NCBI GenBank assembly: GCA_002400985.2
Contig: NVRX02000006.1
Coordinates: forward strand, 33,110 to 91,515
DNA length: 58,406 bases
Direction: 5' to 3'
Source of the DNA: Candidatus Wolfebacteria bacterium
Lineage (GTDB): Bacteria; Patescibacteriota; Minisyncoccia; Phycocordibacterales; Phycocordibacteraceae
Numbering within the stretch: the stretch's first letter is position 1; each line of letters starts with the position of its first letter. Shown one piece after another: positions 1 to 58,406 of this stretch. The position numbers and the translations under genes are program-made. The notes beneath the pieces are model-generated. The model was given only the letters and a program-made list of their open reading frames with translations, made no database searches and was not told the origin of the DNA.

Positions 1-756
1 AAGGTAGATGTAAATGTATATTTTGTAATAGACGCACCAGAAATTGAAATACTAGAATTCAAAGATCAGGTAGAAGATTTACCAGAAGTGTCATATGTGA
101 CATACACAACACGGGAAGATGCTCTTGTTCAATTTAGGGAGCGTCATAAAGATGACCAGTTAACACTGCAGGCACTCGATGAGCTTGGGGAAAACCCACT
201 AGGTGCAAGTTTGGCAATTAAAGCTGTTGAGCCTTCTCAGTATGAGACCATTGCAGCTTTTCTTGATACAGATCCTGTTCTTGGAGCTCAAGGTACAACA
301 ATCATTGACGATGTAAATTATTTTCAAAATAAAATTGTAATTGAACGATTAAATAGTATTACAGAGGCAGTGGAGCGTATTGGAATACTACTTGCTCTCA
401 CATTCATTATTGCTTCTATTGTTATTGCATTCAGCACCATTCGTCTTGCAATCTATACTGCACGTGAAGAGATAAAGGTAATGCGTCTTGTAGGTGCCTC
501 AAATATGTATGTTCGTGGGCCGTTTATTGTAGAAGGTGTTCTGTATGGTGTTTCTGCAACAGTAATAACATTATTGTTATTTTATCCGGTAACATTTTAC
601 TTTGCTCAGTATACAGAAGCATGGCTTGGTGGTGTAAATATTTTTGAATACTACACCTCACACTTTGGTCTTATATTTATAAGTCTTTTGGCTGCCGGAG
701 TATTATTAGGTACTGTTTCTAGCTTCCTTGCAGTTCAGAAGTATTTAAAATCATAG
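1..756 (+). CDS. ftsX: Cell division protein FtsX, C-terminal part (5' end outside window)
   Basis: The frame is open from base 1, upstream of the GTG in the ORF track, so the gene is cut by the window edge; 251 residues are visible. FtsX is the membrane subunit of the FtsEX complex that activates peptidoglycan hydrolases at the septum. Visible are the end of the extracytoplasmic domain, a helix near GILLALTFIIASIVIAF, the family signature EIKVMRLVGASNMYVRGPFIVEG, and two further helices. The usual four-helix topology fits if the first helix lies outside the window. ftsE would be expected just upstream. Confidence 0.93.
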   Translation, partial: KVDVNVYFVIDAPEIEILEFKDQVEDLPEVSYVTYTTREDALVQFRERHKDDQLTLQALDELGENPLGASLAIKAVEPSQYETIAAFLDTDPVLGAQGTTIIDDVNYFQNKIVIERLNSITEAVERIGILLALTFIIASIVIAFSTIRLAIYTAREEIKVMRLVGASNMYVRGPFIVEGVLYGVSATVITLLLFYPVTFYFAQYTEAWLGGVNIFEYYTSHFGLIFISLLAAGVLLGTVSSFLAVQKYLKS

Positions 757-785
757 TTGACAATATTCTTTTTAAGGAATACCTT
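757..785 (+). promoter_or_regulatory. Sigma70-like promoter for the 829 gene
   Basis: TTGACA (757-762), 17-bp spacer, TACCTT (780-785). It starts immediately after the ftsX stop. The implied leader of about 37 nt carries a GAGAGGGG ribosome binding site before the ATG at 829. Confidence 0.5.
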
Positions 786-828
786 TTATGCAGAAGAGGC
801 AATTTTGCCAAACAAGAGAGGGGGCTTT

Positions 829-1176
829 ATGGCCAAAACTAATAATTGTTTTTCAGTGAACATTCAAAATTCCGGAAACATACAAGCAGGTTGGAACTTT
901 GGGGGTATTAAGGGATGGAGCATTTCTAAAATGGAAAATTTCCAATGGGTCTCAGAAGACCTTACGAAAGAAGGGTATGAAAGTATTCTTTCATATTTTC
1001 GCCTTACAGAAATAGGAAAATGCTTACCGTTCAAATGTTTGCAACGTATATCTCCTGCAAATTTGCAAAGTATACGTAATAATTTTGAAAAAGGGAGGGA
1101 TGTAAATATTCCAAACTTAGACCCGCTAAGTCAGCGCACCGGATTTACAAAAGTTCTTGCATCAGAAGTTTCTTGA
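829..1176 (+). CDS. Hypothetical protein, 115 aa
   Basis: The ORF track begins at a TTG (757) that lies in the putative -35 box. The ATG at 829, preceded by GAGAGGGG with a short spacer, is the better start and gives MAKTNNCFSV. The protein is soluble, with no signal peptide or membrane helix. It has several aromatics (GWNFGGIKGWSI, ENFQWVSEDL) and three cysteines. I do not recognise a family. It appears to be its own transcription unit, with a promoter in front and a strong terminator just behind. Confidence 0.6.
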   Translation: MAKTNNCFSVNIQNSGNIQAGWNFGGIKGWSISKMENFQWVSEDLTKEGYESILSYFRLTEIGKCLPFKCLQRISPANLQSIRNNFEKGRDVNIPNLDPLSQRTGFTKVLASEVS

Positions 1177-1190
1177 TGTAATCAATTATT

Positions 1191-1230
1191 AAATAAGCGT
1201 GTCGTTTTTTATGACACGCTTATTTTGTTT
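1191..1230 (+). terminator. Rho-independent terminator
   Basis: AATAAGCGTGTC and GACACGCTTATT pair around a short T-rich loop and are followed by TTGTTT. It closes the 829 gene. Confidence 0.85.
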
Positions 1231-1267
1231 GGAAAATTTCATGTTTTAGACTATCCTACGCAGTACT

Positions 1268-1338
1268 TGCCTGGTCGTCTAACGGTAGGACGTTGGTTTC
1301 TGGTACCAAAAATCGGGGTTCGATTCCCTGCCGGGCAG
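1268..1338 (+). tRNA. tRNA-Gln(CTG)
   Basis: The cloverleaf is acceptor TGCCTGG/CCGGGCA, D-arm GTCT/GGAC, anticodon stem TTGGT/ACCAA with loop TTCTGGT (anticodon CTG), and T-loop TTCGATT. The discriminator is G and CCA is not encoded. Confidence 0.93.
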
Positions 1339-1422
1339 CAAACTAGTTAATTGAGAGAAAAGCGTAAAAGGCCTGTGCTACACTTGGGTTATATTTACTG
1401 TTATTGAATAATACCTAACCAT

Positions 1423-3810
1423 ATGCGCAATTTATTTACCGTAGCTACTCTCACACTCTTTCTGTTATTGTCTGTAGTTTCTATAGCAGAGGCACAGGGA
1501 CGCTCTTCTCGGGGTGGGTCTATTGATGTAGGGGGAGTTGGAAATGGTGTATCACTACCAGTTGCAGCACAGGCAGATTTAACGGTCTCTGGAATCTCTC
1601 CAAGTACTGCTACTACAGGACAACAGGTAACAATAACAATGAGTGCTTCTAATGTTGGTGGTACAGATGCAAATAATTTTCCATACTTTATGTGGATTGA
1701 TATTGACAGAGGTGGGTTTTCTTTACCGGGAGATTCTATTAAGACAGGAACAGCTTCTATAAACAAAAATTCAAATGGATCTTTTTCTGTTCCGTTTACC
1801 TTTTCTTCAGCGGGTACATATGCTTTTGGAGGGTGTGTTGACAATACCACTTCATGGAGTGGGGTAATTTCAGAATTAAATGAGGATAATAATTGTATCA
1901 GTACAATTATTACTGTAAGTGATGTCCAGGCTCCTGTTGTTGTGGTGACTCCATCTCCAAGCTCTGCTAAACCGGATCTTTCTGTTAAGTCTTCCTCTGT
2001 ATCATTCTGGCAGACTGTAGCTAGTAACGCAGGATGGGAAGCAAACCTTAAGGTTGATGTTATAGAATTATCAGGAGAAAATGTTTCGGGAAGTTTTGTA
2101 AACAAGTTTCAAATTACAGAAGATAATATTAACTGGAAAGATATTCCATTATCACAACTTAATCTAACAGGATCATCTTTAAGTTTATCTGGGATAACAG
2201 GAAGCGGATCAAAATTAATAACTGCAGTATATAAACCACCAACTCTTGCCAATCTAACCCTTATAGGCTTTCGTCTCTGTGTAGATTCAGGGAATTCCAT
2301 TTCAGAAACAAATGAAGAAAATAATTGCGGAAGTACTATTTCTCCAACATTCGCAAACATTATTCTAAATGTAAGTCCATCTTCTATAGAATTAGGAGAG
2401 AGTATAACATTAAGTTGGGGCAATATTTTGGCAAATAATTGTGATTTAAGGAAAGGTTCTGTCATGTTAGGCTTGGACTTCTTTGGGTTTCCTTCTGCTG
2501 GGTCATTATCTCCAAATTCTTCTAAAGAGGTAACTCCTCTTTATGCAGGCATAGATAAATATAAGATCGTTTGCCCAATAACCGGGTCAGCTTCTGGGGC
2601 TGGCCCAAATGGAAATCTTCCGTCATGGGGAAGTGCAGGATCTTCTAATATTATTGAAATAAATATTTCTGCAGCACCAGAGATTGCAGACTTAACAGCT
2701 GGAACACCAACCGTTTCAGGAACATTAGAAACAGGAGACCCACTAACATTTAGTGCATTAGTTTCAAATGGAGGAAATGGTGCAGCTTCTGGGTCATTTA
2801 TCAGTACGTTCATAATTGTTCCAGAAGGAGAACTGTTTGAAACAGTAAGTGCTTCTTCTAATGATATAGATGCAGGAAGCAGTAAGTCTATAACCTCTCC
2901 GTCATGGACACCGTCTAAAATTGGACCTCATACAGTACGTCTTTGTGTAGACTTTCCAACAAGTTCAATTTCTGAATCGAACGAAGATAACAACTGTGGA
3001 AGTCTAAAGACCTTTACTGTTGGTGATGTGGCTATTGCTGCTTCTTGCTCGATAAGTCCATCTACTGTTGTTGTGGGAGAGAATGTAACCTGGTCTTCAA
3101 GTGTGTCGGGGGGAACTGGTTCATATACGTACTCTTGGTCTGGAACAGATGGTTTGTCTGGAACAACAGATACTATTGTAAAAACATACAGCACGGCAGG
3201 GACAAAGACTGGAAGTCTAACAGTTTCTTCTGGTTCTCAAGACGTGACTGTTAGCTGTAGTACTTCAGGAGGGGGAGGTGGCGGCGGAGGGGGAGGTGGC
3301 GGAGTTGTTGTCACAGACCCGTTACCAACATCTTCTTTCGGAGCAAGTCCAACAGAGATATCTCTCGGAGGTACATCTTTGCTTACCTGGTCTTCTTCAA
3401 ACACTAGTTCGTGTACAGGTACAGGGTTCTCTACAAGAGGCTCTACAAGCGGGAATACTGTTGTTGCACCTCTAACTGACTCAACGTACCAGTTGCGCTG
3501 CTCTGGTCCTGGAGGAAGTATTGTTAAGAATGCAACTGTTCTGGTGCTTAATCCAAACCTTGCTCTTACCGCAACACCTTCACGAGTAGAAGAAGGAGGA
3601 ACATCTCTATTAGAGGCTGAAGGAATAGAAGTTACATCTTGTACGCTTGTTGGTCCTGGGGTAAATGAAAATCTTGCTTCAGATACACCTTACTCAGAAA
3701 CACTTACTATCAATGGGCGAAGCATATATACACTCCGATGTGCATCAACATCAGGGATTATAGAAGACACCGTAATCATCAATACAATTCCTGATTTCCA
3801 AGAATTCTAA
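1423..3810 (+). CDS. Secreted multidomain protein with CARDB-like and Ig-like repeats and a polyglycine linker
   Basis: A 795-aa exported protein. The N-terminus MRNLFTVATLTLFLLLSVVS is a signal peptide, with cleavage likely after AEAQ. At least three CARDB-type repeats follow, each ending in a variant of ISE(L/T/S)NEDNNC. Next come a PKD-like segment (GGTGSYTYSWSGTDG), a run of about 12 glycines, and C-terminal Ig-like modules with SLLTWSSSNTSSCTGTGF. Paired cysteines suggest disulfides, which fits the VKOR gene 1 kb downstream. There is no LPxTG motif or terminal helix, so anchoring is unclear. It is probably a cell-surface adhesion or structural protein (inference). Several antisense ORFs in this gene are shadows. 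Confidence 0.85.
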   Translation: MRNLFTVATLTLFLLLSVVSIAEAQGRSSRGGSIDVGGVGNGVSLPVAAQADLTVSGISPSTATTGQQVTITMSASNVGGTDANNFPYFMWIDIDRGGFSLPGDSIKTGTASINKNSNGSFSVPFTFSSAGTYAFGGCVDNTTSWSGVISELNEDNNCISTIITVSDVQAPVVVVTPSPSSAKPDLSVKSSSVSFWQTVASNAGWEANLKVDVIELSGENVSGSFVNKFQITEDNINWKDIPLSQLNLTGSSLSLSGITGSGSKLITAVYKPPTLANLTLIGFRLCVDSGNSISETNEENNCGSTISPTFANIILNVSPSSIELGESITLSWGNILANNCDLRKGSVMLGLDFFGFPSAGSLSPNSSKEVTPLYAGIDKYKIVCPITGSASGAGPNGNLPSWGSAGSSNIIEINISAAPEIADLTAGTPTVSGTLETGDPLTFSALVSNGGNGAASGSFISTFIIVPEGELFETVSASSNDIDAGSSKSITSPSWTPSKIGPHTVRLCVDFPTSSISESNEDNNCGSLKTFTVGDVAIAASCSISPSTVVVGENVTWSSSVSGGTGSYTYSWSGTDGLSGTTDTIVKTYSTAGTKTGSLTVSSGSQDVTVSCSTSGGGGGGGGGGGGVVVTDPLPTSSFGASPTEISLGGTSLLTWSSSNTSSCTGTGFSTRGSTSGNTVVAPLTDSTYQLRCSGPGGSIVKNATVLVLNPNLALTATPSRVEEGGTSLLEAEGIEVTSCTLVGPGVNENLASDTPYSETLTINGRSIYTLRCASTSGIIEDTVIINTIPDFQEF
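3266..3303 (+). repeat. GGN low-complexity tract encoding polyglycine
   Basis: A run of GGA/GGG/GGT/GGC codons encodes about 12 consecutive glycines. It links the PKD-like part to the C-terminal Ig-like modules and is a likely site of length variation between strains. Confidence 0.75.
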
Positions 3811-3859
3811 TTCTTTGTAGAGAAATATAATCTACGTAGTTAATCATTGTTATTTGTGA

Positions 3860-3865
3860 TAAACT
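3860..3865 (+). promoter_or_regulatory. -10 box, leaderless start of the AbrB-like gene
   Basis: TAAACT lies 8 nt before the ATG at 3874. No Shine-Dalgarno sequence would be in the transcript. Confidence 0.4.
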
Positions 3866-3873
3866 CGAAATAT

Positions 3874-4059
3874 ATGGCACGAAGAGAACTAGAAAAAATA
3901 CACATACGTGCACTCACAAAAATTGCAGGAGGTGCAAGTTATAGTGTGACGCTCCCTATTGAAGCAATCAGACGTTTTAAGTGGCGTGGACGACAAAAGT
4001 TAATTGTCGAGGTAGATGAAAAACGAAATAGATTGATTATCAAAAATTTTAAAAGGTAA
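3874..4059 (+). CDS. AbrB/SpoVT-type swapped-hairpin DNA-binding protein, 61 aa
   Basis: The ORF track starts at a TTG (3847); the ATG at 3874 gives MARRELEKIHIRALTKIAGG and fits the -10 box 8 nt upstream. The sequence has the AbrB-like beta-hairpin pattern: KIAGGASYSVTLPIEAIRRFKWRGRQKLIVEVDEKRNRLIIKNF, with the SYSVTLP strand and a basic tail. Such proteins are small dimeric transcription regulators or antitoxins. No toxin partner is visible; the next gene, 2 nt away, encodes DUF1653. The target is unknown. Confidence 0.75.
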   Translation: MARRELEKIHIRALTKIAGGASYSVTLPIEAIRRFKWRGRQKLIVEVDEKRNRLIIKNFKR

Positions 4060-4061
4060 AC

Positions 4062-4307
4062 ATGAACACTCTTGAGTTCTCAGAATCTGCTAGAAATATT
4101 ATTCTAGGGAACTACCGTCACTATAAGGGTGGAGAATATAAGGTTTTACATATTGTACGGCATTCAGAGACTCTGGAAGAATTAGTTGTATATCAGGATA
4201 AAAATAACTCTGAACTAGTATGGGCACGTCCTTTGGAAATGTTTATTGGTGAAGAGGACTATAAGGGGGATCGTGTAAAACGATTTACGTATCTTTCTTC
4301 AAATTAA
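4062..4307 (+). CDS. DUF1653 domain protein, 81 aa
   Basis: It has the DUF1653 pattern: GNYRHYKGGEYKVLHIVRHSETLEELVVYQ, then LVWARPLEMF and a closing RF. This small SH3-like family has no firmly known role. It begins 2 nt after the AbrB-like gene, so the two are probably co-transcribed. Its 3' end overlaps the convergent msrB gene by 23 bp. Confidence 0.8.
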   Translation: MNTLEFSESARNIILGNYRHYKGGEYKVLHIVRHSETLEELVVYQDKNNSELVWARPLEMFIGEEDYKGDRVKRFTYLSSN

Positions 4308-4683
4308 GTGCTCCAGAATTAATACAGTATCGTAAACCTCCTTTTTCTTTTGGATCGTCTTCAAATACGTGACCAAGATGGCTGCTACAATTTTTACAAC
4401 GCACTTCGGTTCGAACCATTCCCAATGTGTTGTCTTCAACAAGTTCAATAGATTTTTGAGTTACTGGATCAGTAAAACTTGGCCACCCACTTCCTGAGTC
4501 AAATTTTGTATCAGATGAAAATAGCTTAGCCCCACAAGCTTTACAATAATAAGAGCCGTCTTCTTTTGTATTAATATATTCTCCAGAAAAAGGTTTTTCA
4601 GTGGTACCTTCTCTAAGTATTGAATACTCTTCTTTTGAGAGTCTCTTTTTTAATGATTCTTCTGATTCCATATTATTAGCCAT
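4285..4683 (-). CDS. msrB: Peptide-methionine (R)-S-oxide reductase MsrB
   Basis: MsrB reduces methionine-R-sulfoxide in proteins. The full 132-aa domain is present: zinc-binding pairs CKAC and CKNC, the GSGWPSF signature, and the catalytic cysteine in RYCINSGAL. No signal peptide, so it is cytosolic. A second in-frame ATG (MESEESL) four codons in is an alternative start. Electrons could come from thioredoxin and the TrxB encoded at 35.5 kb (inference). Confidence 0.95.
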   Translation of the reverse strand: MANNMESEESLKKRLSKEEYSILREGTTEKPFSGEYINTKEDGSYYCKACGAKLFSSDTKFDSGSGWPSFTDPVTQKSIELVEDNTLGMVRTEVRCKNCSSHLGHVFEDDPKEKGGLRYCINSGALNLKKDT

Positions 4684-4729
4684 TGTAGCATTTGCGTAAG
4701 TTGGTAATGTTCTATAGGATTGTGTGTAT

Positions 4730-5206
4730 ATGAAAAATTATACAGGACTCGCATGGGCAGCTGTGATTATATCTTTTGTGGGGCTCACAAATACATTCTA
4801 TCTTGTGCAGTCACATGTTACGGGAGAGTCACTCAACTGTGGCATTTTAAATGGATGTAACATTGTTGCGGCAAGTCCATATTCTGTAATCCTGGGGGTT
4901 CCACTGGCTTCTTGGGGCGTACTATTTTACTTTGGTGTTTTTGTAATATCGGCAACAATGCTTATGGTTCGAGTGCGCACACTTTCACACATATTCACAT
5001 TTATGACAGCTGTTGGATTTCTCGCATCTCTATATTTTGTATATTTACAGGTATACGTAATAAAGGCTGTGTGTATGTATTGTATGTTCTCAGCAATACT
5101 TTCAACACTCCTTCTCTTGATTGCACTTCTTATCATTCGAATTCCTCGACAGTCTCCTCGATACACTGATCTTATTCCACCAATGATGCGTAAGGAGGGT
5201 AAGTAG
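4730..5206 (+). CDS. Vitamin K epoxide reductase (VKOR) family membrane protein
   Basis: A 158-aa four- or five-helix membrane protein. Bacterial VKOR homologues replace DsbB and reoxidise a DsbA-like oxidase. Both cysteine elements are visible: an early pair (SLNCGILNGCNIVAASPYS) and the active-site CxxC in KAVCMYCMFSA. The ORF track starts at a GTG (4724); the ATG at 4730 gives MKNYTGLAW. No thioredoxin domain is fused. It probably supports disulfide formation in exported cysteine-containing proteins such as the 1423 gene product (inference). Confidence 0.9.
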   Translation: MKNYTGLAWAAVIISFVGLTNTFYLVQSHVTGESLNCGILNGCNIVAASPYSVILGVPLASWGVLFYFGVFVISATMLMVRVRTLSHIFTFMTAVGFLASLYFVYLQVYVIKAVCMYCMFSAILSTLLLLIALLIIRIPRQSPRYTDLIPPMMRKEGK

Positions 5207-5212
5207 AAATGC

Positions 5213-5218
5213 TACAAT
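5213..5218 (+). promoter_or_regulatory. -10 box, leaderless start of the DUF389 gene
   Basis: TACAAT lies 8 nt before the ATG at 5227. Confidence 0.4.
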
Positions 5219-5226
5219 AGAAATAT

Positions 5227-5952
5227 ATGAGGTTTAACTTTATTGCGCATTTGCGCACAATTAATGAGTCAGACAAGACAAAAGCTGTTGATCTTTTGAT
5301 TCGAGAAAGTACTGGAGATTTTGATTTCTATTTCTTCATTACGTTGTCGGTATTAATGGCAACACTTGGATTAATTGCAAATAACCCTGCAATTGTAATT
5401 GGGTCAATGCTTTTGGCTCCAATTCTCTTTCCAATTCTTTCCATTTCATTGTCAGTAATAATGTCTGACCCAATACTTATTGCTCGTTCAACAACAACTT
5501 TCTTGAAAGCATCTGCCGTTGCTGTATTTACCGCTGCAGCTGCCACACTTGTTTTTTCACCCTTTGCCCCTATAACAAATGAAATACTACTTCGAACGGA
5601 GCCATCACTGATTTATGTGGGAGTAGCTATTGTTGCCGGACTTGCTGTTTCATACTCACTCGCACAACCAGCGCTTTCAGCAACACTCCCTGGTATTGCG
5701 GTTTCTGTGGCGCTTATACCTCCTCTCGCAACTATTGGTATTGGTATTGCAAATTTAGATATTCAGGTAGCAACAGGAGCATTTACTCTGTATTTGGTAA
5801 ACGTTCTCGGTATCATTTTCTCCAGCATGTTTATTTTTGCTTTTATGAATCTTTATACAAAACGAAAAATTGCTGAAAAGATTGTTAAAAAAGAAGATTG
5901 TCGAGTAGAAAAAGAAAATGAAGTTGCAGAAAAAAGTACAAACCATGCTTGA
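5227..5952 (+). CDS. DUF389 family integral membrane protein
   Basis: A 241-aa protein with about six helices and the DUF389 core: ATLGLIANNPAIVIGSMLLAPILFPI, then SYSLAQPALSATLPGIAVSVALIPPLATIGIGIA. The family occurs widely in bacteria and archaea with no settled function; transport is often suggested. The C-terminus is a charged cytoplasmic tail (KRKIAEKIVKKEDCRVEKENE). The 3' end overlaps nth, so the two are probably translated from one mRNA. Confidence 0.87.
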   Translation: MRFNFIAHLRTINESDKTKAVDLLIRESTGDFDFYFFITLSVLMATLGLIANNPAIVIGSMLLAPILFPILSISLSVIMSDPILIARSTTTFLKASAVAVFTAAAATLVFSPFAPITNEILLRTEPSLIYVGVAIVAGLAVSYSLAQPALSATLPGIAVSVALIPPLATIGIGIANLDIQVATGAFTLYLVNVLGIIFSSMFIFAFMNLYTKRKIAEKIVKKEDCRVEKENEVAEKSTNHA

Positions 5953-6598
5953 GGAGCGAAAGCAAAGAGCTAAAAGGTTAATAAAAAAACTACGAACTCT
6001 ATTTCCAGAAGCAGAAATGGCTCTTAAGTATTCAAGTAATTGGGAGCTGCTCGTTGCTGTTGTTTTGTCAGCACAGTGTACAGACAAAATGGTTAACAAG
6101 GTTACAGAAAAACTTTTTAAGAAATATAAAAAACTTGATGACTATGTGAATGCAGACATTGAGGAATTTGAACAAGATATTAGATCAACTGGGTTTTATA
6201 GAATGAAAGCAAAGAATGTTCTTGCAGGTGCAAAAGTTGTAAAAAACACCTTTGGAGGAAAAATTCCAAAAACAATAGAAGATTTAATAACAATACCTGG
6301 TGTGGGAAGGAAGACTGCAAATGTAGTTTTAGGAAATGCGTTTGGAATTGTAGAGGGTATTGCTGTCGATACACATGTAAAAAGATTTTCAATTCGTTTT
6401 GATTTAACAGATAATAAAACCCCAGAGAAAATAGAAAAAGATTTAATGGAATTACTTCCAAAAAAAGATTGGTTTGATTTTACATATCTCGCCATTGAGT
6501 ACGGCAGGCATATAGCGCCAGCTAGAAAATATGACACTACACAAGATCCTTTAATATCAATCTATCCAAAAGCAGTAGAAGGGTGGCATAAAGGTTGA
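5945..6598 (+). CDS. nth: Endonuclease III-like DNA glycosylase lacking the Fe-S cluster
   Basis: A bifunctional HhH-GPD glycosylase for oxidised pyrimidines. It keeps the HhH motif with the catalytic lysine (IPGVGRKTANVV) and the catalytic aspartate (AVDTHVKRF). The C-terminal region that normally holds four [4Fe-4S] cysteines reads YGRHIAPARKYDTTQDPL, with no cysteine. The ATG at 5945 (MLEERKQRAKRL) aligns best with family N-termini; the ORF track start at 5918 is an alternative that overlaps DUF389 further. The stop is TGA. Confidence 0.92.
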   Translation: MLEERKQRAKRLIKKLRTLFPEAEMALKYSSNWELLVAVVLSAQCTDKMVNKVTEKLFKKYKKLDDYVNADIEEFEQDIRSTGFYRMKAKNVLAGAKVVKNTFGGKIPKTIEDLITIPGVGRKTANVVLGNAFGIVEGIAVDTHVKRFSIRFDLTDNKTPEKIEKDLMELLPKKDWFDFTYLAIEYGRHIAPARKYDTTQDPLISIYPKAVEGWHKG

Positions 6599-6622
6599 CT
6601 TATGTATAAACAAGGGTAATAT
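6595..6622 (+). promoter_or_regulatory. Sigma70-like promoter for the candidate sRNA
   Basis: TTGACT (6595-6600), 16-bp spacer, TAATAT (6617-6622). The predicted start near 6629 coincides with the first base of a long hairpin. The -35 box overlaps the nth stop codon. Confidence 0.5.
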
Positions 6623-6628
6623 GGCTGT

Positions 6629-6735
6629 CCTGGGTCTTGAACACGATATCCGCAAGAATGTTGAATCATTTTTAACGAACAATATGTTCTAGACCCAGAC
6701 CATAACTGTCAGCATTTACGCTGGCGGTTTTTTAT
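6629..6735 (+). ncRNA. Candidate structured small RNA, about 105 nt
   Basis: Between nth and pspC lies a unit with a promoter, a closing stem and a terminator. CTGGGTCTTGAACA (6630-6643) pairs with TGTTCTAGACCCAG (6685-6698): 13 pairs and one T/T mismatch around a 41-nt loop. A terminator hairpin follows directly. The right arm also contains GAACAATATGTTC, a local alternative hairpin. I find no SRP GGAA tetraloop region and no 6S-like architecture, so the class is unknown. A 23-codon ATG ORF (6621-6692) begins upstream of the predicted start and is probably not translated. Confidence 0.45.
6706..6735 (+). terminator. Rho-independent terminator
   Basis: CTGTCAGC, loop ATTTAC, GCTGGCGG (with G-U pairs), then a T-run. 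It ends the candidate sRNA just before the pspC promoter. Confidence 0.75.
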
Positions 6736-6741
6736 TTGTGA

Positions 6742-6747
6742 TATACT
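6742..6747 (+). promoter_or_regulatory. -10 box, leaderless start of the PspC gene
   Basis: TATACT lies 7 nt before the ATG at 6755. There is no good -35 box, because the upstream sequence is a terminator. Confidence 0.45.
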
Positions 6748-6754
6748 TTTTCCG

Positions 6755-6964
6755 ATGAAAAAACTACTCACACGAAGCAAAACAAACAAAGTGTTTGCCG
6801 GGATATTTGGAGGAATAGGCGAGTATCTAGATATTGATCCTGTAGTATTCCGATTTGGATACGTAATGATGACTGTGTTCACAGGGATTATTCCAGGCCT
6901 CATAGTGTATATTCTTGGTTTATTTATTGTTCCCGCACCAGCACATGGAACAAAAGAAGTTTAA
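6755..6964 (+). CDS. PspC domain protein, 69 aa
   Basis: A minimal PspC domain: a short basic start (MKKLLTRSKTNKVFAGIFGGIGEYLDIDPVVFRFGYV) followed by one or two helices (MMTVFTGIIPGLIVYILGLFIVP). PspC proteins act in phage-shock envelope-stress signalling; in CPR they usually stand alone. No pspA or pspB is seen nearby. The last 20 bp overlap mutY, suggesting translational coupling. Confidence 0.87.
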   Translation: MKKLLTRSKTNKVFAGIFGGIGEYLDIDPVVFRFGYVMMTVFTGIIPGLIVYILGLFIVPAPAHGTKEV

Positions 6965-7730
6965 AAAGACTGTTTGGGACTTTTATAAAAAAGATGGCAG
7001 AAGTTTTCCATGGAGAAATACTAAAAACCCATACCATATTTGGGTTTCTGAAATAATGCTGCAACAAACACAGGTTGCTCGGGTAATACCCAGGTACAGT
7101 TCTTTCTTAAAGGAATTTAAAACAATAAAAAGTTTGGCTGATGCATCACTTTCTGAGGTGCTAAAAGAATGGCAAGGCCTTGGGTATAACAGAAGGGCAA
7201 AGTATTTGCATGAGGGAGCAAAATATATTCTTTTGAAATACAAAGGAATTTTTCCAAAAGAAAATATGCAGTGCGTCCCAGGTATTGGTCCATATACAGA
7301 AGCTGCGATCCAAGCATTTGCTTTCAATAAAGGAATTCCTTGTATAGAAACAAATATACGAACAGTCTTTACGCACCATTTTTTTAAAAATAAAAAGAAC
7401 GTACACGACAAAGAAATATTAAGACTCATTGAAGAAACGTTAGATACAAAAAACCCAAGAGAGTGGTATTGGGCGCTCATGGACTATGGTGCTGCACTAA
7501 AGTCTTCTGGAGTACAGATTAATAATAAAAGTAGGCACTATATAAAACAGTCTGTATTTAAAGGTTCCGACAGGGAAGTGCGAGGTACAATTATTCGAAC
7601 GCTTACTGAACAAAAAAGTTTAGAAAATCTTTTCCCAACAAGAAGGAAACAGTTTAACATTCAACTACAGAAACTTTGTTTAGAAGGTTTTGTAGAAAAG
7701 AAAAAGGGTAAATACAAACTTGTTTCTTAA
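6945..7730 (+). CDS. MutY-like adenine DNA glycosylase lacking the Fe-S cluster
   Basis: An HhH-GPD glycosylase of 261 aa. WRNTKNPYHIWVSEIMLQQTQV is the MutY N-terminal signature with the catalytic glutamate. The HhH motif CVPGIGPYTEAAI has Tyr at the lysine position, as expected for a monofunctional enzyme. The usual catalytic aspartate region reads ETNIRTVF, with Asn or Glu in its place. No cysteine cluster follows (MDYGAALKSSGVQINNKSRHY), and the 8-oxoG-recognising NUDIX-like domain is absent; a short winged-helix-like tail replaces it. The start at 6945 (MEQKKF) is preferred to 6915. It pairs functionally with the neighbouring nth in oxidative repair. Confidence 0.82.
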   Translation: MEQKKFKKTVWDFYKKDGRSFPWRNTKNPYHIWVSEIMLQQTQVARVIPRYSSFLKEFKTIKSLADASLSEVLKEWQGLGYNRRAKYLHEGAKYILLKYKGIFPKENMQCVPGIGPYTEAAIQAFAFNKGIPCIETNIRTVFTHHFFKNKKNVHDKEILRLIEETLDTKNPREWYWALMDYGAALKSSGVQINNKSRHYIKQSVFKGSDREVRGTIIRTLTEQKSLENLFPTRRKQFNIQLQKLCLEGFVEKKKGKYKLVS

Positions 7731-8884
7731 CGAGTGTCTTTGATGAAAAAGGCAAGAGGTATACCAATAAGGCAAAGTCCTCCAAGTATTATGAAAATAC
7801 TTTGCAAAGATACAAATAAGAGAGCGAAACTTCCAATGAGAGGTCCAAATAAGGCCCCCAGAGGCCGTAGCATTCTAAATAGACCAATGCTGTTAAGATC
7901 ATCCCCGTCTACGTGTTTAAAGAAGTATGTTTCTGTTGTAATTTCAACCATAGAACCTCCTACTCGTGTGAGTATAAGTACAGAAACAAGGAAAAGTGTA
8001 ACTGCTGAGGTAGCAATAAAGCTTATGAGGGCCATTGATATTCCCATTACAGCAAAGCCTCCCATCATAATTTCACGCTCTCCAAACCATTTATCAGCAG
8101 CAATACCTATAGGGTATTCAAGGAGTACATATGGAAGTAGCATGATGCTGAAAACCCAACCAAGTTCACTCCAGGGTATTCCAAGACTATTATGTAGATA
8201 TAGTGGTATATAAATTATTACCCACGAGAAGAAGAGAATTAGAATAAAGTGTGCGCTTGCTCCCAAGAGAACATCTTTAGACTGGAGGAGACACTTCAAA
8301 CTTCCTTTGAAGGAAGGGGTTTCTACTTCTTTATGATTAGAACTAGGTATAAGTGCCGTAAGGAGGAGAACGAAAGGAAGAAGTGTTGCAGCTGCAAGCG
8401 CAAAGATTTTAAAGTATTCATTTGTATCTCCGAGAATATATCCGATAGCAAGAGGAGAAATAACAAGTGCGATATTTGAGACACCAATAAAAAATCCTCG
8501 TATATTTCCTGTGGTTCCTTCATCCTTAGTCATTTGCTCCAAGAAGATGTCAAAAGTGTAGCTAATAAGAGCAGGAAGAGCGGCAAGGAAAATAACAAGG
8601 GTTATAAGAATGGGTAGTGAGGGGGATTGTAAAATCGCAATGAGTATTCCAAATTGAACAATGCTTAATATTTGTGCGAACCTTTTCAACGAAACACGTC
8701 TTATAATCCAAGGCAATAAAAGAAACCCAGATAAAGACAGAAGTGCTGCTGCAGAAAATACAAGACCCACAGCAGAGTCACCCATGAACTGAGCAAGGAA
8801 TGGTGCGAGTATTATTGACGTTAGAAAATAGTGCAAGGCACCAAAAAAGTTAGTAATTGTAATTTTTGCAGTGGGGTGTGCCAT
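7727..8884 (-). CDS. Major facilitator superfamily transporter
   Basis: A polytopic protein of about 12 helices and 385 aa, with an MFS-like cytoplasmic loop (WIIRRVSLKRFAQ) and a second-half repeat (GIAADKWFGEREIMMGG). The substrate is not predictable. The ORF track start (8911) adds nine residues; the ATG at 8884 gives MAHPTAKITITNFFG and sits 8 nt after a TACCAT box. Its 3' end overlaps the convergent mutY by 4 bp. Confidence 0.83.
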   Translation of the reverse strand: MAHPTAKITITNFFGALHYFLTSIILAPFLAQFMGDSAVGLVFSAAALLSLSGFLLLPWIIRRVSLKRFAQILSIVQFGILIAILQSPSLPILITLVIFLAALPALISYTFDIFLEQMTKDEGTTGNIRGFFIGVSNIALVISPLAIGYILGDTNEYFKIFALAAATLLPFVLLLTALIPSSNHKEVETPSFKGSLKCLLQSKDVLLGASAHFILILFFSWVIIYIPLYLHNSLGIPWSELGWVFSIMLLPYVLLEYPIGIAADKWFGEREIMMGGFAVMGISMALISFIATSAVTLFLVSVLILTRVGGSMVEITTETYFFKHVDGDDLNSIGLFRMLRPLGALFGPLIGSFALLFVSLQSIFIILGGLCLIGIPLAFFIKDTR

Positions 8885-8892
8885 TTGTGCAT

Positions 8893-8898
8893 ATGGTA
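8893..8898 (-). promoter_or_regulatory. -10 box, leaderless start of the MFS gene
   Basis: On the minus strand TACCAT lies 8 nt before the ATG at 8884. Confidence 0.35.
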
Positions 8899-8913
8899 GC
8901 ACGCACAACATAG

Positions 8914-8944
8914 TAAAAACCCCAGTACTCTACTGGGGTTTTTA
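8914..8944 (-). terminator. Terminator downstream of RNase J
   Basis: TAAAAACCCCAGTA, loop CTC, TACTGGGGTTTTTA is a perfect stem with T-runs on both strands. It separates RNase J from the MFS gene on the minus strand. Confidence 0.85.
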
Positions 8945-8959
8945 CTCTAACTCCTCTCC

Positions 8960-10855
8960 CTACACTCCTATGAGTACTGGTATAACAATAGGTGTCTTGT
9001 TCGTTTTTTGAAAGAGATAACTCTCAAGAGTGTTTGTGAGTTCTTTTTTTACAATATCAAGGTCGATAGGATTCATGCCTTGCGTTGTATCCTCTACGCT
9101 TTTTTTAATAAGAATACGTGCGTGCTGGAAGAGCTCTTGGTTTTCTCGGATGTACACAAATCCTCGAGAAATGATATCAGGAGATTTTCGCAAACGACCT
9201 GTCTTCAGTTGGATTGTTGCAATGATAACGAAGATACCATCCTTTGAAAGCATCTGGCGATCTCGAATAACAACTTCCTGCATGTCTCCAATTGATATTC
9301 CATCTACAAGTAACGGAGAAGATGGGACTTTTTGTTTGTGAATATGAAGTCTTTTTCCTTCAATAATATCTATAACGGTTCCATTGTCTGGAACAATTAT
9401 ATTTTCTTTAGGGAATCCTGATTGCTGAACAGCACGTGCGTGCAGTCGGAGCATAGTGTGGTACCCATACGCAGGCATAAAGAATGTTGGATGTACCTGC
9501 TGGTTGATCCATACAAGCTCTCCTGTATTTCCATGTCCTGTAGAGTGCACATCACTTGTTCTGTAGTGGATAAGATTTATGTCGTGTCGATATAAATTAT
9601 CTTTCAGTTTCTGTACAGAAGTTTCGTTTCCTGGAATAACAGATGAAGAGAAAACAATTGTGTCTCTTGGAGTAAGTTTTACAAACTTGTGCTTTCCTGC
9701 GGATATACGCATAAGAGCTGCAAACTTTTCTCCTTGAGCACCTGTTGCAATAATAACAATTTTGTCTGGTGGATATTTGTCGATATCACCTGATGGAATG
9801 ATTACGTTTTTATTAATCTTAAGTAGTCCAACACGATCTGCAATTTCAATATTTGTTTTAAGACTTCGTCCTTCAACGACCACTTTCTTTCCAAGTTTTT
9901 CTGAAATTTCTAGAATTTTTACGAGTCGCTCAAATTGAGAGGCAAATGTTCCAATGATGAGGCGCCCCTTTACTGTTTTGATAATTTCTTCGATGGTCTC
10001 ATGTACTCGTGTTTCTGGCATTGAGAATCCATCACGCTCTGCATTTGTTGAGTCACCCATGAAGAAGATGTTCTTATCTTTTCCAAGCTCTCCCCATGTT
10101 TTTACTTCGATTTCTGTAGGTTTTCCATCAACGTGATCAAGTTTAAGGTCTCCTGATATAACAAGGTTTCCATGAGGTGTTTCAATAGATACACCCATTG
10201 AATCTGGAATAGAGTGAGTTACGGGGAAGAACTTTACAAAGGTGTTTCCAATCTTTATACGGTCTCCAACTTTTACCTCTTGAATATCAAGCTTTGCTGC
10301 ATCAGGATATTCTTCCTGTCGCTTTTTGATCATTACAGAAGTTAGTAGTTGAGTGTAGATTGTTGGGTTTCCAATACGTCCCATCATGAAGGGAATACCT
10401 CCAATGTGATCAAGGTGACCATGAGTAATAAGAGCTCCTCTAATACGACTTATATTTTTTTCGAGATACTTTGTGTTTGGGAGCACGTAATCAATTCCTG
10501 GTGTATGTTCTGCTGACACAAATTGAAATCCAACATCCAAGATAAAGATGTCTCCATTTACATCAATTGCAGTACAGTTTCGTCCCACCTCCTCAACTCC
10601 TCCAAGGGGAACAATACGTACGGTGTCTTTTCCTGGTGCTTCTGGATAATATTCAGAATCACGTCGGGCAATAATGGGTGCATCTCGACGCATATCCATG
10701 CGACTATTTCTCTTACTCTTTACCGTTATATTTCCTCCGGGAGTAATAGATGGTCCTCCAAATATCCTACGGGGCTTATGTGTGTGTACTCCAGGTCTTC
10801 GCCTGTGCGGTGCTCGTTGTGATGATTGTGGTTTTTTCTGTTCCATATTTTTCAA
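8960..10855 (-). CDS. rnj: Ribonuclease J
   Basis: An endo/5'-exoribonuclease for mRNA decay and rRNA maturation. An Arg/Pro-rich N-terminal extension of about 75 residues (QRAPHRRRPGVHTHKPRR) precedes the metallo-beta-lactamase/beta-CASP core. The metal motif is THGHLDHIGGIP, with Leu where Glu is usual. Further motifs are HSIPDSMG, SGDLKLDH, MGDSTNAERDG and the beta-CASP GHGNTGELVW, where His-Gly-His replaces the usual SGHA form. A C-terminal domain closes the 631-aa protein. It lies 10 nt downstream of the solute-binding protein gene in a minus-strand operon. MEQKK three codons in is an alternative start. Confidence 0.95.
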   Translation of the reverse strand: MKNMEQKKPQSSQRAPHRRRPGVHTHKPRRIFGGPSITPGGNITVKSKRNSRMDMRRDAPIIARRDSEYYPEAPGKDTVRIVPLGGVEEVGRNCTAIDVNGDIFILDVGFQFVSAEHTPGIDYVLPNTKYLEKNISRIRGALITHGHLDHIGGIPFMMGRIGNPTIYTQLLTSVMIKKRQEEYPDAAKLDIQEVKVGDRIKIGNTFVKFFPVTHSIPDSMGVSIETPHGNLVISGDLKLDHVDGKPTEIEVKTWGELGKDKNIFFMGDSTNAERDGFSMPETRVHETIEEIIKTVKGRLIIGTFASQFERLVKILEISEKLGKKVVVEGRSLKTNIEIADRVGLLKINKNVIIPSGDIDKYPPDKIVIIATGAQGEKFAALMRISAGKHKFVKLTPRDTIVFSSSVIPGNETSVQKLKDNLYRHDINLIHYRTSDVHSTGHGNTGELVWINQQVHPTFFMPAYGYHTMLRLHARAVQQSGFPKENIIVPDNGTVIDIIEGKRLHIHKQKVPSSPLLVDGISIGDMQEVVIRDRQMLSKDGIFVIIATIQLKTGRLRKSPDIISRGFVYIRENQELFQHARILIKKSVEDTTQGMNPIDLDIVKKELTNTLESYLFQKTNKTPIVIPVLIGV

Positions 10856-10865
10856 ATATTATTAA

Positions 10866-12575
10866 TTAATCCTGTACTAAAAATGGCCAAACTTTTTCAG
10901 TTTCTCTGTACCATGTATGCACATTGCTGAAACGATCACTTGCTGTTGTAAGTGCCGGAAGTGAGACCCCATATAAATTCTCAGGAATGATATATGTCAT
11001 TTGGGGAGCATGGGTAAATATTGCAGGAATATCTGCCTCAACTTCTGCAACAAACTTCTGAAGAAGTTTCTCTCGTTCATTTTCATCGTGTGTCTCACGC
11101 AAACGCTCTAATATATCATCTGCATCTACGTTTGCGTATAGTGCCACGTTGAGACCCGGATCATTGCGTTGGCTTGAATGCCAAAACGCGTACAGATCTG
11201 GAACTCGACCTAGCACCATGCCAAAGAGTAATCCTTGGTAGTTTCGTGGACGAATAATTCCCTGACTCAACTCTCCTGTGTCGTACAGCTCAAGGTTTGT
11301 AGGTATTCCTATTGCCTCAAAGCTTTCTTTTATGATTTGGGCTGTCTGTGTGAGTTCGGGAATGTTACTTGTGCGGAGGGTGATACGGATAACATCTTTT
11401 TTCTTTTCCCATACCCGGTTTTCAATACTAAATTCCCAACCATTTCGCTCTAGTATCGCAACAGCTTCTTCTATAGGGTTCTCAATAGTCTCTGCGGCTA
11501 CTCCTGGTACAGGAGAGTTAAGAGGTGTTCCGTATCCAGAAAGTACCGTATCAATAATTTTTTGTCTATCTAGAGAAGTGGAAAGTGCTTTCCGTACGAC
11601 AATACTTGAAAGTACTTCATTTTCATTTTGGTTTAGAAATACACCAAATACTCGCAAATAAGAACCGGTAACCACTTTGAGTTTTTTGGGTACATTCTCA
11701 GGGATAAGAGAGTGTGCACTTTCTATTTCTCCACGAGCAAGTGCTTTTTGGAGTGAGTTTTCATTCCCGTAGAATTTAAGAGAAATTTTATTGATGAATG
11801 GTTTTCCAAGAACATACTCATCAAAAGCCTTTAAGTTGTAATCTTTTAGTATTCCTGAACTATCTCTCTGAACACTGGTGACTTTGTATGGGCCAGCACC
11901 AATAGGCTCTACGATAAATTGCGAGAAAGGAAACTCTTCACTGGGTACATCTTTCCATATGTGTTCGGGGAGTATTCCTAGTGTTGCGTTTTCAAGGAAT
12001 GGAGCATATGGCTCTGAAAGTGTAAATGAGACTGATCGCACATCAAGTATTTCAGTTTGCACACCAAGCCAATTGGCAAGTTTGGGACTTTTAATAAGAG
12101 GATCTTGTAATTTTGAAATAGTAAAGGCAACATCTTTTGCTGTTACTGGTTTTCCATCATGGAATACTGCGTCTTCTCGTATGATAAATGTATATGTTGT
12201 TCCGTCTTCAGAGAGGAAATAACGTTCCGCTAGCTCAGGGACAAGCTTTCCTTCGGCATTAACTCCCATGAGTCCAGAAAATGTAAGCTCTACAAGGTCT
12301 CGGTCGGTATCAGAAAGTGCCAAGAGTGGATTTACAAAACGGGCAGATCCAATGACTCCTTCGGTAAGGGATCCTCCGTGTGCCGGCACTACTTCTACAA
12401 TTTGATCCTTAAGCTCTCCAAGTGCAAACAGTGCACCAAGCCCCATAAGTGAAGCTAGTATCCAAAAAATAACAGTATCTCCATGAGAGAGAGATTTAAG
12501 AACTTGGTTCGATTTATGTGTGAAGGGAAGCGAGTGCTGCTTCGTTAGTGTGTCACGAAGATGTCGTGCGTCCAT
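10866..12575 (-). CDS. Family 5 extracellular solute-binding protein (oligopeptide/dipeptide type), membrane-anchored
   Basis: A 569-aa protein. A basic cytoplasmic stretch of about 35 residues precedes one helix (VIFWILASLMGLGALFALG) and then an SBP_bac_5 fold: GGSLTEGVIGSARFVNPLLALSDTDRDLVELTFSGLMG, YTFIIREDAVFHDGKPVTAKDVAFTI and IGAGPYKV. It lacks a lipobox, so the helix is the anchor. No permease or ATPase gene is adjacent; the neighbours are secG and RNase J. It may serve a transporter encoded elsewhere or have been reused (inference). Confidence 0.9.
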   Translation of the reverse strand: MDARHLRDTLTKQHSLPFTHKSNQVLKSLSHGDTVIFWILASLMGLGALFALGELKDQIVEVVPAHGGSLTEGVIGSARFVNPLLALSDTDRDLVELTFSGLMGVNAEGKLVPELAERYFLSEDGTTYTFIIREDAVFHDGKPVTAKDVAFTISKLQDPLIKSPKLANWLGVQTEILDVRSVSFTLSEPYAPFLENATLGILPEHIWKDVPSEEFPFSQFIVEPIGAGPYKVTSVQRDSSGILKDYNLKAFDEYVLGKPFINKISLKFYGNENSLQKALARGEIESAHSLIPENVPKKLKVVTGSYLRVFGVFLNQNENEVLSSIVVRKALSTSLDRQKIIDTVLSGYGTPLNSPVPGVAAETIENPIEEAVAILERNGWEFSIENRVWEKKKDVIRITLRTSNIPELTQTAQIIKESFEAIGIPTNLELYDTGELSQGIIRPRNYQGLLFGMVLGRVPDLYAFWHSSQRNDPGLNVALYANVDADDILERLRETHDENEREKLLQKFVAEVEADIPAIFTHAPQMTYIIPENLYGVSLPALTTASDRFSNVHTWYRETEKVWPFLVQD

Positions 12576-12579
12576 AAGT

Positions 12580-12813
12580 TTATTTTATAAGGAGTGCTGT
12601 AAGCGTTGATAATACAAAAAGAATTGCGAGAATAATGGTCGCCCGAAACAGAACTTTTTCAACCCCTCGTCGCTTATAGAATGTTGATGAGAAGTTATCT
12701 GCACCAAAAGCACCTCCAATGCTTGCGCCACGTTGCTGAAGCAAAATGCTCACAATAAGGAGGATAGAGAGTATAATCTGCGCGTATGGCAGGATAGTAG
12801 TTACTGTTTCCAT
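12580..12813 (-). CDS. secG: Preprotein translocase subunit SecG
   Basis: A two-helix accessory subunit of the SecYEG channel. METVTTILPYAQIILSILLIVSILLQQRGASIGGAFGADNF carries the conserved LLQQRGASIGGAFG loop between helices. 77 aa, normal for the family. The ATG at 12813 is preferred to the GTG at 12822. It lies 4 nt upstream of the solute-binding protein gene and is divergent from groES; their promoter regions overlap. Confidence 0.92.
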   Translation of the reverse strand: METVTTILPYAQIILSILLIVSILLQQRGASIGGAFGADNFSSTFYKRRGVEKVLFRATIILAILFVLSTLTALLIK

Positions 12814-12815
12814 CG

Positions 12816-12842
12816 TTAGCACAAAGATACCATGAGATGCAA
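12816..12842 (+). promoter_or_regulatory. Degenerate CIRCE-like inverted repeat upstream of groES
   Basis: TTAGCACAA, 9-bp spacer, GAGATGCAA. The CIRCE operator bound by HrcA is TTAGCACTC-N9-GAGTGCTAA. The left arm matches 7 of 9, the right arm only 5 of 9, with exact spacing. It lies just upstream of the groES -35 box, where an HrcA site would be expected. Confidence 0.3.
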
Positions 12843-12845
12843 TGT

Positions 12846-12874
12846 TTGCAAGAGCGCTTTTAGTTCTCTATACT
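12846..12874 (+). promoter_or_regulatory. groESL promoter
   Basis: TTGCAA (12846-12851), 17-bp spacer, TATACT (12869-12874). The leader to the groES ATG would be about 27 nt and has no clear Shine-Dalgarno sequence. Confidence 0.55.
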
Positions 12875-12907
12875 GCTCTCACAGTACTTATTGGTAAATA
12901 CATATAT

Positions 12908-14853
<1,946 letters not shown>

Positions 14854-14911
14854 TTTTCATTGCGCTAGAAAACATATGCAGTGTCAACCTATAGATATGT
14901 CACAAGTTTGC

Positions 14912-14917
14912 TATCAT
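14912..14917 (+). promoter_or_regulatory. -10 box, leaderless start of lemA
   Basis: TATCAT lies 8 nt before the ATG at 14926. Confidence 0.4.
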
Positions 14918-14925
14918 GTCTGCAT

Positions 14926-15480
14926 ATGACAGCACTATATATCGTACTCGGAATCGCAGTAGCAATTGTTCTCTGGGTAATAGCAACATTTAACAAACTT
15001 GTATCATTTATAAATCGAGGAAAGGAAGCTTGGGCTGATATTGATGTACAGCTTAAGCGTCGTTATGATCTCATCCCAAATCTTGTTGAAGCAGTAAAAG
15101 GATATGCAAAACATGAAAAAACTGTGTTTGAGGAGGTGACAAAAGCCAGGAGTGCAGCAATGCAGGCTGATGGAGCTGAAGATCAGGGAAAAGCAGAGAA
15201 TATGCTTTCTGGAGCATTGAAGTCTTTGTTTGCAGTATCTGAAGCGTATCCAGATTTGAAAGCAAATGAGAATTTCCTTAATTTGCAGAATGAGCTTACA
15301 GATACAGAAAATAAGATTCAAGCAGCACGGCGTTTCTACAACTCTGTAGTACGAGACCTAAATACTGCACTTGAAGTATTTCCAACAAATCTTATCGCGG
15401 GAATGTTCAACTTTACAAAACGTGAGTTCTTCGAACTTACAGAAGAGGATGCAAAAGAGCCGGTAAAAGTATCAATCTAA
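14926..15480 (+). CDS. lemA: LemA family protein
   Basis: A 184-aa protein with an N-terminal helix (ALYIVLGIAVAIVLWVIATF) and a helical body with the family signature WADIDVQLKRRYDLIPNLVEAVKGYAKHE. It ends in RFYNSVVRDLNTALEVFPTNLIAGMF. The ORF track start (14881) is upstream of the putative -10 box, so the ATG at 14926 (MTALYIV) is used. LemA and HtpX genes are commonly adjacent, as here; the precise role of LemA is unclear. Confidence 0.93.
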   Translation: MTALYIVLGIAVAIVLWVIATFNKLVSFINRGKEAWADIDVQLKRRYDLIPNLVEAVKGYAKHEKTVFEEVTKARSAAMQADGAEDQGKAENMLSGALKSLFAVSEAYPDLKANENFLNLQNELTDTENKIQAARRFYNSVVRDLNTALEVFPTNLIAGMFNFTKREFFELTEEDAKEPVKVSI

Positions 15481-15484
15481 TTGA

Positions 15485-15512
15485 ATGGGGCACGTTAAAA
15501 TAACGCACCCCA
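15485..15512. terminator. Imperfect inverted repeat between lemA and the 27-aa ORF
   Basis: ATGGGG-CA-CGTTA, AAA, TAACG-CA-CCCCAT forms a stem with an internal mismatch and could end transcription from both sides. The T-run is poor. Confidence 0.4.
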
Positions 15513-15519
15513 TCTACAT

Positions 15520-15603
15520 TTAACGCCTCCCAAAAATCTTTGCGAGGAGTGAGAGAACAAAAACCACGCCTAATAATATAAGGCCTGCGTAAATCGGTTC
15601 CAT
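15520..15603 (-). CDS. Micro membrane protein, 27 aa (not in the ORF track)
   Basis: The minus-strand ORF encodes MEPIYAGLILLGVVFVLSLLAKIFGRR: a single transmembrane helix with a basic C-terminal end. AAAAAGGAGG precedes the ATG by 4 nt, one of the strongest Shine-Dalgarno sequences in the window. It sits between lemA and htpX in antisense orientation. I do not recognise a family. The combination of SD, helix and positive-inside tail supports a real gene. Confidence 0.6.
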   Translation of the reverse strand: MEPIYAGLILLGVVFVLSLLAKIFGRR

Positions 15604-15641
15604 AAAACCTCCTTTTTATCTACCATAAACGTATCACACAC

Positions 15642-16532
15642 ATGGCAAGCCTTTATTCAGAACAAAGTAAAAATGTACAAAAAACTTGGTTCCTTATGAT
15701 CACGTTTGCTTTGGTTGTAATTGGTGTTGGGTGGTTTTTCTCCTACTACCTAGACGCACAAGGAATTCTTTTTATTGCTGTTGCGTTTGCTTTAACAATG
15801 AACGTGGGAAGTTATTGGTTTTCAGACAAGATTGCACTTTCAATGAATGGTGCACGCCCTGTTACGAGGAAGACTCATTTTGACCTTTGGAATATTACAG
15901 AAAATCTTTCTATTGCAGCAGGACTGCCAATGCCGAAGCTGTATGTAATTGAAGATGCTGCTCCCAATGCTTTTGCAACAGGGAGAGATGAAAAACATGC
16001 AGTAGTAGCAGTGAGTACAGGATTGTTGAATATGCTTGAGAAGAGTGAGCTTGAGGGGGTTATTGCTCACGAACTCTCGCACATTAAGAATAAAGACATG
16101 CTCGTAATGACAGTAACAGTAGTGCTCCTTGGATTTATTACTATTCTTGCAGATATTTTCATTCGAATGACTTTGTATGGGGGCTTTAGGGGTAATAATG
16201 ATTCAAAGGCGGGCCTAGTAATAGGGCTCGTTGGTATTGTGTTTGCTATTCTTGCTCCCATTACCGCACAGCTTATCCATCTGGCTATTTCTAGGAAGAG
16301 AGAGTTTCTTGCAGATGCATCTGCTGGTTTAATGACACGCTATCCAGAGGGGCTTGCTTCTGCTCTTGAAAAAATTGGCGCATACAAACAGCCAATGAAA
16401 AGAGCAAACAACGCAACAGCTCATCTTTTCATTAGTAATCCTTTTGGTTCAGCAAAAAGAGGAAAGCGTCTCTCAAAACTATTTTCAACACATCCTCCGA
16501 TGGAAGATCGGGTAAATGCATTACGTGGATAA
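15642..16532 (+). CDS. htpX: HtpX family membrane zinc metalloprotease
   Basis: An M48 protease that degrades damaged membrane proteins. 296 aa. Two N-terminal helices, then the zinc site HELSHIKNKDML with the third ligand glutamate in REFLADASAG. Two more helices (TVTVVLLGFITILADIF and LVIGLVGIVFAILAPIT) lie between. The C-terminal THPPMEDRVNAL is characteristic. It pairs with lemA upstream. Confidence 0.96.
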   Translation: MASLYSEQSKNVQKTWFLMITFALVVIGVGWFFSYYLDAQGILFIAVAFALTMNVGSYWFSDKIALSMNGARPVTRKTHFDLWNITENLSIAAGLPMPKLYVIEDAAPNAFATGRDEKHAVVAVSTGLLNMLEKSELEGVIAHELSHIKNKDMLVMTVTVVLLGFITILADIFIRMTLYGGFRGNNDSKAGLVIGLVGIVFAILAPITAQLIHLAISRKREFLADASAGLMTRYPEGLASALEKIGAYKQPMKRANNATAHLFISNPFGSAKRGKRLSKLFSTHPPMEDRVNALRG

Positions 16533-16806
16533 GTACCTCTAGCATGAATGTTTTTAAGGTAGAGTAAAGATAGGTTCAACAACACGGGAGGCAAACATCA
16601 AAACAACTTTTTTAAATTTAACACCAAACCCGAAAGGAAGGTGATAAATAAGGAACTAAAGATTTAAATCTTAATGTTCCTCTATCTCGAAGAGGGAAGC
16701 AAGATATTTTCTTGCTTCCCTCTGGTTATTTTTTCCAATGAAGCAATGGTAGAAGATTAGAATCTATAGTGGAGGAATATTTTGATGGAAAAGTGAGGGA
16801 GTAAGA
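16533..16806 (+). other. Gene-free interval with several RNA hairpins; possible ncRNA
   Basis: No ORF with a credible start is seen. The interval holds GGGAGG (16586-16591) and GAAAGGAAGGTGAT (16632-16645), the latter one base longer than a perfect complement of the 16S rRNA 3' end. Neither is followed by a start codon at ribosome distance. Next come AGGAAC...GTTCCT (16651-16681) enclosing the palindrome AAGATTTAAATCTT, a TCCTCT/AGAGGGA hairpin that overlaps the terminator stem, and a strong terminator. No clear promoter was found. Confidence 0.4.
16691..16736 (+). terminator. Strong Rho-independent terminator
   Basis: A 14-bp perfect stem AGAGGGAAGCAAGA / TCTTGCTTCCCTCT with loop TATTT, followed by GGTTATTTTTT. 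Confidence 0.9.
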
Positions 16807-16812
16807 TATACT
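16807..16812 (+). promoter_or_regulatory. -10 box, leaderless start of the DUF192 gene
   Basis: TATACT lies 7 nt before the ATG at 16820. Confidence 0.45.
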
Positions 16813-16819
16813 GATACAT

Positions 16820-17320
16820 ATGAAAATTCTTCTTTATTCAGGGCTTGTCGCAGCACTTGCTGGACTCTTTATGTTTGCAGGGTCTGTGTTATTTAGTTCT
16901 CAGCTAGATAGCACTCGTATTTATTATGGGTATGTAAATAATGCACCTCTTAAAGTTGCAATTGCAAACACTGAGGAGACACGAGCAAAAGGACTGTCAG
17001 GTCTTGAGGGTCTTCCGCAGAATCACGGATTACTCTTTGTTTTTCCAGAAAATGAAAAATATGGAATTTGGATGAAAGGAATGAAATTTTCAATTGATAT
17101 TGTTTGGCTAGATGAAGACTTAAAAGTTATTTATATAAAAAGTGATGTACATCCAGATACATATCCAAACATTTTCTATCCCCCTACAAATGCACGGTAT
17201 GTACTTGAAACAAATACTGGGTTTATTGAAGATCAGGGGGTACAAGAGGGGGCAAAGCTAAAAATCATCTCGTACAGACCTGCAATATTTAATCTTGGAG
17301 GACTCTTTACTAAAGGTTAA
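16820..17320 (+). CDS. DUF192 family exported protein
   Basis: 166 aa with an N-terminal signal-anchor helix (LLYSGLVAALAGLFMFAGSVLF). The DUF192 core follows: EETRAKGLSGLEGLPQNHGLLFVFPENEKYGIWMKGMKFSIDIVWLDEDLKVIYI, ending NARYVLETNTGFIEDQGVQEGAKLKI. The beta-barrel family is exported and has no firm function. Monocistronic, between a terminator and the rnpB promoter. Confidence 0.9.
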   Translation: MKILLYSGLVAALAGLFMFAGSVLFSSQLDSTRIYYGYVNNAPLKVAIANTEETRAKGLSGLEGLPQNHGLLFVFPENEKYGIWMKGMKFSIDIVWLDEDLKVIYIKSDVHPDTYPNIFYPPTNARYVLETNTGFIEDQGVQEGAKLKIISYRPAIFNLGGLFTKG

Positions 17321-17333
17321 AAAATTGTATAAT
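17306..17333 (+). promoter_or_regulatory. rnpB promoter
   Basis: TTTACT (17306-17311), 16-bp spacer, consensus TATAAT (17328-17333) preceded by TG (extended -10). It overlaps the 3' end of the DUF192 gene; the start is predicted near 17340. Confidence 0.7.
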
Positions 17334-17337
17334 ACAT

Positions 17338-17663
17338 GGCATCGTAGTGGGCAATTGCGCTTCGGTGAGGAAAGTCCGGACACGCACAGAATTTTTCTGT
17401 AAAAGGGTAGCGGGTAACGCCCGTCGAGAGCAATCTTAGGGATGAGAGCAGTGACGCCAGAGCAGAGATGCAATGGATCCCCTCGGGGATAATCACATGG
17501 AGACATGTGGGTGAAACGGCAAAATTCCTACTTGCGTGCAAGGCCGTACTCTACTTTGTAGAGAGTGCCGCAGAGACTCTCATGGCAACATGAGAGCAAG
17601 GTAAATAATTGTCGATAAGAGTGTAAACTTTTATTACAGAATCCGGCTTATAGCTACGATATG
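17338..17663 (+). ncRNA. rnpB: RNase P RNA (bacterial type A)
   Basis: The catalytic RNA that matures tRNA 5' ends. P1 forms between ATCGTAG near 17341 and CTACGAT near 17654. The universal P4 strands are GAGGAAAGTCC (17367-17377) and ACAGAATCCGGCTTATAG near the 3' end. GTGAAACGGCAAAATTCC and GCAAGGTAAA correspond to the conserved core. The ends are placed from P1, good to a few bases. A terminator follows. Confidence 0.95.
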
Positions 17664-17669
17664 AAAATG

Positions 17670-17699
17670 AAAACACTCGGGATAAACCCCGAGTGTTTT
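17670..17699 (+). terminator. rnpB terminator
   Basis: AAAACACTCGGG, ATAAAC loop, CCCGAGTGTTTT, then CTATTT. Confidence 0.88.
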
Positions 17700-17803
17700 C
17701 TATTTGGGCCCACAGCACAGCACCTGTACTCGGGGGTACTTGTCTACGTAGTAAAAAGTGTTTCAAAGAACGATATCCACAGCGATGAAAACTCTTCTGT
17801 CTG

Positions 17804-17853
17804 TATAATTCTGTATATGAGCGGTGTGCAGTTCTGTTGATGGTTCTCTGCAC
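17804..17853 (+). promoter_or_regulatory. nrdA promoter and leader hairpin
   Basis: Consensus TATAAT (17804-17809) preceded by CTG gives a start near 17816 and a leader of about 70 nt. The leader has a GTGCAG (17826-17831) / CTGCAC (17848-17853) hairpin. I found no clear NrdR box. Otherwise the stretch from 17700 to 17887 holds nothing I can name. Confidence 0.45.
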
Positions 17854-17887
17854 AAATTAGTAACTATGTATTTAACTTTTTTCAATT

Positions 17888-20638
17888 ATGGATAAGCTGC
17901 CGACGAAGACTGTTGTTGGAACTCCCCCAAGTAGTACAGAAGGGCCTCGTATAAATGCACAAGATGCTGTGCTTTCAAATATTGAAAAGCGAGATGGAAG
18001 AGTAGTCCCTTTTAATAAGAAAAGAATCGAAGAGGCAATAGAAAAAGCGTGTACCGCAGTGTCGGTAGATGACACATCTTTTATCCCAGGACTTGTTGAT
18101 GAGCTTTTACTTACTCTTGAACGAGATGCGCATGCAAATGGTGTAACACTCCTTACCGTAGAGCAGGTGCAAGATGGTGTAGAGGAGGTTTTAATGAGAA
18201 ATAAGCAATTTAATATTGCAAAGCACTATATTCTATATCGAGACGAACGAACACAAGCACGAAAGAACAAACACTACGATCTTCTCGCACAACTTGAAGA
18301 GAAGAAGCTTGTGGTAACAAAAGCAAGTGGAGAACAGCAGACTTTTGATCTTCATAAAATTAAAAGAGTTTTTAATCGTGCGTGTAGAGGGTATGAAAAC
18401 AAATGTCACTTTGAAGATTTCTTAGAAACCTTCAAAAGGAATCTTGCAAATGATATTGAGACAAAAAATATCAACAAGTTCATGATCAAGACGGCCATCG
18501 ATATGGTAACTATTGAAAATAGTTGGTGGCAGCATATTGCGGCTCGCATCTTGCTTGAAAATGTATATAAGCAAGCTACAAAAAACCGAGGGATAGGAAT
18601 CAAAGATCTGTACACAGGAGATTCATATCTTGCTCTCTTTGAAGAGTATGTTCAGTCTGATTTGTACTATAAGGATTTTTTCAAATATTATACAAAAGAA
18701 GACATAAAGAAAGCAGGCAAGTACATGAAGCAAGAGTACGATGATAGCTATCAGTACACTACAGTGCTCTCTCTTACAAAAAGGTACCTATTGAATCCAA
18801 ACGGTGTGGTTAAAGAAACCCCTCAAGAGCTATATATGTCTGTAGCGCTATTCTTGGCAATACCAGAAGCAAGTGAAAACAGGCTCAAATATGCATTTAA
18901 GCTATATGATGCTTGTGCAAACCAGATGATTTCACTTCCAACACCAACACTTCTTAATTCTCGAACAAACTATCATCAGCTATCGAGTTGTTTCAAGATC
19001 AATGTAGATGATGATTTAAGGGCTATTTATCACGCTATTGAGAATGTAGCTCAAATTTCTAAGTTTGGTGGAGGTGTAGGCATGTACTGGGGAAACATAC
19101 GTTCAAGAGAATCATCTATTCGTGGTGTGAAAAAAGCTTCAGGAGGTGTAAATCCATGGATTAAGGTTATTAATGACACTGGTGTAGCAGTAAATCAGCT
19201 TGGTGCTCGCATGGGAGCAATTTCAGTGACATTAGATATGTGGCATCGAGACATTTATGATTTCTTGGACCTACAAACTGAGACAGGAGATATTCGAAGT
19301 AAGTCTTTTGATATTTTTCCAGCCATTTCTGTTCCTGATATTTTTATGCGTCGCGTGCGTGAGAATGAACAGTGGTCACTTTTTGATCCGCATGAAGTAG
19401 AAAAAGTTCACGGGAAACGATTGCAAGATCTATTTGGAAAAGAATTTGAGGAATTTTATGAAGAGTTAGAAAGAGATGACCGACTTACTCTAAGGAAAGA
19501 GGTGAGTGCAAAAGATCTGTTCAAGAAACATCTTAAGACAGTAGTGGAGACAGGAATGCCATATATATTTTTCCGAGATACGGTAAATCGTTTGAATCCG
19601 AACAAACATGCAGGAAATGTATATTCAACACAATTGTGTACTGAAATTTGCCAGAACACTTCTCCAACAAAGTTTGAGGAAGAAAGTCATGTTGATGGAA
19701 CCATTACATTAAAATATAAAGCAGGAGATACTGTTGTTTGTAACTTAGCTTCAATAAATATAGCAAAAGTACATAGTGAGAAAACTATTGCTCAAATATA
19801 TCCAGTATTGATGAGGGCGCTTGATAATGTGATCACTCTCAATTACTACCCAATTAAAGAGGCTGAACGAACCGCAAAACGATACCGATCTGTTGGTGTT
19901 GGGTATCTTGGCCTTGCTGAGTATTTGGCAACAAACCATGTTGCATATGACTCCGAGGAAGCAAAGAAAGAAGTGAATACTTTGTTTGAGAGGTACTCGT
20001 ATCATATGTACAGGGCAAGTGCAGATCTTGCAAAAGAACGTGGACATTATGAGTTGTATCCTGGAAGTGAATACAGTAAAGGTATTTTACTAGGACGAGA
20101 AAAGCAGTGGTATCTAGAAAATACAGGGCGTGTAGATGCGTGGGAGACATTGTTTGCTGACATGATTACGACAGGATTCCGATTTGGGTATCACACAGGG
20201 CCAGCACCAAATACTTCAACGGCAGGGGTTGTGGGTACTACGGCAGCGCTTCTTCCTATATATAAAAGGTTCTTTGTTGAGAACAATCTATCTTCTCCAA
20301 CAATTCGTGTTGCTCCACAGCTCGATAAAGATAACTTCCCATATTACAAAGAGTACGTAGCGCTTGATATGAAGGATGTTATAGACTTAATTGCTGAAGT
20401 ATATCAATGGATTGATCAGTCAATTAGTTTTGAGTGGATGATTAATCCAGAGAAGACAAGTCCCCAGCAGTTGTATGAATACTATTTATATGCGTGGGAG
20501 AAAGGTATTAAAACGGTGTATTACGTTCGAAGCCTCTCTGCAAAAGTAGACAACATAAATGAAGATGAAAAAAGCATAGAAACAGTCGTTGCTCCAGAGA
20601 AACCTGAATACAATGTATGTGATAGCTGTAGTGGTTAA
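17888..20638 (+). CDS. nrdA: Ribonucleoside-diphosphate reductase, large (alpha) subunit
   Basis: A 916-aa class I RNR catalytic subunit reducing NDPs to dNDPs. An ATP-cone (about residues 30-125: SNIEKRDGRVVPFNKKRIEEAIEKA) gives allosteric control, and a second cone-like segment follows (VTKASGEQQTFDLHKIKRVF). Active-site elements are the first redox cysteine in LSSCFKIN, the thiyl-radical loop QLCTEI (most class I enzymes have NLCxEI), the radical-path YYVRS and the loop NTSTAGVVGTTAALLPIY. The C-terminus VCDSCSG carries the swinging CxxC. nrdB follows after 14 nt. Confidence 0.96.
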   Translation: MDKLPTKTVVGTPPSSTEGPRINAQDAVLSNIEKRDGRVVPFNKKRIEEAIEKACTAVSVDDTSFIPGLVDELLLTLERDAHANGVTLLTVEQVQDGVEEVLMRNKQFNIAKHYILYRDERTQARKNKHYDLLAQLEEKKLVVTKASGEQQTFDLHKIKRVFNRACRGYENKCHFEDFLETFKRNLANDIETKNINKFMIKTAIDMVTIENSWWQHIAARILLENVYKQATKNRGIGIKDLYTGDSYLALFEEYVQSDLYYKDFFKYYTKEDIKKAGKYMKQEYDDSYQYTTVLSLTKRYLLNPNGVVKETPQELYMSVALFLAIPEASENRLKYAFKLYDACANQMISLPTPTLLNSRTNYHQLSSCFKINVDDDLRAIYHAIENVAQISKFGGGVGMYWGNIRSRESSIRGVKKASGGVNPWIKVINDTGVAVNQLGARMGAISVTLDMWHRDIYDFLDLQTETGDIRSKSFDIFPAISVPDIFMRRVRENEQWSLFDPHEVEKVHGKRLQDLFGKEFEEFYEELERDDRLTLRKEVSAKDLFKKHLKTVVETGMPYIFFRDTVNRLNPNKHAGNVYSTQLCTEICQNTSPTKFEEESHVDGTITLKYKAGDTVVCNLASINIAKVHSEKTIAQIYPVLMRALDNVITLNYYPIKEAERTAKRYRSVGVGYLGLAEYLATNHVAYDSEEAKKEVNTLFERYSYHMYRASADLAKERGHYELYPGSEYSKGILLGREKQWYLENTGRVDAWETLFADMITTGFRFGYHTGPAPNTSTAGVVGTTAALLPIYKRFFVENNLSSPTIRVAPQLDKDNFPYYKEYVALDMKDVIDLIAEVYQWIDQSISFEWMINPEKTSPQQLYEYYLYAWEKGIKTVYYVRSLSAKVDNINEDEKSIETVVAPEKPEYNVCDSCSG

Positions 20639-20652
20639 TTAAGAAAATAAAT

Positions 20653-21690
20653 ATGGTACAAAAAAGTAAAATATTCGACCCGGAAGGAGATGATTCAGTA
20701 GAAAACAGAACAATTATTAAAGGTGGAACGACAGGCTTGTTTCAGCTAAATGCAACCAAGTACACCTGGGCAAAGAAGTTGTATCCAATTATGATTGGAA
20801 ACTTTTGGATTCCAGAGAAAGTAATGGGATTGAAAGAAGATGCAATTGCATTTCATAGTGATCTCAGTCCTGCTGAACAAAGAGCATATAAAGGAATACT
20901 TTCGTTTCTTATTTTTCTTGATTCAATCCAAACAGTAAATCTTCCAAATATTTCAGACTATATTACAGCTCCTGAGGTAAATCTTATTCTTGCTATTCAG
21001 ACATACCAAGAGGCTATTCACTCTCAAAGCTATGCAACTATCTTGGAGACTGTTGTAGAAAGCAAAGAGCGTGATGAAATCTATTATTTCTGGAAAACTG
21101 ACAAAGTGTTATTGGAGAGAAATAAATATATAGGAGATATTTATCAAGACTTTATTGAAGACGCAAGTGACGATAATTTCTTTAAATCTATTGTTGCAAA
21201 CTATTTGCTCGAAAGTCTATATTTCTACAATGGTTTCGCATTCTTCGATACATTGGTAGATAACATGAAAATGCTCGCAACCGGTCGTATGATCGCTTAT
21301 ATTCGACGTGATGAGCTAACGCACGTAGTTCTCTTTGCAAACATGATGAATGAAATTAGAAAGGAGTTTCCAAAAATGTTTGATGAAAAGCTTATTGTTG
21401 AAATGACAAAAACAGCGGTAGAGCAAGAGATATCTTGGACTGATCATATTTTGGGAGATGAAATCCCAGGTATTAATGGAGAGTCAACAAGGAAATATAC
21501 TCAATGGCTTGCCAACGAGCGAATGGGAAGGATTGGTATCGCGCCGATTTATCCAGATGCTCCAACAGAGAATCCTTATACTCATTTAGAGCGCATACAA
21601 GATACGGATAGCGACAAGAGTAACTTCTTTGAAACTACTGTTGTAAATTACACTCAATCAACAGGTCTAAAAGGAGACTGGGAGTTTTAG
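20653..21690 (+). CDS. nrdB: Ribonucleoside-diphosphate reductase, small (beta) subunit
   Basis: A 345-aa ferritin-like radical-generating subunit. Metal ligands are visible: Asp in IFLDSIQ, Glu and His in YQEAIHSQSY, Glu in LLESLYFYN, and Glu and His in RRDELTHVV. The Tyr of EAIHSQSY occupies the radical-Tyr position, so an O2-dependent tyrosyl-radical (Ia/Ib-like) enzyme is likely. The C-terminal tail keeps a Tyr (TTVVNYTQSTGLKGDWEF) for radical transfer. No nrdI is seen nearby. Operon with nrdA. Confidence 0.96.
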   Translation: MVQKSKIFDPEGDDSVENRTIIKGGTTGLFQLNATKYTWAKKLYPIMIGNFWIPEKVMGLKEDAIAFHSDLSPAEQRAYKGILSFLIFLDSIQTVNLPNISDYITAPEVNLILAIQTYQEAIHSQSYATILETVVESKERDEIYYFWKTDKVLLERNKYIGDIYQDFIEDASDDNFFKSIVANYLLESLYFYNGFAFFDTLVDNMKMLATGRMIAYIRRDELTHVVLFANMMNEIRKEFPKMFDEKLIVEMTKTAVEQEISWTDHILGDEIPGINGESTRKYTQWLANERMGRIGIAPIYPDAPTENPYTHLERIQDTDSDKSNFFETTVVNYTQSTGLKGDWEF

Positions 21691-21775
21691 GAAAAGTAAA
21701 TACCATCTTTTTAAAGGTGGTATTATAGGGTTATTAATCGTGTGTGAGAAGTTACAATAATAATAAATTTTATAT

Positions 21776-24166
21776 ATGGAAAGAAAATCATTACTTACCC
21801 TTGAATCTGGAACTGTATGGGCTATTGCAATAGCTGTTGCAGTTATTCCCGTGTTGTTTATTCCTTTGGCAATTATTCCTTTTGGATTTACCAAAACTTT
21901 TGCCATTGTGCTTGCTGCTGTAGTTGGGCTTGCACTGTACATACTTACAAGACTTAGGCGGGGAAGTATCATTATGCCGCCCCTAACACTTCTGGGTGTT
22001 CTTTGGCTTATTCCTATTTCTTATTTCCTGTCAGCACTTTTTTCAGGAAACAATCTTGGATTCTCAGTGTTTGGAAATCAAATTGAAACCAACACTGTAG
22101 GGTTTGTGCTTGCTGGAGCTGTAATTGCAAGTGTCCTCACATTTACCTTGCGAAAGACAGAGCAATTCTCACACATTGCGAAAGCTTCTTTTATTGGGCT
22201 CGGTCTTGTGCTTGCAGCACAAGTTGTATTTTTGATTCTTGGTACAGGAATATTATCGGGGCTTGGTATAGGCTCTAGTCCTGCAGCAAACACTCTTGGA
22301 AATGTAAATGATCTTGGAATATTTCTTGGTGCCGGTGTTATTGCTACACTCCTTGCTTTGTTGCTTGGAAACACAAAGAAGAAAACTCAAAAATGGTTAT
22401 ATACTTTCCTTATTGTATCTCTGATATTCCTTACAGGGATTAACTTCACGCTTATCTGGGTAATTATTGGACTCTTTGCATTAGCTGTGTTTATACAGGG
22501 AATGCTAAAGCAAAGCGGTGACACGCATGATGATATTGAAGGAGTTACTGCCTTGTATGCAGGAGAAACTACAGAGATGCCGCAAATGATGAATGAAGAT
22601 ATGGGAACAAAAACCTCAGGTGCAAACAATCTTGTGCTGTCGCTTACTGTTCTTGCACTCTCAATAATAATGATTATTGGAAGTGGCTCACTAGGAAATA
22701 TTCTTTCAGGAGCATTTGGCTTTGATCAGACATCAGTACGGCCTTCATGGCAGGCAACATTAGATGTTGCACAGAATACTTTTGCAAAGAATCCTATCTT
22801 TGGGACAGGCCCAACAACATTTGGAAGTGAGTGGCTTCTTGCAAAAACAGCAGATCTAAATAACACAATCTTTTGGAATGTTGATTTCACTGCAGGTATA
22901 GGATATGTGCCATCAATGATTTCTGTTACAGGAATACTTGGTGTATTAGCTTGGTTTGTTTTCTTCGGATTCTTTATCTATATAGGATTTAGATCACTTA
23001 TTCTTTCTCGGTCACAGAACCAAGGAATGTTCCTGCTTTCTCTTGGAAGTTATCTGCTCGCATTATATTTCTGGGTAATAAGTGTCTTGCATGTTCCTGG
23101 GCCAGTTGTTCTCTTCCTGGCCTTTATGATGACAGGAATGTTTATTGCAACTCTAAGATTTAGCGGAAACCAAAAACGAGAATGGGGAATATTCTTCTCT
23201 CGAAGTCCACGTATTGGCTTCATGCTTGTATTTGTTCTCACGCTTGTACTACTTTCAAGTATTGTGACAATCTTCTTTGCAGGAGAGCGATACCTTGCTG
23301 GACTCTTCTACAATCAGTCAGTATTAGCAGCACAAGTTGGTGATCGTGCAGGAGCAGGAAATGCGCTTCAGCAGGCACTCACGTTGCACAGGAGTGATCG
23401 ACAGTACCGTCTAGGTGCAGCATTGGGACAAAATGATCTAAACCAAATTGCGAATGATGAATCTCTTTCACAAGAAGAGAGGAGTCAGGCATTCCAAGCA
23501 GCACTTGCTGGGTCTATAGAAAGCGCTTTGCTTGCAACACAGTTTAAGGAAAACAGTTATCAGGATTGGATTACACTTGGAAATGTATATCAGCTTGTTG
23601 TGCCGCTTGAAGTTGAAGGTGCATATGAAAATGCAAAGGAGGCATACGCAAGAGCCCTTGCTCTTAATCCTGTAAATCCTGAAATTTCTCTTATCTTGGC
23701 GCAGCTAGAAATAGCAAATGGAGACACTGACGCAGCACGAGTACTTCTTGAAGAAGCAATCAGTCTAAAGCAAGATTATGTAGATGCTATCTTCTTACTT
23801 TCTCAGCTTGAGGTGCAGGCAGGAAATACAGAAGAGGCATTACAAAGTGCAGAGGCTGCAGCATTCTTCCAGCCAAATAATACAAACGTATTATTCCAAC
23901 TCGCAGTACTGCGAGAAGCAACAGGGAATACTACAGGTGCTATTGCGGCACTTACGCGAGCAACAAACGTAAATCCAAGTTTTGCGAATGGATATTATGT
24001 GCTTGCAACACTTCAGGCAAAAGAAGGTGGATTTGAAGAAGCGTTAGCATCACTACAGGCCGTTGCAGATCTCTCAGAAGAAAATGCAGCAGCTCTTGAG
24101 ACACAGTTAGCTGCACTTGCAGAAGGAGAGAATCCATTTGAAGGAATTGAAAGTCTTCAGCAATAG
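21776..24166 (+). CDS. Polytopic membrane protein with C-terminal TPR repeats (O-antigen ligase/Wzy-like)
   Basis: 796 aa. Roughly the first 530 residues hold about a dozen helices with a Wzy/O-antigen-ligase-like layout, including a large loop with FAKNPIFGTGPTTFGSEWLLAKT, the typical 'N.. GxGpgtf' region. The C-terminal ~250 residues are TPR repeats (AYARALALNPVNPEISLILAQLEIANGDTDAARVLLEEAISLKQ and others). It is likely an envelope-glycan polymerase or ligase (inference). murJ follows after 3 nt, which fits an envelope role. Confidence 0.75.
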   Translation: MERKSLLTLESGTVWAIAIAVAVIPVLFIPLAIIPFGFTKTFAIVLAAVVGLALYILTRLRRGSIIMPPLTLLGVLWLIPISYFLSALFSGNNLGFSVFGNQIETNTVGFVLAGAVIASVLTFTLRKTEQFSHIAKASFIGLGLVLAAQVVFLILGTGILSGLGIGSSPAANTLGNVNDLGIFLGAGVIATLLALLLGNTKKKTQKWLYTFLIVSLIFLTGINFTLIWVIIGLFALAVFIQGMLKQSGDTHDDIEGVTALYAGETTEMPQMMNEDMGTKTSGANNLVLSLTVLALSIIMIIGSGSLGNILSGAFGFDQTSVRPSWQATLDVAQNTFAKNPIFGTGPTTFGSEWLLAKTADLNNTIFWNVDFTAGIGYVPSMISVTGILGVLAWFVFFGFFIYIGFRSLILSRSQNQGMFLLSLGSYLLALYFWVISVLHVPGPVVLFLAFMMTGMFIATLRFSGNQKREWGIFFSRSPRIGFMLVFVLTLVLLSSIVTIFFAGERYLAGLFYNQSVLAAQVGDRAGAGNALQQALTLHRSDRQYRLGAALGQNDLNQIANDESLSQEERSQAFQAALAGSIESALLATQFKENSYQDWITLGNVYQLVVPLEVEGAYENAKEAYARALALNPVNPEISLILAQLEIANGDTDAARVLLEEAISLKQDYVDAIFLLSQLEVQAGNTEEALQSAEAAAFFQPNNTNVLFQLAVLREATGNTTGAIAALTRATNVNPSFANGYYVLATLQAKEGGFEEALASLQAVADLSEENAAALETQLAALAEGENPFEGIESLQQ

Positions 24167-24169
24167 CAT

Positions 24170-25828
24170 ATGGTTACCTCTTTTTTCCGAATTATTCGCA
24201 AAGAAGTAGCGAACCTACACGCAGCAGCGTATACCGTTGCAATATTTACACTCTTAGCGCAATTACTTGCGCTATTGCGTGATAGAGTTCTTGCCCATAG
24301 TTTTGGAACAGGTGAATTTCTTGATTTATATTACGCTGCGTTTAAATTACCGGACATACTTTTTGCACTTATTGCATCATTAGTGTCTGCGTACATATTG
24401 ATACCTCTTATTGCAAGAGCAGGAGAGGAATCAAAAATGAAGGCAAGAGAATTGCTTTCAGATGCGATTATATTCTTGAGTATTGTACTTGGTGGGGCGG
24501 CAGTTGTTTCTGCAATATTTGCTCCACAAATATTGTCAGTTCTGTACCCCAGTTTTACTGGGTCAGAACTTTTTGCTGAATTTGTTTTACTTACAAGGAT
24601 ATTGCTTATACAGCCAGTTCTCCTTGGTATTTCAAGTGTGATAAGCAGTGTGACTCAGCTCGAGAGACGTTTTCTTTTGTATGCTCTTTCTGGAGTGTTT
24701 TACAATGTGGGAATTATTTTTGGAATTCTCGTGCTTGAGCCAATATTTGGAATTGCAGGGCTTGGATATGGTGTTGTTTTGGGAGCATTCTTACATATGG
24801 CACTCCACATACCTGTAGTTGTTGCATCAGGACTTGCTCCATATATAAAGGTTCCAGATATCGCACGATTAAAAAGTGTTGTGCTGCATTCTTTTCCTCG
24901 TTCACTTGCATTGTCTGCGCATATCCTTATTGGTGTAGCTGTAACGATATTGGCTGCGAATCTTTCAGAAGGCTCAATTACCATATTTAACTTCGCATAC
25001 AATTTAGAGAGTGTGCCACTTGCTTTGATTGGTGCTTCATATGCAGTTGTTGCCTTTCCAACACTCGCAACATTACATGCGGCAAATGATGTGACGATGT
25101 TTGTAAAAAGAGTTTCAGATGCCGCACGACACCTTGTGTTGTGGTCTATGTTTGCTCTCGTTATCTTTATTGTGCTTCGCGCTCATTTGGTACGAGTAGT
25201 ATTTGGTACTGGAGAGTTTACATGGAATGACACACGACTAACTGCTGCAGTGTTAGCAATACTAATGGTTTCTATTGTTGGGCAAGCATTGGTGCTTCTT
25301 ATTGCTCGTGCATATTACGCAGCAGGAAAAACATTTACTCCTCTCATCATTCAAGGGTTAGGCGCCTTTATTTCAATTGGTGGTGCGATAGTACTTCTGT
25401 ATGTGCACGAGCAGGTGCCAGCATATGCATACTTCATGGAGTCATTATTGCGAATATCATTTGTGCCTGGAACAGAAATTATTTCTATTGCATTAGGTGT
25501 ATCTATTGGGCAAGTGTTTGCGGGATTGCTTGCTTTCGTTCTTTTTGCTCGCCAACACCCGGTATTTCGGAGGGCTGTACTCCCTGTATTTTTTCAAAGT
25601 TTTTCGGCTGCTATCATTGGGGGAGCAACAGCATACTCAACACTGACACTTCTCGGGGGTATCTTTGCGCTTACTTCACTTACTGCAGTACTTGCACAAG
25701 GCGTACTTGCTGGTACCCTTGGTCTTATAGTGTTTTTGTTTGTTCTTTGGGGGCTTTCAAATAGAGAGTTTCAGGAGATTCAAGCAGGAATGGCAGGCTT
25801 TTTACAAAAAAAGAGCCAGAGTTCATAA
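24170..25828 (+). CDS. murJ: Lipid II flippase MurJ
   Basis: A 552-aa MATE/MOP-superfamily protein of about 14 helices that flips lipid II across the membrane. The MviN signature is present: LLALLRDRVLAHSFGTGEFLDLYYAAFKLPDILFALIASLVSAYILIPL. Later motifs GASYAVVAFPTLATL and ARAYYAAGKTFTPL also fit MurJ. It is co-transcribed with the upstream Wzy-like gene; lepA begins 11 nt after its stop. Confidence 0.93.
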   Translation: MVTSFFRIIRKEVANLHAAAYTVAIFTLLAQLLALLRDRVLAHSFGTGEFLDLYYAAFKLPDILFALIASLVSAYILIPLIARAGEESKMKARELLSDAIIFLSIVLGGAAVVSAIFAPQILSVLYPSFTGSELFAEFVLLTRILLIQPVLLGISSVISSVTQLERRFLLYALSGVFYNVGIIFGILVLEPIFGIAGLGYGVVLGAFLHMALHIPVVVASGLAPYIKVPDIARLKSVVLHSFPRSLALSAHILIGVAVTILAANLSEGSITIFNFAYNLESVPLALIGASYAVVAFPTLATLHAANDVTMFVKRVSDAARHLVLWSMFALVIFIVLRAHLVRVVFGTGEFTWNDTRLTAAVLAILMVSIVGQALVLLIARAYYAAGKTFTPLIIQGLGAFISIGGAIVLLYVHEQVPAYAYFMESLLRISFVPGTEIISIALGVSIGQVFAGLLAFVLFARQHPVFRRAVLPVFFQSFSAAIIGGATAYSTLTLLGGIFALTSLTAVLAQGVLAGTLGLIVFLFVLWGLSNREFQEIQAGMAGFLQKKSQSS

Positions 25829-25839
25829 ATAGAATAGCA

Positions 25840-27629
25840 ATGCAACATATACGAAATTTTTCAATTATTCTCATATTGATCATGGAAAGTCGACTCTTGC
25901 CGATCGGCTTCTTGAGTATACAAACACTATTACTGCTCGAGAAATGAAAGATCAAGTTCTTGACCAAATGGATCTTGAGCGAGAGCGCGGTATTACTATA
26001 AAAATGCAGCCAGTGCGAATGAAGCATGAGGAGGATGGAAAAAATTACATTATTAACCTCATTGATACTCCTGGCCATATTGATTTTGCATATGAGGTTT
26101 CTCGTGCACTCAATGCCGTAGAAGGAGTTGTGTTGTTGGTGGATAGTACACAAGGTGTTCAGGCACAAACATTATCGACGCTTGCAATGGCTCGTGAACA
26201 AAAATGTGTGATCATTCCCGTACTTTCAAAAATTGATTCTCCGTATGCACGCATCGAAGAGGTAAGTGATGAAATTGTAAAACTCACAGGATGCTCTCTT
26301 GAAGAAATTATTCATACGTCAGGGAAAACAGGAGAAGGGGCAGGGGAACTTATAACTGCACTCATAGACCGTGTACCGGCTCCAAAAGAAGAAAGTAAGT
26401 CTGAGCCACGTGCACTTATTTTTGATTTTGATTATTCTAACCACAGAGGGATCATTGTGTTCTGCCGGCTTTTTGATGGTTCAATAAAAAAAGGAGACCA
26501 ACTTTTCTTTAAGGAGGCAAAAAAAAGCTTTATTGCACAAGAAGTTGGAGTGTTTATACCAAAAGAAGTCCCAGCAGACTCTCTTTCTCACGGTGAGATT
26601 GGGTATATTGTTACAGGTATTAAAGAACCGGGCATTGTATCTGTTGGAGATACTGTTGGAAAAAAAGATGGAAAACTTCCAAGTCTTCCGGGGTATGAGG
26701 CTGTGCATCCCGTGGTATGGGCCTCAGTGTATCCAGAAGGGCAGGATGATCTCCCTGCATTACGGCAAGCATTAGAAAAGCTACAGCTTACAGATTCTTC
26801 TCTATCTTTTGAAGAAGAGGCATCAGGTGTATTGGGCAGAGGCTTTAGGTGTGGTTTCTTGGGAATGCTTCATTTAGAAATTATCACTGAACGATTGCGT
26901 AGAGAATTTGATCTTTCTTTGGTTGTTACTATGCCAACTATTACCTATGAGGTAACAAATAAAAAAGGTGAGAAGGTAATAGTGTATACACCTTCTAAAT
27001 TTCCAGATCATGGAGATATTGAGAGTGTGCGAGAGCCGTGGGTTCTTGTTACTCTCATTACCACACCAGATACACTCAATGGCATCTTAAAGCTCCTGCA
27101 TGAGCACGAGGCTATAGTTGGAGACACAATGACATTTGGAGACGGGCGAATACAAATTGCTGCAGAGATGCCACTACGTGAACTCATGCGTGGATTTTTT
27201 GATCGTATAAAAAGTGTTTCGAGCGGCTATGCTTCATTAAGCTATGAGATATTGCCAATGCGAGACGCTGATGTAGTACGTCTCGACGTACTTATTGCCG
27301 AAGAGTCTGTTCCTGCGTTTACAAGAATTATCTCAAAGAGACGAGCACAAGAAGAAGCAGAAAAGTTTGTAGAAAAACTACATAAAGTGCTTCCACGGCA
27401 GCAGTTCGTTACAAAAATACAAGCTCAAGCAATGGGTCGCATTCTCTCATCAAAGTCGCTCTCAGCCTTTAAGAAGGATGTAACAGGTCATCTGTACGGA
27501 GGTGACATTACTCGAAAAATGAAACTTATACAGAAACAAAAGAAAGGTAAGAAAAAAGCCCTTGCACATGCAAGAGTTAATATTCCTCAGGAAGTATTTA
27601 TGAACATGATCAAAGGGGAGAATTCCTAG
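25840..27629 (+). CDS. lepA: Elongation factor 4 (LepA), disrupted near its start by an apparent 1-base deletion
   Basis: LepA is a ribosome-associated GTPase. From ATG 25840 the frame reads MQHIRNFSII, then shifts. Adding one base between 25869 and 25870 gives AHIDHGKSTLADRLLEYTNTITAREMKDQ and joins the ORF-track frame exactly. With the correction the protein would be 596 aa, the usual LepA length. The downstream part has all other motifs: ERERGITI (switch I), DTPGH, SKID and the LepA C-terminal domain. As written, the P-loop (AHIDHGKS) is out of frame and the 561-aa ORF from 25944 lacks it. It is either a sequencing/assembly error or a recent mutation; the intact downstream frame favours an error. 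Confidence 0.9.
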
Positions 27630-27745
27630 TATCCTCCAGTTCCAAAGATTGGTGTAAATGCAAGAGCCATTGAGAGTGCAAGAAGTATAGCAAAGACAAT
27701 AAACACGCCGCGTAGAGCCTTTTGGAACTTAGGGTTAAATAACAT
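27626..27745 (-). CDS. Micro membrane protein, 39 aa (not in the ORF track)
   Basis: The minus-strand ORF encodes MLFNPKFQKALRGVFIVFAI followed by LLALSMALAFTPIFGTGGY: a short amphipathic/basic start, one long transmembrane helix and a small Gly-rich tail. It overlaps the lepA stop by 4 bp and is divergent from the FtsB-like gene. A TAGTAT box (plus 27752-27757) lies 6 nt before the ATG, inside the same few bases that form the -10 of the divergent gene. Similar tiny MLFNPKFQ-type proteins exist in parcubacterial genomes as far as I recall; function unknown. Confidence 0.6.
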   Translation of the reverse strand: MLFNPKFQKALRGVFIVFAILLALSMALAFTPIFGTGGY

Positions 27746-27750
27746 GGTGC

Positions 27751-27756
27751 TATACT
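27751..27756 (+). promoter_or_regulatory. -10 box, leaderless start of the FtsB-like gene
   Basis: TATACT lies 7 nt before the ATG at 27764. The overlapping minus-strand TAGTAT may serve the 39-aa ORF, giving a very compact divergent promoter. Confidence 0.45.
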
Positions 27757-27763
27757 AGCACAT

Positions 27764-28132
27764 ATGGCACGTCGGGCGAAAAAGAGAATCTCATTTTTTT
27801 ATAATCGAATTACACTCTTTATTCTTGTGCTCTCTGTTGGATTTTTAGGGGTCACGGTTTTTAATATTTTAGGAAAAGAGCGTGAAGCGGCAGAAAGGCG
27901 TGCTGATGCAGTGCGAGAATTTGAAGAAATAACAAACCGAGAGCAAATTTTAAATATAGATTTAGCGGTACTTAATACAGCTCGTGGGCAAGAAGCCCTC
28001 GTTCGTAGTTCATTCGATGTTGCAAAAGAGGGCGAAGAAGTAATTATCGTGCTTGATGCGCTTCCTGCAACAACAACAGAAGTGGAGGTAAGGAGAGGGT
28101 TGCTCTCATGGTTTTTGAGTTTATTTAAGTAA
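27764..28132 (+). CDS. FtsB/DivIC-type septum formation initiator
   Basis: 122 aa: a basic N-terminus (MARRAKKRISFFYNR), one helix (ITLFILVLSVGFLGVTVFNIL), then a coiled coil (GKEREAAERRADAVREFEEI) and an ALVRSSFDVAKEGEEVIIVL segment typical of the septum-initiator family. It probably bridges FtsQ/FtsL-like partners at the division site. The C-terminal hydrophobic end (LLSWFLSLFK) is an unusual extra. Confidence 0.85.
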   Translation: MARRAKKRISFFYNRITLFILVLSVGFLGVTVFNILGKEREAAERRADAVREFEEITNREQILNIDLAVLNTARGQEALVRSSFDVAKEGEEVIIVLDALPATTTEVEVRRGLLSWFLSLFK

Positions 28133-28156
28133 TGGTATACTTGCTTTAATTACGAA

Positions 28157-28162
28157 TAGAAT
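28157..28162 (+). promoter_or_regulatory. -10 box, leaderless start of the glutaredoxin gene
   Basis: TAGAAT lies 8 nt before the ATG at 28171. Confidence 0.35.
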
Positions 28163-28170
28163 TGATACAT

Positions 28171-28407
28171 ATGGATAAAAAAGTAGTCATTTATAGCACT
28201 CCGACTTGTCATTTTTGTCAGGCGGTAAAAGGGTTTTTTAAAGAGAATAATGTTGAATATACAGAATATGATGTATCAACAGATCAAGAAAAACGGGCAG
28301 AGATGATTGAGAAGAGTGGTCAGATGGGGGTTCCAGTAGTATTTATTGGAGAAGAGATGACTATTGGATTTGATGAACCTAAATTAAAGAAAGAGTTAGG
28401 ACTATAA
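28171..28407 (+). CDS. Glutaredoxin-like protein (CxxC: CHFC)
   Basis: A 78-aa thioredoxin-fold protein: KVVIYSTPTCHFCQAVKGFF has the redox CxxC, GVPVVFIGEEMTIGF the cis-Pro loop. It resembles NrdH/YruB-type glutaredoxins, which often accept electrons from thioredoxin reductase; trxB lies at 35.5 kb. It may supply electrons to the NrdAB reductase (inference). The ATG at 28171 is preferred to 28162, which overlaps the -10 box. A terminator follows immediately. Confidence 0.9.
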   Translation: MDKKVVIYSTPTCHFCQAVKGFFKENNVEYTEYDVSTDQEKRAEMIEKSGQMGVPVVFIGEEMTIGFDEPKLKKELGL

Positions 28408-28408
28408 A

Positions 28409-28437
28409 CAAAAACCGCCCGTGGGGGCGGTTTTTTA
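28409..28437 (+). terminator. Rho-independent terminator
   Basis: AAAAACCGCCC, GTG loop, GGGGCGGTTTTTT. Confidence 0.9.
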
Positions 28438-28462
28438 ATACCTGTGGTATCTTTTCCACACG

Positions 28463-28534
28463 GTCCCTGTAGTTTAATGGATAAAACGGCTCCCTCCTAA
28501 GGAGCAGATCCAGGTTCGATTCCTAGTGGGGACA
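28463..28534 (+). tRNA. tRNA-Arg(CCT)
   Basis: Acceptor GTCCCTG/TGGGGAC, anticodon stem GCTCC/GGAGC with loop CTCCTAA (anticodon CCT), T-loop TTCGATT. Discriminator A; CCA is not encoded. Confidence 0.93.
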
Positions 28535-28577
28535 CACTTTTAAAATCTGGTATCTTTGTTATATTAAGGGTCATCAT

Positions 28578-28886
28578 ATGGACGACAACCAAAGACTAGA
28601 AAGAATGGTAAAAGAGAGTCTTCGAATGGCTAAAGAAAATAATCGGCGTATTCGAAGTATTCAGCGTGGAATGTTTATGAGCGGTATTGTCCGTATTCTC
28701 GTTTGGGCAGTTATTCTTGGCTTGCCATTCTTTATTTACTTTTCTCTGCTTAAGCCGTATGTTGATGGAGCCTCAAGTACTCTTGAAAGTATTAAGTCTG
28801 GAGAAACAAACATTATTCAAGAGTTTATAAAGGTGCCTGGTCTAGATGCATTTAAAGATGCCCTAGAAAAGAATCAAGCAGAATAA
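28578..28886 (+). CDS. Conserved-type single-helix membrane protein, 102 aa, unknown function
   Basis: A charged N-terminal helix (MDDNQRLERMVKESLRMAKENNRRIRSIQRGMF) precedes one transmembrane segment (RILVWAVILGLPFFIYFSLL) and an extracytoplasmic helix-rich tail. The layout is common among small parcubacterial proteins of unknown role. It is placed between tRNA-Arg and tRNA-Phe and may share a transcript with the latter, only 1 nt downstream. Confidence 0.7.
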   Translation: MDDNQRLERMVKESLRMAKENNRRIRSIQRGMFMSGIVRILVWAVILGLPFFIYFSLLKPYVDGASSTLESIKSGETNIIQEFIKVPGLDAFKDALEKNQAE

Positions 28887-28887
28887 T

Positions 28888-28961
28888 GCTGAGGTAGCTC
28901 AGTTGGTTAGAGCACTTGTTTGAAGCACAAGGGGTCGGCAGTTCGAATCTGCCTCTCAGCA
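28888..28961 (+). tRNA. tRNA-Phe(GAA)
   Basis: Acceptor GCTGAGG/TCTCAGC, D-arm GCTCAGTTGGTTAGAGC, anticodon stem CTTGT/ACAAG with loop TTGAAGC (GAA), T-arm GGCAG/CTGCC. CCA is not encoded. Confidence 0.95.
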
Positions 28962-28967
28962 CAAAGT

Positions 28968-28994
28968 AAAACACCACCTATCAGGTGGTGTTTT
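28968..28994 (+). terminator. Bidirectional terminator (tRNA-Phe / hsp20)
   Basis: AAAACACCACCT, ATC, AGGTGGTGTTTT. It serves the convergent tRNA-Phe and hsp20 units. Confidence 0.85.
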
Positions 28995-28999
28995 AAGTA

Positions 29000-29524
29000 T
29001 TATCCAACTTTAACTTTTAGTTTCGTTTGCTTTGCCTTATCAAGCTTTGGAAGTATGAGGGTAAGCAACCCATCTTTTGCAGAAGCAGAGGATCCATCAA
29101 CATCAACTTCTTGTGGAAGAAGGATAGTTCGTGAGAATGTACCCCAGTAGAGTTCTTTATGGAAATAATCTGCAGAATCTACTTCTTCCCGTGCTTCCCG
29201 TGCTCCAGAGATGGTAACCATGTCTCGAGTAATAGAGAGGTCGAGCATATCGGCTCGTACACCCGCTACAAAGGCCCGTATAACGATTTCATTAGGACTT
29301 TGATATACATCAACAGGAAGCTGTCCTGAGGCTGTTTCTTCGATTTCCTCCTCCTCAACTTCTGGAGGAAGAGGTTCGTCGTGTTCTGATACTGAAAGTT
29401 TCTTTATAGAAGGTTTTTTGGTCTCTGGTTTAAAATCATCTTCAAATGCATCATAGTCTTCATTTAAACTGACACTCCCAGTGAGTTTTTCAAATAGTGA
29501 TTGTTTTTTCTTTTTTCCAAACAT
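29000..29524 (-). CDS. Hsp20/alpha-crystallin small heat-shock protein
   Basis: 174 aa. A basic start (MFGKKKKQSLFEKL) and an acidic linker (PPEVEEEEIEE) lead to the alpha-crystallin domain: LPVDVYQSPNEIVIRAFVAGVRADMLDLSITRDMVTISGAR, YFHKELYWGTFSRTILLPQEVD and ASAKDGLLTLILPK. It is an ATP-independent holdase. The gene lies 2 nt downstream of the PrsW-like gene in a minus-strand operon with valS. Confidence 0.92.
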   Translation of the reverse strand: MFGKKKKQSLFEKLTGSVSLNEDYDAFEDDFKPETKKPSIKKLSVSEHDEPLPPEVEEEEIEETASGQLPVDVYQSPNEIVIRAFVAGVRADMLDLSITRDMVTISGAREAREEVDSADYFHKELYWGTFSRTILLPQEVDVDGSSASAKDGLLTLILPKLDKAKQTKLKVKVG

Positions 29525-29526
29525 AA

Positions 29527-30246
29527 TTAACAGTTACGACCTTTGTTTTTTGGTCTATTCTTAAATCGTATCACACGCGCGACTTCAAATAATATTAAGA
29601 TGACAACAACACCAACCCATACAAAGAAGAATGCATTGAGTGTGTTGTATCCCTTACTTGAGATTATAAGTAGGTTAAAGATTGTGTGCAATGCAATTGC
29701 AAGGATAAGTCCTATGCTTGTATACAGAGGCATAAGTCTTTTGTGTTTATAAAATGATATTGCCATGGCAAACCCAACAATGGCAGAAGCAAATAGGTGA
29801 AGTAGTGTTGATCCAAGAAACCTGAGATTTCCTGTTATAAAACTATCGATTAGGTTTCCGTCTGCAATGGGAGATAAAAGGAATAACGTATTTTCTAATG
29901 CTGCAAAACCAAGTGCTGCAGTAACCATATAAATCATTGCATCAATAGGTTCATTTACCGCTTTTCTCCATAGTATTGCTACTGCAACAACACCGTACTT
30001 CATAAGCTCTTCAACAGCAGCCCATGCAAAGATGGTCATAAGACTTATTTCTCCGTAATGTGCAAGTGCAAATTTTTGAAAGGGAATTACAAGTGGTACT
30101 GCAATCATTCCTGCCACAAATGCAAGGAAAATAAGATGTTTTGGCTCAGGACAACGAGCATCTTCTTTAAGCCAAAAATACAGCCAAACAAGAGCAGGTA
30201 GCAATCCTCCTAAAAAGGCATATGTAAGGGTTGGTAAATCAAGCAT
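29527..30246 (-). CDS. PrsW-family intramembrane metalloprotease
   Basis: 239 aa with about seven helices. The family motifs are present: FAWAAVEELMKYG (the EExxK glutamates), LGFAALENTLFL, LLHLFASAIVGFAM and ALHTIFNL, whose glutamates and histidines could bind zinc. PrsW cleaves anti-sigma factors in Bacillus; the substrate here is unknown. It abuts valS. Confidence 0.87.
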   Translation of the reverse strand: MLDLPTLTYAFLGGLLPALVWLYFWLKEDARCPEPKHLIFLAFVAGMIAVPLVIPFQKFALAHYGEISLMTIFAWAAVEELMKYGVVAVAILWRKAVNEPIDAMIYMVTAALGFAALENTLFLLSPIADGNLIDSFITGNLRFLGSTLLHLFASAIVGFAMAISFYKHKRLMPLYTSIGLILAIALHTIFNLLIISSKGYNTLNAFFFVWVGVVVILILFEVARVIRFKNRPKNKGRNC

Positions 30247-32427
30247 TTAGGCTTTGGGCCATTTTGTTACAAGTAAATAAGGGCTTTCTTTCTCTGGAAG
30301 AGACTGCCAGATTTCTTCTGTAACAAATGGCATAAATGGGTGAAGAGTTTTTAATGTGGTAGTTAGGATGTGATACAGCTTCCATTGTACTGCACTTCTC
30401 CTTTCTCCTTCTAGCTCACTCTTACTCTTCTCAATAATAACATCAGCGAATGTGTGCCAGAAGTAGTGGTATGCACGGTCTGCAGCAAGATCAAATCGAT
30501 ACCCTTCAAGGTAGTTTGTAACTTCTTTTACCATGTCCTCGAGATCTTTGAGATCTTCCTGGTCTTCTTCTGAGAGGTCTGGTTTCTCAAGTACTGATGC
30601 TCCCTCAGTATGTGTAAGTACGAAGCGGGCCACATTCCATATTTTATTTGTAAATTTCTTATATCCTTTTACCTGCTGAACATCAAAAGGGATGTCGTTT
30701 CCTGGTGCTGCTCCAGTAAGAAGTGCAAAACGAGCTGCATCTGCTCCGTAGTCTGCAATAAGATCGAGAGGGTCTACACCATTTCCTTTACTCTTGCTCA
30801 TCTTCTGACCTTTGGTGTCTCGAACCATACCGTGTAAGAAGACTTTTTTAAATGGAACGTCTCCAGTAAGGAATGTTGTCATTAGAATCATCCTGGCAAC
30901 CCAGAAGAATATAATGTCGTATCCAGTCTCAAGCACTGCAGTAGGATGATATGTTTCAAGTTCTTCTTTATTATTTGGCCACCCAAGAGTAGAAAGTGTC
31001 CAAAGCCCTGAAGAGAACCAAGTATCAAGCGTATCAGGGTCTTGCTCCCATCCATCTCCAGGAGATTCAACTTGTGCTTTTTCTTCTGTACCCTTGTACC
31101 ACATAGGAATACGGTGTCCGTACCATATCTGTCTACTAATACACCACGGCCTAAGATTATCTACCCAGTGAAAATATGTTTTATTAAATCGCTTTGGAAG
31201 AATCTCAATATCTCCACTTGTAACAGCAGTCGTCATAAGCTCTTTCAAACTAACTTCTTGGCCACTTTTTATTCCTGTTATGTTTGATACAGGAAGCGTG
31301 AACTTTTTTTGCACATCAATAAACCACTGCTTCATAATTTGTGGCTCAATAACCGCTTTTGTTCTGTCTCCTATAGAAATGTTGTGCACGTACCTTTCGT
31401 CAATACTTTCAACAAGTCCTTTACTATCAAGTTTCTCTATAATTTTTTCTCGAGTTGTACTTATTTTCATCCCCTCAAACTCTTTCCCTGCAATAGGGAG
31501 AAGTTTTCCGTATTGATCTATGATCTGTTCGTATTCTAAATCGTGGCGTTGTGCTATTTCAAAATCAACAGAGCTATGCCAAGGAGTAATAGTCATAACG
31601 CCAGATCCAAATTCAGGATCTATTGCCTCGTCTTTTATAATCGTTGCAGTAATAGGACCATTAATCCATTCAAGATCTATTTTTTGTCCGTGTGTGTATT
31701 CTTTGTAACGTTCATCATTTGGATGCATTACCACATACTTGTCTCCAAACTTTGTTTCGGGTCGTGAGGTACCAATAATAAAGGGGCCGTATTTTAGGTA
31801 ATAAAAATTAGTAGTTTCTTCTTTGTGTTCTATTTCATCATCTGAAATTACCGTTTGTCCTTTTGGGTCCCAGTTTACACTTCGGTTTCCTCGCACAATA
31901 AGACCTGCTTTGTGCATTCGTATAAAAGCCTCATTCACTGCTTCGTTGCGAGTTTTGTCCATGGTAAATGCGTACCTGCTCCAGTCGAGTGAAGATCCCA
32001 TGGCTTTGATTTGAGAAATGATAGTTGTTTTACTTTCTTCTACAAAGTCAGCAATACGTGAAAGAAACTCTTCACGTCCAAGCTGGTGTCTACTTTTCTT
32101 TTCCTCTTTCTGCACTTTTTTCTCAACAACATTTTGTGTTGCAATAGAAGCAGAGTCAGTTCCTGGAATCCAAAGGGTTCGTTTTCCCTTCATTCGATTG
32201 TATCGAATAAGAAGGTCTTCAATGGCAAGCATAGATGCATGTCCTATGTGAAGCACTCCTGTTACATTTGGGGGAGGAAGGACAATGGTGTATGACTCCG
32301 CGTCTTTTTCAGTATGTCCAGCTGCAATAGATTTTTCTGGATTAAAAAATCCTGACTCTTCCCACATCTTATAGATACGAGATTCTGTTGCTTGCGGATC
32401 ATATGGTTTCTCAAATTTCTCGTGCAT
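30247..32427 (-). CDS. valS: Valyl-tRNA synthetase, short form
   Basis: Class I synthetase, 726 aa. HIGH-type motif PPPNVTGVLHIGHAS, KMSKSKGNGVDP, and the editing domain between them (GTSRPETKFGD, FGSGVMTITPWHSS). The canonical PGTDHAGIATQ reads PGTDSASIATQ. The protein ends soon after the anticodon-binding helices (HPFMPFVTEEIWQSLPEKESPYLLVTKWPKA), so the usual C-terminal coiled-coil tRNA arm is missing. It heads the valS-prsW-hsp20 operon. Confidence 0.95.
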   Translation of the reverse strand: MHEKFEKPYDPQATESRIYKMWEESGFFNPEKSIAAGHTEKDAESYTIVLPPPNVTGVLHIGHASMLAIEDLLIRYNRMKGKRTLWIPGTDSASIATQNVVEKKVQKEEKKSRHQLGREEFLSRIADFVEESKTTIISQIKAMGSSLDWSRYAFTMDKTRNEAVNEAFIRMHKAGLIVRGNRSVNWDPKGQTVISDDEIEHKEETTNFYYLKYGPFIIGTSRPETKFGDKYVVMHPNDERYKEYTHGQKIDLEWINGPITATIIKDEAIDPEFGSGVMTITPWHSSVDFEIAQRHDLEYEQIIDQYGKLLPIAGKEFEGMKISTTREKIIEKLDSKGLVESIDERYVHNISIGDRTKAVIEPQIMKQWFIDVQKKFTLPVSNITGIKSGQEVSLKELMTTAVTSGDIEILPKRFNKTYFHWVDNLRPWCISRQIWYGHRIPMWYKGTEEKAQVESPGDGWEQDPDTLDTWFSSGLWTLSTLGWPNNKEELETYHPTAVLETGYDIIFFWVARMILMTTFLTGDVPFKKVFLHGMVRDTKGQKMSKSKGNGVDPLDLIADYGADAARFALLTGAAPGNDIPFDVQQVKGYKKFTNKIWNVARFVLTHTEGASVLEKPDLSEEDQEDLKDLEDMVKEVTNYLEGYRFDLAADRAYHYFWHTFADVIIEKSKSELEGERRSAVQWKLYHILTTTLKTLHPFMPFVTEEIWQSLPEKESPYLLVTKWPKA

Positions 32428-32436
32428 AGTATATAG

Positions 32437-32442
32437 AGTGTA
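32437..32442 (-). promoter_or_regulatory. -10 box, near-leaderless start of valS
   Basis: Minus-strand TACACT lies 9 nt before the ATG at 32427. Confidence 0.35.
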
Positions 32443-32471
32443 CTAGAAATACGTGTAGTGTTAAAGGGTTT

Positions 32472-33629
32472 TTAATGCACTGATAGATTACTATCAGCAG
32501 AAATTTCATCTGCAAACTCCTTTCGAAGTGCGCGATAAAAACCTGCAATACCAATCATAATTGCATTGTCAGTAGTAAGTTTTGGCTCAGGGAGGAAAAG
32601 TGATACTCCTGAATGCTTATTTGTAATAGTTTCTTCAAATACTCTGCGAATATGGTGGTTTGCAGATACTCCTCCTCCAAGCACCAGTGTCTGCACTCCA
32701 TGGTCCTCTATTGCTTGTAGGGTTTTCTTTACAAGCACTTCCGTTACAGCGTTTTCGAATGAATGCGCAATATTTTTTTTATCCTCCTCGGTTACATTCT
32801 CAATATCCTTTAGCGTGTACAACACAGAAGTTTTTAATCCTGCAAAAGAGAAATCACAATCTTTGGAGTGAAGCATGGGGCGGGGGAATGAAAATACCTC
32901 TTTACCACCTTCTTTTCGTACAAGTTCTGCCAATTTACTTATCTCTGGTCCTCCTGGGTACGGAAGATCTATCATTCGTGCAACCTTATCAAATGCTTCT
33001 CCAACAGCATCATCACGTGTTTGTCCTATAAGTTCATATGAAAGCCATTCCTTCATCAGTACGAGCTCTGTGTGGCCTCCTGAGATAAGTAGAGCAAGGA
33101 GAGGAAGCTCCACCTTTTCAATAACACCATCTTGTAATAATGAAGATACAATATGCCCTTCCATGTGGTTTATTGGCACAAGAGGTTTGTTCCATGCAAG
33201 TGCAAGTGCTTGTGCAAAATTCACACCAACCCACAGAGCTGGAGCAAGTCCCGGTCCGTGCGTTACTGCTATTACATCAATATCAGGTATTTCTATTCCT
33301 TGTATAAACTCAATAAATGCATCACTCATATCAGGCTCTCTGTGCAAGAGTTCTTTAATTTTTTCTTGCACATTTGCATCAAGATTTATTTTGTTGCTTG
33401 TAATCATTGACGCTTCAGTAAGCGCCGCTCTTGTTACGGGAATAAGATTTTTTGCGTGCTCACGCTTTGCAAGTGTGGGATATACACCGCCATATTCTCT
33501 ATGGAGTTCAATTTGAGAAAGAAGCACATTTCCCAACACTTCAAATGTTGCAGAAGAGTCATCTCCTGTTGCTTCAACAACAGCAACAGCCGTTTCGTCA
33601 CAGCTTGTTTCAATCGCAAGAATTTTCAT
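32472..33629 (-). CDS. tsaD: tRNA threonylcarbamoyladenosine (t6A) synthase subunit TsaD
   Basis: 385-aa ASKHA-fold protein that transfers threonylcarbamoyl to A37 of ANN-decoding tRNAs. Motifs are ILAIETSCDETAVAVVE, THGPGLAPALWVGV, the metal site NHMEGHI, LLALLISGGHTELVLM, DDAVGEAFDKVARM and VLGGGVSANHHIR. An insertion of about 40 residues (near NLDANVQEKIKELLHREPDMSDAF) makes it longer than usual. Divergent from murB. Confidence 0.97.
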   Translation of the reverse strand: MKILAIETSCDETAVAVVEATGDDSSATFEVLGNVLLSQIELHREYGGVYPTLAKREHAKNLIPVTRAALTEASMITSNKINLDANVQEKIKELLHREPDMSDAFIEFIQGIEIPDIDVIAVTHGPGLAPALWVGVNFAQALALAWNKPLVPINHMEGHIVSSLLQDGVIEKVELPLLALLISGGHTELVLMKEWLSYELIGQTRDDAVGEAFDKVARMIDLPYPGGPEISKLAELVRKEGGKEVFSFPRPMLHSKDCDFSFAGLKTSVLYTLKDIENVTEEDKKNIAHSFENAVTEVLVKKTLQAIEDHGVQTLVLGGGVSANHHIRRVFEETITNKHSGVSLFLPEPKLTTDNAIMIGIAGFYRALRKEFADEISADSNLSVH

Positions 33630-33635
33630 ATATAA

Positions 33636-33641
33636 AGATTA
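33636..33641 (-). promoter_or_regulatory. -10 box, leaderless start of tsaD
   Basis: Minus-strand TAATCT lies 6 nt before the ATG at 33629; divergent from the murB -10 box 13 bp away. Confidence 0.3.
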
Positions 33642-33654
33642 GCGTATTTGCTGA

Positions 33655-33660
33655 TACCAT
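33655..33660 (+). promoter_or_regulatory. -10 box, leaderless start of murB
   Basis: TACCAT lies 7 nt before the ATG at 33668. Confidence 0.35.
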
Positions 33661-33667
33661 TCAACAT

Positions 33668-34657
33668 ATGAATGTTTTAGAGCACGTTTCTCTTAAAGAA
33701 AAAACTACATTGCATGTAGGAGGTACAGCACGTTATTTTATTGCAACAGAAGATGTTGAAGGTGCAGTACGTTTTGCAAAAGGCAAAGATCTTTCCGTAT
33801 GGGTGCTAGGGGGAGGAAGCAACATTGTTCTTCCAGATTCAGAAATTAATGTTGTTGCAATACAAGTATTGGAAAAAGGTAATAAAATTTTAGAAGAAAC
33901 ACATGATTCAGTAATTATAGAAGTAGGGGCTGGAGAATCTCTAGATACTTTTATACAACACACTGTTCAGAAAGGATATTGGGGATTAGAAAATCTCTCC
34001 CTTATTCCAGGTACTGTTGCAGGACTTGCAGTACAAAATGTTGGAGCATATGGCATAGAAGCATCTTCATACATAGAAAGCGTTTGTGTATTTAATATAA
34101 AAAAAGAAAAATTTGAAACTATAAAAAATAATAAATGTTGTTTTGGATATAGAACAAGTATTTTCAATACCTCAAAGAAAGGATCATATATTATTTATTC
34201 AATAACGTTGAAGCTTTCAAAAATACCAAAGCCAATGCTTGAGTATAGAAGCATTAAAAATTTTAAGGAAAATCCTACACAGCAAGAAATACGAAATAAG
34301 ATAATAGAAATACGAAGAGGGAAGGACTTAGATCCAGAAAAAATATGGAGTGTAGGATCTTTCTTTAAAAATGTAGAGGTATCAAGCCTAGAAAACCATA
34401 CTCTTTCAGACACAGTAAAAAATTCTGTGTTTGCTATAGAAGGAGGGTATAAGATTCCATCTGCTGCACTCATTGATGATCTGAGCATGAAAGGCTTGTG
34501 CGTAGGAGATGCCTGTATTTCAGACAGGCAGGCAAATATGATCATAAACAAAGGGAATGCCACAGCCATAGATATACAAAAACTCTTCAAGAAGGTTCAA
34601 AGAAAGATTTTATTAGAAACTGGTATTGAGCTCTGCAATGAGCCTGAATTTTTGTGA
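33668..34657 (+). CDS. murB: UDP-N-acetylenolpyruvoylglucosamine reductase MurB
   Basis: 329 aa, FAD-dependent peptidoglycan precursor enzyme. TTLHVGGTARYF starts the FAD domain; VWVLGGGSNIVL, LSLIPGTVAGLAVQNVGAYG, CCFGYRTSIFN, GSFFKNVEV (catalytic serine region) and SAALIDDLSMKGL follow. A C-terminal Glu is present in the usual region. The ORF track start (33452) runs antisense into tsaD; the ATG at 33668 (MNVLEHVSL) is correct. Its TGA stop overlaps the end of tRNA-Glu on the other strand. Confidence 0.96.
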   Translation: MNVLEHVSLKEKTTLHVGGTARYFIATEDVEGAVRFAKGKDLSVWVLGGGSNIVLPDSEINVVAIQVLEKGNKILEETHDSVIIEVGAGESLDTFIQHTVQKGYWGLENLSLIPGTVAGLAVQNVGAYGIEASSYIESVCVFNIKKEKFETIKNNKCCFGYRTSIFNTSKKGSYIIYSITLKLSKIPKPMLEYRSIKNFKENPTQQEIRNKIIEIRRGKDLDPEKIWSVGSFFKNVEVSSLENHTLSDTVKNSVFAIEGGYKIPSAALIDDLSMKGLCVGDACISDRQANMIINKGNATAIDIQKLFKKVQRKILLETGIELCNEPEFL

Positions 34658-34726
34658 CCCTACGGAGAATTGAACTCCGATTTCCAGGATGAAAACCTGG
34701 CGTCCTAACCATTAGACTATAGGGCC
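34655..34726 (-). tRNA. tRNA-Glu(TTC)
   Basis: Minus strand: GGCCCTA/TAGGGTC acceptor, D-arm GTCTAATGGTTAGGAC, anticodon stem CCAGG/CCTGG with loop TTTTCAT (TTC), T-arm GGAG TTCAATT CTCC. CCA is not encoded. Confidence 0.93.
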
Positions 34727-34798
34727 ATGAGTATGCGCGATTGTAGCATTTTTAGGGTAAAATACTATACATATAGTAATTTGCAGCATTTTAGATAT

Positions 34799-35485
34799 AT
34801 GGATAGAAAACATGAAGAGCTTGTAGAAAAGCTTAAAGACCCAGCATTCAGAGAAATATACATACAAAAGTATAAAGATTATAAGGTTGGTTTAGTGCCA
34901 AAAATTCTTGGTGGCATTCTTGTTCTTTCAGGAAACATCATATATGGACGAAAACCTTCATATGCAAAATTTAAAGCAGTAGAAGTGATTGCACGTATCC
35001 CGTATCAGTCTTGGGAGAGGGTTTCGTACATGTTTTTAACCGCAATGTATGGAAATGAAAAAAAGGCAGTAAACCTTACGTATACATCTCGATTTGCACG
35101 CGTTGCACAAGATAACGAAACAATGCATGTGGTAGTAATGACGCAGATAACAAAGCGGGAAGGGCAGAGTGGCATCTTCCGACACTACCTTATCCCCCTA
35201 CTATTCTCTTTCTTTTATTATGTTGTAAGTGCAATTCTGTATATGGTACACAGAAAATCAGCGCTTGAACTCAACTATGTGTTTGAATCTCATGCATATG
35301 ATCAGTATTCAGAATTTATTAAAGAACATGGAGAAGAACAAAAAGAGAAGCAAGTAGAAAGTAAATTCTTAGAATTCTATGGGAGAAAGTGTGCAAATGA
35401 GTACGAGCTCTTTTGTTCAATACGAGATGATGAGTTGATTCATAAGAACGAATCAATACGAAGAATCTCTGTACCAATGGCATAA
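34799..35485 (+). CDS. Alternative-oxidase (AOX)-like di-iron protein
   Basis: 228 aa from the ATG at 34799 (MDRKHEELVEK); the ORF track start at 34727 abuts the tRNA and is unlikely. All six di-iron ligand positions of the AOX family can be matched: E62 in VEVIARIP, E107 and H110 in DNETMH (cf. NERMH), E163 in FESHAYDQYSEF (cf. LEEEAxxxYxEF, including the conserved Tyr), E212 and H215 in RDDELIH (cf. RADExxH). A hydrophobic stretch (LIPLLFSFFYYVVSAILYMV) could bind the membrane. AOX oxidises quinol with O2 without pumping protons. The quinol-oxidase role is inferred; other ferritin-like diiron functions are possible. Confidence 0.72.
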   Translation: MDRKHEELVEKLKDPAFREIYIQKYKDYKVGLVPKILGGILVLSGNIIYGRKPSYAKFKAVEVIARIPYQSWERVSYMFLTAMYGNEKKAVNLTYTSRFARVAQDNETMHVVVMTQITKREGQSGIFRHYLIPLLFSFFYYVVSAILYMVHRKSALELNYVFESHAYDQYSEFIKEHGEEQKEKQVESKFLEFYGRKCANEYELFCSIRDDELIHKNESIRRISVPMA

Positions 35486-35516
35486 AAAAAGGCGCTCGAG
35501 ATGAGCGCCTTTTTTC
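35484..35516. terminator. Bidirectional terminator (AOX-like / trxB)
   Basis: AAAAAAAGGCGCTC, GAGAT, GAGCGCCTTTTTTC between convergent genes. Confidence 0.9.
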
Positions 35517-35518
35517 TT

Positions 35519-36442
35519 TTACTTGGTCTTTAAGTGAACATAAATATCCTCAAGTGCTTTTACTGCATCTCCCGCAGCAATATTATTTTGGTGATATAGC
35601 TCATCCGTACAATCTCCAGCAGACCAGATACCAGGAGTTTTTGTTTGTTGGTTTTTTGGATCTACTATAATTCTCTTATAATCATCAAGCTCAACAATAT
35701 CTGCAGCAAAATCTGTTGAAGGAACCATTCCAATTTCAACAAAGACACCAGAGACAGGAAGCTCTTTTTCTTTTCCTTGCGCTTCATATTTTAGACCTGT
35801 TACAAACTTGTCTCCAAGCACCTCCAAAGTATTTGCATTGGTAATGGCAGTCATCTTTGGATCTGCAAGAACTTTTTCAACAGTAATAGGGTCTGCCTTG
35901 AAAGAGTCTCCTCGGTGTAGAAGGGTGACGCTCTTTGTGTACGCAAGAAGCTGTGCTGCAGTTTCAAATCCTGCATTTCCTCCACCAATAACTACAACAT
36001 CCATGTCTGTAAAGAGTGGGCCGTCGCACGATGCACAATAGGTAAGTCCTTTATGTTCAAAAATATCTGCACCTTTAGCAGGAAGACGCCTCCTGTTTGC
36101 TCCCGATGCAATAAGTACCGCACGTGATTCAAATGATTTACCTTTATCTGTTGTGGTTACAAAAGACCGTGCGGCTTTCTTTTCTAGTTTTATAACTGTT
36201 TGGCCTTCATGTATTTCAATAATATCTCCTTTGTAAGCATCAAGGTGTGCTTTAAAATTTTTTACTAAATCTAGGCCAGAAATATGAGGTGTTCCTATCC
36301 AGTTTTGAATATCTTCTGAAACAACACTTTGTCCTCCAATTTCTGTGGCGACAATTACAGTCTTTAACTTTTTTCGAGCTGCATACACACCAGCAGCTAC
36401 TGCTGCTGGACCACCTCCTATAATTACAAGATCGTACTGCAT
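35519..36442 (-). CDS. trxB: Thioredoxin reductase
   Basis: 307-aa FAD/NADPH flavoprotein. FAD site YDLVIIGGGPAAVAAGVYAARKKL, redox-active CASCDG, second nucleotide-binding fold VVVIGGGNAGFETAAQLL, and C-terminal GIWSAGDCTDELYHQNNIAAGDAVKAL. The NADPH-selecting HRRxxxR element reads HRGDSFKAD, so cofactor preference may differ. The ORF track adds 43 N-terminal residues; the ATG at 36442 (MQYDLV) aligns with the family. It would feed glutaredoxin, MsrB and RNR. Confidence 0.95.
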   Translation of the reverse strand: MQYDLVIIGGGPAAVAAGVYAARKKLKTVIVATEIGGQSVVSEDIQNWIGTPHISGLDLVKNFKAHLDAYKGDIIEIHEGQTVIKLEKKAARSFVTTTDKGKSFESRAVLIASGANRRRLPAKGADIFEHKGLTYCASCDGPLFTDMDVVVIGGGNAGFETAAQLLAYTKSVTLLHRGDSFKADPITVEKVLADPKMTAITNANTLEVLGDKFVTGLKYEAQGKEKELPVSGVFVEIGMVPSTDFAADIVELDDYKRIIVDPKNQQTKTPGIWSAGDCTDELYHQNNIAAGDAVKALEDIYVHLKTK

Positions 36443-36503
36443 ATATAAATACTGAACTGTTAATACAGCCCAGTATACATCAAACAAAGAGTGTTTGTTT
36501 TTA

Positions 36504-37691
36504 TTATTTGTTCCGTCGTAGGAAAGAAGGGATTGCTCCACCAATGTTTTCTTTTTCTTCTCCCTCTTCAATAGCTTCTTTTGTTTCCTGTTTCTCTGCC
36601 TCTTTCTTTTCTTCTGGAGTCTCTTTACTCTTTGGGATTACTGAGTTGTAGATTCGATCTCTTTCATCTTCTTGTTCTTTTCGAGGTAGTGAAAATAGAG
36701 ACGTATTTCGCTCTGGAGCAAGACTGGGGCTTTTGTCAGGGAATCCTGTGGCAATAACGATTACACGGATATGACCCTTCTTAAGCTTTTCATCTTTCAT
36801 AATACCAAAGATGATTTTTGCATCTGCGTCCACTGCTTCAGTAACAACCTTTGCAGCTTCTTGTACCTCAAGGATTCCAAGGTCGTCACTTCCTGCAACA
36901 GCAAGGAGAACGCCTTTGGCTCCTGAGATAGACACATCAAGTAGTGGGGAATTGATAGCAATCTCTGCAGCATCTTTGGCTCGTGTATCGCCATCTGCAA
37001 TACCGATACCCATAAGAGCAGGTCCTGCCTCCTCCATTACAGACTTGATATCATTGAAGTCTGTATTGATCTCTCCCGCGGTAGTAATAATATCTGAAAC
37101 CCCTTCAACAGCCTGTCGAAGGATATCGTCACACATTGCAAATGCTGATTTGCTTGTAGTGTTTTGATCAACAATAGTAAGCAGTTTGTCATTTGGAATA
37201 ACAATATATGCATCTACTGCGTCTTTTAATTCTGCAAGACCGTGGTCTGCAGTCCGCATTCGTTGCTGTCCTTCAAATGAGAAGGGCTTTGTAACGATAG
37301 CAACTGTAAGTGCACCAAGCTCTTGTGCAATACGTGCAATAACAGGAGCAGCACCAGTACCGGTACCTCCTCCCATCCCACAGGTAACAAACACCATGTC
37401 TGATCCCTTCAGTGCTTCTTGGATTTCTTCACGTGTTTCCTCTGCGGCTCGTTGTCCTGTTTCTGGATGTCCTCCAGCACCAAGTCCTCGAGTTACATTT
37501 TTTCCAATATGGATTTTTCTCTTTGCAAGAGAACGATGCAAGTCTTGTGCATCAGTATTAATAGAAATAAACTCAACACCTTTCACTTTTGTGTTAATCA
37601 TATGATTAACAGCGTTGTTTCCTGAACCTCCAACACCTACCACTCTGATTCGTGCAAATGATTCTACGTCGGGCTGTACTTTTCTTGCCAT
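36504..37691 (-). CDS. ftsZ: Cell division GTPase FtsZ
   Basis: 395 aa tubulin homologue forming the Z-ring. RIRVVGVGGSGNNAVNHMI, the tubulin signature GGGTGTGAAPVIA and the T7 loop NTDFNDIKSVM are intact. An acidic/basic linker leads to a conserved C-terminal peptide IPSFLRRNK that would bind FtsA. ftsA lies just upstream (86 bp) on the same strand. Confidence 0.98.
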   Translation of the reverse strand: MARKVQPDVESFARIRVVGVGGSGNNAVNHMINTKVKGVEFISINTDAQDLHRSLAKRKIHIGKNVTRGLGAGGHPETGQRAAEETREEIQEALKGSDMVFVTCGMGGGTGTGAAPVIARIAQELGALTVAIVTKPFSFEGQQRMRTADHGLAELKDAVDAYIVIPNDKLLTIVDQNTTSKSAFAMCDDILRQAVEGVSDIITTAGEINTDFNDIKSVMEEAGPALMGIGIADGDTRAKDAAEIAINSPLLDVSISGAKGVLLAVAGSDDLGILEVQEAAKVVTEAVDADAKIIFGIMKDEKLKKGHIRVIVIATGFPDKSPSLAPERNTSLFSLPRKEQEDERDRIYNSVIPKSKETPEEKKEAEKQETKEAIEEGEEKENIGGAIPSFLRRNK

Positions 37692-37718
37692 ATCTTACGC
37701 GTTTATTAGTTGCCCCCT

Positions 37719-37747
37719 ATCATACAGAAATAAAGCACAGCTTGCAA
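37719..37747 (-). promoter_or_regulatory. ftsZ promoter
   Basis: Minus strand TTGCAA (37747-37742), 17-bp spacer, TATGAT (37724-37719) with upstream TG. Leader of about 20 nt to the ATG at 37691. It lets ftsZ be expressed independently of ftsA. Confidence 0.6.
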
Positions 37748-37777
37748 AGCGTTGACATAATGGCTTGTTTTGTGTCT

Positions 37778-38950
37778 TTACGGAAGGAATTGTTTGAAGA
37801 ATTTTGTGAAAGAGTTTCCTGCATTTCGAACCATGGTACCAGCCTGTGTTTCCTGCTCACTTGTAAGTCCCCAAATGGTGAGTCCGTACGCAACAGCCCA
37901 TGAAGAGTCTTTAATTTGTGTATTTTCTGGCACTTGGAGTTGTGCTGTTCGTGAAGGGAGCTTTAGACAAGATTTTGCAATTTCTCTTATGTCTCCAATA
38001 CCTGCCCCTCCTCCAGCAAGAACAATTCCTGCAGGAAGCATTCTACTTCTGCCAATTTCTTTAAGGTGTGCCTCAATAAGTGTAAAAATAGTCTTCAGTC
38101 TTTGTTGAATAATAGAACGTACACGTTTTTCTGGATATCCTTCTCCTGCTAATTTATTAAGTTTTAGTTTTTCTGCATCTTCCGGAGGTATACGAAGTGC
38201 AAGTGCGAGATCATCGGTAATATTTGCACTTCCAATATCAAACATTTTTATTGAAACGGGGATGCTGTGATCATAAATAACAATAGATACTGTTTCTGCT
38301 CCAATATTTGCCAACACAACACCTTTCATCTTTTGTTCTTTTGAAAGTGTTACAAAACTTCCTGCAAGAGGGGACGCCATTTCATCCAATACTTCAATAC
38401 CTGTTTCTTCAACAGCTGCAACGAGGTCATCATGATGTTGTTTAAGTGTCGTAATAAAAAGTACTTCAACTTCAAGTTTTGTTCCGTTCATTCCCTGGGG
38501 TCTATTCCCGTGTACTTTGTGTCCATCGAGAGTGTATGAAAGTGGAATCTGGTGAAGGATTCTTCTATTAGTTAAATTTGGTTCTGCAAGTGTATGTGCT
38601 GCTTCAATTACTTTTTCAACATCAAGGTCTGTTACCTCAGAGTCTGCTCGTTGAATAATTGTTTCTCCTGTTGTTTTTATTTCATCAAGACCGATTCCTC
38701 CAATAGACAAGAATGTCTTTTTTGTTTGTACTCCTGCAGCTTGTTCTGCTTGTGCATGTGCCTCTGCAACACTGCGGGATACGTCAGCAATATTTACAAT
38801 GTAGCCATGCCGGAGACCCTTACTCTCAGAAAGTCCCGTCCCGAGAATTTTAGGATAGGTGCTCCCACTTTTTGTTTGCACAACCTCAGCAATAACCACC
38901 TTTACTTGGTGGGTTCCAATATCTATACCTGTTGCGATTCGGCGTGCCAT
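37778..38950 (-). CDS. ftsA: Cell division protein FtsA
   Basis: 390-aa actin-like membrane tether for FtsZ. TGIDIGTHQVKVVIAEV (phosphate 1), ANIGAETVSIVIYD (phosphate 2) and GIVLAGGGAGIGDI (adenosine motif). The C-terminus ends in an amphipathic helix (SFTKFFKQFLP) for membrane binding. An SHS2/1C domain lies near residues 85-165. Upstream of ftsZ, the usual order. Confidence 0.95.
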   Translation of the reverse strand: MARRIATGIDIGTHQVKVVIAEVVQTKSGSTYPKILGTGLSESKGLRHGYIVNIADVSRSVAEAHAQAEQAAGVQTKKTFLSIGGIGLDEIKTTGETIIQRADSEVTDLDVEKVIEAAHTLAEPNLTNRRILHQIPLSYTLDGHKVHGNRPQGMNGTKLEVEVLFITTLKQHHDDLVAAVEETGIEVLDEMASPLAGSFVTLSKEQKMKGVVLANIGAETVSIVIYDHSIPVSIKMFDIGSANITDDLALALRIPPEDAEKLKLNKLAGEGYPEKRVRSIIQQRLKTIFTLIEAHLKEIGRSRMLPAGIVLAGGGAGIGDIREIAKSCLKLPSRTAQLQVPENTQIKDSSWAVAYGLTIWGLTSEQETQAGTMVRNAGNSFTKFFKQFLP

Positions 38951-38972
38951 AGAATATACATAGGCGCGATAC

Positions 38973-39353
38973 TTATGAGTATTTTTTCACAAGCTTCTGC
39001 TCCTTCTTTTCCATTGTATCCCCATGACTCATACCCTCCAAATGTAACAATCCGTGGATAAACAATTGAAGTGTCCAAGTAGTGTACGAAATACTATATT
39101 TCTTCGCTTCTCGCTTCGCTTCTCGTAAGTTTATAAACATTTCTCCAGAGGATTCAGTAAGTGGAAAGGTAAGTACATTTGGTGTGTATCCCTTTCCTCT
39201 TCGTTCTACATTGAGTCGTGTAGAAAGCATGTCACCAACAAACACAAGAGACAAATCAAAATCTTTTCCGAGAACATCGGTTTTTATTTGTTTATATAAA
39301 ATTCGCGGAGGAATACCCCGCGAAGTTTTACGAATTGAAAAATTTGTATCCAT
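38973..39353 (-). CDS. ybeY: Endoribonuclease YbeY
   Basis: 126-aa metalloprotein in 16S rRNA maturation and ribosome quality control. The zinc motif HGLLHLEGMSHGD keeps the three histidines (canonical HGxLHLxGYDH). Upstream LSLVFVGDMLSTRLN and VLTFPLTE match the family. It lies between ftsA and rpsU, spacing 22 and 3 nt, in one operon. Confidence 0.93.
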   Translation of the reverse strand: MDTNFSIRKTSRGIPPRILYKQIKTDVLGKDFDLSLVFVGDMLSTRLNVERRGKGYTPNVLTFPLTESSGEMFINLREAKREAKKYSISYTTWTLQLFIHGLLHLEGMSHGDTMEKKEQKLVKKYS

Positions 39354-39356
39354 TGT

Positions 39357-39620
39357 TTAACGACGACGTCCTCGTGTACGACGAGCATTAGGGTCAATCT
39401 TACCAAGCTTTACATCTTCTTCGTACTTTGCTCGTTTTGCAAGAGAGTGGAGTCTATTCTTTTGCTGCATGTTCTTTGAGATTGATCGATCATAAAATCG
39501 ACGATTTCGCACTGTTCGCACAATAGCCGCGCTCATAGCCCGACGTGAAAAACGACGAATAAGCGACATGCTATTTTCGTTTCCTTTCCTTACAACTTCT
39601 GCACGAATTACGTTATTCAT
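39357..39620 (-). CDS. rpsU: Small ribosomal subunit protein bS21
   Basis: 87 aa: VRKGNENSMSLIRRFSRRAMSAAIVRTVRNRRFYDRSISK is a typical bS21 core. The C-terminus is longer and very basic (PNARRTRGRRR). bS21 sits near the 16S 3' end and affects initiation, of interest given the many leaderless starts here. Precedes ybeY. Confidence 0.92.
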   Translation of the reverse strand: MNNVIRAEVVRKGNENSMSLIRRFSRRAMSAAIVRTVRNRRFYDRSISKNMQQKNRLHSLAKRAKYEEDVKLGKIDPNARRTRGRRR

Positions 39621-39662
39621 AAGTGGGAAGAATGTACCATGGAGAATAGAAAAAGGGAAGTC

Positions 39663-40826
39663 CTATTTCAACTTTTGTAGCTCCTCAATAAGAGAATCTA
39701 TAGGAACAATAGTTTGAGAGTTTGTTGCTCGGTCTCTAATGATGACACTTTTATCTATTGCTTCCTTATGACCCATAATCATTAGGTACGGAGATGTAAT
39801 AGTATCTGCAACAGCCATTTGGTCCATAAGTGACTCAATACCAATTGTTTGCATGAGTTTTATGTTTGCTGCACGTAAATCTTCAAGAAGAGAAAGGCTG
39901 AGACGTTTTGCTTCTGGTCCAACCTGCACAAAAACAATAGGTGCAGCGAGTCTTTTCTTTGGAACCCTTTTACACTCAGTCTCACTTGTTGTATGTGCAC
40001 GTAATACTCCTCCAATAGCGTATCCTCCTTCTTCGTAAAACTTACTTGCAAGCGTGTTGTACCTTCCTCCTCGTACAATAGGCCCTGCGCTTGTAACAAG
40101 CTCAAAGTTTGTTTCAGAAAGGTTGCCTTTTCTGTCAAAAAGATGTGGTGCAAGTTTGTACTGAGTTTTTGTTGCTTCAAGGTATTCAAGAAGTTTCTCA
40201 AGTTGTGTGCGAGAACCTTCAGACAGGTAATCCATAGGAGAGGGAGCTCTGTGCCCTAAACCATCTTCGTATCGAAGAAGGTGGTCAAGTGCCTCCAGAG
40301 GGTCATTTCTGAGGTATGCCTGCGTCTGAGGAGAAAGCTCACTAGAGTTTCTGCTGAAGAAGTTTCCAAGTTCCCTAGAATATCGAACAAGCGTATCTGC
40401 ATCTCCCATAGAATTTACATGCACTATAGGCTCTTCTTTTGTAAGGTCTTGGACAAGTGCTTTAAATGTTCGTAAAAGAAGTGCTTCTGCAATTGATTTT
40501 TGAACACCAACAATATGAAGGTGTATAGAAAGTTGCTTCGGTGTTTTTCGTCCAGGTGTTGCATTGCTGCTCCAAAAGAATCGTGCACGACCAAGTGGGT
40601 CTACATCGTACTCTTTCATTGTTCGCAAGAACTGTGCAAATACAGCACTAGTTGGATCCATGCTTTTTGGATCTACACCTTCTGGGTAGGTTGTTTTTTT
40701 CCTCCTGTCTTTCCTTCCGTTTAGAAAGTTTGGCAAATATTCAAATCCGTAATATGAAGCAATGACATTAGTGCGCTTAAGTAGCACATCAGGATCAATT
40801 GTTAAAAATATATCGTTTTGTCCCAT
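39663..40826 (-). CDS. Histidyl-tRNA synthetase-like protein (HisRS/HisZ-like, divergent)
   Basis: 387 aa. The second half looks like class II HisRS: VRGGRYNTLASKFYEEGGYAIGGVLRAH resembles the motif-3 region (GGRYDxL..GFA.G.ER), and residues about 290-385 form a HisRS-type anticodon domain (VFVQVGPEAKRLSLSLLEDLR, YLMIMGHKEAIDKSVIIRD). The first half is unusual: no normal motif 1/2 FRxE or LVRGLDYYT is seen. QLSIHLHIVGVQKSIAEALLLR could be a remnant. It may be a non-catalytic paralogue. It sits 1 nt after lepB. Confidence 0.65.
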   Translation of the reverse strand: MGQNDIFLTIDPDVLLKRTNVIASYYGFEYLPNFLNGRKDRRKKTTYPEGVDPKSMDPTSAVFAQFLRTMKEYDVDPLGRARFFWSSNATPGRKTPKQLSIHLHIVGVQKSIAEALLLRTFKALVQDLTKEEPIVHVNSMGDADTLVRYSRELGNFFSRNSSELSPQTQAYLRNDPLEALDHLLRYEDGLGHRAPSPMDYLSEGSRTQLEKLLEYLEATKTQYKLAPHLFDRKGNLSETNFELVTSAGPIVRGGRYNTLASKFYEEGGYAIGGVLRAHTTSETECKRVPKKRLAAPIVFVQVGPEAKRLSLSLLEDLRAANIKLMQTIGIESLMDQMAVADTITSPYLMIMGHKEAIDKSVIIRDRATNSQTIVPIDSLIEELQKLK

Positions 40827-40827
40827 A

Positions 40828-41367
40828 TTATATTCCTGGAAGGTAATCTATATTAGTAATTGGAAGAAGTCTCAAGAAGGCTCGCCCCATAATGTTTTCT
40901 TTTGGTAGCACTCCCCATACTCGTGAGTCTGCACTTCGAGGTCTATTGTCCCCAAGTACGTAGTACTCATCTACTCCAAGGGTAAGACTCTGCCTTCCAA
41001 AGAGTGGTCCATCGAATTTTGCATATGGTTCCACCAGTTGGATGGTTCCAACTCCCGGTGTTGTTATTGTTACTGTTTCGTCATCAACAACCACTGTTTC
41101 TCCGGGAAGTCCAACAATTCTTTTAATAAAAAATACAGAAGGGTCTTTAGGATACCTAAAGGTGATAACGTCTCCACGCTTAGGTTCATTAAATTTGTAG
41201 GTAAGTTGGTCAATGATGAGGTACTCACTGTCCATGTAGGTTGGTTCCATAGATGCACCTTGTACAACAAATGGTTGTGCAATAAAGAGACGGAATGGAA
41301 TAACAATAAGAGTAGCGAGGAAGAGAAAGACAAGTATTTCGCGAAATAAAAACTTTAGAAAGGTCAT
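40828..41367 (-). CDS. lepB: Signal peptidase I
   Basis: 179-aa membrane serine protease that removes signal peptides. One N-terminal helix (ILVFLFLATLIVIPFRLFI), catalytic serine in QGASMEPT, catalytic lysine in FFIKRIVGLPGE, and box E YYVLGDNRPRSADSRVWG. Divergent from pth. Confidence 0.96.
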   Translation of the reverse strand: MTFLKFLFREILVFLFLATLIVIPFRLFIAQPFVVQGASMEPTYMDSEYLIIDQLTYKFNEPKRGDVITFRYPKDPSVFFIKRIVGLPGETVVVDDETVTITTPGVGTIQLVEPYAKFDGPLFGRQSLTLGVDEYYVLGDNRPRSADSRVWGVLPKENIMGRAFLRLLPITNIDYLPGI

Positions 41368-41419
41368 ACGTGGACACCATTGTACTTAAGGCGCGCGAGC
41401 AACGCAACTTTTTATTTGA

Positions 41420-41425
41420 TACACT
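41420..41425 (+). promoter_or_regulatory. -10 box, leaderless start of pth
   Basis: TACACT lies 7 nt before the ATG at 41433. Confidence 0.4.
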
Positions 41426-41432
41426 CTAATCA

Positions 41433-42026
41433 ATGGCATATACAATCATCGGACTGGGAAACCCAGGAGGGGAATATACAAACACAAAACACAATGTGGG
41501 ACGCATGGTGGTTACCCTTCTTGCAGACACATTTGATATAGAAATGAAAGCGCACACTGCAAGTAACTCAGATAAAGGAGTTGGAATTATTGAAGGTGAG
41601 AAGGTGACGCTTCTTTCTCCAAACACCTTCATGAACAAGTCAGGGTCTGCAGTTTTAAAAATAGTTAAGAGTGTAAAAGCTGCTCAGAAGATGATTGTGA
41701 TATATGACGATCTTGATTTGCCTCTTGGCAAAATAAAAATTTCATATGGAGGAGGGTCAGGTGGACATAAAGGTGTTGACTCAATAATGCGCGGATTAAA
41801 AACAAAAGATTTTATTCGATTGCGTATAGGAATATCGGCAACAACTCCAGGAGGTAAGATAAAGAAACCAAAAGGTGAAGATAACGTCATCAAACACCTC
41901 ATGGGTGATTTTGGAAGAGATAAGACTGTTTGGAACAAGGTAAAGAAAAAGACGAGGGAAGCTGTAGAGCTTATCCTCGCCAATGGGCAAGTTATTGCCC
42001 AAAATGAAATAAATAGCTGGCGATAG
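41433..42026 (+). CDS. pth: Peptidyl-tRNA hydrolase
   Basis: 197 aa; recycles peptidyl-tRNA. IIGLGNPGGEYTNTKHNVGRM has the catalytic His, TFMNKSGSAV and VIYDDLDLPLGKIKISYGGGSGGHKGVDSI the substrate-binding Asn/Asp residues. A basic insertion (GGKIKKPKGEDNVIKH) is mild. Typical length. Confidence 0.96.
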   Translation: MAYTIIGLGNPGGEYTNTKHNVGRMVVTLLADTFDIEMKAHTASNSDKGVGIIEGEKVTLLSPNTFMNKSGSAVLKIVKSVKAAQKMIVIYDDLDLPLGKIKISYGGGSGGHKGVDSIMRGLKTKDFIRLRIGISATTPGGKIKKPKGEDNVIKHLMGDFGRDKTVWNKVKKKTREAVELILANGQVIAQNEINSWR

Positions 42027-42036
42027 CAAAGAATTT

Positions 42037-42065
42037 TTGACAAAAGACCTTTAAAAACATAGGTT
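42037..42065 (+). promoter_or_regulatory. Promoter of the 62-aa membrane protein gene
   Basis: Consensus TTGACA (42037-42042), 17-bp spacer, TAGGTT (42060-42065). The leader then carries AGAAGGAGGAG before the ATG at 42089. Confidence 0.45.
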
Positions 42066-42088
42066 TGTATATAGAAGGAGGAGTACTT

Positions 42089-42277
42089 ATGAGAAAGCTC
42101 TACAGACACCCATTGTGGGTTGCAGTTTCTGTTGTGTATATGCTTGCATTTGCAGCCATGGTCTACAACGTAACTGGAAAAATAGAACAGGCCTTAGGCA
42201 CATTTGTTGTTATCGGCATTGTTATTATTCTCTGTGTTGCTGTGTGCAACACACTTCGGCGCAAGATGTTGAAATAA
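42089..42277 (+). CDS. Small two-helix membrane protein, 62 aa, unknown function
   Basis: MRKLYRHPLWVAVSVVYMLAFAAMVYNVTGKIEQALGTFVVIGIVIILCVAVCNTLRRKMLK: two helices with a basic N- and C-terminus. The ORF track start at 42065 is replaced by the ATG at 42089, which has AGAAGGAGGAG at ideal distance. Promoter in front and terminator behind make it a monocistronic unit with a strong SD, in contrast to the leaderless genes around it. I do not recognise a family. Confidence 0.75.
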   Translation: MRKLYRHPLWVAVSVVYMLAFAAMVYNVTGKIEQALGTFVVIGIVIILCVAVCNTLRRKMLK

Positions 42278-42288
42278 ACTCTTGCATC

Positions 42289-42323
42289 AAAAAAACGCCC
42301 GGTTTTTAATCGGGCGCTTTTTC
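42289..42323. terminator. Bidirectional terminator
   Basis: AAAAAACGCCCG, GTTTTTAAT, CGGGCGCTTTTTC between the 62-aa gene and the convergent S1-domain gene. Confidence 0.85.
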
Positions 42324-42333
42324 TATTTAATCT

Positions 42334-43410
42334 TTAACCTTTGTATGAAAGTGTCATACGTTGATCTTTTGCTTCAAAGAGTGTGATGGTAAATGGATAT
42401 GTTTTTCCAAGCTCAAGCTTCTCTCGAAGATCTGTCATGCTTTCAAACTCTGAAACATGTACCAATCCTGCAACACCTTCCTCAATAGAGGCAAGTGCTC
42501 CGTGCTTGTTGTACTTGATAACAACACCGGTAACTTCTCCATCTTTTTTATACTTCTTTGCTGCGGCTTCCCAGGGGTTTTCTTTAAGAGCTTTGATTGA
42601 AAGAGAAACCTTTCCGTCTTTCACATCAATAACCTTTACAGAAACTTCTGTCCCTACAGGGTAGAGCGCTGAAGGGTCTTCAACAAGAGCCCAATCAATT
42701 TCTGAAATGTGCACAAGTCCTTCAAGACCTTGTTCAATTTCAACAAAGAGACCAAATTCAACTCCTCCGGTAATAGTTCCTTCTACAATATCCCCAACGT
42801 TGTATTTATCAACAGCGTCAGTTTTTGCTTCCTCTTCCTCTGGAGACTTCTCTGTAAAGATAAGTTTTCCTTCTTTTGGATCAGCAGTAATGATGCGTAC
42901 TAGAAGTGGTGTACCAATAAGTTTCTTAAGTTCTCCAAGGATTGCATCCTTGTCTCCATCCTGTACTCGAGGATAGTGCTCGCTCTTAAGCTGTGATGCA
43001 GGAAGGAATCCATCAATTCCTTGCCACTTAAGGATAAGTCCTCCTTTGTTTGCATCCTCAACATTGATTGTGTACGCACCTCCTGAGGCAATAGCAATTT
43101 CTGCTTCTCCCCAAATAGCAGCTTGTCGTGCCTCCTTTAGAGAAAGCTCAACGTACCCATCAAGTCCTGATGTATCTACAACCTTTGCACTAATAGCATC
43201 TCCAACATTTGATTTTCGAAGAATGTCAGCAGCGGTAAGGTACTCACGTCCATAAATAATACCTGTCCCAAATGGGGGAAGGTCTATGTACACTCGACCT
43301 CGGTCGATTGCTACAATCTCTCCATCAATAGTATCTCCAACCTGTGGCGGTTCTGGAGCCTCCTCAATCAAATGAGCGAGAGGGTTTTCCGTCTCTTTAA
43401 ATCCAAACAT
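42334..43410 (-). CDS. S1 RNA-binding domain protein (bS1-like)
   Basis: 358 aa with four S1 domains: about 20-95 (GDTIDGEIVAIDRGRVYIDLP), 105-185, 205-280 (GDIVEGTITGGVEFGLFVEIEQGLEGLVHISEI) and 290-358 (GEVTGVVIKYNKHGALASIEEGVAGLVHVSEF). Shorter than the six-domain E. coli bS1. It probably serves as ribosomal protein S1, which aids initiation on structured mRNAs; leaderless mRNAs do not require S1. Confidence 0.88.
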   Translation of the reverse strand: MFGFKETENPLAHLIEEAPEPPQVGDTIDGEIVAIDRGRVYIDLPPFGTGIIYGREYLTAADILRKSNVGDAISAKVVDTSGLDGYVELSLKEARQAAIWGEAEIAIASGGAYTINVEDANKGGLILKWQGIDGFLPASQLKSEHYPRVQDGDKDAILGELKKLIGTPLLVRIITADPKEGKLIFTEKSPEEEEAKTDAVDKYNVGDIVEGTITGGVEFGLFVEIEQGLEGLVHISEIDWALVEDPSALYPVGTEVSVKVIDVKDGKVSLSIKALKENPWEAAAKKYKKDGEVTGVVIKYNKHGALASIEEGVAGLVHVSEFESMTDLREKLELGKTYPFTITLFEAKDQRMTLSYKG

Positions 43411-43630
43411 ATATAATTGTCTTGGTCGGGAGTTTCGTATGTAGTACTGCGCTCACAAGGTGGCAGTGCTAGCTACATTACGTCAATTAATACTCCGTAC
43501 TGAAGTAGGAGAAATATAGCTATAAAGTAGGGAATTGTAAAGTGTTTGGTTTGATTACTCTTTTTAATATTGCCAAATACCACAAATATGGCTTAAAAAC
43601 TAGCTCGATTGTCTATTTTTACTGAGATGA
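43411..43630. other. Gene-free interval between S1 and MBL genes, with hairpins
   Basis: No credible ORF. It contains ATGTAG-n-ACTGC ... GCAGT-n-CTACAT (43439-43478), a two-segment hairpin that would lie in the 5' leader of the minus-strand S1 gene, and GCCA...TGGC near 43572-43592. Autogenous control of S1 synthesis is possible but unproven. Confidence 0.35.
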
Positions 43631-43636
43631 TATACT
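43609..43636 (+). promoter_or_regulatory. Promoter, near-leaderless start of the MBL-fold gene
   Basis: TTGTCT (43609-43614), 16-bp spacer, TATACT (43631-43636), 9 nt before the ATG at 43646. Confidence 0.5.
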
Positions 43637-43645
43637 TACCCAACT

Positions 43646-44251
43646 ATGATTATTACGCATCACGGAGGACAGTGTTTTAAGGTATCTTTTGGCGACACTA
43701 CACTCCTTTTTGATCCTCCACACAAAGATTCAAAACTTTCTCCTGTGCGATTTGGTGCAGACGTAACGCTTGTATCAAAGCTACATCCAGACTTTAACGG
43801 CCCTAAAGATGGTTCTTTTGTTATTGATGGGCCTGGTGCGTATGAGAAAAATGGTGTTGCTATTCGTGGATACCTAACAAAGAGCGAACATGGTGGACCA
43901 GAAGGTCTCAATACTATGTATGTGGTAGAACTTGAAGGAATGACCATTGTATTCCTTGGAGCCTTGAGTGATGTAACCATCCCCGCTGATGCACGAGAGG
44001 CACTCGATGAGATTGATATTTTATTTATACCTATCGGAGGCGGAGGTGTGTTGGATGCAGATGCAGCACACAAGCTTTCAACAAAGCTGGAGGCATCTAT
44101 TATTATCCCTATGCACTATGAGGGAATGGGAGACAAAGATGCACTCAAAGCCTTTACAAAAGAAGGTGCGGAAAAACCAACAGAAAAGCTCACTGTTAAA
44201 AAGAAAGATCTTGCTGATAAAAAGGGTGATATTATGATACTAACGGTATGA
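43646..44251 (+). CDS. Metallo-beta-lactamase-fold protein (UlaG-like), possibly without a full metal site
   Basis: 201 aa. The fold pattern is clear: MIITHHGGQCFKVSFGDTTLLFDPP, IDGPGAYEKNGVAIRGY, VFLGALSDVTIPADAREALDEIDILFIPIGGGGVLDADAAHKLSTKLEASIIIPMHYEG. The usual HxHxDH motif reads KLHPDFNG, so only one His and the Asp remain there; the C-terminal His (PMHYEG) is present. Hydrolase activity is uncertain. It overlaps the next gene by 4 bp (ATGA). Confidence 0.8.
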   Translation: MIITHHGGQCFKVSFGDTTLLFDPPHKDSKLSPVRFGADVTLVSKLHPDFNGPKDGSFVIDGPGAYEKNGVAIRGYLTKSEHGGPEGLNTMYVVELEGMTIVFLGALSDVTIPADAREALDEIDILFIPIGGGGVLDADAAHKLSTKLEASIIIPMHYEGMGDKDALKAFTKEGAEKPTEKLTVKKKDLADKKGDIMILTV

Positions 44252-44607
44252 AAAAACATTTAGACAACATACGGTCAAAGCCAGAGCACGTACGAAAGCA
44301 GTATGCATATACTTCTGCAGCTGCAGTATCGCTATCAATTTTCATGATATGGGGGGTAACAATGGTTGTTGCAAAACCACTTGCATATAAAGGTGGAGAC
44401 AATTCAACGCAAACACAGCCACACCCTATAGCAGACCTTGCTTCAACATTTAAAACGGGGTTCGCTGGAGCTGCTGCTTCATTTGAAGATGTTTCAAATG
44501 AAATACAAGGTCAGTATGAAGGTGAGGCACGTCTTGAAATTGTAGAAACAGACAGAAGTTCTACTATTGAAGAGAAGGTGGAACGTGATACGGTACTGAC
44601 ATTCTAA
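44248..44607 (+). CDS. Single-helix membrane protein, 119 aa, unknown function
   Basis: A basic N-terminus (MKKHLDNIRSKPEHVRKQYAYT) precedes one helix (SAAAVSLSIFMIWGVTMVVA) and an acidic extracytoplasmic tail. Start and stop overlap its neighbours: ATGA with the MBL gene, and gyrA 3 nt later. Translational coupling is likely. No family recognised. Confidence 0.7.
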   Translation: MKKHLDNIRSKPEHVRKQYAYTSAAAVSLSIFMIWGVTMVVAKPLAYKGGDNSTQTQPHPIADLASTFKTGFAGAAASFEDVSNEIQGQYEGEARLEIVETDRSSTIEEKVERDTVLTF

Positions 44608-44610
44608 TAT

Positions 44611-47082
44611 ATGGCTGATAAGGAAGAAAAAGAAAAGAAGGTTGTAAGTAATATCATCGATCAAGATATTGTTGATGAGATGCGTACTGCATATATCGAC
44701 TATGCAATGACCGTAATTACCTCACGTGCATTGCCTGATGTACGTGACGGTCTTAAGCCAGTACACAGGCGTATTCTTTTTGGTATGAAGGAAATGGGAC
44801 TTACGCCAAGTGCCCGTTTCAGGAAGAGTGCTGCGGTAGTTGGAGATGTGCTTGGAAAGTATCATCCACACGGAGATACTTCTGTATATGACGCCATGGC
44901 AAAGCTTGCGCAAAATTTTGCAACACGATATCCGCTCGTACAAGGACAGGGAAACTTTGGATCAGTAGATGGAGACTCTCCTGCTGCTATGCGATATACC
45001 GAAGCAAAAATGAGTAAGATTTCTGAAGATATCCTCCGAGACCTTGATAAAGATACTGTGGAGTGGCGGCCAAACTATGACGCCACAAAGAAAGAACCTA
45101 CAGTGCTGCCTACTATTGCACCAAACCTACTTTTAAATGGAACACTTGGTATTGCTGTTGGAATGGCAACAAATATCCCACCGCACAATCTTAGAGAGGT
45201 TGTCGATGCCATTGTGCATCTTATTGATAATCCAAAGGCAACAACAGAAGATCTTCTTGGTTTTGTAAAAGGGCCAGACTTTCCGTTGGGAGGAGTTGCA
45301 TTTAATCAGAAAGACATTGTGCACGCATACACACATGGGCGTGGAGGTGTGGTTGTGCGAGGAGAGGCAGAAATTATAGAAGACAAGAAAGGATTTGCGA
45401 TAATTATTTCTTCAATTCCGTTCCGTGTAAATAAATCAGACTTAATTGTGAAGATGGCTGATCTTGCACGAGATAAAAGAATTGAAGGTATTCGAGATAT
45501 TCGAGATGAGTCTACGAGTGATATTCGTATTGTTATTGAGCTAAAAGGTACTGCACAGCCACAAACCGTTCTTAATAGCATTTATAAATTTACACAGCTT
45601 GAAGATACGTTCCACTACAACATGGTGGCACTTGTTGAGGGAGTTCCACAGACACTCTCATTGAAAGAGATGCTCGAAGCATTTGTAGGGCACCGAAAAA
45701 CTGTAGTACGAAGGCGCACACAGTTTGATTTAAATAAAGCAGAAGAGAGAGAACATATTCTCCTTGGTCTTAAAAAAGCACTTGACCACATTGATGAAAT
45801 TATAAAGATTATTCGTGCATCAAAGGATGTGCCAACAGCACACGCCGGGCTCATGAAGAAGTTTAAATTCTCAGACAGACAGGCAACAGCAATTCTTGAA
45901 ATGAGACTTGCAAAACTTGCTGGACTTGAGCGAAAGAAAATTGAAGAGGAGCTTTCAGAAATACAAAAGATTATTGTAAATTTGAAATCTATTCTCGCAA
46001 GTGCAAAAAAGATACAAACAGTTATAAAAAAAGAACTTGCAGAACTTCATGAAAAACATGGAGATGATAGACGTACAAAGATAATGAAGGGGGGTGTAAA
46101 AAATATTTCAGTAGAAGATCTTGTACCAGAGGAGGACAGCATGCTTGTGCTTACAAAGGGTGGATATATAAAACGAACAAATCCAAAAGAGTATAAGAAG
46201 CAAAAACGTGGAGGTGTTGGGGTTATTGATCTTTCTACAAAAGAAGAAGACGTAGTGGATACATTTATTACTGCTTCAACACACAGTGATCTATTGTTCT
46301 TTACTGATGCAGGAAAAGCATATCAAGTAAAAATGTATGAAATACCTGAGGGCCGTCGTGCAACAAAAGGAAAGAGTATTGCAAATTTCCTTGCTCTTAC
46401 TGGAGAAGAGAATGTAACAAACGTGCTTGCGGTGCCAAAGGGTGCAGCACTCGATGCTATGGGACTTGTATTTGTAACAAAGCACGGAACAGTGAAAAAA
46501 GTATCTGCGAAGAGCTTTGCTGGGGTGAGACGTAGTGGAATTATCGCAATCAATCTAAAAGACAAAGATTGCCTTATTTCTGCACATTTTGTATCGGAAG
46601 GGGATGACATAATGATTGTAACTTCAAATGGTCAGGCAATACGATTTAGAGAATCAGATGCACGAGAGATGGGACGTACTGCAGCTGGTGTTCGAGGTAT
46701 AAAGCTTACAAAAGATGACCGTGTAGTATCTGCACATATTATTCCCGTAGGAAGAGAGAAGGAAGCAGAGTTGTTGGTTGTGAGTGAAATGGGATATGGA
46801 AAACATACAAAGATTAATGAATACAAGCAGCAGAAGCGTGCAGGATCTGGAATTAAAACGGCAAGCATAACAAGCAAGACAGGAAAGATTGTGGGAGGGC
46901 GAATGCTTTTGGGTGACCTTGCACAGTACGAGCTCGTTGCTGTTTCAAAGAAAGGACAGGTAATACGAACAGGGGTACCGGAGATCCCATCTCAAGGACG
47001 AAGTACACAAGGAGTTCGAATCATGAAGTTGAGGGCAGGAGATGCCGTTGCATCGATTGTTCTTCTTACTGTTGAAGAGTAG
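44611..47082 (+). CDS. gyrA: DNA gyrase subunit A
   Basis: 823 aa. Breakage-reunion domain with [20 protein letters not shown], the quinolone-determining [12 protein letters not shown] (Thr at the Ser83 position) and catalytic Tyr in AAMRYTEAK. The C-terminal beta-pinwheel includes a GyrA-box variant ([11 protein letters not shown]), which favours gyrase over Topo IV. gyrB is not in the window. Last gene of the MBL-119aa-gyrA operon. Confidence 0.96.
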
Positions 47083-47104
47083 AGGCATAGAGCTCTGCTC
47101 TTGC

Positions 47105-47110
47105 TATACT
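47105..47110 (+). promoter_or_regulatory. -10 box, leaderless start of the methyltransferase-SBP-array operon
   Basis: TATACT lies 8 nt before the ATG at 47119. Confidence 0.45.
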
Positions 47111-47118
47111 AATGAGGA

Positions 47119-47652
47119 ATGAATTTTTCTAAACCACAAGACATAGTGTTGCAAATGGGTCTGCGCGAAGGCATGCGCGTTGTTGATATTGGAAGTGGCA
47201 TTGGGCACTACACACTTGCCGCCGCACCTATTGTTGGGTCTTCTGGCCGTGTGTACGCTATAGATGTACAAGAAGAAATACTTAAGAGTTTGAAGAGAGA
47301 GGTTACAGAGAGAGGGTTTAGTAATGTAAGCACTATATGGGGAGACGTTGAAAAACCTTTTGGCACAAAGCTTAAGGGGGAAGTTGTAGATGCGGCTATT
47401 GTTGCAAATGTACTATTTCAGTTTGAAGATAAGGTTGCTGCCATTACAGAAATACGTCGTATTTTAAAGCCAGGTGGGCTCGTTTTGGTTGTAGATTGGG
47501 CTGGGTGCTATAACAACATTGGGCCAGAGGAGACCTGTGTCGTGGAGGAACATACAGCAGAGCGCCTTTTCATAGACATGGGATTTCATAAAGAAAAAGC
47601 ATTTAGGGCAGGGCCGCACCATTACGCATTAGTATTTAAAAAGCCATCATGA
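47119..47652 (+). CDS. Class I SAM-dependent methyltransferase
   Basis: 177 aa. Motif I VVDIGSGIGHYTLAAAPIVG, acidic loop VYAIDVQEEILKSL, motif near GDVEKPFGTKL and EIRRILKPGGLVLVVDW. It belongs to the small UbiE/MT-11-like group; the substrate is unknown. The stop overlaps the SBP start by 4 bp (ATGA), so it heads the operon leading into the membrane-protein array. Confidence 0.88.
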   Translation: MNFSKPQDIVLQMGLREGMRVVDIGSGIGHYTLAAAPIVGSSGRVYAIDVQEEILKSLKREVTERGFSNVSTIWGDVEKPFGTKLKGEVVDAAIVANVLFQFEDKVAAITEIRRILKPGGLVLVVDWAGCYNNIGPEETCVVEEHTAERLFIDMGFHKEKAFRAGPHHYALVFKKPS

Positions 47653-48893
47653 AGCCATTTCAATTAATTCTTACAGGAGTCTTTGTTGTATTCGCAATTA
47701 TAGGATTATTGGTATTTGCAGGAGCAAATCCAGGAAGCGGAAAAAATACTATTGGAAATATTGTTATATGGGGAACACTTCCTTCGGGAGAGATGCGAGA
47801 GGTTCTTGATGCAGTACGTACTACACGGTCTGATTTTGATGGTGTGACATATACCGAGGTAGGTAGCGATGACTTCCACAGATTGTATACAGAAGCACTC
47901 GCAGTTGATCGTGGTCCAGACATGATCCTTGTTCCTCACACGCTTCTTGTTTCTGAAGCAGAGACACTTCCTGCAATTTCATTTGATTCATTTAGTCAGA
48001 GAGATTTTGAAGATACATTTATAACAGGTGCAGATATTGTTATTGCAAATGGATATTACGGAGTACCCGCAGGTATTGATCCTTTGGTGATGTATTACAA
48101 CAAATCATTGTTGAATAATGCACGAGTAAGTGAAGCTCCAAAATTCTGGGAGCAGTTTATAGGGCTTGCTCCACGGTTTGTAGAAACATCAGAAGGTCTG
48201 TCTATTGAAAAGAGTTTTGTTGCACTTGGCTCATATGAAAATATTCGATATGCAGAAAAAATCCTTGCAAGTTTCTTTTTCCAGGTTGGTTCTCCAATAA
48301 AAGACACAAAAGGAAACATTGTGCTTACCGATACAAAAGATACTGAAAGTGCGCTTCGTTTTTATACTGAGTTCGCAAATCCAAATACTAGTGCGTATAG
48401 TTGGAATAAAAGTGTAAAAGAAGATAGGCGTGCATTTCTTTCAAATGATCTTGCGCTGTACTTTGCTCCCGCAAGCGAAGGAGAAGCTCTGAAAGAAGCA
48501 AATCCAAACATCTCTATTGGAACAGCTCCATTTCCACAGCTAGAAGGGGGAACTCCTGTTGTGTATGGAGATGTATATGTGTTTGCCGTTCCACGAGACT
48601 CAAGGAATGTATTTGGTGCAAAAACTGCAGCGCTTGCATTTATAAACGTTACTGTGGCAGAAGCATTTTCTTCAATTACAGGAATTGCACCAGTGCGAAG
48701 AGACTTACTTGGTGTGGAACAAAAAGATCCTTTGGTAAGTCTTTCGTATGACCAGGCGTTTATTGCAAAAGGATGGCTCTCTCCACAACCTGCACAGGTA
48801 GACAGGGTGTTCTCTGCTATGGTTACAGATGTAGTAAGTGGAAGGAATGATGCACAAGAAGCAATCCTTACAGCACAACGATCACTAAAATAA
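47649..48893 (+). CDS. Family 1 extracellular solute-binding protein
   Basis: 414 aa with an N-terminal helix/signal anchor (LILTGVFVVFAIIGLLVFAGA, no lipobox Cys). The family-1 fold is indicated by GPDMILVPHTLL, GVPAGIDPLVMYYNKSLLNNA, DLALYFAPASEGEALKEANPNISIGTAPFPQ and VYVFAVPRDSRN. Such proteins normally capture sugars for ABC importers, but no permease or ATPase gene is next to it. Instead five small membrane proteins follow directly. The role here is open. Confidence 0.88.
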   Translation: MKPFQLILTGVFVVFAIIGLLVFAGANPGSGKNTIGNIVIWGTLPSGEMREVLDAVRTTRSDFDGVTYTEVGSDDFHRLYTEALAVDRGPDMILVPHTLLVSEAETLPAISFDSFSQRDFEDTFITGADIVIANGYYGVPAGIDPLVMYYNKSLLNNARVSEAPKFWEQFIGLAPRFVETSEGLSIEKSFVALGSYENIRYAEKILASFFFQVGSPIKDTKGNIVLTDTKDTESALRFYTEFANPNTSAYSWNKSVKEDRRAFLSNDLALYFAPASEGEALKEANPNISIGTAPFPQLEGGTPVVYGDVYVFAVPRDSRNVFGAKTAALAFINVTVAEAFSSITGIAPVRRDLLGVEQKDPLVSLSYDQAFIAKGWLSPQPAQVDRVFSAMVTDVVSGRNDAQEAILTAQRSLK

Positions 48894-48894
48894 T

Positions 48895-49308
48895 ATGCGA
48901 ACATTACTCACAATTCTTTTTGGACTTTCATTAGCTTTAACTCCTGTGGTTGCTTTTGCTCAGCCAGGAGGTATTGGTGGCACTGATGGCACTGGAGGAA
49001 GTGGCGGTATTGGAGGAACACAAGAAGTTCAAAGTAACGGCATAAAACTAATTAATCCGCTTGCGGTAGACTCTCTTGAAGAGTTCCTTGCAGAAATACT
49101 CAAGTTTATTGTCCGTCTCGGTACTCTTGTGGTCATTGTTATGATTGTGGTTGTTGGGTTTATGTTTGTGGCGGCCAGAGGAAATCCTGAAGCAATTAGC
49201 AAGGCCAGAACAGCACTTCTGTGGACACTTGTAGGTGCTGTTATATTAATAGGTGCAGAAATTATTGCACAGGCTATTGCAGAAACAGTTAAAGCAATTG
49301 GTTCATGA
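48895..49308 (+). CDS. TrbC/VirB2-like two-helix protein (array member 1)
   Basis: 137 aa. Signal peptide MRTLLTILFGLSLALTPVVAFAQ, a Gly-rich stretch (PGGIGGTDGTGGSGGIGG), then two helices around a short polar loop: LGTLVVIVMIVVVGFMFVAARGNPEAISKARTALLWTLVGAVILIGAEIIAQ. This is the layout of VirB2/TrbC pilins. It starts 1 nt after the SBP and overlaps the next ORF by 4 bp (ATGA). No other type IV secretion gene is in the window. Confidence 0.75.
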   Translation: MRTLLTILFGLSLALTPVVAFAQPGGIGGTDGTGGSGGIGGTQEVQSNGIKLINPLAVDSLEEFLAEILKFIVRLGTLVVIVMIVVVGFMFVAARGNPEAISKARTALLWTLVGAVILIGAEIIAQAIAETVKAIGS

Positions 49309-49550
49309 CATTTAAAATGTTTGTTACAGCATTAATAGATTTTTTTAATACTGCGGTAATTCCGTTGTTGATGTCACTGGTCCTTCTCATCTTTATGTGG
49401 GGGGTAGTACAGTACTTCTTTATTAAAAAGGAAGATCCCGAAGCTCGTATTGAAGGAGCTAAGTTCATGATGTGGGGAGTTATTGCCTTTGCGGTAATTG
49501 TCTCTATGTGGGGGTTGGTGAGTTTATTACTTAATTCGTTTGGAATCTAA
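49305..49550 (+). CDS. Two-helix WG-motif membrane protein (array member 2)
   Basis: 81 aa, no signal peptide. Two helices: IPLLMSLVLLIFMWGVVQYFFI and KFMMWGVIAFAVIVSMWGLVSLLL, joined by a charged loop (KKEDPEARIEGA). The second helix repeats the WG-x(8-9)-WG pattern seen in members 3 and 4. Overlaps member 1 and lies 4 nt before member 3. Confidence 0.75.
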   Translation: MTFKMFVTALIDFFNTAVIPLLMSLVLLIFMWGVVQYFFIKKEDPEARIEGAKFMMWGVIAFAVIVSMWGLVSLLLNSFGI

Positions 49551-49554
49551 TATT

Positions 49555-50025
49555 ATGAAAAAGAATATACAAATAATTGGAATGTTGGCACTCATGGCAT
49601 TTATATTTGTGCCGATGTTTGCACATGCGCAGCTTACTGGAGGCAATATTGGAGAAGTTACAGTAGGTATAACAAATTTTATAGGAACCACCCTAATGAC
49701 ACTAGTATTTGCAATTGCACTACTTATGTTCGTGTGGGGACTTTTTAGTAGCTTTATACTAGGAGGAGCAAATGAAGAAAAGCGAAAAGAGGGAAAACAG
49801 CTTATGCTGTGGGGGATCATTGCCTTTGCGGTAATGGTGTCAATATGGGGGCTTGTGAGCATTATCACTACATCTTTTGACCTTAATGGAAACAAGAGTG
49901 TAACTATTCCAACCATTCCTTCCACTTCTGGATCTGCCGGTTCTCCATTTACCACAGGCGGTTCTTCTGCAGGAACTCCTTCTACGCCTGATCCGGTACC
50001 TACAGATGGATTCTTCGGAATATAA
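49555..50025 (+). CDS. Two-helix WG-motif membrane protein with signal peptide and Ser/Pro/Thr tail (array member 3)
   Basis: 156 aa from the ATG at 49555 (MKKNIQIIG), preferred to 49540, which overlaps member 2. Signal peptide ending near AHAQ, helix TLVFAIALLMFVWGLFSSFIL, loop GGANEEKRKEGKQ, helix LMLWGIIAFAVMVSIWGLVSII, then a low-complexity tail (TIPSTSGSAGSPFTTGGSSAGTPSTPDP) probably exposed outside. Very similar to member 4 through the helices. Confidence 0.75.
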   Translation: MKKNIQIIGMLALMAFIFVPMFAHAQLTGGNIGEVTVGITNFIGTTLMTLVFAIALLMFVWGLFSSFILGGANEEKRKEGKQLMLWGIIAFAVMVSIWGLVSIITTSFDLNGNKSVTIPTIPSTSGSAGSPFTTGGSSAGTPSTPDPVPTDGFFGI

Positions 50026-50059
50026 AAACAGCAAGATTATCCACATAAATGAGTATGTA

Positions 50060-50089
50060 TTGCAATAATGTCAGATAAGACGGTATTAT
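50060..50089 (+). promoter_or_regulatory. Internal promoter, leaderless start of array member 4
   Basis: TTGCAA (50060-50065), 18-bp spacer, TATTAT (50084-50089), 7 nt before the ATG at 50097. Confidence 0.5.
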
Positions 50090-50096
50090 AGGTTGT

Positions 50097-50471
50097 ATGA
50101 AAAAGAACACACAAATTTTAGGTACACTTAGTGGGTTAGCATTATACGCGGTAATGGTAATGCCTCTTGTAGCAGTGGCTCAGTTTGCAGGATCAGGCGT
50201 AGAAGATCTTGCGTCAGATATTATTACTTTTATTAATGAAACTCTTATTCCTCTTGTATTTGCACTAGCATTGATAGTGTTTATCTGGGGACTTTTCCAA
50301 AGTTTTATTATCGGTGGAACAAATGAAGAGAAGAGAGCTGAGGGAAAGCAACTCATGATGTGGGGAATTATTGCATTTGCAGTAATGGTATCAGTATGGG
50401 GACTTGTGAATATTCTTACAGGAACACTTGACCTTGATAATACTGTAGATCTTCCAGAGGTATTATTATAA
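50097..50471 (+). CDS. Two-helix WG-motif membrane protein with signal peptide (array member 4)
   Basis: 124 aa. Signal peptide MKKNTQILGTLSGLALYAVMVMPLVAVAQ, helix LIPLVFALALIVFIWGLFQSFII, loop GGTNEEKRAEGKQ, helix LMMWGIIAFAVMVSVWGLVNIL, short acidic tail. Nearly identical in its core to member 3, indicating a recent tandem duplication. It has its own promoter. Confidence 0.78.
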   Translation: MKKNTQILGTLSGLALYAVMVMPLVAVAQFAGSGVEDLASDIITFINETLIPLVFALALIVFIWGLFQSFIIGGTNEEKRAEGKQLMMWGIIAFAVMVSVWGLVNILTGTLDLDNTVDLPEVLL

Positions 50472-50481
50472 CTAAACCGTA

Positions 50482-50748
50482 ATGAATCTAGATAGATTAC
50501 TTGACGGGTTTGTTCGAGAGTTAGTAAACCCATTCATAATACTTCTTATTGGTGTTGCAACAATCATTTTCATCTATGGAGTTCTAGAATTTCTAGGAAC
50601 CTTTGGAAAAGGGGATGAGGCACGAATAAAAGGACGTAGTCATATGGTATGGGGACTTATTGGGCTAGCCATAATGTTTGGCGTGTTCGGAATCTTGGGA
50701 ATTGTATTACGTACATTCGGCATAGATGCTCCATTAGACGTTCTGTAG
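50482..50748 (+). CDS. Two-helix membrane protein (array member 5)
   Basis: 88 aa, no signal peptide. Helix LVNPFIILLIGVATIIFIYGVLEFL, loop GTFGKGDEARIKGRS, helix HMVWGLIGLAIMFGVFGILGIVL. The pattern WG and FG instead of WG/WG shows a diverged paralogue. It ends the array and is followed by a terminator. Confidence 0.75.
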   Translation: MNLDRLLDGFVRELVNPFIILLIGVATIIFIYGVLEFLGTFGKGDEARIKGRSHMVWGLIGLAIMFGVFGILGIVLRTFGIDAPLDVL

Positions 50749-50756
50749 ATAAAAAT

Positions 50757-50789
50757 AAAAACGGCGATCCAATAAAGGTCGCCGTTTTT
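50757..50789. terminator. Bidirectional terminator (array / SPFH operon)
   Basis: AAAAACGGCGA, TCCAATAAAGG, TCGCCGTTTTT. It serves the array on the plus strand and the SPFH operon on the minus strand. Confidence 0.9.
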
Positions 50790-50794
50790 GTTTG

Positions 50795-50811
50795 TGTCAG
50801 GTTAAACAAAA
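50795..50811. repeat. Inverted repeat, left arm, flanking the SPFH unit
   Basis: TGTCAGGTTAAACAAAA is the perfect 17-bp reverse complement of 52474-52490. It sits between the terminator and the stop of the 156-aa gene. Confidence 0.8.
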
Positions 50812-50817
50812 GATTAA

Positions 50818-51288
50818 TCAGGAGTCGCAAACACGCGGCTGCTGGTTTCCTCCAGCTCGTTTCTGCCACGTTTTAAACACCAATATTTCACTGGATGTAT
50901 TTACGATCTTGTACCCGTCAAAGTAGAGTGTCCCTTGTACTGTTCGTGTATTAATGCGAACAACATAAGGAAGTATACTTTTGCAAGGGTCAAGATACGC
51001 ATGCCACGCACCGTCTTTTCGAAGCATGAAGACTGGTGAAGATTCACCTGCCTCAAGTACAAATTCAGATGGTGTGAGGGGTGCAGAAATTGTCTGCCTC
51101 CGTGTCTCCGGTCTACTGTTAAGTAGATTAAAGACAAAAATAGCAGAAAAAATTGCAGCAATAAGCCAGAAAGTTTTCCAGGCATTTAACCAGGTAAGTC
51201 TCCTGCCGTTCATTTTTGGCATCTTCTTACTTCCGTAAAGAAGAAGAAAGATGACAAGCATTGTGGCCAGTGTAATGAAAATAACCAT
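50818..51288 (-). CDS. Single-anchor membrane protein, 156 aa, partner of the SPFH gene
   Basis: Helix VIFITLATMLVIFLLLYG, a basic loop (KKMPKMNGRRLTW), a second helix (FWLIAAIFSAIFVFNLL), then a soluble extracytoplasmic domain with two Cys (LDPCKSIL, RVCDS). Start overlaps the SPFH stop (TAATG), preceded by GGAGGAAG, so the two are translationally coupled. NfeD-like partners are common for SPFH proteins but I see no NfeD signature. Function unknown. Confidence 0.75.
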   Translation of the reverse strand: MVIFITLATMLVIFLLLYGSKKMPKMNGRRLTWLNAWKTFWLIAAIFSAIFVFNLLNSRPETRRQTISAPLTPSEFVLEAGESSPVFMLRKDGAWHAYLDPCKSILPYVVRINTRTVQGTLYFDGYKIVNTSSEILVFKTWQKRAGGNQQPRVCDS

Positions 51289-52454
51289 TATACTTCCTCC
51301 GGCTTAGTGTTGTCTTTATTAAGCAACCTTGCAGCAGCAGCCTTTATCAGGCTATCACTGTCAGAGTCAGATGACAGGCCATTGGTAACAATAACAGTGT
51401 TGCCATTTGCACCAACCTTATCAAGTGTAAGGAGTTTTAGTATATCAAGCCCATATTCGTGAGCCTTGGCTGTCTTAGCAATTACTTCAAATGCCTTTGC
51501 GTTAGCTTTGCCTACTTTACGTATGTCATAGGCCTTGCCGTCAGCAAGTATTCTCATTGCGTCTCTTTCTCCTTCTACTTTTTTACGACGTACATCAGCT
51601 GCAATTACTGAAATTGTACGTTCTTGAGTAAGCTCTCGGTATTCTCCGAGAGGGTCAATCTTTAGAAGATACGCGTTCTCTATTGTGACGCCATAAGTTT
51701 CAGAAACCCACTCTTTGATGGATTTTCCTGGACCAGGACCATCTCCAGGAGTGTGACCGGCTGTATCTTCAGCCTCTTGAGCACAAAGAATTCGATCAGA
51801 AAAACCGCCTTCTTTATGTCTGCTTGTCTGCTCCTTTATAAGTTCTTCATATGTTTTACTTGCCGCATAATCTTTTGCAATCTCGTTGAGAATACTCTCG
51901 ATTATTTGCGGCCAGTCCTCATTCATGAAGAGGGCTTTATATGGGTTTGTAATCCTTATAATTGCCACATACTCTAGAGTAACTGGAATAATCTCGCCAT
52001 CATCACCGTGCGTTTCACCATCCGGCAAAACCATCGAGTATGGAAAGCGAGTTGCAAAAGCAAAGTTGGTTGACACATTAGTACGAGCAACAACCTTGCT
52101 TTCTTTTCCGTCTTGTTGCATTTCCCGCCATGACAGTTTGTACTGGTGTACATTCTGCGCGAAAGGAATTCCAACAAATTTCCAACCAAATATATTCCAA
52201 GGATTTTTCTTAGGTGTTGTGTCAGGAATAATTTCCCAACGCTCATCATCTCCTCCAGTTCCTTTGAATTTATGTCCAGAATATACCATTACAAAACGAT
52301 TAAATGCATTACCGTTCATAATGGCTTGGACAGTTCCTTCTTTTGGCTTTGTAAAAACAATGCCATTGTCCGCAAAGAGTCTGTCGACCCAAAACGGAGA
52401 GGTAAGAGCCACTCCGACACCTACCGAAGTCAATACTGTTGATAAAAGCAACAT
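51288..52454 (-). CDS. SPFH/Band 7 domain membrane protein
   Basis: 388 aa. N-terminal helix (LLLSTVLTSVGVGVALTSPFW), an SPFH-type beta domain (TNVSTNFAFATRFPYS, VTLEYVAIIRITNPYKALF), then the helical region typical of band-7 proteins: GVTIENAYLLKIDPLGEYRELTQERTISVIAADVRRKKVEGERDAMRILADGKAY. Stomatin/flotillin-like proteins form large membrane rings. Strong SD (GAAAGGAGTGAG) before the ATG. Forms an operon with the 156-aa gene, bracketed by 17-bp inverted repeats. Confidence 0.85.
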   Translation of the reverse strand: MLLLSTVLTSVGVGVALTSPFWVDRLFADNGIVFTKPKEGTVQAIMNGNAFNRFVMVYSGHKFKGTGGDDERWEIIPDTTPKKNPWNIFGWKFVGIPFAQNVHQYKLSWREMQQDGKESKVVARTNVSTNFAFATRFPYSMVLPDGETHGDDGEIIPVTLEYVAIIRITNPYKALFMNEDWPQIIESILNEIAKDYAASKTYEELIKEQTSRHKEGGFSDRILCAQEAEDTAGHTPGDGPGPGKSIKEWVSETYGVTIENAYLLKIDPLGEYRELTQERTISVIAADVRRKKVEGERDAMRILADGKAYDIRKVGKANAKAFEVIAKTAKAHEYGLDILKLLTLDKVGANGNTVIVTNGLSSDSDSDSLIKAAAARLLNKDNTKPEEV

Positions 52455-52473
52455 AACTCACTCCTTTCATTTT

Positions 52474-52490
52474 TTTTGTTTAACCTGACA
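52474..52490. repeat. Inverted repeat, right arm, flanking the SPFH unit
   Basis: TTTTGTTTAACCTGACA, exact reverse complement of 50795-50811. It lies in the 5' leader of the SPFH gene, about 20 nt upstream of the start. It partly overlaps a GACAAAG/CTTTGTC hairpin (52487-52505). Confidence 0.8.
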
Positions 52491-52512
52491 AAGAGCTTCT
52501 TTGTCTGAGCAC

Positions 52513-52518
52513 ACTATA
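52513..52518 (-). promoter_or_regulatory. Probable -10 box of the SPFH operon
   Basis: Minus-strand TATAGT preceded by TG (extended -10). The implied leader of about 50 nt would contain the GACAAAG hairpin, the 17-nt repeat and the SD. Confidence 0.35.
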
Positions 52519-52544
52519 CAATAAATAAGTGAAATGTCAAAGAT

Positions 52545-52570
52545 AAAACCGCCATATATGGCGGTCTATC
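52545..52570. terminator. Palindrome CCGCCATATATGGCGG, possible terminator of the tRNA cluster
   Basis: AAAACCGCCATATATGGCGGTCTAT lies directly downstream of the minus-strand tRNA cluster, with AAAA (T-run on the minus strand). Confidence 0.6.
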
Positions 52571-52575
52571 TATAC

Positions 52576-52660
52576 TGGTGGGGATGGGGAGACTTGAACT
52601 CCCACAGATTACTCTACTAGTTCCTAAGACTAGCGCGTCTACCAATTCCGCCACATCCCC
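52576..52660 (-). tRNA. tRNA-Leu(TAG)
   Basis: Minus strand: acceptor GGGGATG/CATCCCC, long variable arm, anticodon stem CTAGT/ACTAG with loop CTTAGGA (TAG). CCA is encoded (plus 52576-52578). Confidence 0.94.
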
Positions 52661-52694
52661 ATGTGGTCGCCGCAGTATATCAAAAACATGCGAG

Positions 52695-52767
52695 TCCGCC
52701 CACTAGGACTCGAACCTAGGACCCACTGCTTAAGAGGCAGTTGCTCTACCAACTGAGCTATAGGCGG
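52695..52767 (-). tRNA. tRNA-Lys(CTT)
   Basis: Minus strand: CCGCCTA/TGGGCGG acceptor, D-arm GCTCAGTTGGTAGAGC, anticodon stem ACTGC/GCAGT with loop CTCTTAA (CTT), T-arm CTAGG/CCTAG. CCA is not encoded. Confidence 0.93.
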
Positions 52768-52834
52768 ATATCAAAAGATAGTAACTGAATATAGAATCTT
52801 TGCAATGCTTTGTTGTTGTAAAGATGTTTTGTAT

Positions 52835-52923
52835 TGGTGCCGGGAGCGGGAATTGAACCCGCACGATCATAATTGATCAAGGGAGTTTAAGTCCCTCGTG
52901 TCTACCAATTCCACCATCCCGAC
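52835..52923 (-). tRNA. tRNA-Leu(TAA)
   Basis: Minus strand: GTCGGGA/TCCCGGC acceptor, anticodon stem AGGGA/TCCCT with loop CTTAAAC (TAA), long variable arm (TGATCAATTATGATCG), CCA encoded (plus 52835-52837). Confidence 0.94.
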
Positions 52924-52929
52924 AAAATG

Positions 52930-53001
52930 AGGCCTGGGCGGGAATCGAACCCGCGCATAGGAGTTTTGCAAACTCTCGCGTTACCACTTCGCCACCAGGC
53001 C
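52930..53001 (-). tRNA. tRNA-Cys(GCA)
   Basis: Minus strand: GGCCTGG/CCAGGCC acceptor, anticodon loop TTGCAAA (GCA), discriminator T as expected for Cys. The first anticodon-stem pair is an A/C mismatch. CCA is not encoded. Confidence 0.92.
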
Positions 53002-53002
53002 A

Positions 53003-53329
53003 TTATTCCTCTCCTCGTAAGATTTCATCAATACGTTGTCTGTTCTTTTCTCCTTCGTCAATTTTGAAATCAACGAATGGTAGTACTTTAAACGATATTC
53101 GTTGCTTTACAAAGCTTCTGAAGTCATTCCTGTGTCTTTTAAGGAAGGCGAGTGCACCCTGCTCGTTATCATTGGGATATACGCTAACAAATATTGTTAA
53201 CTGTTTTAAGTCAGGAGAGATTGATGCATCAGTTACTGTAATAAGATTATTCCTATTTGCTTCGCGTGAGATATACTCTCCTGCAATTTTCATCATCTCT
53301 TCTCGAATCTTTTTTTGTCTATCGGTCAT
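53003..53329 (-). CDS. rbfA: Ribosome-binding factor A
   Basis: 108-aa KH-fold factor for 30S maturation. MTDRQKKIREEMMKIAGEYISRE, TVTDASISPDLKQLTIFVSVYP, and ISFKVLPFVDFKIDEGEKNRQRIDEIL match the family. Its start overlaps the infB stop by 4 bp, the classic infB-rbfA order. Confidence 0.94.
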   Translation of the reverse strand: MTDRQKKIREEMMKIAGEYISREANRNNLITVTDASISPDLKQLTIFVSVYPNDNEQGALAFLKRHRNDFRSFVKQRISFKVLPFVDFKIDEGEKNRQRIDEILRGEE

Positions 53330-54816
53330 GATTCTACTATGTGGTATGCCTCAATGTAATCTCCTTCAACAAACTCAATTTTTGAATCAAGCTCCCCTCC
53401 AAACTCAGTATCTACTGGTACTGAGTCCACATCTACACGCATACTTTGAAGGTTGGTAAGTTTTCCTTCTCCAAGAAGTACATTTCGACGCAAGATACGT
53501 ACCGTACTGTTAAGGCGCATTTCTCCTTTTTTAACCTTTGCTCCAAACACTTGTTTTGTTCCAACCTTGTTGAAGAGTCTTATAATCTTTGCTTCTCCAA
53601 GAATCTCTTCCTTTTGAATCTTTGGTGCACGAGCAATAAGAGTTTCCTCTACGTACTCTGCAAGATTGTAGATAATATCAAAATTCTTTGCTTCAATACC
53701 TTTACGCTCTGCAAGACTTGCAACACTTGCAGCGATACCCGTGTGAAAGGCTACGACAACTCCCTCAGGAGCCGCTACGGCTGTTTTGATGTCTCCTTCG
53801 TTGATTGCTCCCACTCCGCTCATTACAACCTTTATAGTGATGTTTTCATGAGAAATCTTTGCAAGCTCATGCTCGATAGCAGGCAAGCTTCCTACAACAT
53901 CAGTTTTTATAATAAGAGGGAGGATGGCACCTTCACGTTTTTTTATTGGTTCATAAGATATTTCTACTTTTTCTCCTACATATGATTTTGCAAGTTTCTC
54001 CACGTCTTTTTTCTTTGCAACCACACTAAAGGGTGCCCCTACGTCAGGAAGTGTATTAAATCCAATAATACGAACAGGTGATGAGAATGTTGCTGTGTCT
54101 ATCCTATCTCCTTTAAAGTCTTCAATAAATCGTATGGGAGAAACAGAGTTTTTTGACACAATAAAAGATCCTATAGAAAGTGTTCCGTTTTTTATAATGA
54201 GTGTTGCAGAGTCACCACGCTTTTTATCCTTTGTTGCTTCAAGCACTACACCAGAAGCTGAGGCTTTTTCATCTCCGGTAAGTTCCTCAAGCTCAGCTGC
54301 AAGAAGGATGAGATCAAGAAGCTCGGGAACACCATCTCCTGTTTTTGAAGAAATAGGAGCAAAAGGAACATCTCCTCCGAGACCTTCAAGGTATATTTCA
54401 TTTTCAAGAAGAGATGTTTTTACCTTCTCAAGGTCTGCACCATTGGTGTCCATTTTTGTAATAGCAACAACAAAAGGAATGCCTGCATCTTTGATAGCTT
54501 TGTGTGCTTCTATTGTTTGTGGTTTTACCCCGTCATCTCCTGCAACAATAAGAATGGCGATGTCGGCAATATCAGCTCCACTTGCACGCATTGCACGAAA
54601 CGCTTCATGCCCTGGAGTATCAAGAAATGTAATCTTCTTTTCTCCATCCTTTGTTTTATGAACAACCTCGTACGCAGATACGTGTTGTGTTATTCCTCCA
54701 GCTTCTCCGTCAACAGTGTTTTCTTTACGAATATAATCAAGGAGAGAAGATTTTCCATGATCAATGTGGCCCATCACTGCTACTACAGGAGGTCGTATTG
54801 TTGTGTTGTTACTCAT
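53326..54816 (-). CDS. infB: Translation initiation factor IF-2, short form
   Basis: 496 aa. It begins almost directly with the G domain: PPVVAVMGHIDHGKSSLLDYIR (P-loop), GGITQHVSAYEV, DTPGHEAF, ITKMD. Domains II, III and the fMet-tRNA-binding C-terminal domain follow. The N-terminal IF2N domains of typical bacterial IF2 are missing. Overlaps rbfA. Confidence 0.96.
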   Translation of the reverse strand: MSNNTTIRPPVVAVMGHIDHGKSSLLDYIRKENTVDGEAGGITQHVSAYEVVHKTKDGEKKITFLDTPGHEAFRAMRASGADIADIAILIVAGDDGVKPQTIEAHKAIKDAGIPFVVAITKMDTNGADLEKVKTSLLENEIYLEGLGGDVPFAPISSKTGDGVPELLDLILLAAELEELTGDEKASASGVVLEATKDKKRGDSATLIIKNGTLSIGSFIVSKNSVSPIRFIEDFKGDRIDTATFSSPVRIIGFNTLPDVGAPFSVVAKKKDVEKLAKSYVGEKVEISYEPIKKREGAILPLIIKTDVVGSLPAIEHELAKISHENITIKVVMSGVGAINEGDIKTAVAAPEGVVVAFHTGIAASVASLAERKGIEAKNFDIIYNLAEYVEETLIARAPKIQKEEILGEAKIIRLFNKVGTKQVFGAKVKKGEMRLNSTVRILRRNVLLGEGKLTNLQSMRVDVDSVPVDTEFGGELDSKIEFVEGDYIEAYHIVES

Positions 54817-54817
54817 A

Positions 54818-55300
54818 TTATTTTTTTGAATGCTTTAGCACAGCCTGCTCTTCTTCTGTTAGTTCAAATGAAGAAGTGTAATTTTCAACTGGCTTTGCAT
54901 AGATACGCATCTTGTCGCGTATATAAAGGCTTGAAAGCACCATACCATTCCCATCCTCACTTACAAGTGCTGTAGCGAAACTTTGCTTCCCGCCATCTCC
55001 AGTGCCATTAAATGCATCAAATCTAAGTACGTGAGGTGCGTGGGCACTTTTTTTAATACGTTCATCATGATTAATAAATGTTTCTATAGCTTCTTTTTGA
55101 AATACATCGACTTTTTCTTTATGTGAGACAAGTGTAGAAATAACACTTTCTAGATTTTTCCCAGTATTTCCTTTGAATATTTTTCCTAACCGTATAAAAA
55201 GAATAAGTAATAACAAAAGAAAGATGCTGTTTATTACCAAAAGCGCTCCGAGAGCGTAGGTGATTTGAGTGCTTGTAAATTGTGTGAGAATCTCTTCCAT
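54818..55300 (-). CDS. DUF4446 family protein
   Basis: 160 aa from the ATG at 55300 (MEEILTQFTSTQ); the ORF track adds 42 upstream residues. One helix (YALGALLVINSIFLLLLLILFIRLGKIF), a coiled stretch, then DAFNGTGDGGKQSFATALVSEDGNGMVLSSLYIRDKMRIYAKPVENYTSSFELTEEEQAVL, the DUF4446 core (F.dm.Gd.SF..ALLd..gnG.vi.si). Function unknown. Its stop is 1 nt from the infB start. Confidence 0.88.
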   Translation of the reverse strand: MEEILTQFTSTQITYALGALLVINSIFLLLLLILFIRLGKIFKGNTGKNLESVISTLVSHKEKVDVFQKEAIETFINHDERIKKSAHAPHVLRFDAFNGTGDGGKQSFATALVSEDGNGMVLSSLYIRDKMRIYAKPVENYTSSFELTEEEQAVLKHSKK

Positions 55301-55307
55301 GCAGACC

Positions 55308-55313
55308 ATGGTA
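55308..55313 (-). promoter_or_regulatory. -10 box, leaderless start of the DUF4446-infB-rbfA operon
   Basis: Minus-strand TACCAT lies 7 nt before the ATG at 55300. Confidence 0.38.
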
Positions 55314-55322
55314 GATGCTCTC

Positions 55323-55351
55323 TTGCAGTTTTGCAAACAAGAGCGTACAAC
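55323..55351 (+). promoter_or_regulatory. Promoter, leaderless start of the cysteine desulfurase-like gene
   Basis: TTGCAG (55323-55328), 17-bp spacer, TACAAC (55346-55351), 8 nt before the ATG at 55360. Confidence 0.45.
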
Positions 55352-55359
55352 AGTAGGTA

Positions 55360-56532
55360 ATGAGTAGGCGAATATATCTAGATTATGCGAGTGCAATGCC
55401 GACAACACCTTCGGTATTTTCTGCAATGAAGCCGCATATGCTTACATTTTTTGGAAACCCAGGAGCAAATCATAGTGAAGGAAGGATTGCAAAAGAGGCT
55501 CTTAATAATGCTCGATCTAGTGTCGCAGATGTACTAAAGGTAAAGCAAGAAGAAATAATTTTTACATCAGGTGCAACAGAAGCAAACACACTCGCGATAA
55601 TTGGGCATGTTGAAGGGCTGCGTAAACAGGGACGCACATACAAAGATATGCATGTGGTTACTTCTGCTATTGAGCATGTAAATGTGCTTAAGAGTATAGA
55701 AGCCCTCAAAGAGAAGGGGGTGCTAGTAAGTATTGTATTTCCAAATGAAGAGGGAATTATTACTCCAAAGAGTGTGCAGGATGCACTTACCAATAAAACA
55801 GTGCTTGTTTCTATTCAGTATGTAAATAGTGAGATTGGTACGATTATGCCCCTTCGAAAAATAAAAAAGTTTGTCAATTCTTTCAACAAAGACATTGTGG
55901 TACATACCGATGCTGCACAAGCAGCCCTGTTCCTTCCTCTGTTGTTTGAGCAGGTTGGGGTAGATATGATCACGCTTGATGGACAGAAGTTTGGTGGACC
56001 AAGAGGTGTGGGGGCACTTATTAAAAAACGAAACGTAGCACTTACACCAATTCTTTTTGGGGGAGGACAAGAAGAAGGAATGCGACCGGGAACTGAAAAC
56101 GTTGCGCTTATTGTTGGATTTGCTCATTCATTACAAGAGGCGCAAGATACGCATGAGGAGAAAAAAGAAACTACAACAGCGTTGCGTAATTGGACCATAA
56201 ATGAAATAGAAAAAAATGTTGAGCGTGTTCTTATAAATGGAAGTAAGGAGAAACGGGTAGCAAACAACATAAATATTTCTTTTCTGGGACGTGATAGTGA
56301 ATACTTGGCAGCATATTTAGATAAAAAAGGATTTGCAGTTTCTACAAAAGTTACGTGTGATACAGGATCTGGTATTGGATCAGATGTCGTTCGGATTGTG
56401 ACAGGGGATGAAAGTAGGGCGAATTCTACACTTCGCATTACTCTTGGGCCGTCTACAAAAAAATCAGAGATGCGACGTTTTGTGAAGACTCTCGTAGAAG
56501 GTGTTGCATTTCTTGACGAACATAAGATATAA
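55360..56532 (+). CDS. Cysteine desulfurase-like PLP enzyme (NifS/IscS family)
   Basis: 390-aa fold-type I aminotransferase. YLDYASAMPTTPSV, FTSGATEANTLAI (phosphate binding), SAIEHVNVL, HTDAAQAA, PLP-lysine in LDGQKFGGPRGVGALI, and RPGTEN. The catalytic cysteine loop, usually SSGSACSSG, reads STKVTCDTGSG: one Cys remains but the surrounding sequence is unusual. It would supply sulfur for tRNA thiolation or Fe-S assembly; no iscU/sufB or mnmA is in the window. Confidence 0.88.
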   Translation: MSRRIYLDYASAMPTTPSVFSAMKPHMLTFFGNPGANHSEGRIAKEALNNARSSVADVLKVKQEEIIFTSGATEANTLAIIGHVEGLRKQGRTYKDMHVVTSAIEHVNVLKSIEALKEKGVLVSIVFPNEEGIITPKSVQDALTNKTVLVSIQYVNSEIGTIMPLRKIKKFVNSFNKDIVVHTDAAQAALFLPLLFEQVGVDMITLDGQKFGGPRGVGALIKKRNVALTPILFGGGQEEGMRPGTENVALIVGFAHSLQEAQDTHEEKKETTTALRNWTINEIEKNVERVLINGSKEKRVANNINISFLGRDSEYLAAYLDKKGFAVSTKVTCDTGSGIGSDVVRIVTGDESRANSTLRITLGPSTKKSEMRRFVKTLVEGVAFLDEHKI

Positions 56533-56549
56533 ACATTCTGTTTGTAATG

Positions 56550-56555
56550 TAATAT
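56550..56555 (+). promoter_or_regulatory. -10 box, leaderless start of the FAD dehydrogenase gene
   Basis: TAATAT lies 7 nt before the ATG at 56563. Confidence 0.38.
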
Positions 56556-56562
56556 AAGACTC

Positions 56563-58215
56563 ATGACACTGGCAGATGAACTAAGAAATATTATAGAAGG
56601 TGATGTTGATGATTCTGAAAAAATTCGGGAAGAATATAGTAGGGACGCAAGCCTCTTTGTTTTAAAGCCTGCAGTGGTTGTATATCCAAAACACACAAAG
56701 GATATTCAGAAGTTAGTTACATTTGTAAGGCAGCAAAAGGAAAAAGGTAGAAATGTGCATCTAACAGCACGCGCTGCGGGTACTGACATGAGTGGAGGAC
56801 CACTTACTGAATCAATTGTGGTAAGTATGACCAAGTATTTTAATAAAATACTTGAGGTTGGAGAGGAGAGCGCAGTAGTTGAGCCAGGAGTATATTTCAG
56901 AGATTTTGATACAGAAACAAAGGCACACAATTTAGAGCTTCCTTCATTCACTGCGTCGCGTGATATTTGTACTGTGGGCGGGATGGTTGGAAATGATTCT
57001 GGAGGGGAAAGGAATCTTAAATACGGGAAAACTGCTCGGTATGTAAAAGAATTGGAAATGGTGCTTTCAGATGGTGAAGTACACATTCTGAAAGATTTTT
57101 CAGGAACTGCGCTAGAAGAAAAGAAAAAAGAAGATTCTGCAGAAGGGGAAATGTATCGAAAAATTAGTACTTTGATTTCTGAAAATCAAGAATTAATTCA
57201 ACGCAGAAAACCTACCGTGGAAAAGAACTCTTCAGGATATGCGATTTGGGACATTGGAGATGGAGAAAATAAACTCAACCTTGCACGACTTATGGTTGGA
57301 AGTCAGGGAACCATGGGAATTATTACAAAAATTACCTTTTCTTTAATTCCTCCAAAAAAGAAATCTGCAATGGCAATTATTTTTATAGATAGCTTGGATG
57401 ATCTAGGGAATCTTGTACCTTTAGTCTTAAAACATAAGCCAGATTGTTTTGAGTCATACGATGACAACACTTTTAAGCTCGCAGCAAAATATTTTCCTGA
57501 ATTTGCAATGCAAATGAAAACAAACATTATTGGTTTGGGGTTTGCATTTCTTCCAGAGGTTTGGCGACTTTTAACATCCGGAGTACCAAAACTTGTATTG
57601 TTGGTTGAATTTCGATCTGATGATCAATTGGAAGCAAAAGAAAAAGCAGAAAAACTTTTAAAAGAAGTACGGAAAGAAAACCCTACACTTGGGACATTCC
57701 TTGCAAAAAATGAGAAGCAATCAAGAAAGTACTGGACCGTACGACATGAGAGTTTTAATTTACTCAGGAAAAAAGTCCGAGGGAAGCGAACGGCCCCATT
57801 TATTGAAGATTTTGTAGTGCCGCCAAATACTCTTTCAGAATTCTTGCCAAAACTAAACAGAATTTTAAATGAGTACAAGCTTACTTATACTATTGCAGGC
57901 CACGTTGGAGATGGAAATTTTCATATTATTCCACTTATGGATCCAAAACGAACAGATGCTCGTTCAATTGTTGAGACTCTTTCAGAAAAGGTGTATGAAC
58001 TCGTACTCTCGTATAAGGGATCTATTTCTGGCGAGCACAATGATGGGTTTGCTCGAACACCCTATGTTGAGCGAATGTTTGGTAAAGAAATGACAGACCT
58101 TTTTAAAGATGTAGAGAAAACTATAGACCCTCTAGATATCTTTAATCCCGGGAAGAAGGTTATGCGTGGAGACATAGATCCTTTTGCGTACCTTGATTTT
58201 GAAAATAAGAAATAA
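56563..58215 (+). CDS. FAD-binding dehydrogenase of the GlcD/D-lactate dehydrogenase family
   Basis: 550 aa. PCMH-type FAD domain: PAVVVYPKHTKDIQKLVTFVR, HLTARAAGTDMSGGPL, VVEPGVYFRDFD, FTASRDICTVGGMVGNDSGGERNLKYGKT and MVGSQGTMGIITKITF. C-terminal FAD-oxidase domain with GHVGDGNFH and SISGEHNDG, the metal/substrate histidines of the family. The 4Fe-4S domain found in fused GlcD-GlcF forms is absent. Substrate is likely a 2-hydroxyacid such as D-lactate or glycolate (inference); electron acceptor unknown. Confidence 0.9.
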   Translation: MTLADELRNIIEGDVDDSEKIREEYSRDASLFVLKPAVVVYPKHTKDIQKLVTFVRQQKEKGRNVHLTARAAGTDMSGGPLTESIVVSMTKYFNKILEVGEESAVVEPGVYFRDFDTETKAHNLELPSFTASRDICTVGGMVGNDSGGERNLKYGKTARYVKELEMVLSDGEVHILKDFSGTALEEKKKEDSAEGEMYRKISTLISENQELIQRRKPTVEKNSSGYAIWDIGDGENKLNLARLMVGSQGTMGIITKITFSLIPPKKKSAMAIIFIDSLDDLGNLVPLVLKHKPDCFESYDDNTFKLAAKYFPEFAMQMKTNIIGLGFAFLPEVWRLLTSGVPKLVLLVEFRSDDQLEAKEKAEKLLKEVRKENPTLGTFLAKNEKQSRKYWTVRHESFNLLRKKVRGKRTAPFIEDFVVPPNTLSEFLPKLNRILNEYKLTYTIAGHVGDGNFHIIPLMDPKRTDARSIVETLSEKVYELVLSYKGSISGEHNDGFARTPYVERMFGKEMTDLFKDVEKTIDPLDIFNPGKKVMRGDIDPFAYLDFENKK

Positions 58216-58231
58216 GCATAATGTACATTTC

Positions 58232-58260
58232 TTGACGAACACACTATTTAATCGTACATT
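58232..58260 (+). promoter_or_regulatory. Possible promoter inside an inverted repeat
   Basis: TTGACG (58232-58237), 17-bp spacer, TACATT (58255-58260). AATGTAC (58220-58226) and GTACATT (58254-58260) are inverted copies bracketing it and could be an operator. A second -10 (TATACT) lies further down. Confidence 0.35.
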
Positions 58261-58305
58261 TTAGGTAGTACATGCACATAATTTGTAATTCTGATGCATG
58301 CTTCG

Positions 58306-58311
58306 TATACT
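58306..58311 (+). promoter_or_regulatory. -10 box, leaderless start of the last gene
   Basis: TATACT lies 6 nt before the ATG at 58318. Confidence 0.4.
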
Positions 58312-58317
58312 TGTCTT

Positions 58318-58406
58318 ATGGATATAGAACAACTCTCAAAATCACAAATGTTACTTCTCACCCTGCTTGTTTCTTTTGTTACCTCAACAGCAACAGGAGT
58401 ACTTAC
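58318..58406 (+). CDS. N-terminal fragment of a membrane-anchored protein (possibly HtrA-like), cut by window end
   Basis: The frame is open to the window end: MDIEQLSKSQMLLLTLLVSFVTSTATGVL. One signal-anchor helix is visible. As far as I recall, parcubacterial trypsin-like (S1C/HtrA) proteases start in a similar way, but no catalytic residue can be seen here, so the call is tentative. Confidence 0.5.
   Translation, partial: MDIEQLSKSQMLLLTLLVSFVTSTATGVL

Follow-up and report, generated by a model that had tools for sequence, protein, structure and literature searches.

In a genome of Candidatus Wolfebacteria bacterium, the gene for a solute-binding protein (SBP) stands directly ahead of a tandem array of five small membrane proteins, which are, judging by their family profiles, almost certainly VirB2-type pilins of a type IV secretion system (T4SS). 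Over much of the phylum, such an SBP gene directly precedes T4SS pilus genes and lacks an associated transporter, which suggests that the SBP is a hitherto undescribed receptor for the secretion machine on which these bacteria depend for life on their hosts. The locus is interpreted here as a probable T4SS accessory module, in which a differentiated VirB2 pilus would be combined with a dedicated extracytoplasmic receptor for a solute or glycan and in which no ABC importer would take part.

Patescibacteria are ultra-small and probably host-dependent, and to our knowledge their T4SS has no recognisable coupling and relaxase proteins. A strongly conserved binding protein tied to the pilins provides a concrete handle on this system, as the ligand of the SBP, once found, would tell what the T4SS recognises or takes up. 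Moreover, the SBP is an added candidate part for the host-contact step, where no T4SS adhesin had been found. T4SS and pilin genes are essential in Southlakia epibionticum, and in the sole patescibacterium tested epibiotic growth needs the T4SS (PMC10633639). The association of the SBP with the T4SS pilins was not found in the literature searched; the tandem VirB2-like pilin arrays of Patescibacteria themselves were already described in 2025 (PMC12102498).

Gene arrangement and pilin types

The window, i.e. the whole stretch of 58,406 nucleotides that was analysed, contains the six genes in an almost contiguous run on the + strand, at the positions given in the preliminary description. The SBP gene (47649..48893, 414 aa, SBP_bac_1 of the sugar/oligosaccharide type) is located at the front and is followed by the genes of pilin 1 (48895..49308), pilin 2 (49305..49550, 81 aa), pilin 3 (49555..50025), pilin 4 (50097..50471) and pilin 5 (50482..50748, 88 aa). 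Pilin 3 begins with ATG; a TTG at position 49540, upstream of this ATG, is possible as an alternative start. The array ends in an intrinsic terminator on the + strand, a strong hairpin with a U-run 3′ of the last pilin gene (folded stretch 50748..50800; −26.4 kcal/mol and z = −9.17 in the RNA fold). At the other end, the gene of a class I methyltransferase (47119..47652, + strand; PF13847, 71 bits) overlaps the SBP gene by 4 bases, and the transcription unit therefore probably begins further upstream. The two genes are probably co-transcribed, which does not imply that the methyltransferase belongs to the module. The promoter scan gave a score no better than that of shuffled sequence.

All five array proteins match the same profile, PF18895 (E 3.7e-5 to 7.6e-11), instead of being scattered over unrelated families, and the pilin-like nature that had been suggested for them was borne out. 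Pilins 1 to 4 reached 36.9, 31.9, 40.1 and 42.4 bits at a Pfam cut-off of 26.6, and pilin 5 remained slightly under this cut-off with 24.2 bits. The array cannot be put down to chance, as all five members match PF18895 and loci with the same arrangement are found again across the phylum. Pilin 1 had been placed nearer to VirB2/TrbC; it does match PF04956 (TrbC/VirB2) with 28.0 bits, barely above the cut-off, but its PF18895 score is the higher one. The AlphaFold2 model of pilin 4 (pLDDT 78) is a long helical hairpin with helices at residues 35-72 and 77-110, and the loop between these two hydrophobic helices is short and charged (EEKR..G). The fold search of this model against the PDB returned no match at E <= 0.001, a single hairpin being too unspecific. 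In a profile search of the pilins against the PDB, the best E values were only 0.003-0.005, among them that of the conjugal protein TraM (8cw4; E 0.0046).

The helix-2 motif common to members 2 to 4 was confirmed (MMWGVIAFAVIVSMWGLV, LMLWGIIAFAVMVSIWGLV and LMMWGIIAFAVMVSVWGLV, respectively), and its counterpart in member 5 is HMVWGLIGLAIMFGVFGIL. The loop motif (D/E)E(A/K)R..G is real as well, but due to PEAR in member 2 the consensus has to be widened to [D/E/P]E[A/K]R..G. As had been noticed, members 1, 3 and 4 can be read to carry Sec-type signal peptides with an A-x-A end before Q (AFAQ, AHAQ and AVAQ), and members 2 and 5 appear to have none and begin straight in the first helix. Pilin 1 is TrbC-like with a Gly-rich spacer, and pilin 3 has a C-terminal tail rich in Ser/Pro/Thr/Gly.

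Across the families of the order, the array members are position-specific types and not random copies. The arrays comprise 3-7 pilins with divergent middle members. A member of the type of pilin 1 (W1) is found at position 1 or 2 in 46/50 loci of the order and a member of the type of pilin 5 (W5) at the last position in 44/50 loci (after shuffling, 9.3 on average and 18 at most), while pilin 4 represents the most frequent array type, the WG-core type (alignment A2, 35 sequences). That the types keep to their positions speaks for an assembled structure of defined components, and it supports the earlier suggestion of a hetero-oligomeric array, as opposed to one of redundant copies. A different explanation, favoured in PMC12102498, is that the diversity of the pilins serves to vary antigens or the host range, a role also proposed for the tandem virB2 genes of Bartonella and Anaplasma, with the SBP being merely a conserved neighbour. 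The varying number of pilins and the divergence of the middle members agree with this explanation, but it appears improbable in view of terminal subunit types that are fixed across the order families far above shuffles and of an SBP that persists where other neighbours vanish.

The solute-binding protein and its linkage to the pilins

According to profile matches and predicted fold, the gene ahead of the array encodes a membrane-tethered SBP of the sugar type. The protein scores 54.5 bits with PF01547 (cut-off 26), its AlphaFold2 model has two lobes (pLDDT 90.1), and a fold search of the PDB ranked sugar SBPs first, with E values of about 1e-20 (Foldseek E 3.8e-20 to 5ci5). The N-terminal membrane anchor comprises about residues 3-25; a hydrophobic N-terminal segment is present in 112/117 SBPs and a lipobox in 12/117. 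The gene is single-copy. Residue D144, which aligns with the ligand-contacting E111 of MalE, is nearly invariant, and so are candidate cleft-side residues such as N198 and W252; the near-invariance of the likely cleft residues suggests a retained ligand. The MalE-type sugar-stacking aromatics of CUT1-type SBPs are not kept as a set, as two of the three (W62 and W340) lack an aromatic counterpart; in the profile alignment, W62 corresponds to aliphatic residues and W340 to Asp, and W230 is unaligned.

The loss of these two aromatics would fit a solely adhesive or structural role, in which the SBP fold serves without a ligand as a rigid protein at the base or tip of the pilus, VirB5-like in role but not by homology. 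The strict gene order of SBP and then pilins is in line with such a role, and an adhesin such as PrgB was not found in Patescibacteria (PMC12102498). However, the near-invariant residues, including the likely cleft ones, are kept even in homologues unlinked to pilins, which suggests that a ligand is retained; the structural role is considered rather unlikely.

The cognate transmembrane permease genes expected of a CUT1-type ABC-importer SBP were not found for the array SBP. No BPD_transp_1 permease (PF00528) was detected in 44/61 genomes of the order, corresponding to 40/57 SBP-carrying genomes, and the sole PF00528 protein of the source genome is encoded in a separate three-gene set, next to an ATPase and a periplasmic-binding-type protein that belong to it. 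The view that the SBP operates without a cognate ABC permease is thereby supported.

Within the order, the SBP gene is located directly upstream of pilins on the same strand in 56/57 loci, 54 of these with 3-7 pilins, and adjacency was seen in 68/68 named loci with room, the genomes being partly shared with the other counts. This linkage alone is weak evidence because the whole neighbourhood (gyrA, methyltransferase) is conserved in the order, with the methyltransferase linked to the SBP in 57/57 loci. In other orders and classes, the SBP heads pilins in 52/60 loci drawn from the better-scoring SBP matches, whereas linkage to gyrA (13/60) and to the methyltransferase (14/60) is found in few of them; the SBP-pilin adjacency therefore outlives its surroundings. 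Far from being absent from relatives, the array is kept together with the SBP, as the proposed synteny had demanded. Among weaker-scoring, more distant SBP homologues the link is rarer (8/40 adjoin pilins), and universality across the phylum is therefore not claimed; in such distant members, however, the SBP gene may be found next to PrgI-VirB4. An SBP match at E <= 1e-10 is missing in 96/380 genomes of the phylum, most of which have pilins, so that the SBP seems dispensable for some patescibacterial T4SS. Pilins (372/380) and VirB4 (359/380) are near universal, and their co-occurrence with the SBP by presence or absence is thus uninformative. An apparent loss of the SBP in four order genomes was dismissed: in G007 and G057 the contig breaks off within gyrA, and G042 and G053 lack gyrA altogether, which makes assembly gaps the likely cause.

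Overall, SBP and T4SS are likely to be functionally coupled. The literature search, which covered the main texts of mostly open-access papers, returned no relevant report that pairs an SBP with a T4SS or with CPR bacteria.

T4SS core genes and proposed role

The preliminary description had found no T4SS ATPase and had considered a T4SS-independent complex. The former holds within the window, but contig C3 of the same genome encodes VirB4 (G000:C3:125717-126622; PF19044, 91.7-92.6 bits) and PrgI/VirB3 (PF12666, 30.5 bits), the two genes overlapping. They form one run with a sixth pilin-domain protein and a 721-aa VirB6-like protein, which was assigned from size, hydrophobicity and gene position and has no Pfam match. 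In the search for an MPF-FATA-like core, VirB8 was not identified in the source genome. The separation of array and core on different contigs, together with the two members without signal peptides, would be compatible with a pore or microdomain built from the two-helix proteins and the SBP alone. This is nevertheless very unlikely given the family identity as T4SS pilins, the presence of VirB4 in 57/61 relatives and loci that hold SBP, pilins and VirB4/PrgI in a single run. The gene order is methyltransferase-SBP-pilin-pilin-PrgI-VirB4N-VirB4C in locus L212 and SBP-PrgI-VirB4N-VirB4C in L335, and VirB4 and SBP are about 2-8 kb apart in L329, L326 and L332. A system without a T4SS is unsupported; with VirB4 in the source genome and in 359/380 genomes of the phylum, the array is best understood as a component of a T4SS whose core genes are located elsewhere.

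In the proposed accessory module, the pilins would enter the membrane, three via Sec signal peptides and two unprocessed, and would be assembled by the VirB4/PrgI/VirB6-like machine from the other contig. The product may be a short pilus or a membrane-spanning conduit with differentiated subunits, namely a TrbC-like first type, variable WG-core types and a small last type. The SBP would be tethered beside the T4SS on the external side of the cytoplasmic membrane. There it could act as a pilus/T4SS receptor by binding a host-cell solute or surface glycan, either for host recognition or for ligand delivery to the conduit, with no ABC permease involved. For the SBP, we lean towards a host-ligand receptor over other roles.

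The cargo of known T4SS is DNA or protein, and we know of no T4SS or pilus that moves small solutes received from an SBP. This lack of precedent, and the fact that roughly one quarter of the phylum lacks the SBP but retains the pilins, speak against import fed by the SBP, in which a host-derived solute would be caught and passed to the pilin/T4SS conduit in place of an ABC permease. Consistent with such import are the tether and confident sugar-binding fold of the SBP, the BPD_transp_1 permease missing in 40/57 SBP genomes, the near-invariance of D144, N198 and W252, and the existence of a domesticated importing T4SS in archaea (Ced/Ted, PMC9905601). The import reading is considered doubtful. 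Similarly speculative is a device for uptake or recognition that would be phylum-wide and independent of ABC transporters, in which the tethered SBP would feed or gate the T4SS pilus as a receptor-led importer of host small molecules and not an exporter.

Comparison with known systems

The locus shares with the patescibacterial VirB2 arrays (PMC12102498, PMC10633639) PF18895/VirB2 pilins in several divergent tandem copies, the chromosomal location and a VirB4/PrgI-type core without outer-membrane parts, but here the core is encoded on a contig other than that of the array. An SBP heading the pilin array is unmentioned in the main text of both papers. With sugar-type ABC SBPs (MalE, CpMnBP1 4r9g, Tlet_1705 5ci5 and UgpB 4mfi) the array SBP has in common the two-lobe fold, a membrane tether, the GPD and P..W motifs and the acidic residue at MalE E111. 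In contrast to them, it has no permease/ATPase partner genes and is tied to T4SS genes, W62 and W340 of MalE are not kept, and the SBPs of the order have an uncleaved-looking N-terminal anchor instead of a lipobox.

The Ced/Ted DNA-import pili (PMC9905601) are likewise domesticated T4SS with VirB2-like pilins, which are partly processed by signal peptidase (TedC) and partly not (CedA1); however, they are archaeal, have one main pilin per filament, and an SBP is unmentioned there. Finally, all five pilins match the Mbov_0395/MMCAP2_0565 family of pilin-like conjugal proteins (NCBIfam NF045849) with E 1e-4 to 3e-10, but all under the model cut-off of 40 bits (33.5 bits for pilin 2). Going by the model name, that family belongs to an integrative element, whereas the array described here is part of a fixed chromosomal locus.

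Array of T4SS pilins downstream of the SBP gene

In the window, a gene for a 414-aa solute-binding protein (SBP) opens a region on the + strand (47649-50748) in which it is followed by five near-contiguous genes for small two-helix membrane proteins. The SBP gene and the upstream methyltransferase gene overlap by 4 bases, and the last pilin gene is followed by a strong hairpin with a U-run (-26.4 kcal/mol, z -9.2, RNA fold), which places the end of the unit at that point. A promoter-like sequence, TTGCAA-18-TATTAT (50060-50089), lies within the 71-bp gap 5′ of pilin 4; in a scan, promoter-like sites in the array region were no more frequent than expected by chance. The convergent pair on the - strand (50818-52454) encodes an orphan 156-aa membrane protein, absent from all other fetched loci of the order, and an SPFH/Band-7 protein, present in 9 of 57 order loci.

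The five proteins matched the Pfam family PF18895 ('T4SS_pilin') with 36.9, 31.9, 40.1, 42.4 and 24.2 bits for members 1 to 5 (cut-off 26.6 bits), member 1 additionally matched TrbC/VirB2, and the top NCBIfam match of each was the pilin-like conjugal protein NF045849, under the cut-off of that model. The predicted model of member 4 is a long helical hairpin (pLDDT 78), for which a fold search returned no informative match. Sec signal peptides ending in AxA ahead of Q were found in members 1, 3 and 4, as in archaeal TedC, and none in members 2 and 5, resembling the unprocessed archaeal CedA1 (PMC9905601). Based on these matches, the hairpin model and the signal peptide pattern, the five proteins are assigned from sequence to a known family, the T4SS pilins. 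The pilin-like nature suggested in the preliminary description and the distribution of signal peptides given there were borne out, and all of its quoted motifs were recovered, except that the loop motif [D/E]EAR reads PEAR in member 2.

For the analysis of subunit order, each member of 50 arrays was labelled by its best-matching window member and the arrays were compared with shuffles. The final gene was of the pilin 5 type in 44 arrays (shuffled mean 9.3, maximum 18) and the pilin 1 type occupied positions 1-2 in 46 (shuffled mean 21, maximum 33), while the middle positions were variable. Antigenic variation may cause the variability in the middle, but this ordering fits better with a structure of differentiated subunits than with free antigenic variation.

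Conservation of the SBP-pilin linkage

One SBP relative each was found in 57 of the 61 order-sample genomes, the other four having an assembly gap at gyrA or missing gyrA itself. At least one pilin gene directly follows the SBP gene on the same strand in 56/57 order loci and at least three in 54/57, the sole exception without a pilin stemming from a genome 61% complete. Since gyrA (55/57) and the methyltransferase gene (57/57) are also conserved there, linkage within the order is by itself weak evidence. Outside the order, in a sample taken from the upper half, by score, of 284 SBP matches across the phylum, SBP-pilin adjacency was found in 52/60 loci, compared with 13/60 for gyrA and 14/60 for the methyltransferase. 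The adjacency outlasts its neighbours, as a functional link predicts. It was also seen in 68/68 loci with enough room from named public genomes (including Kaiser-, Nomura-, Zambryski-, Taylor-, Campbell-, Adler-, Yonath- and Wolfebacteria), a set which shares part of its genomes with the order sample.

Among weaker-scoring SBP loci pilins lie directly downstream in only 8/40, and in roughly one quarter of the phylum pilins occur without such an SBP. In a tree of 117 SBPs the order forms one clade and the eight unlinked SBPs of the first outside-order sample require just two label changes. Linked and unlinked members share one set of near-invariant residues, e.g. W41, D91, D144, N151, W167, G194, N198, Q212, Y239, W252, F263, P296 and Q297.

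Fold and predicted tether of the SBP

The SBP model (pLDDT 90.1) consists of an N-terminal membrane helix and a two-lobed SBP, whose closest solved folds are sugar/oligosaccharide SBPs and UgpB, in agreement with the profile search. The SBP is predicted to be membrane-tethered by one means or the other, because 112/117 sequences carry a hydrophobic N-terminal segment and 12/117 a lipobox. In a profile alignment with MalE, in which E111, W62 and W340 contact the ligand, E111 aligns with the conserved D144, but no aromatic residue of the SBP stands opposite W62 or W340; maltodextrin-type binding is therefore unlikely. In loci L231, L243, L252 and L256, from several other lineages, the SBP gene is immediately preceded by a gene that reads by eye as a GalU-type UTP-glucose-1-phosphate uridylyltransferase (KAVIPAAGFGTRFLPATK...), a further hint at sugars.

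The ABC partners that would be expected for such a protein are missing: no BPD_transp_1 permease was found in 44 of the 61 order-sample genomes, and the single one of the present genome is encoded together with a dedicated ATPase and a periplasmic-binding-type protein. This three-gene set (L032:10331-12640, on G000:C2), with an anchored binding protein, reads like an SsuC/TauC-type importer.

T4SS core genes and proposed role of the SBP

The preliminary description had noted the absence of a T4SS ATPase, which holds for the window but not for the genome: contig C3 encodes a split VirB4 (PF19044, 92.6 bits) overlapping a PrgI/VirB3 gene (PF12666), as well as a 721-aa VirB6-like protein assigned by position, size and hydrophobicity only. 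This core lies near genes reading as rnpA and yidC. VirB4 was found in 57/61 order-sample genomes and in 359/380 across the phylum. The C3 locus further encodes, on the - strand (L023:3143-4195 and 4098-5096), a 350-aa protein that begins with a PF18895 hairpin and continues into a long tail with cysteines, and a neighbouring secreted protein of 332 aa that belongs to no Pfam family. Similar pilin-domain proteins of 300-400 aa are common to many relatives, and PF18895 also occurs inside giant open frames of 3090-3577 aa (G372:C3:1024194-1024397; G321:C10:51745-51957; G220:C12:276525-276737).

In six further loci of the 40 weaker-scoring ones, T4SS core genes lie within ~8 kb of the SBP gene: L335 has the order SBP-PrgI-VirB4N-VirB4C, L329, L326 and L332 carry VirB4, and L297 and L304 a VirB6-like gene. 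Match coordinates place VirB4 on the contig of the SBP within 30 kb in several more genomes, for example at ~18-23 kb in G230, G269, G078, G304, G130, G157, G114 and G096 of family f66. Locus L212 combines methyltransferase, SBP, two pilins, PrgI, VirB4N and VirB4C in a single run.

We propose that the pilins would be assembled in trans by the T4SS machine encoded on C3, and that the SBP, tethered to the outward-facing side of the membrane, would bind a host-derived solute or glycan and thereby serve as a receptor for the pilus. Judged from sequence, its role may be contact signalling, fixing the host surface or solute handover. Arrays of 2-11 divergent VirB2 pilins have been published earlier for Patescibacteria (PMC12102498), and Southlakia cannot grow on its host without its T4SS and the pilins of that system (PMC10633639). 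The new element of the module is the SBP, and with this part added the SBP-led module represents a variant form of the T4SS of Patescibacteria rather than a new class of machine.
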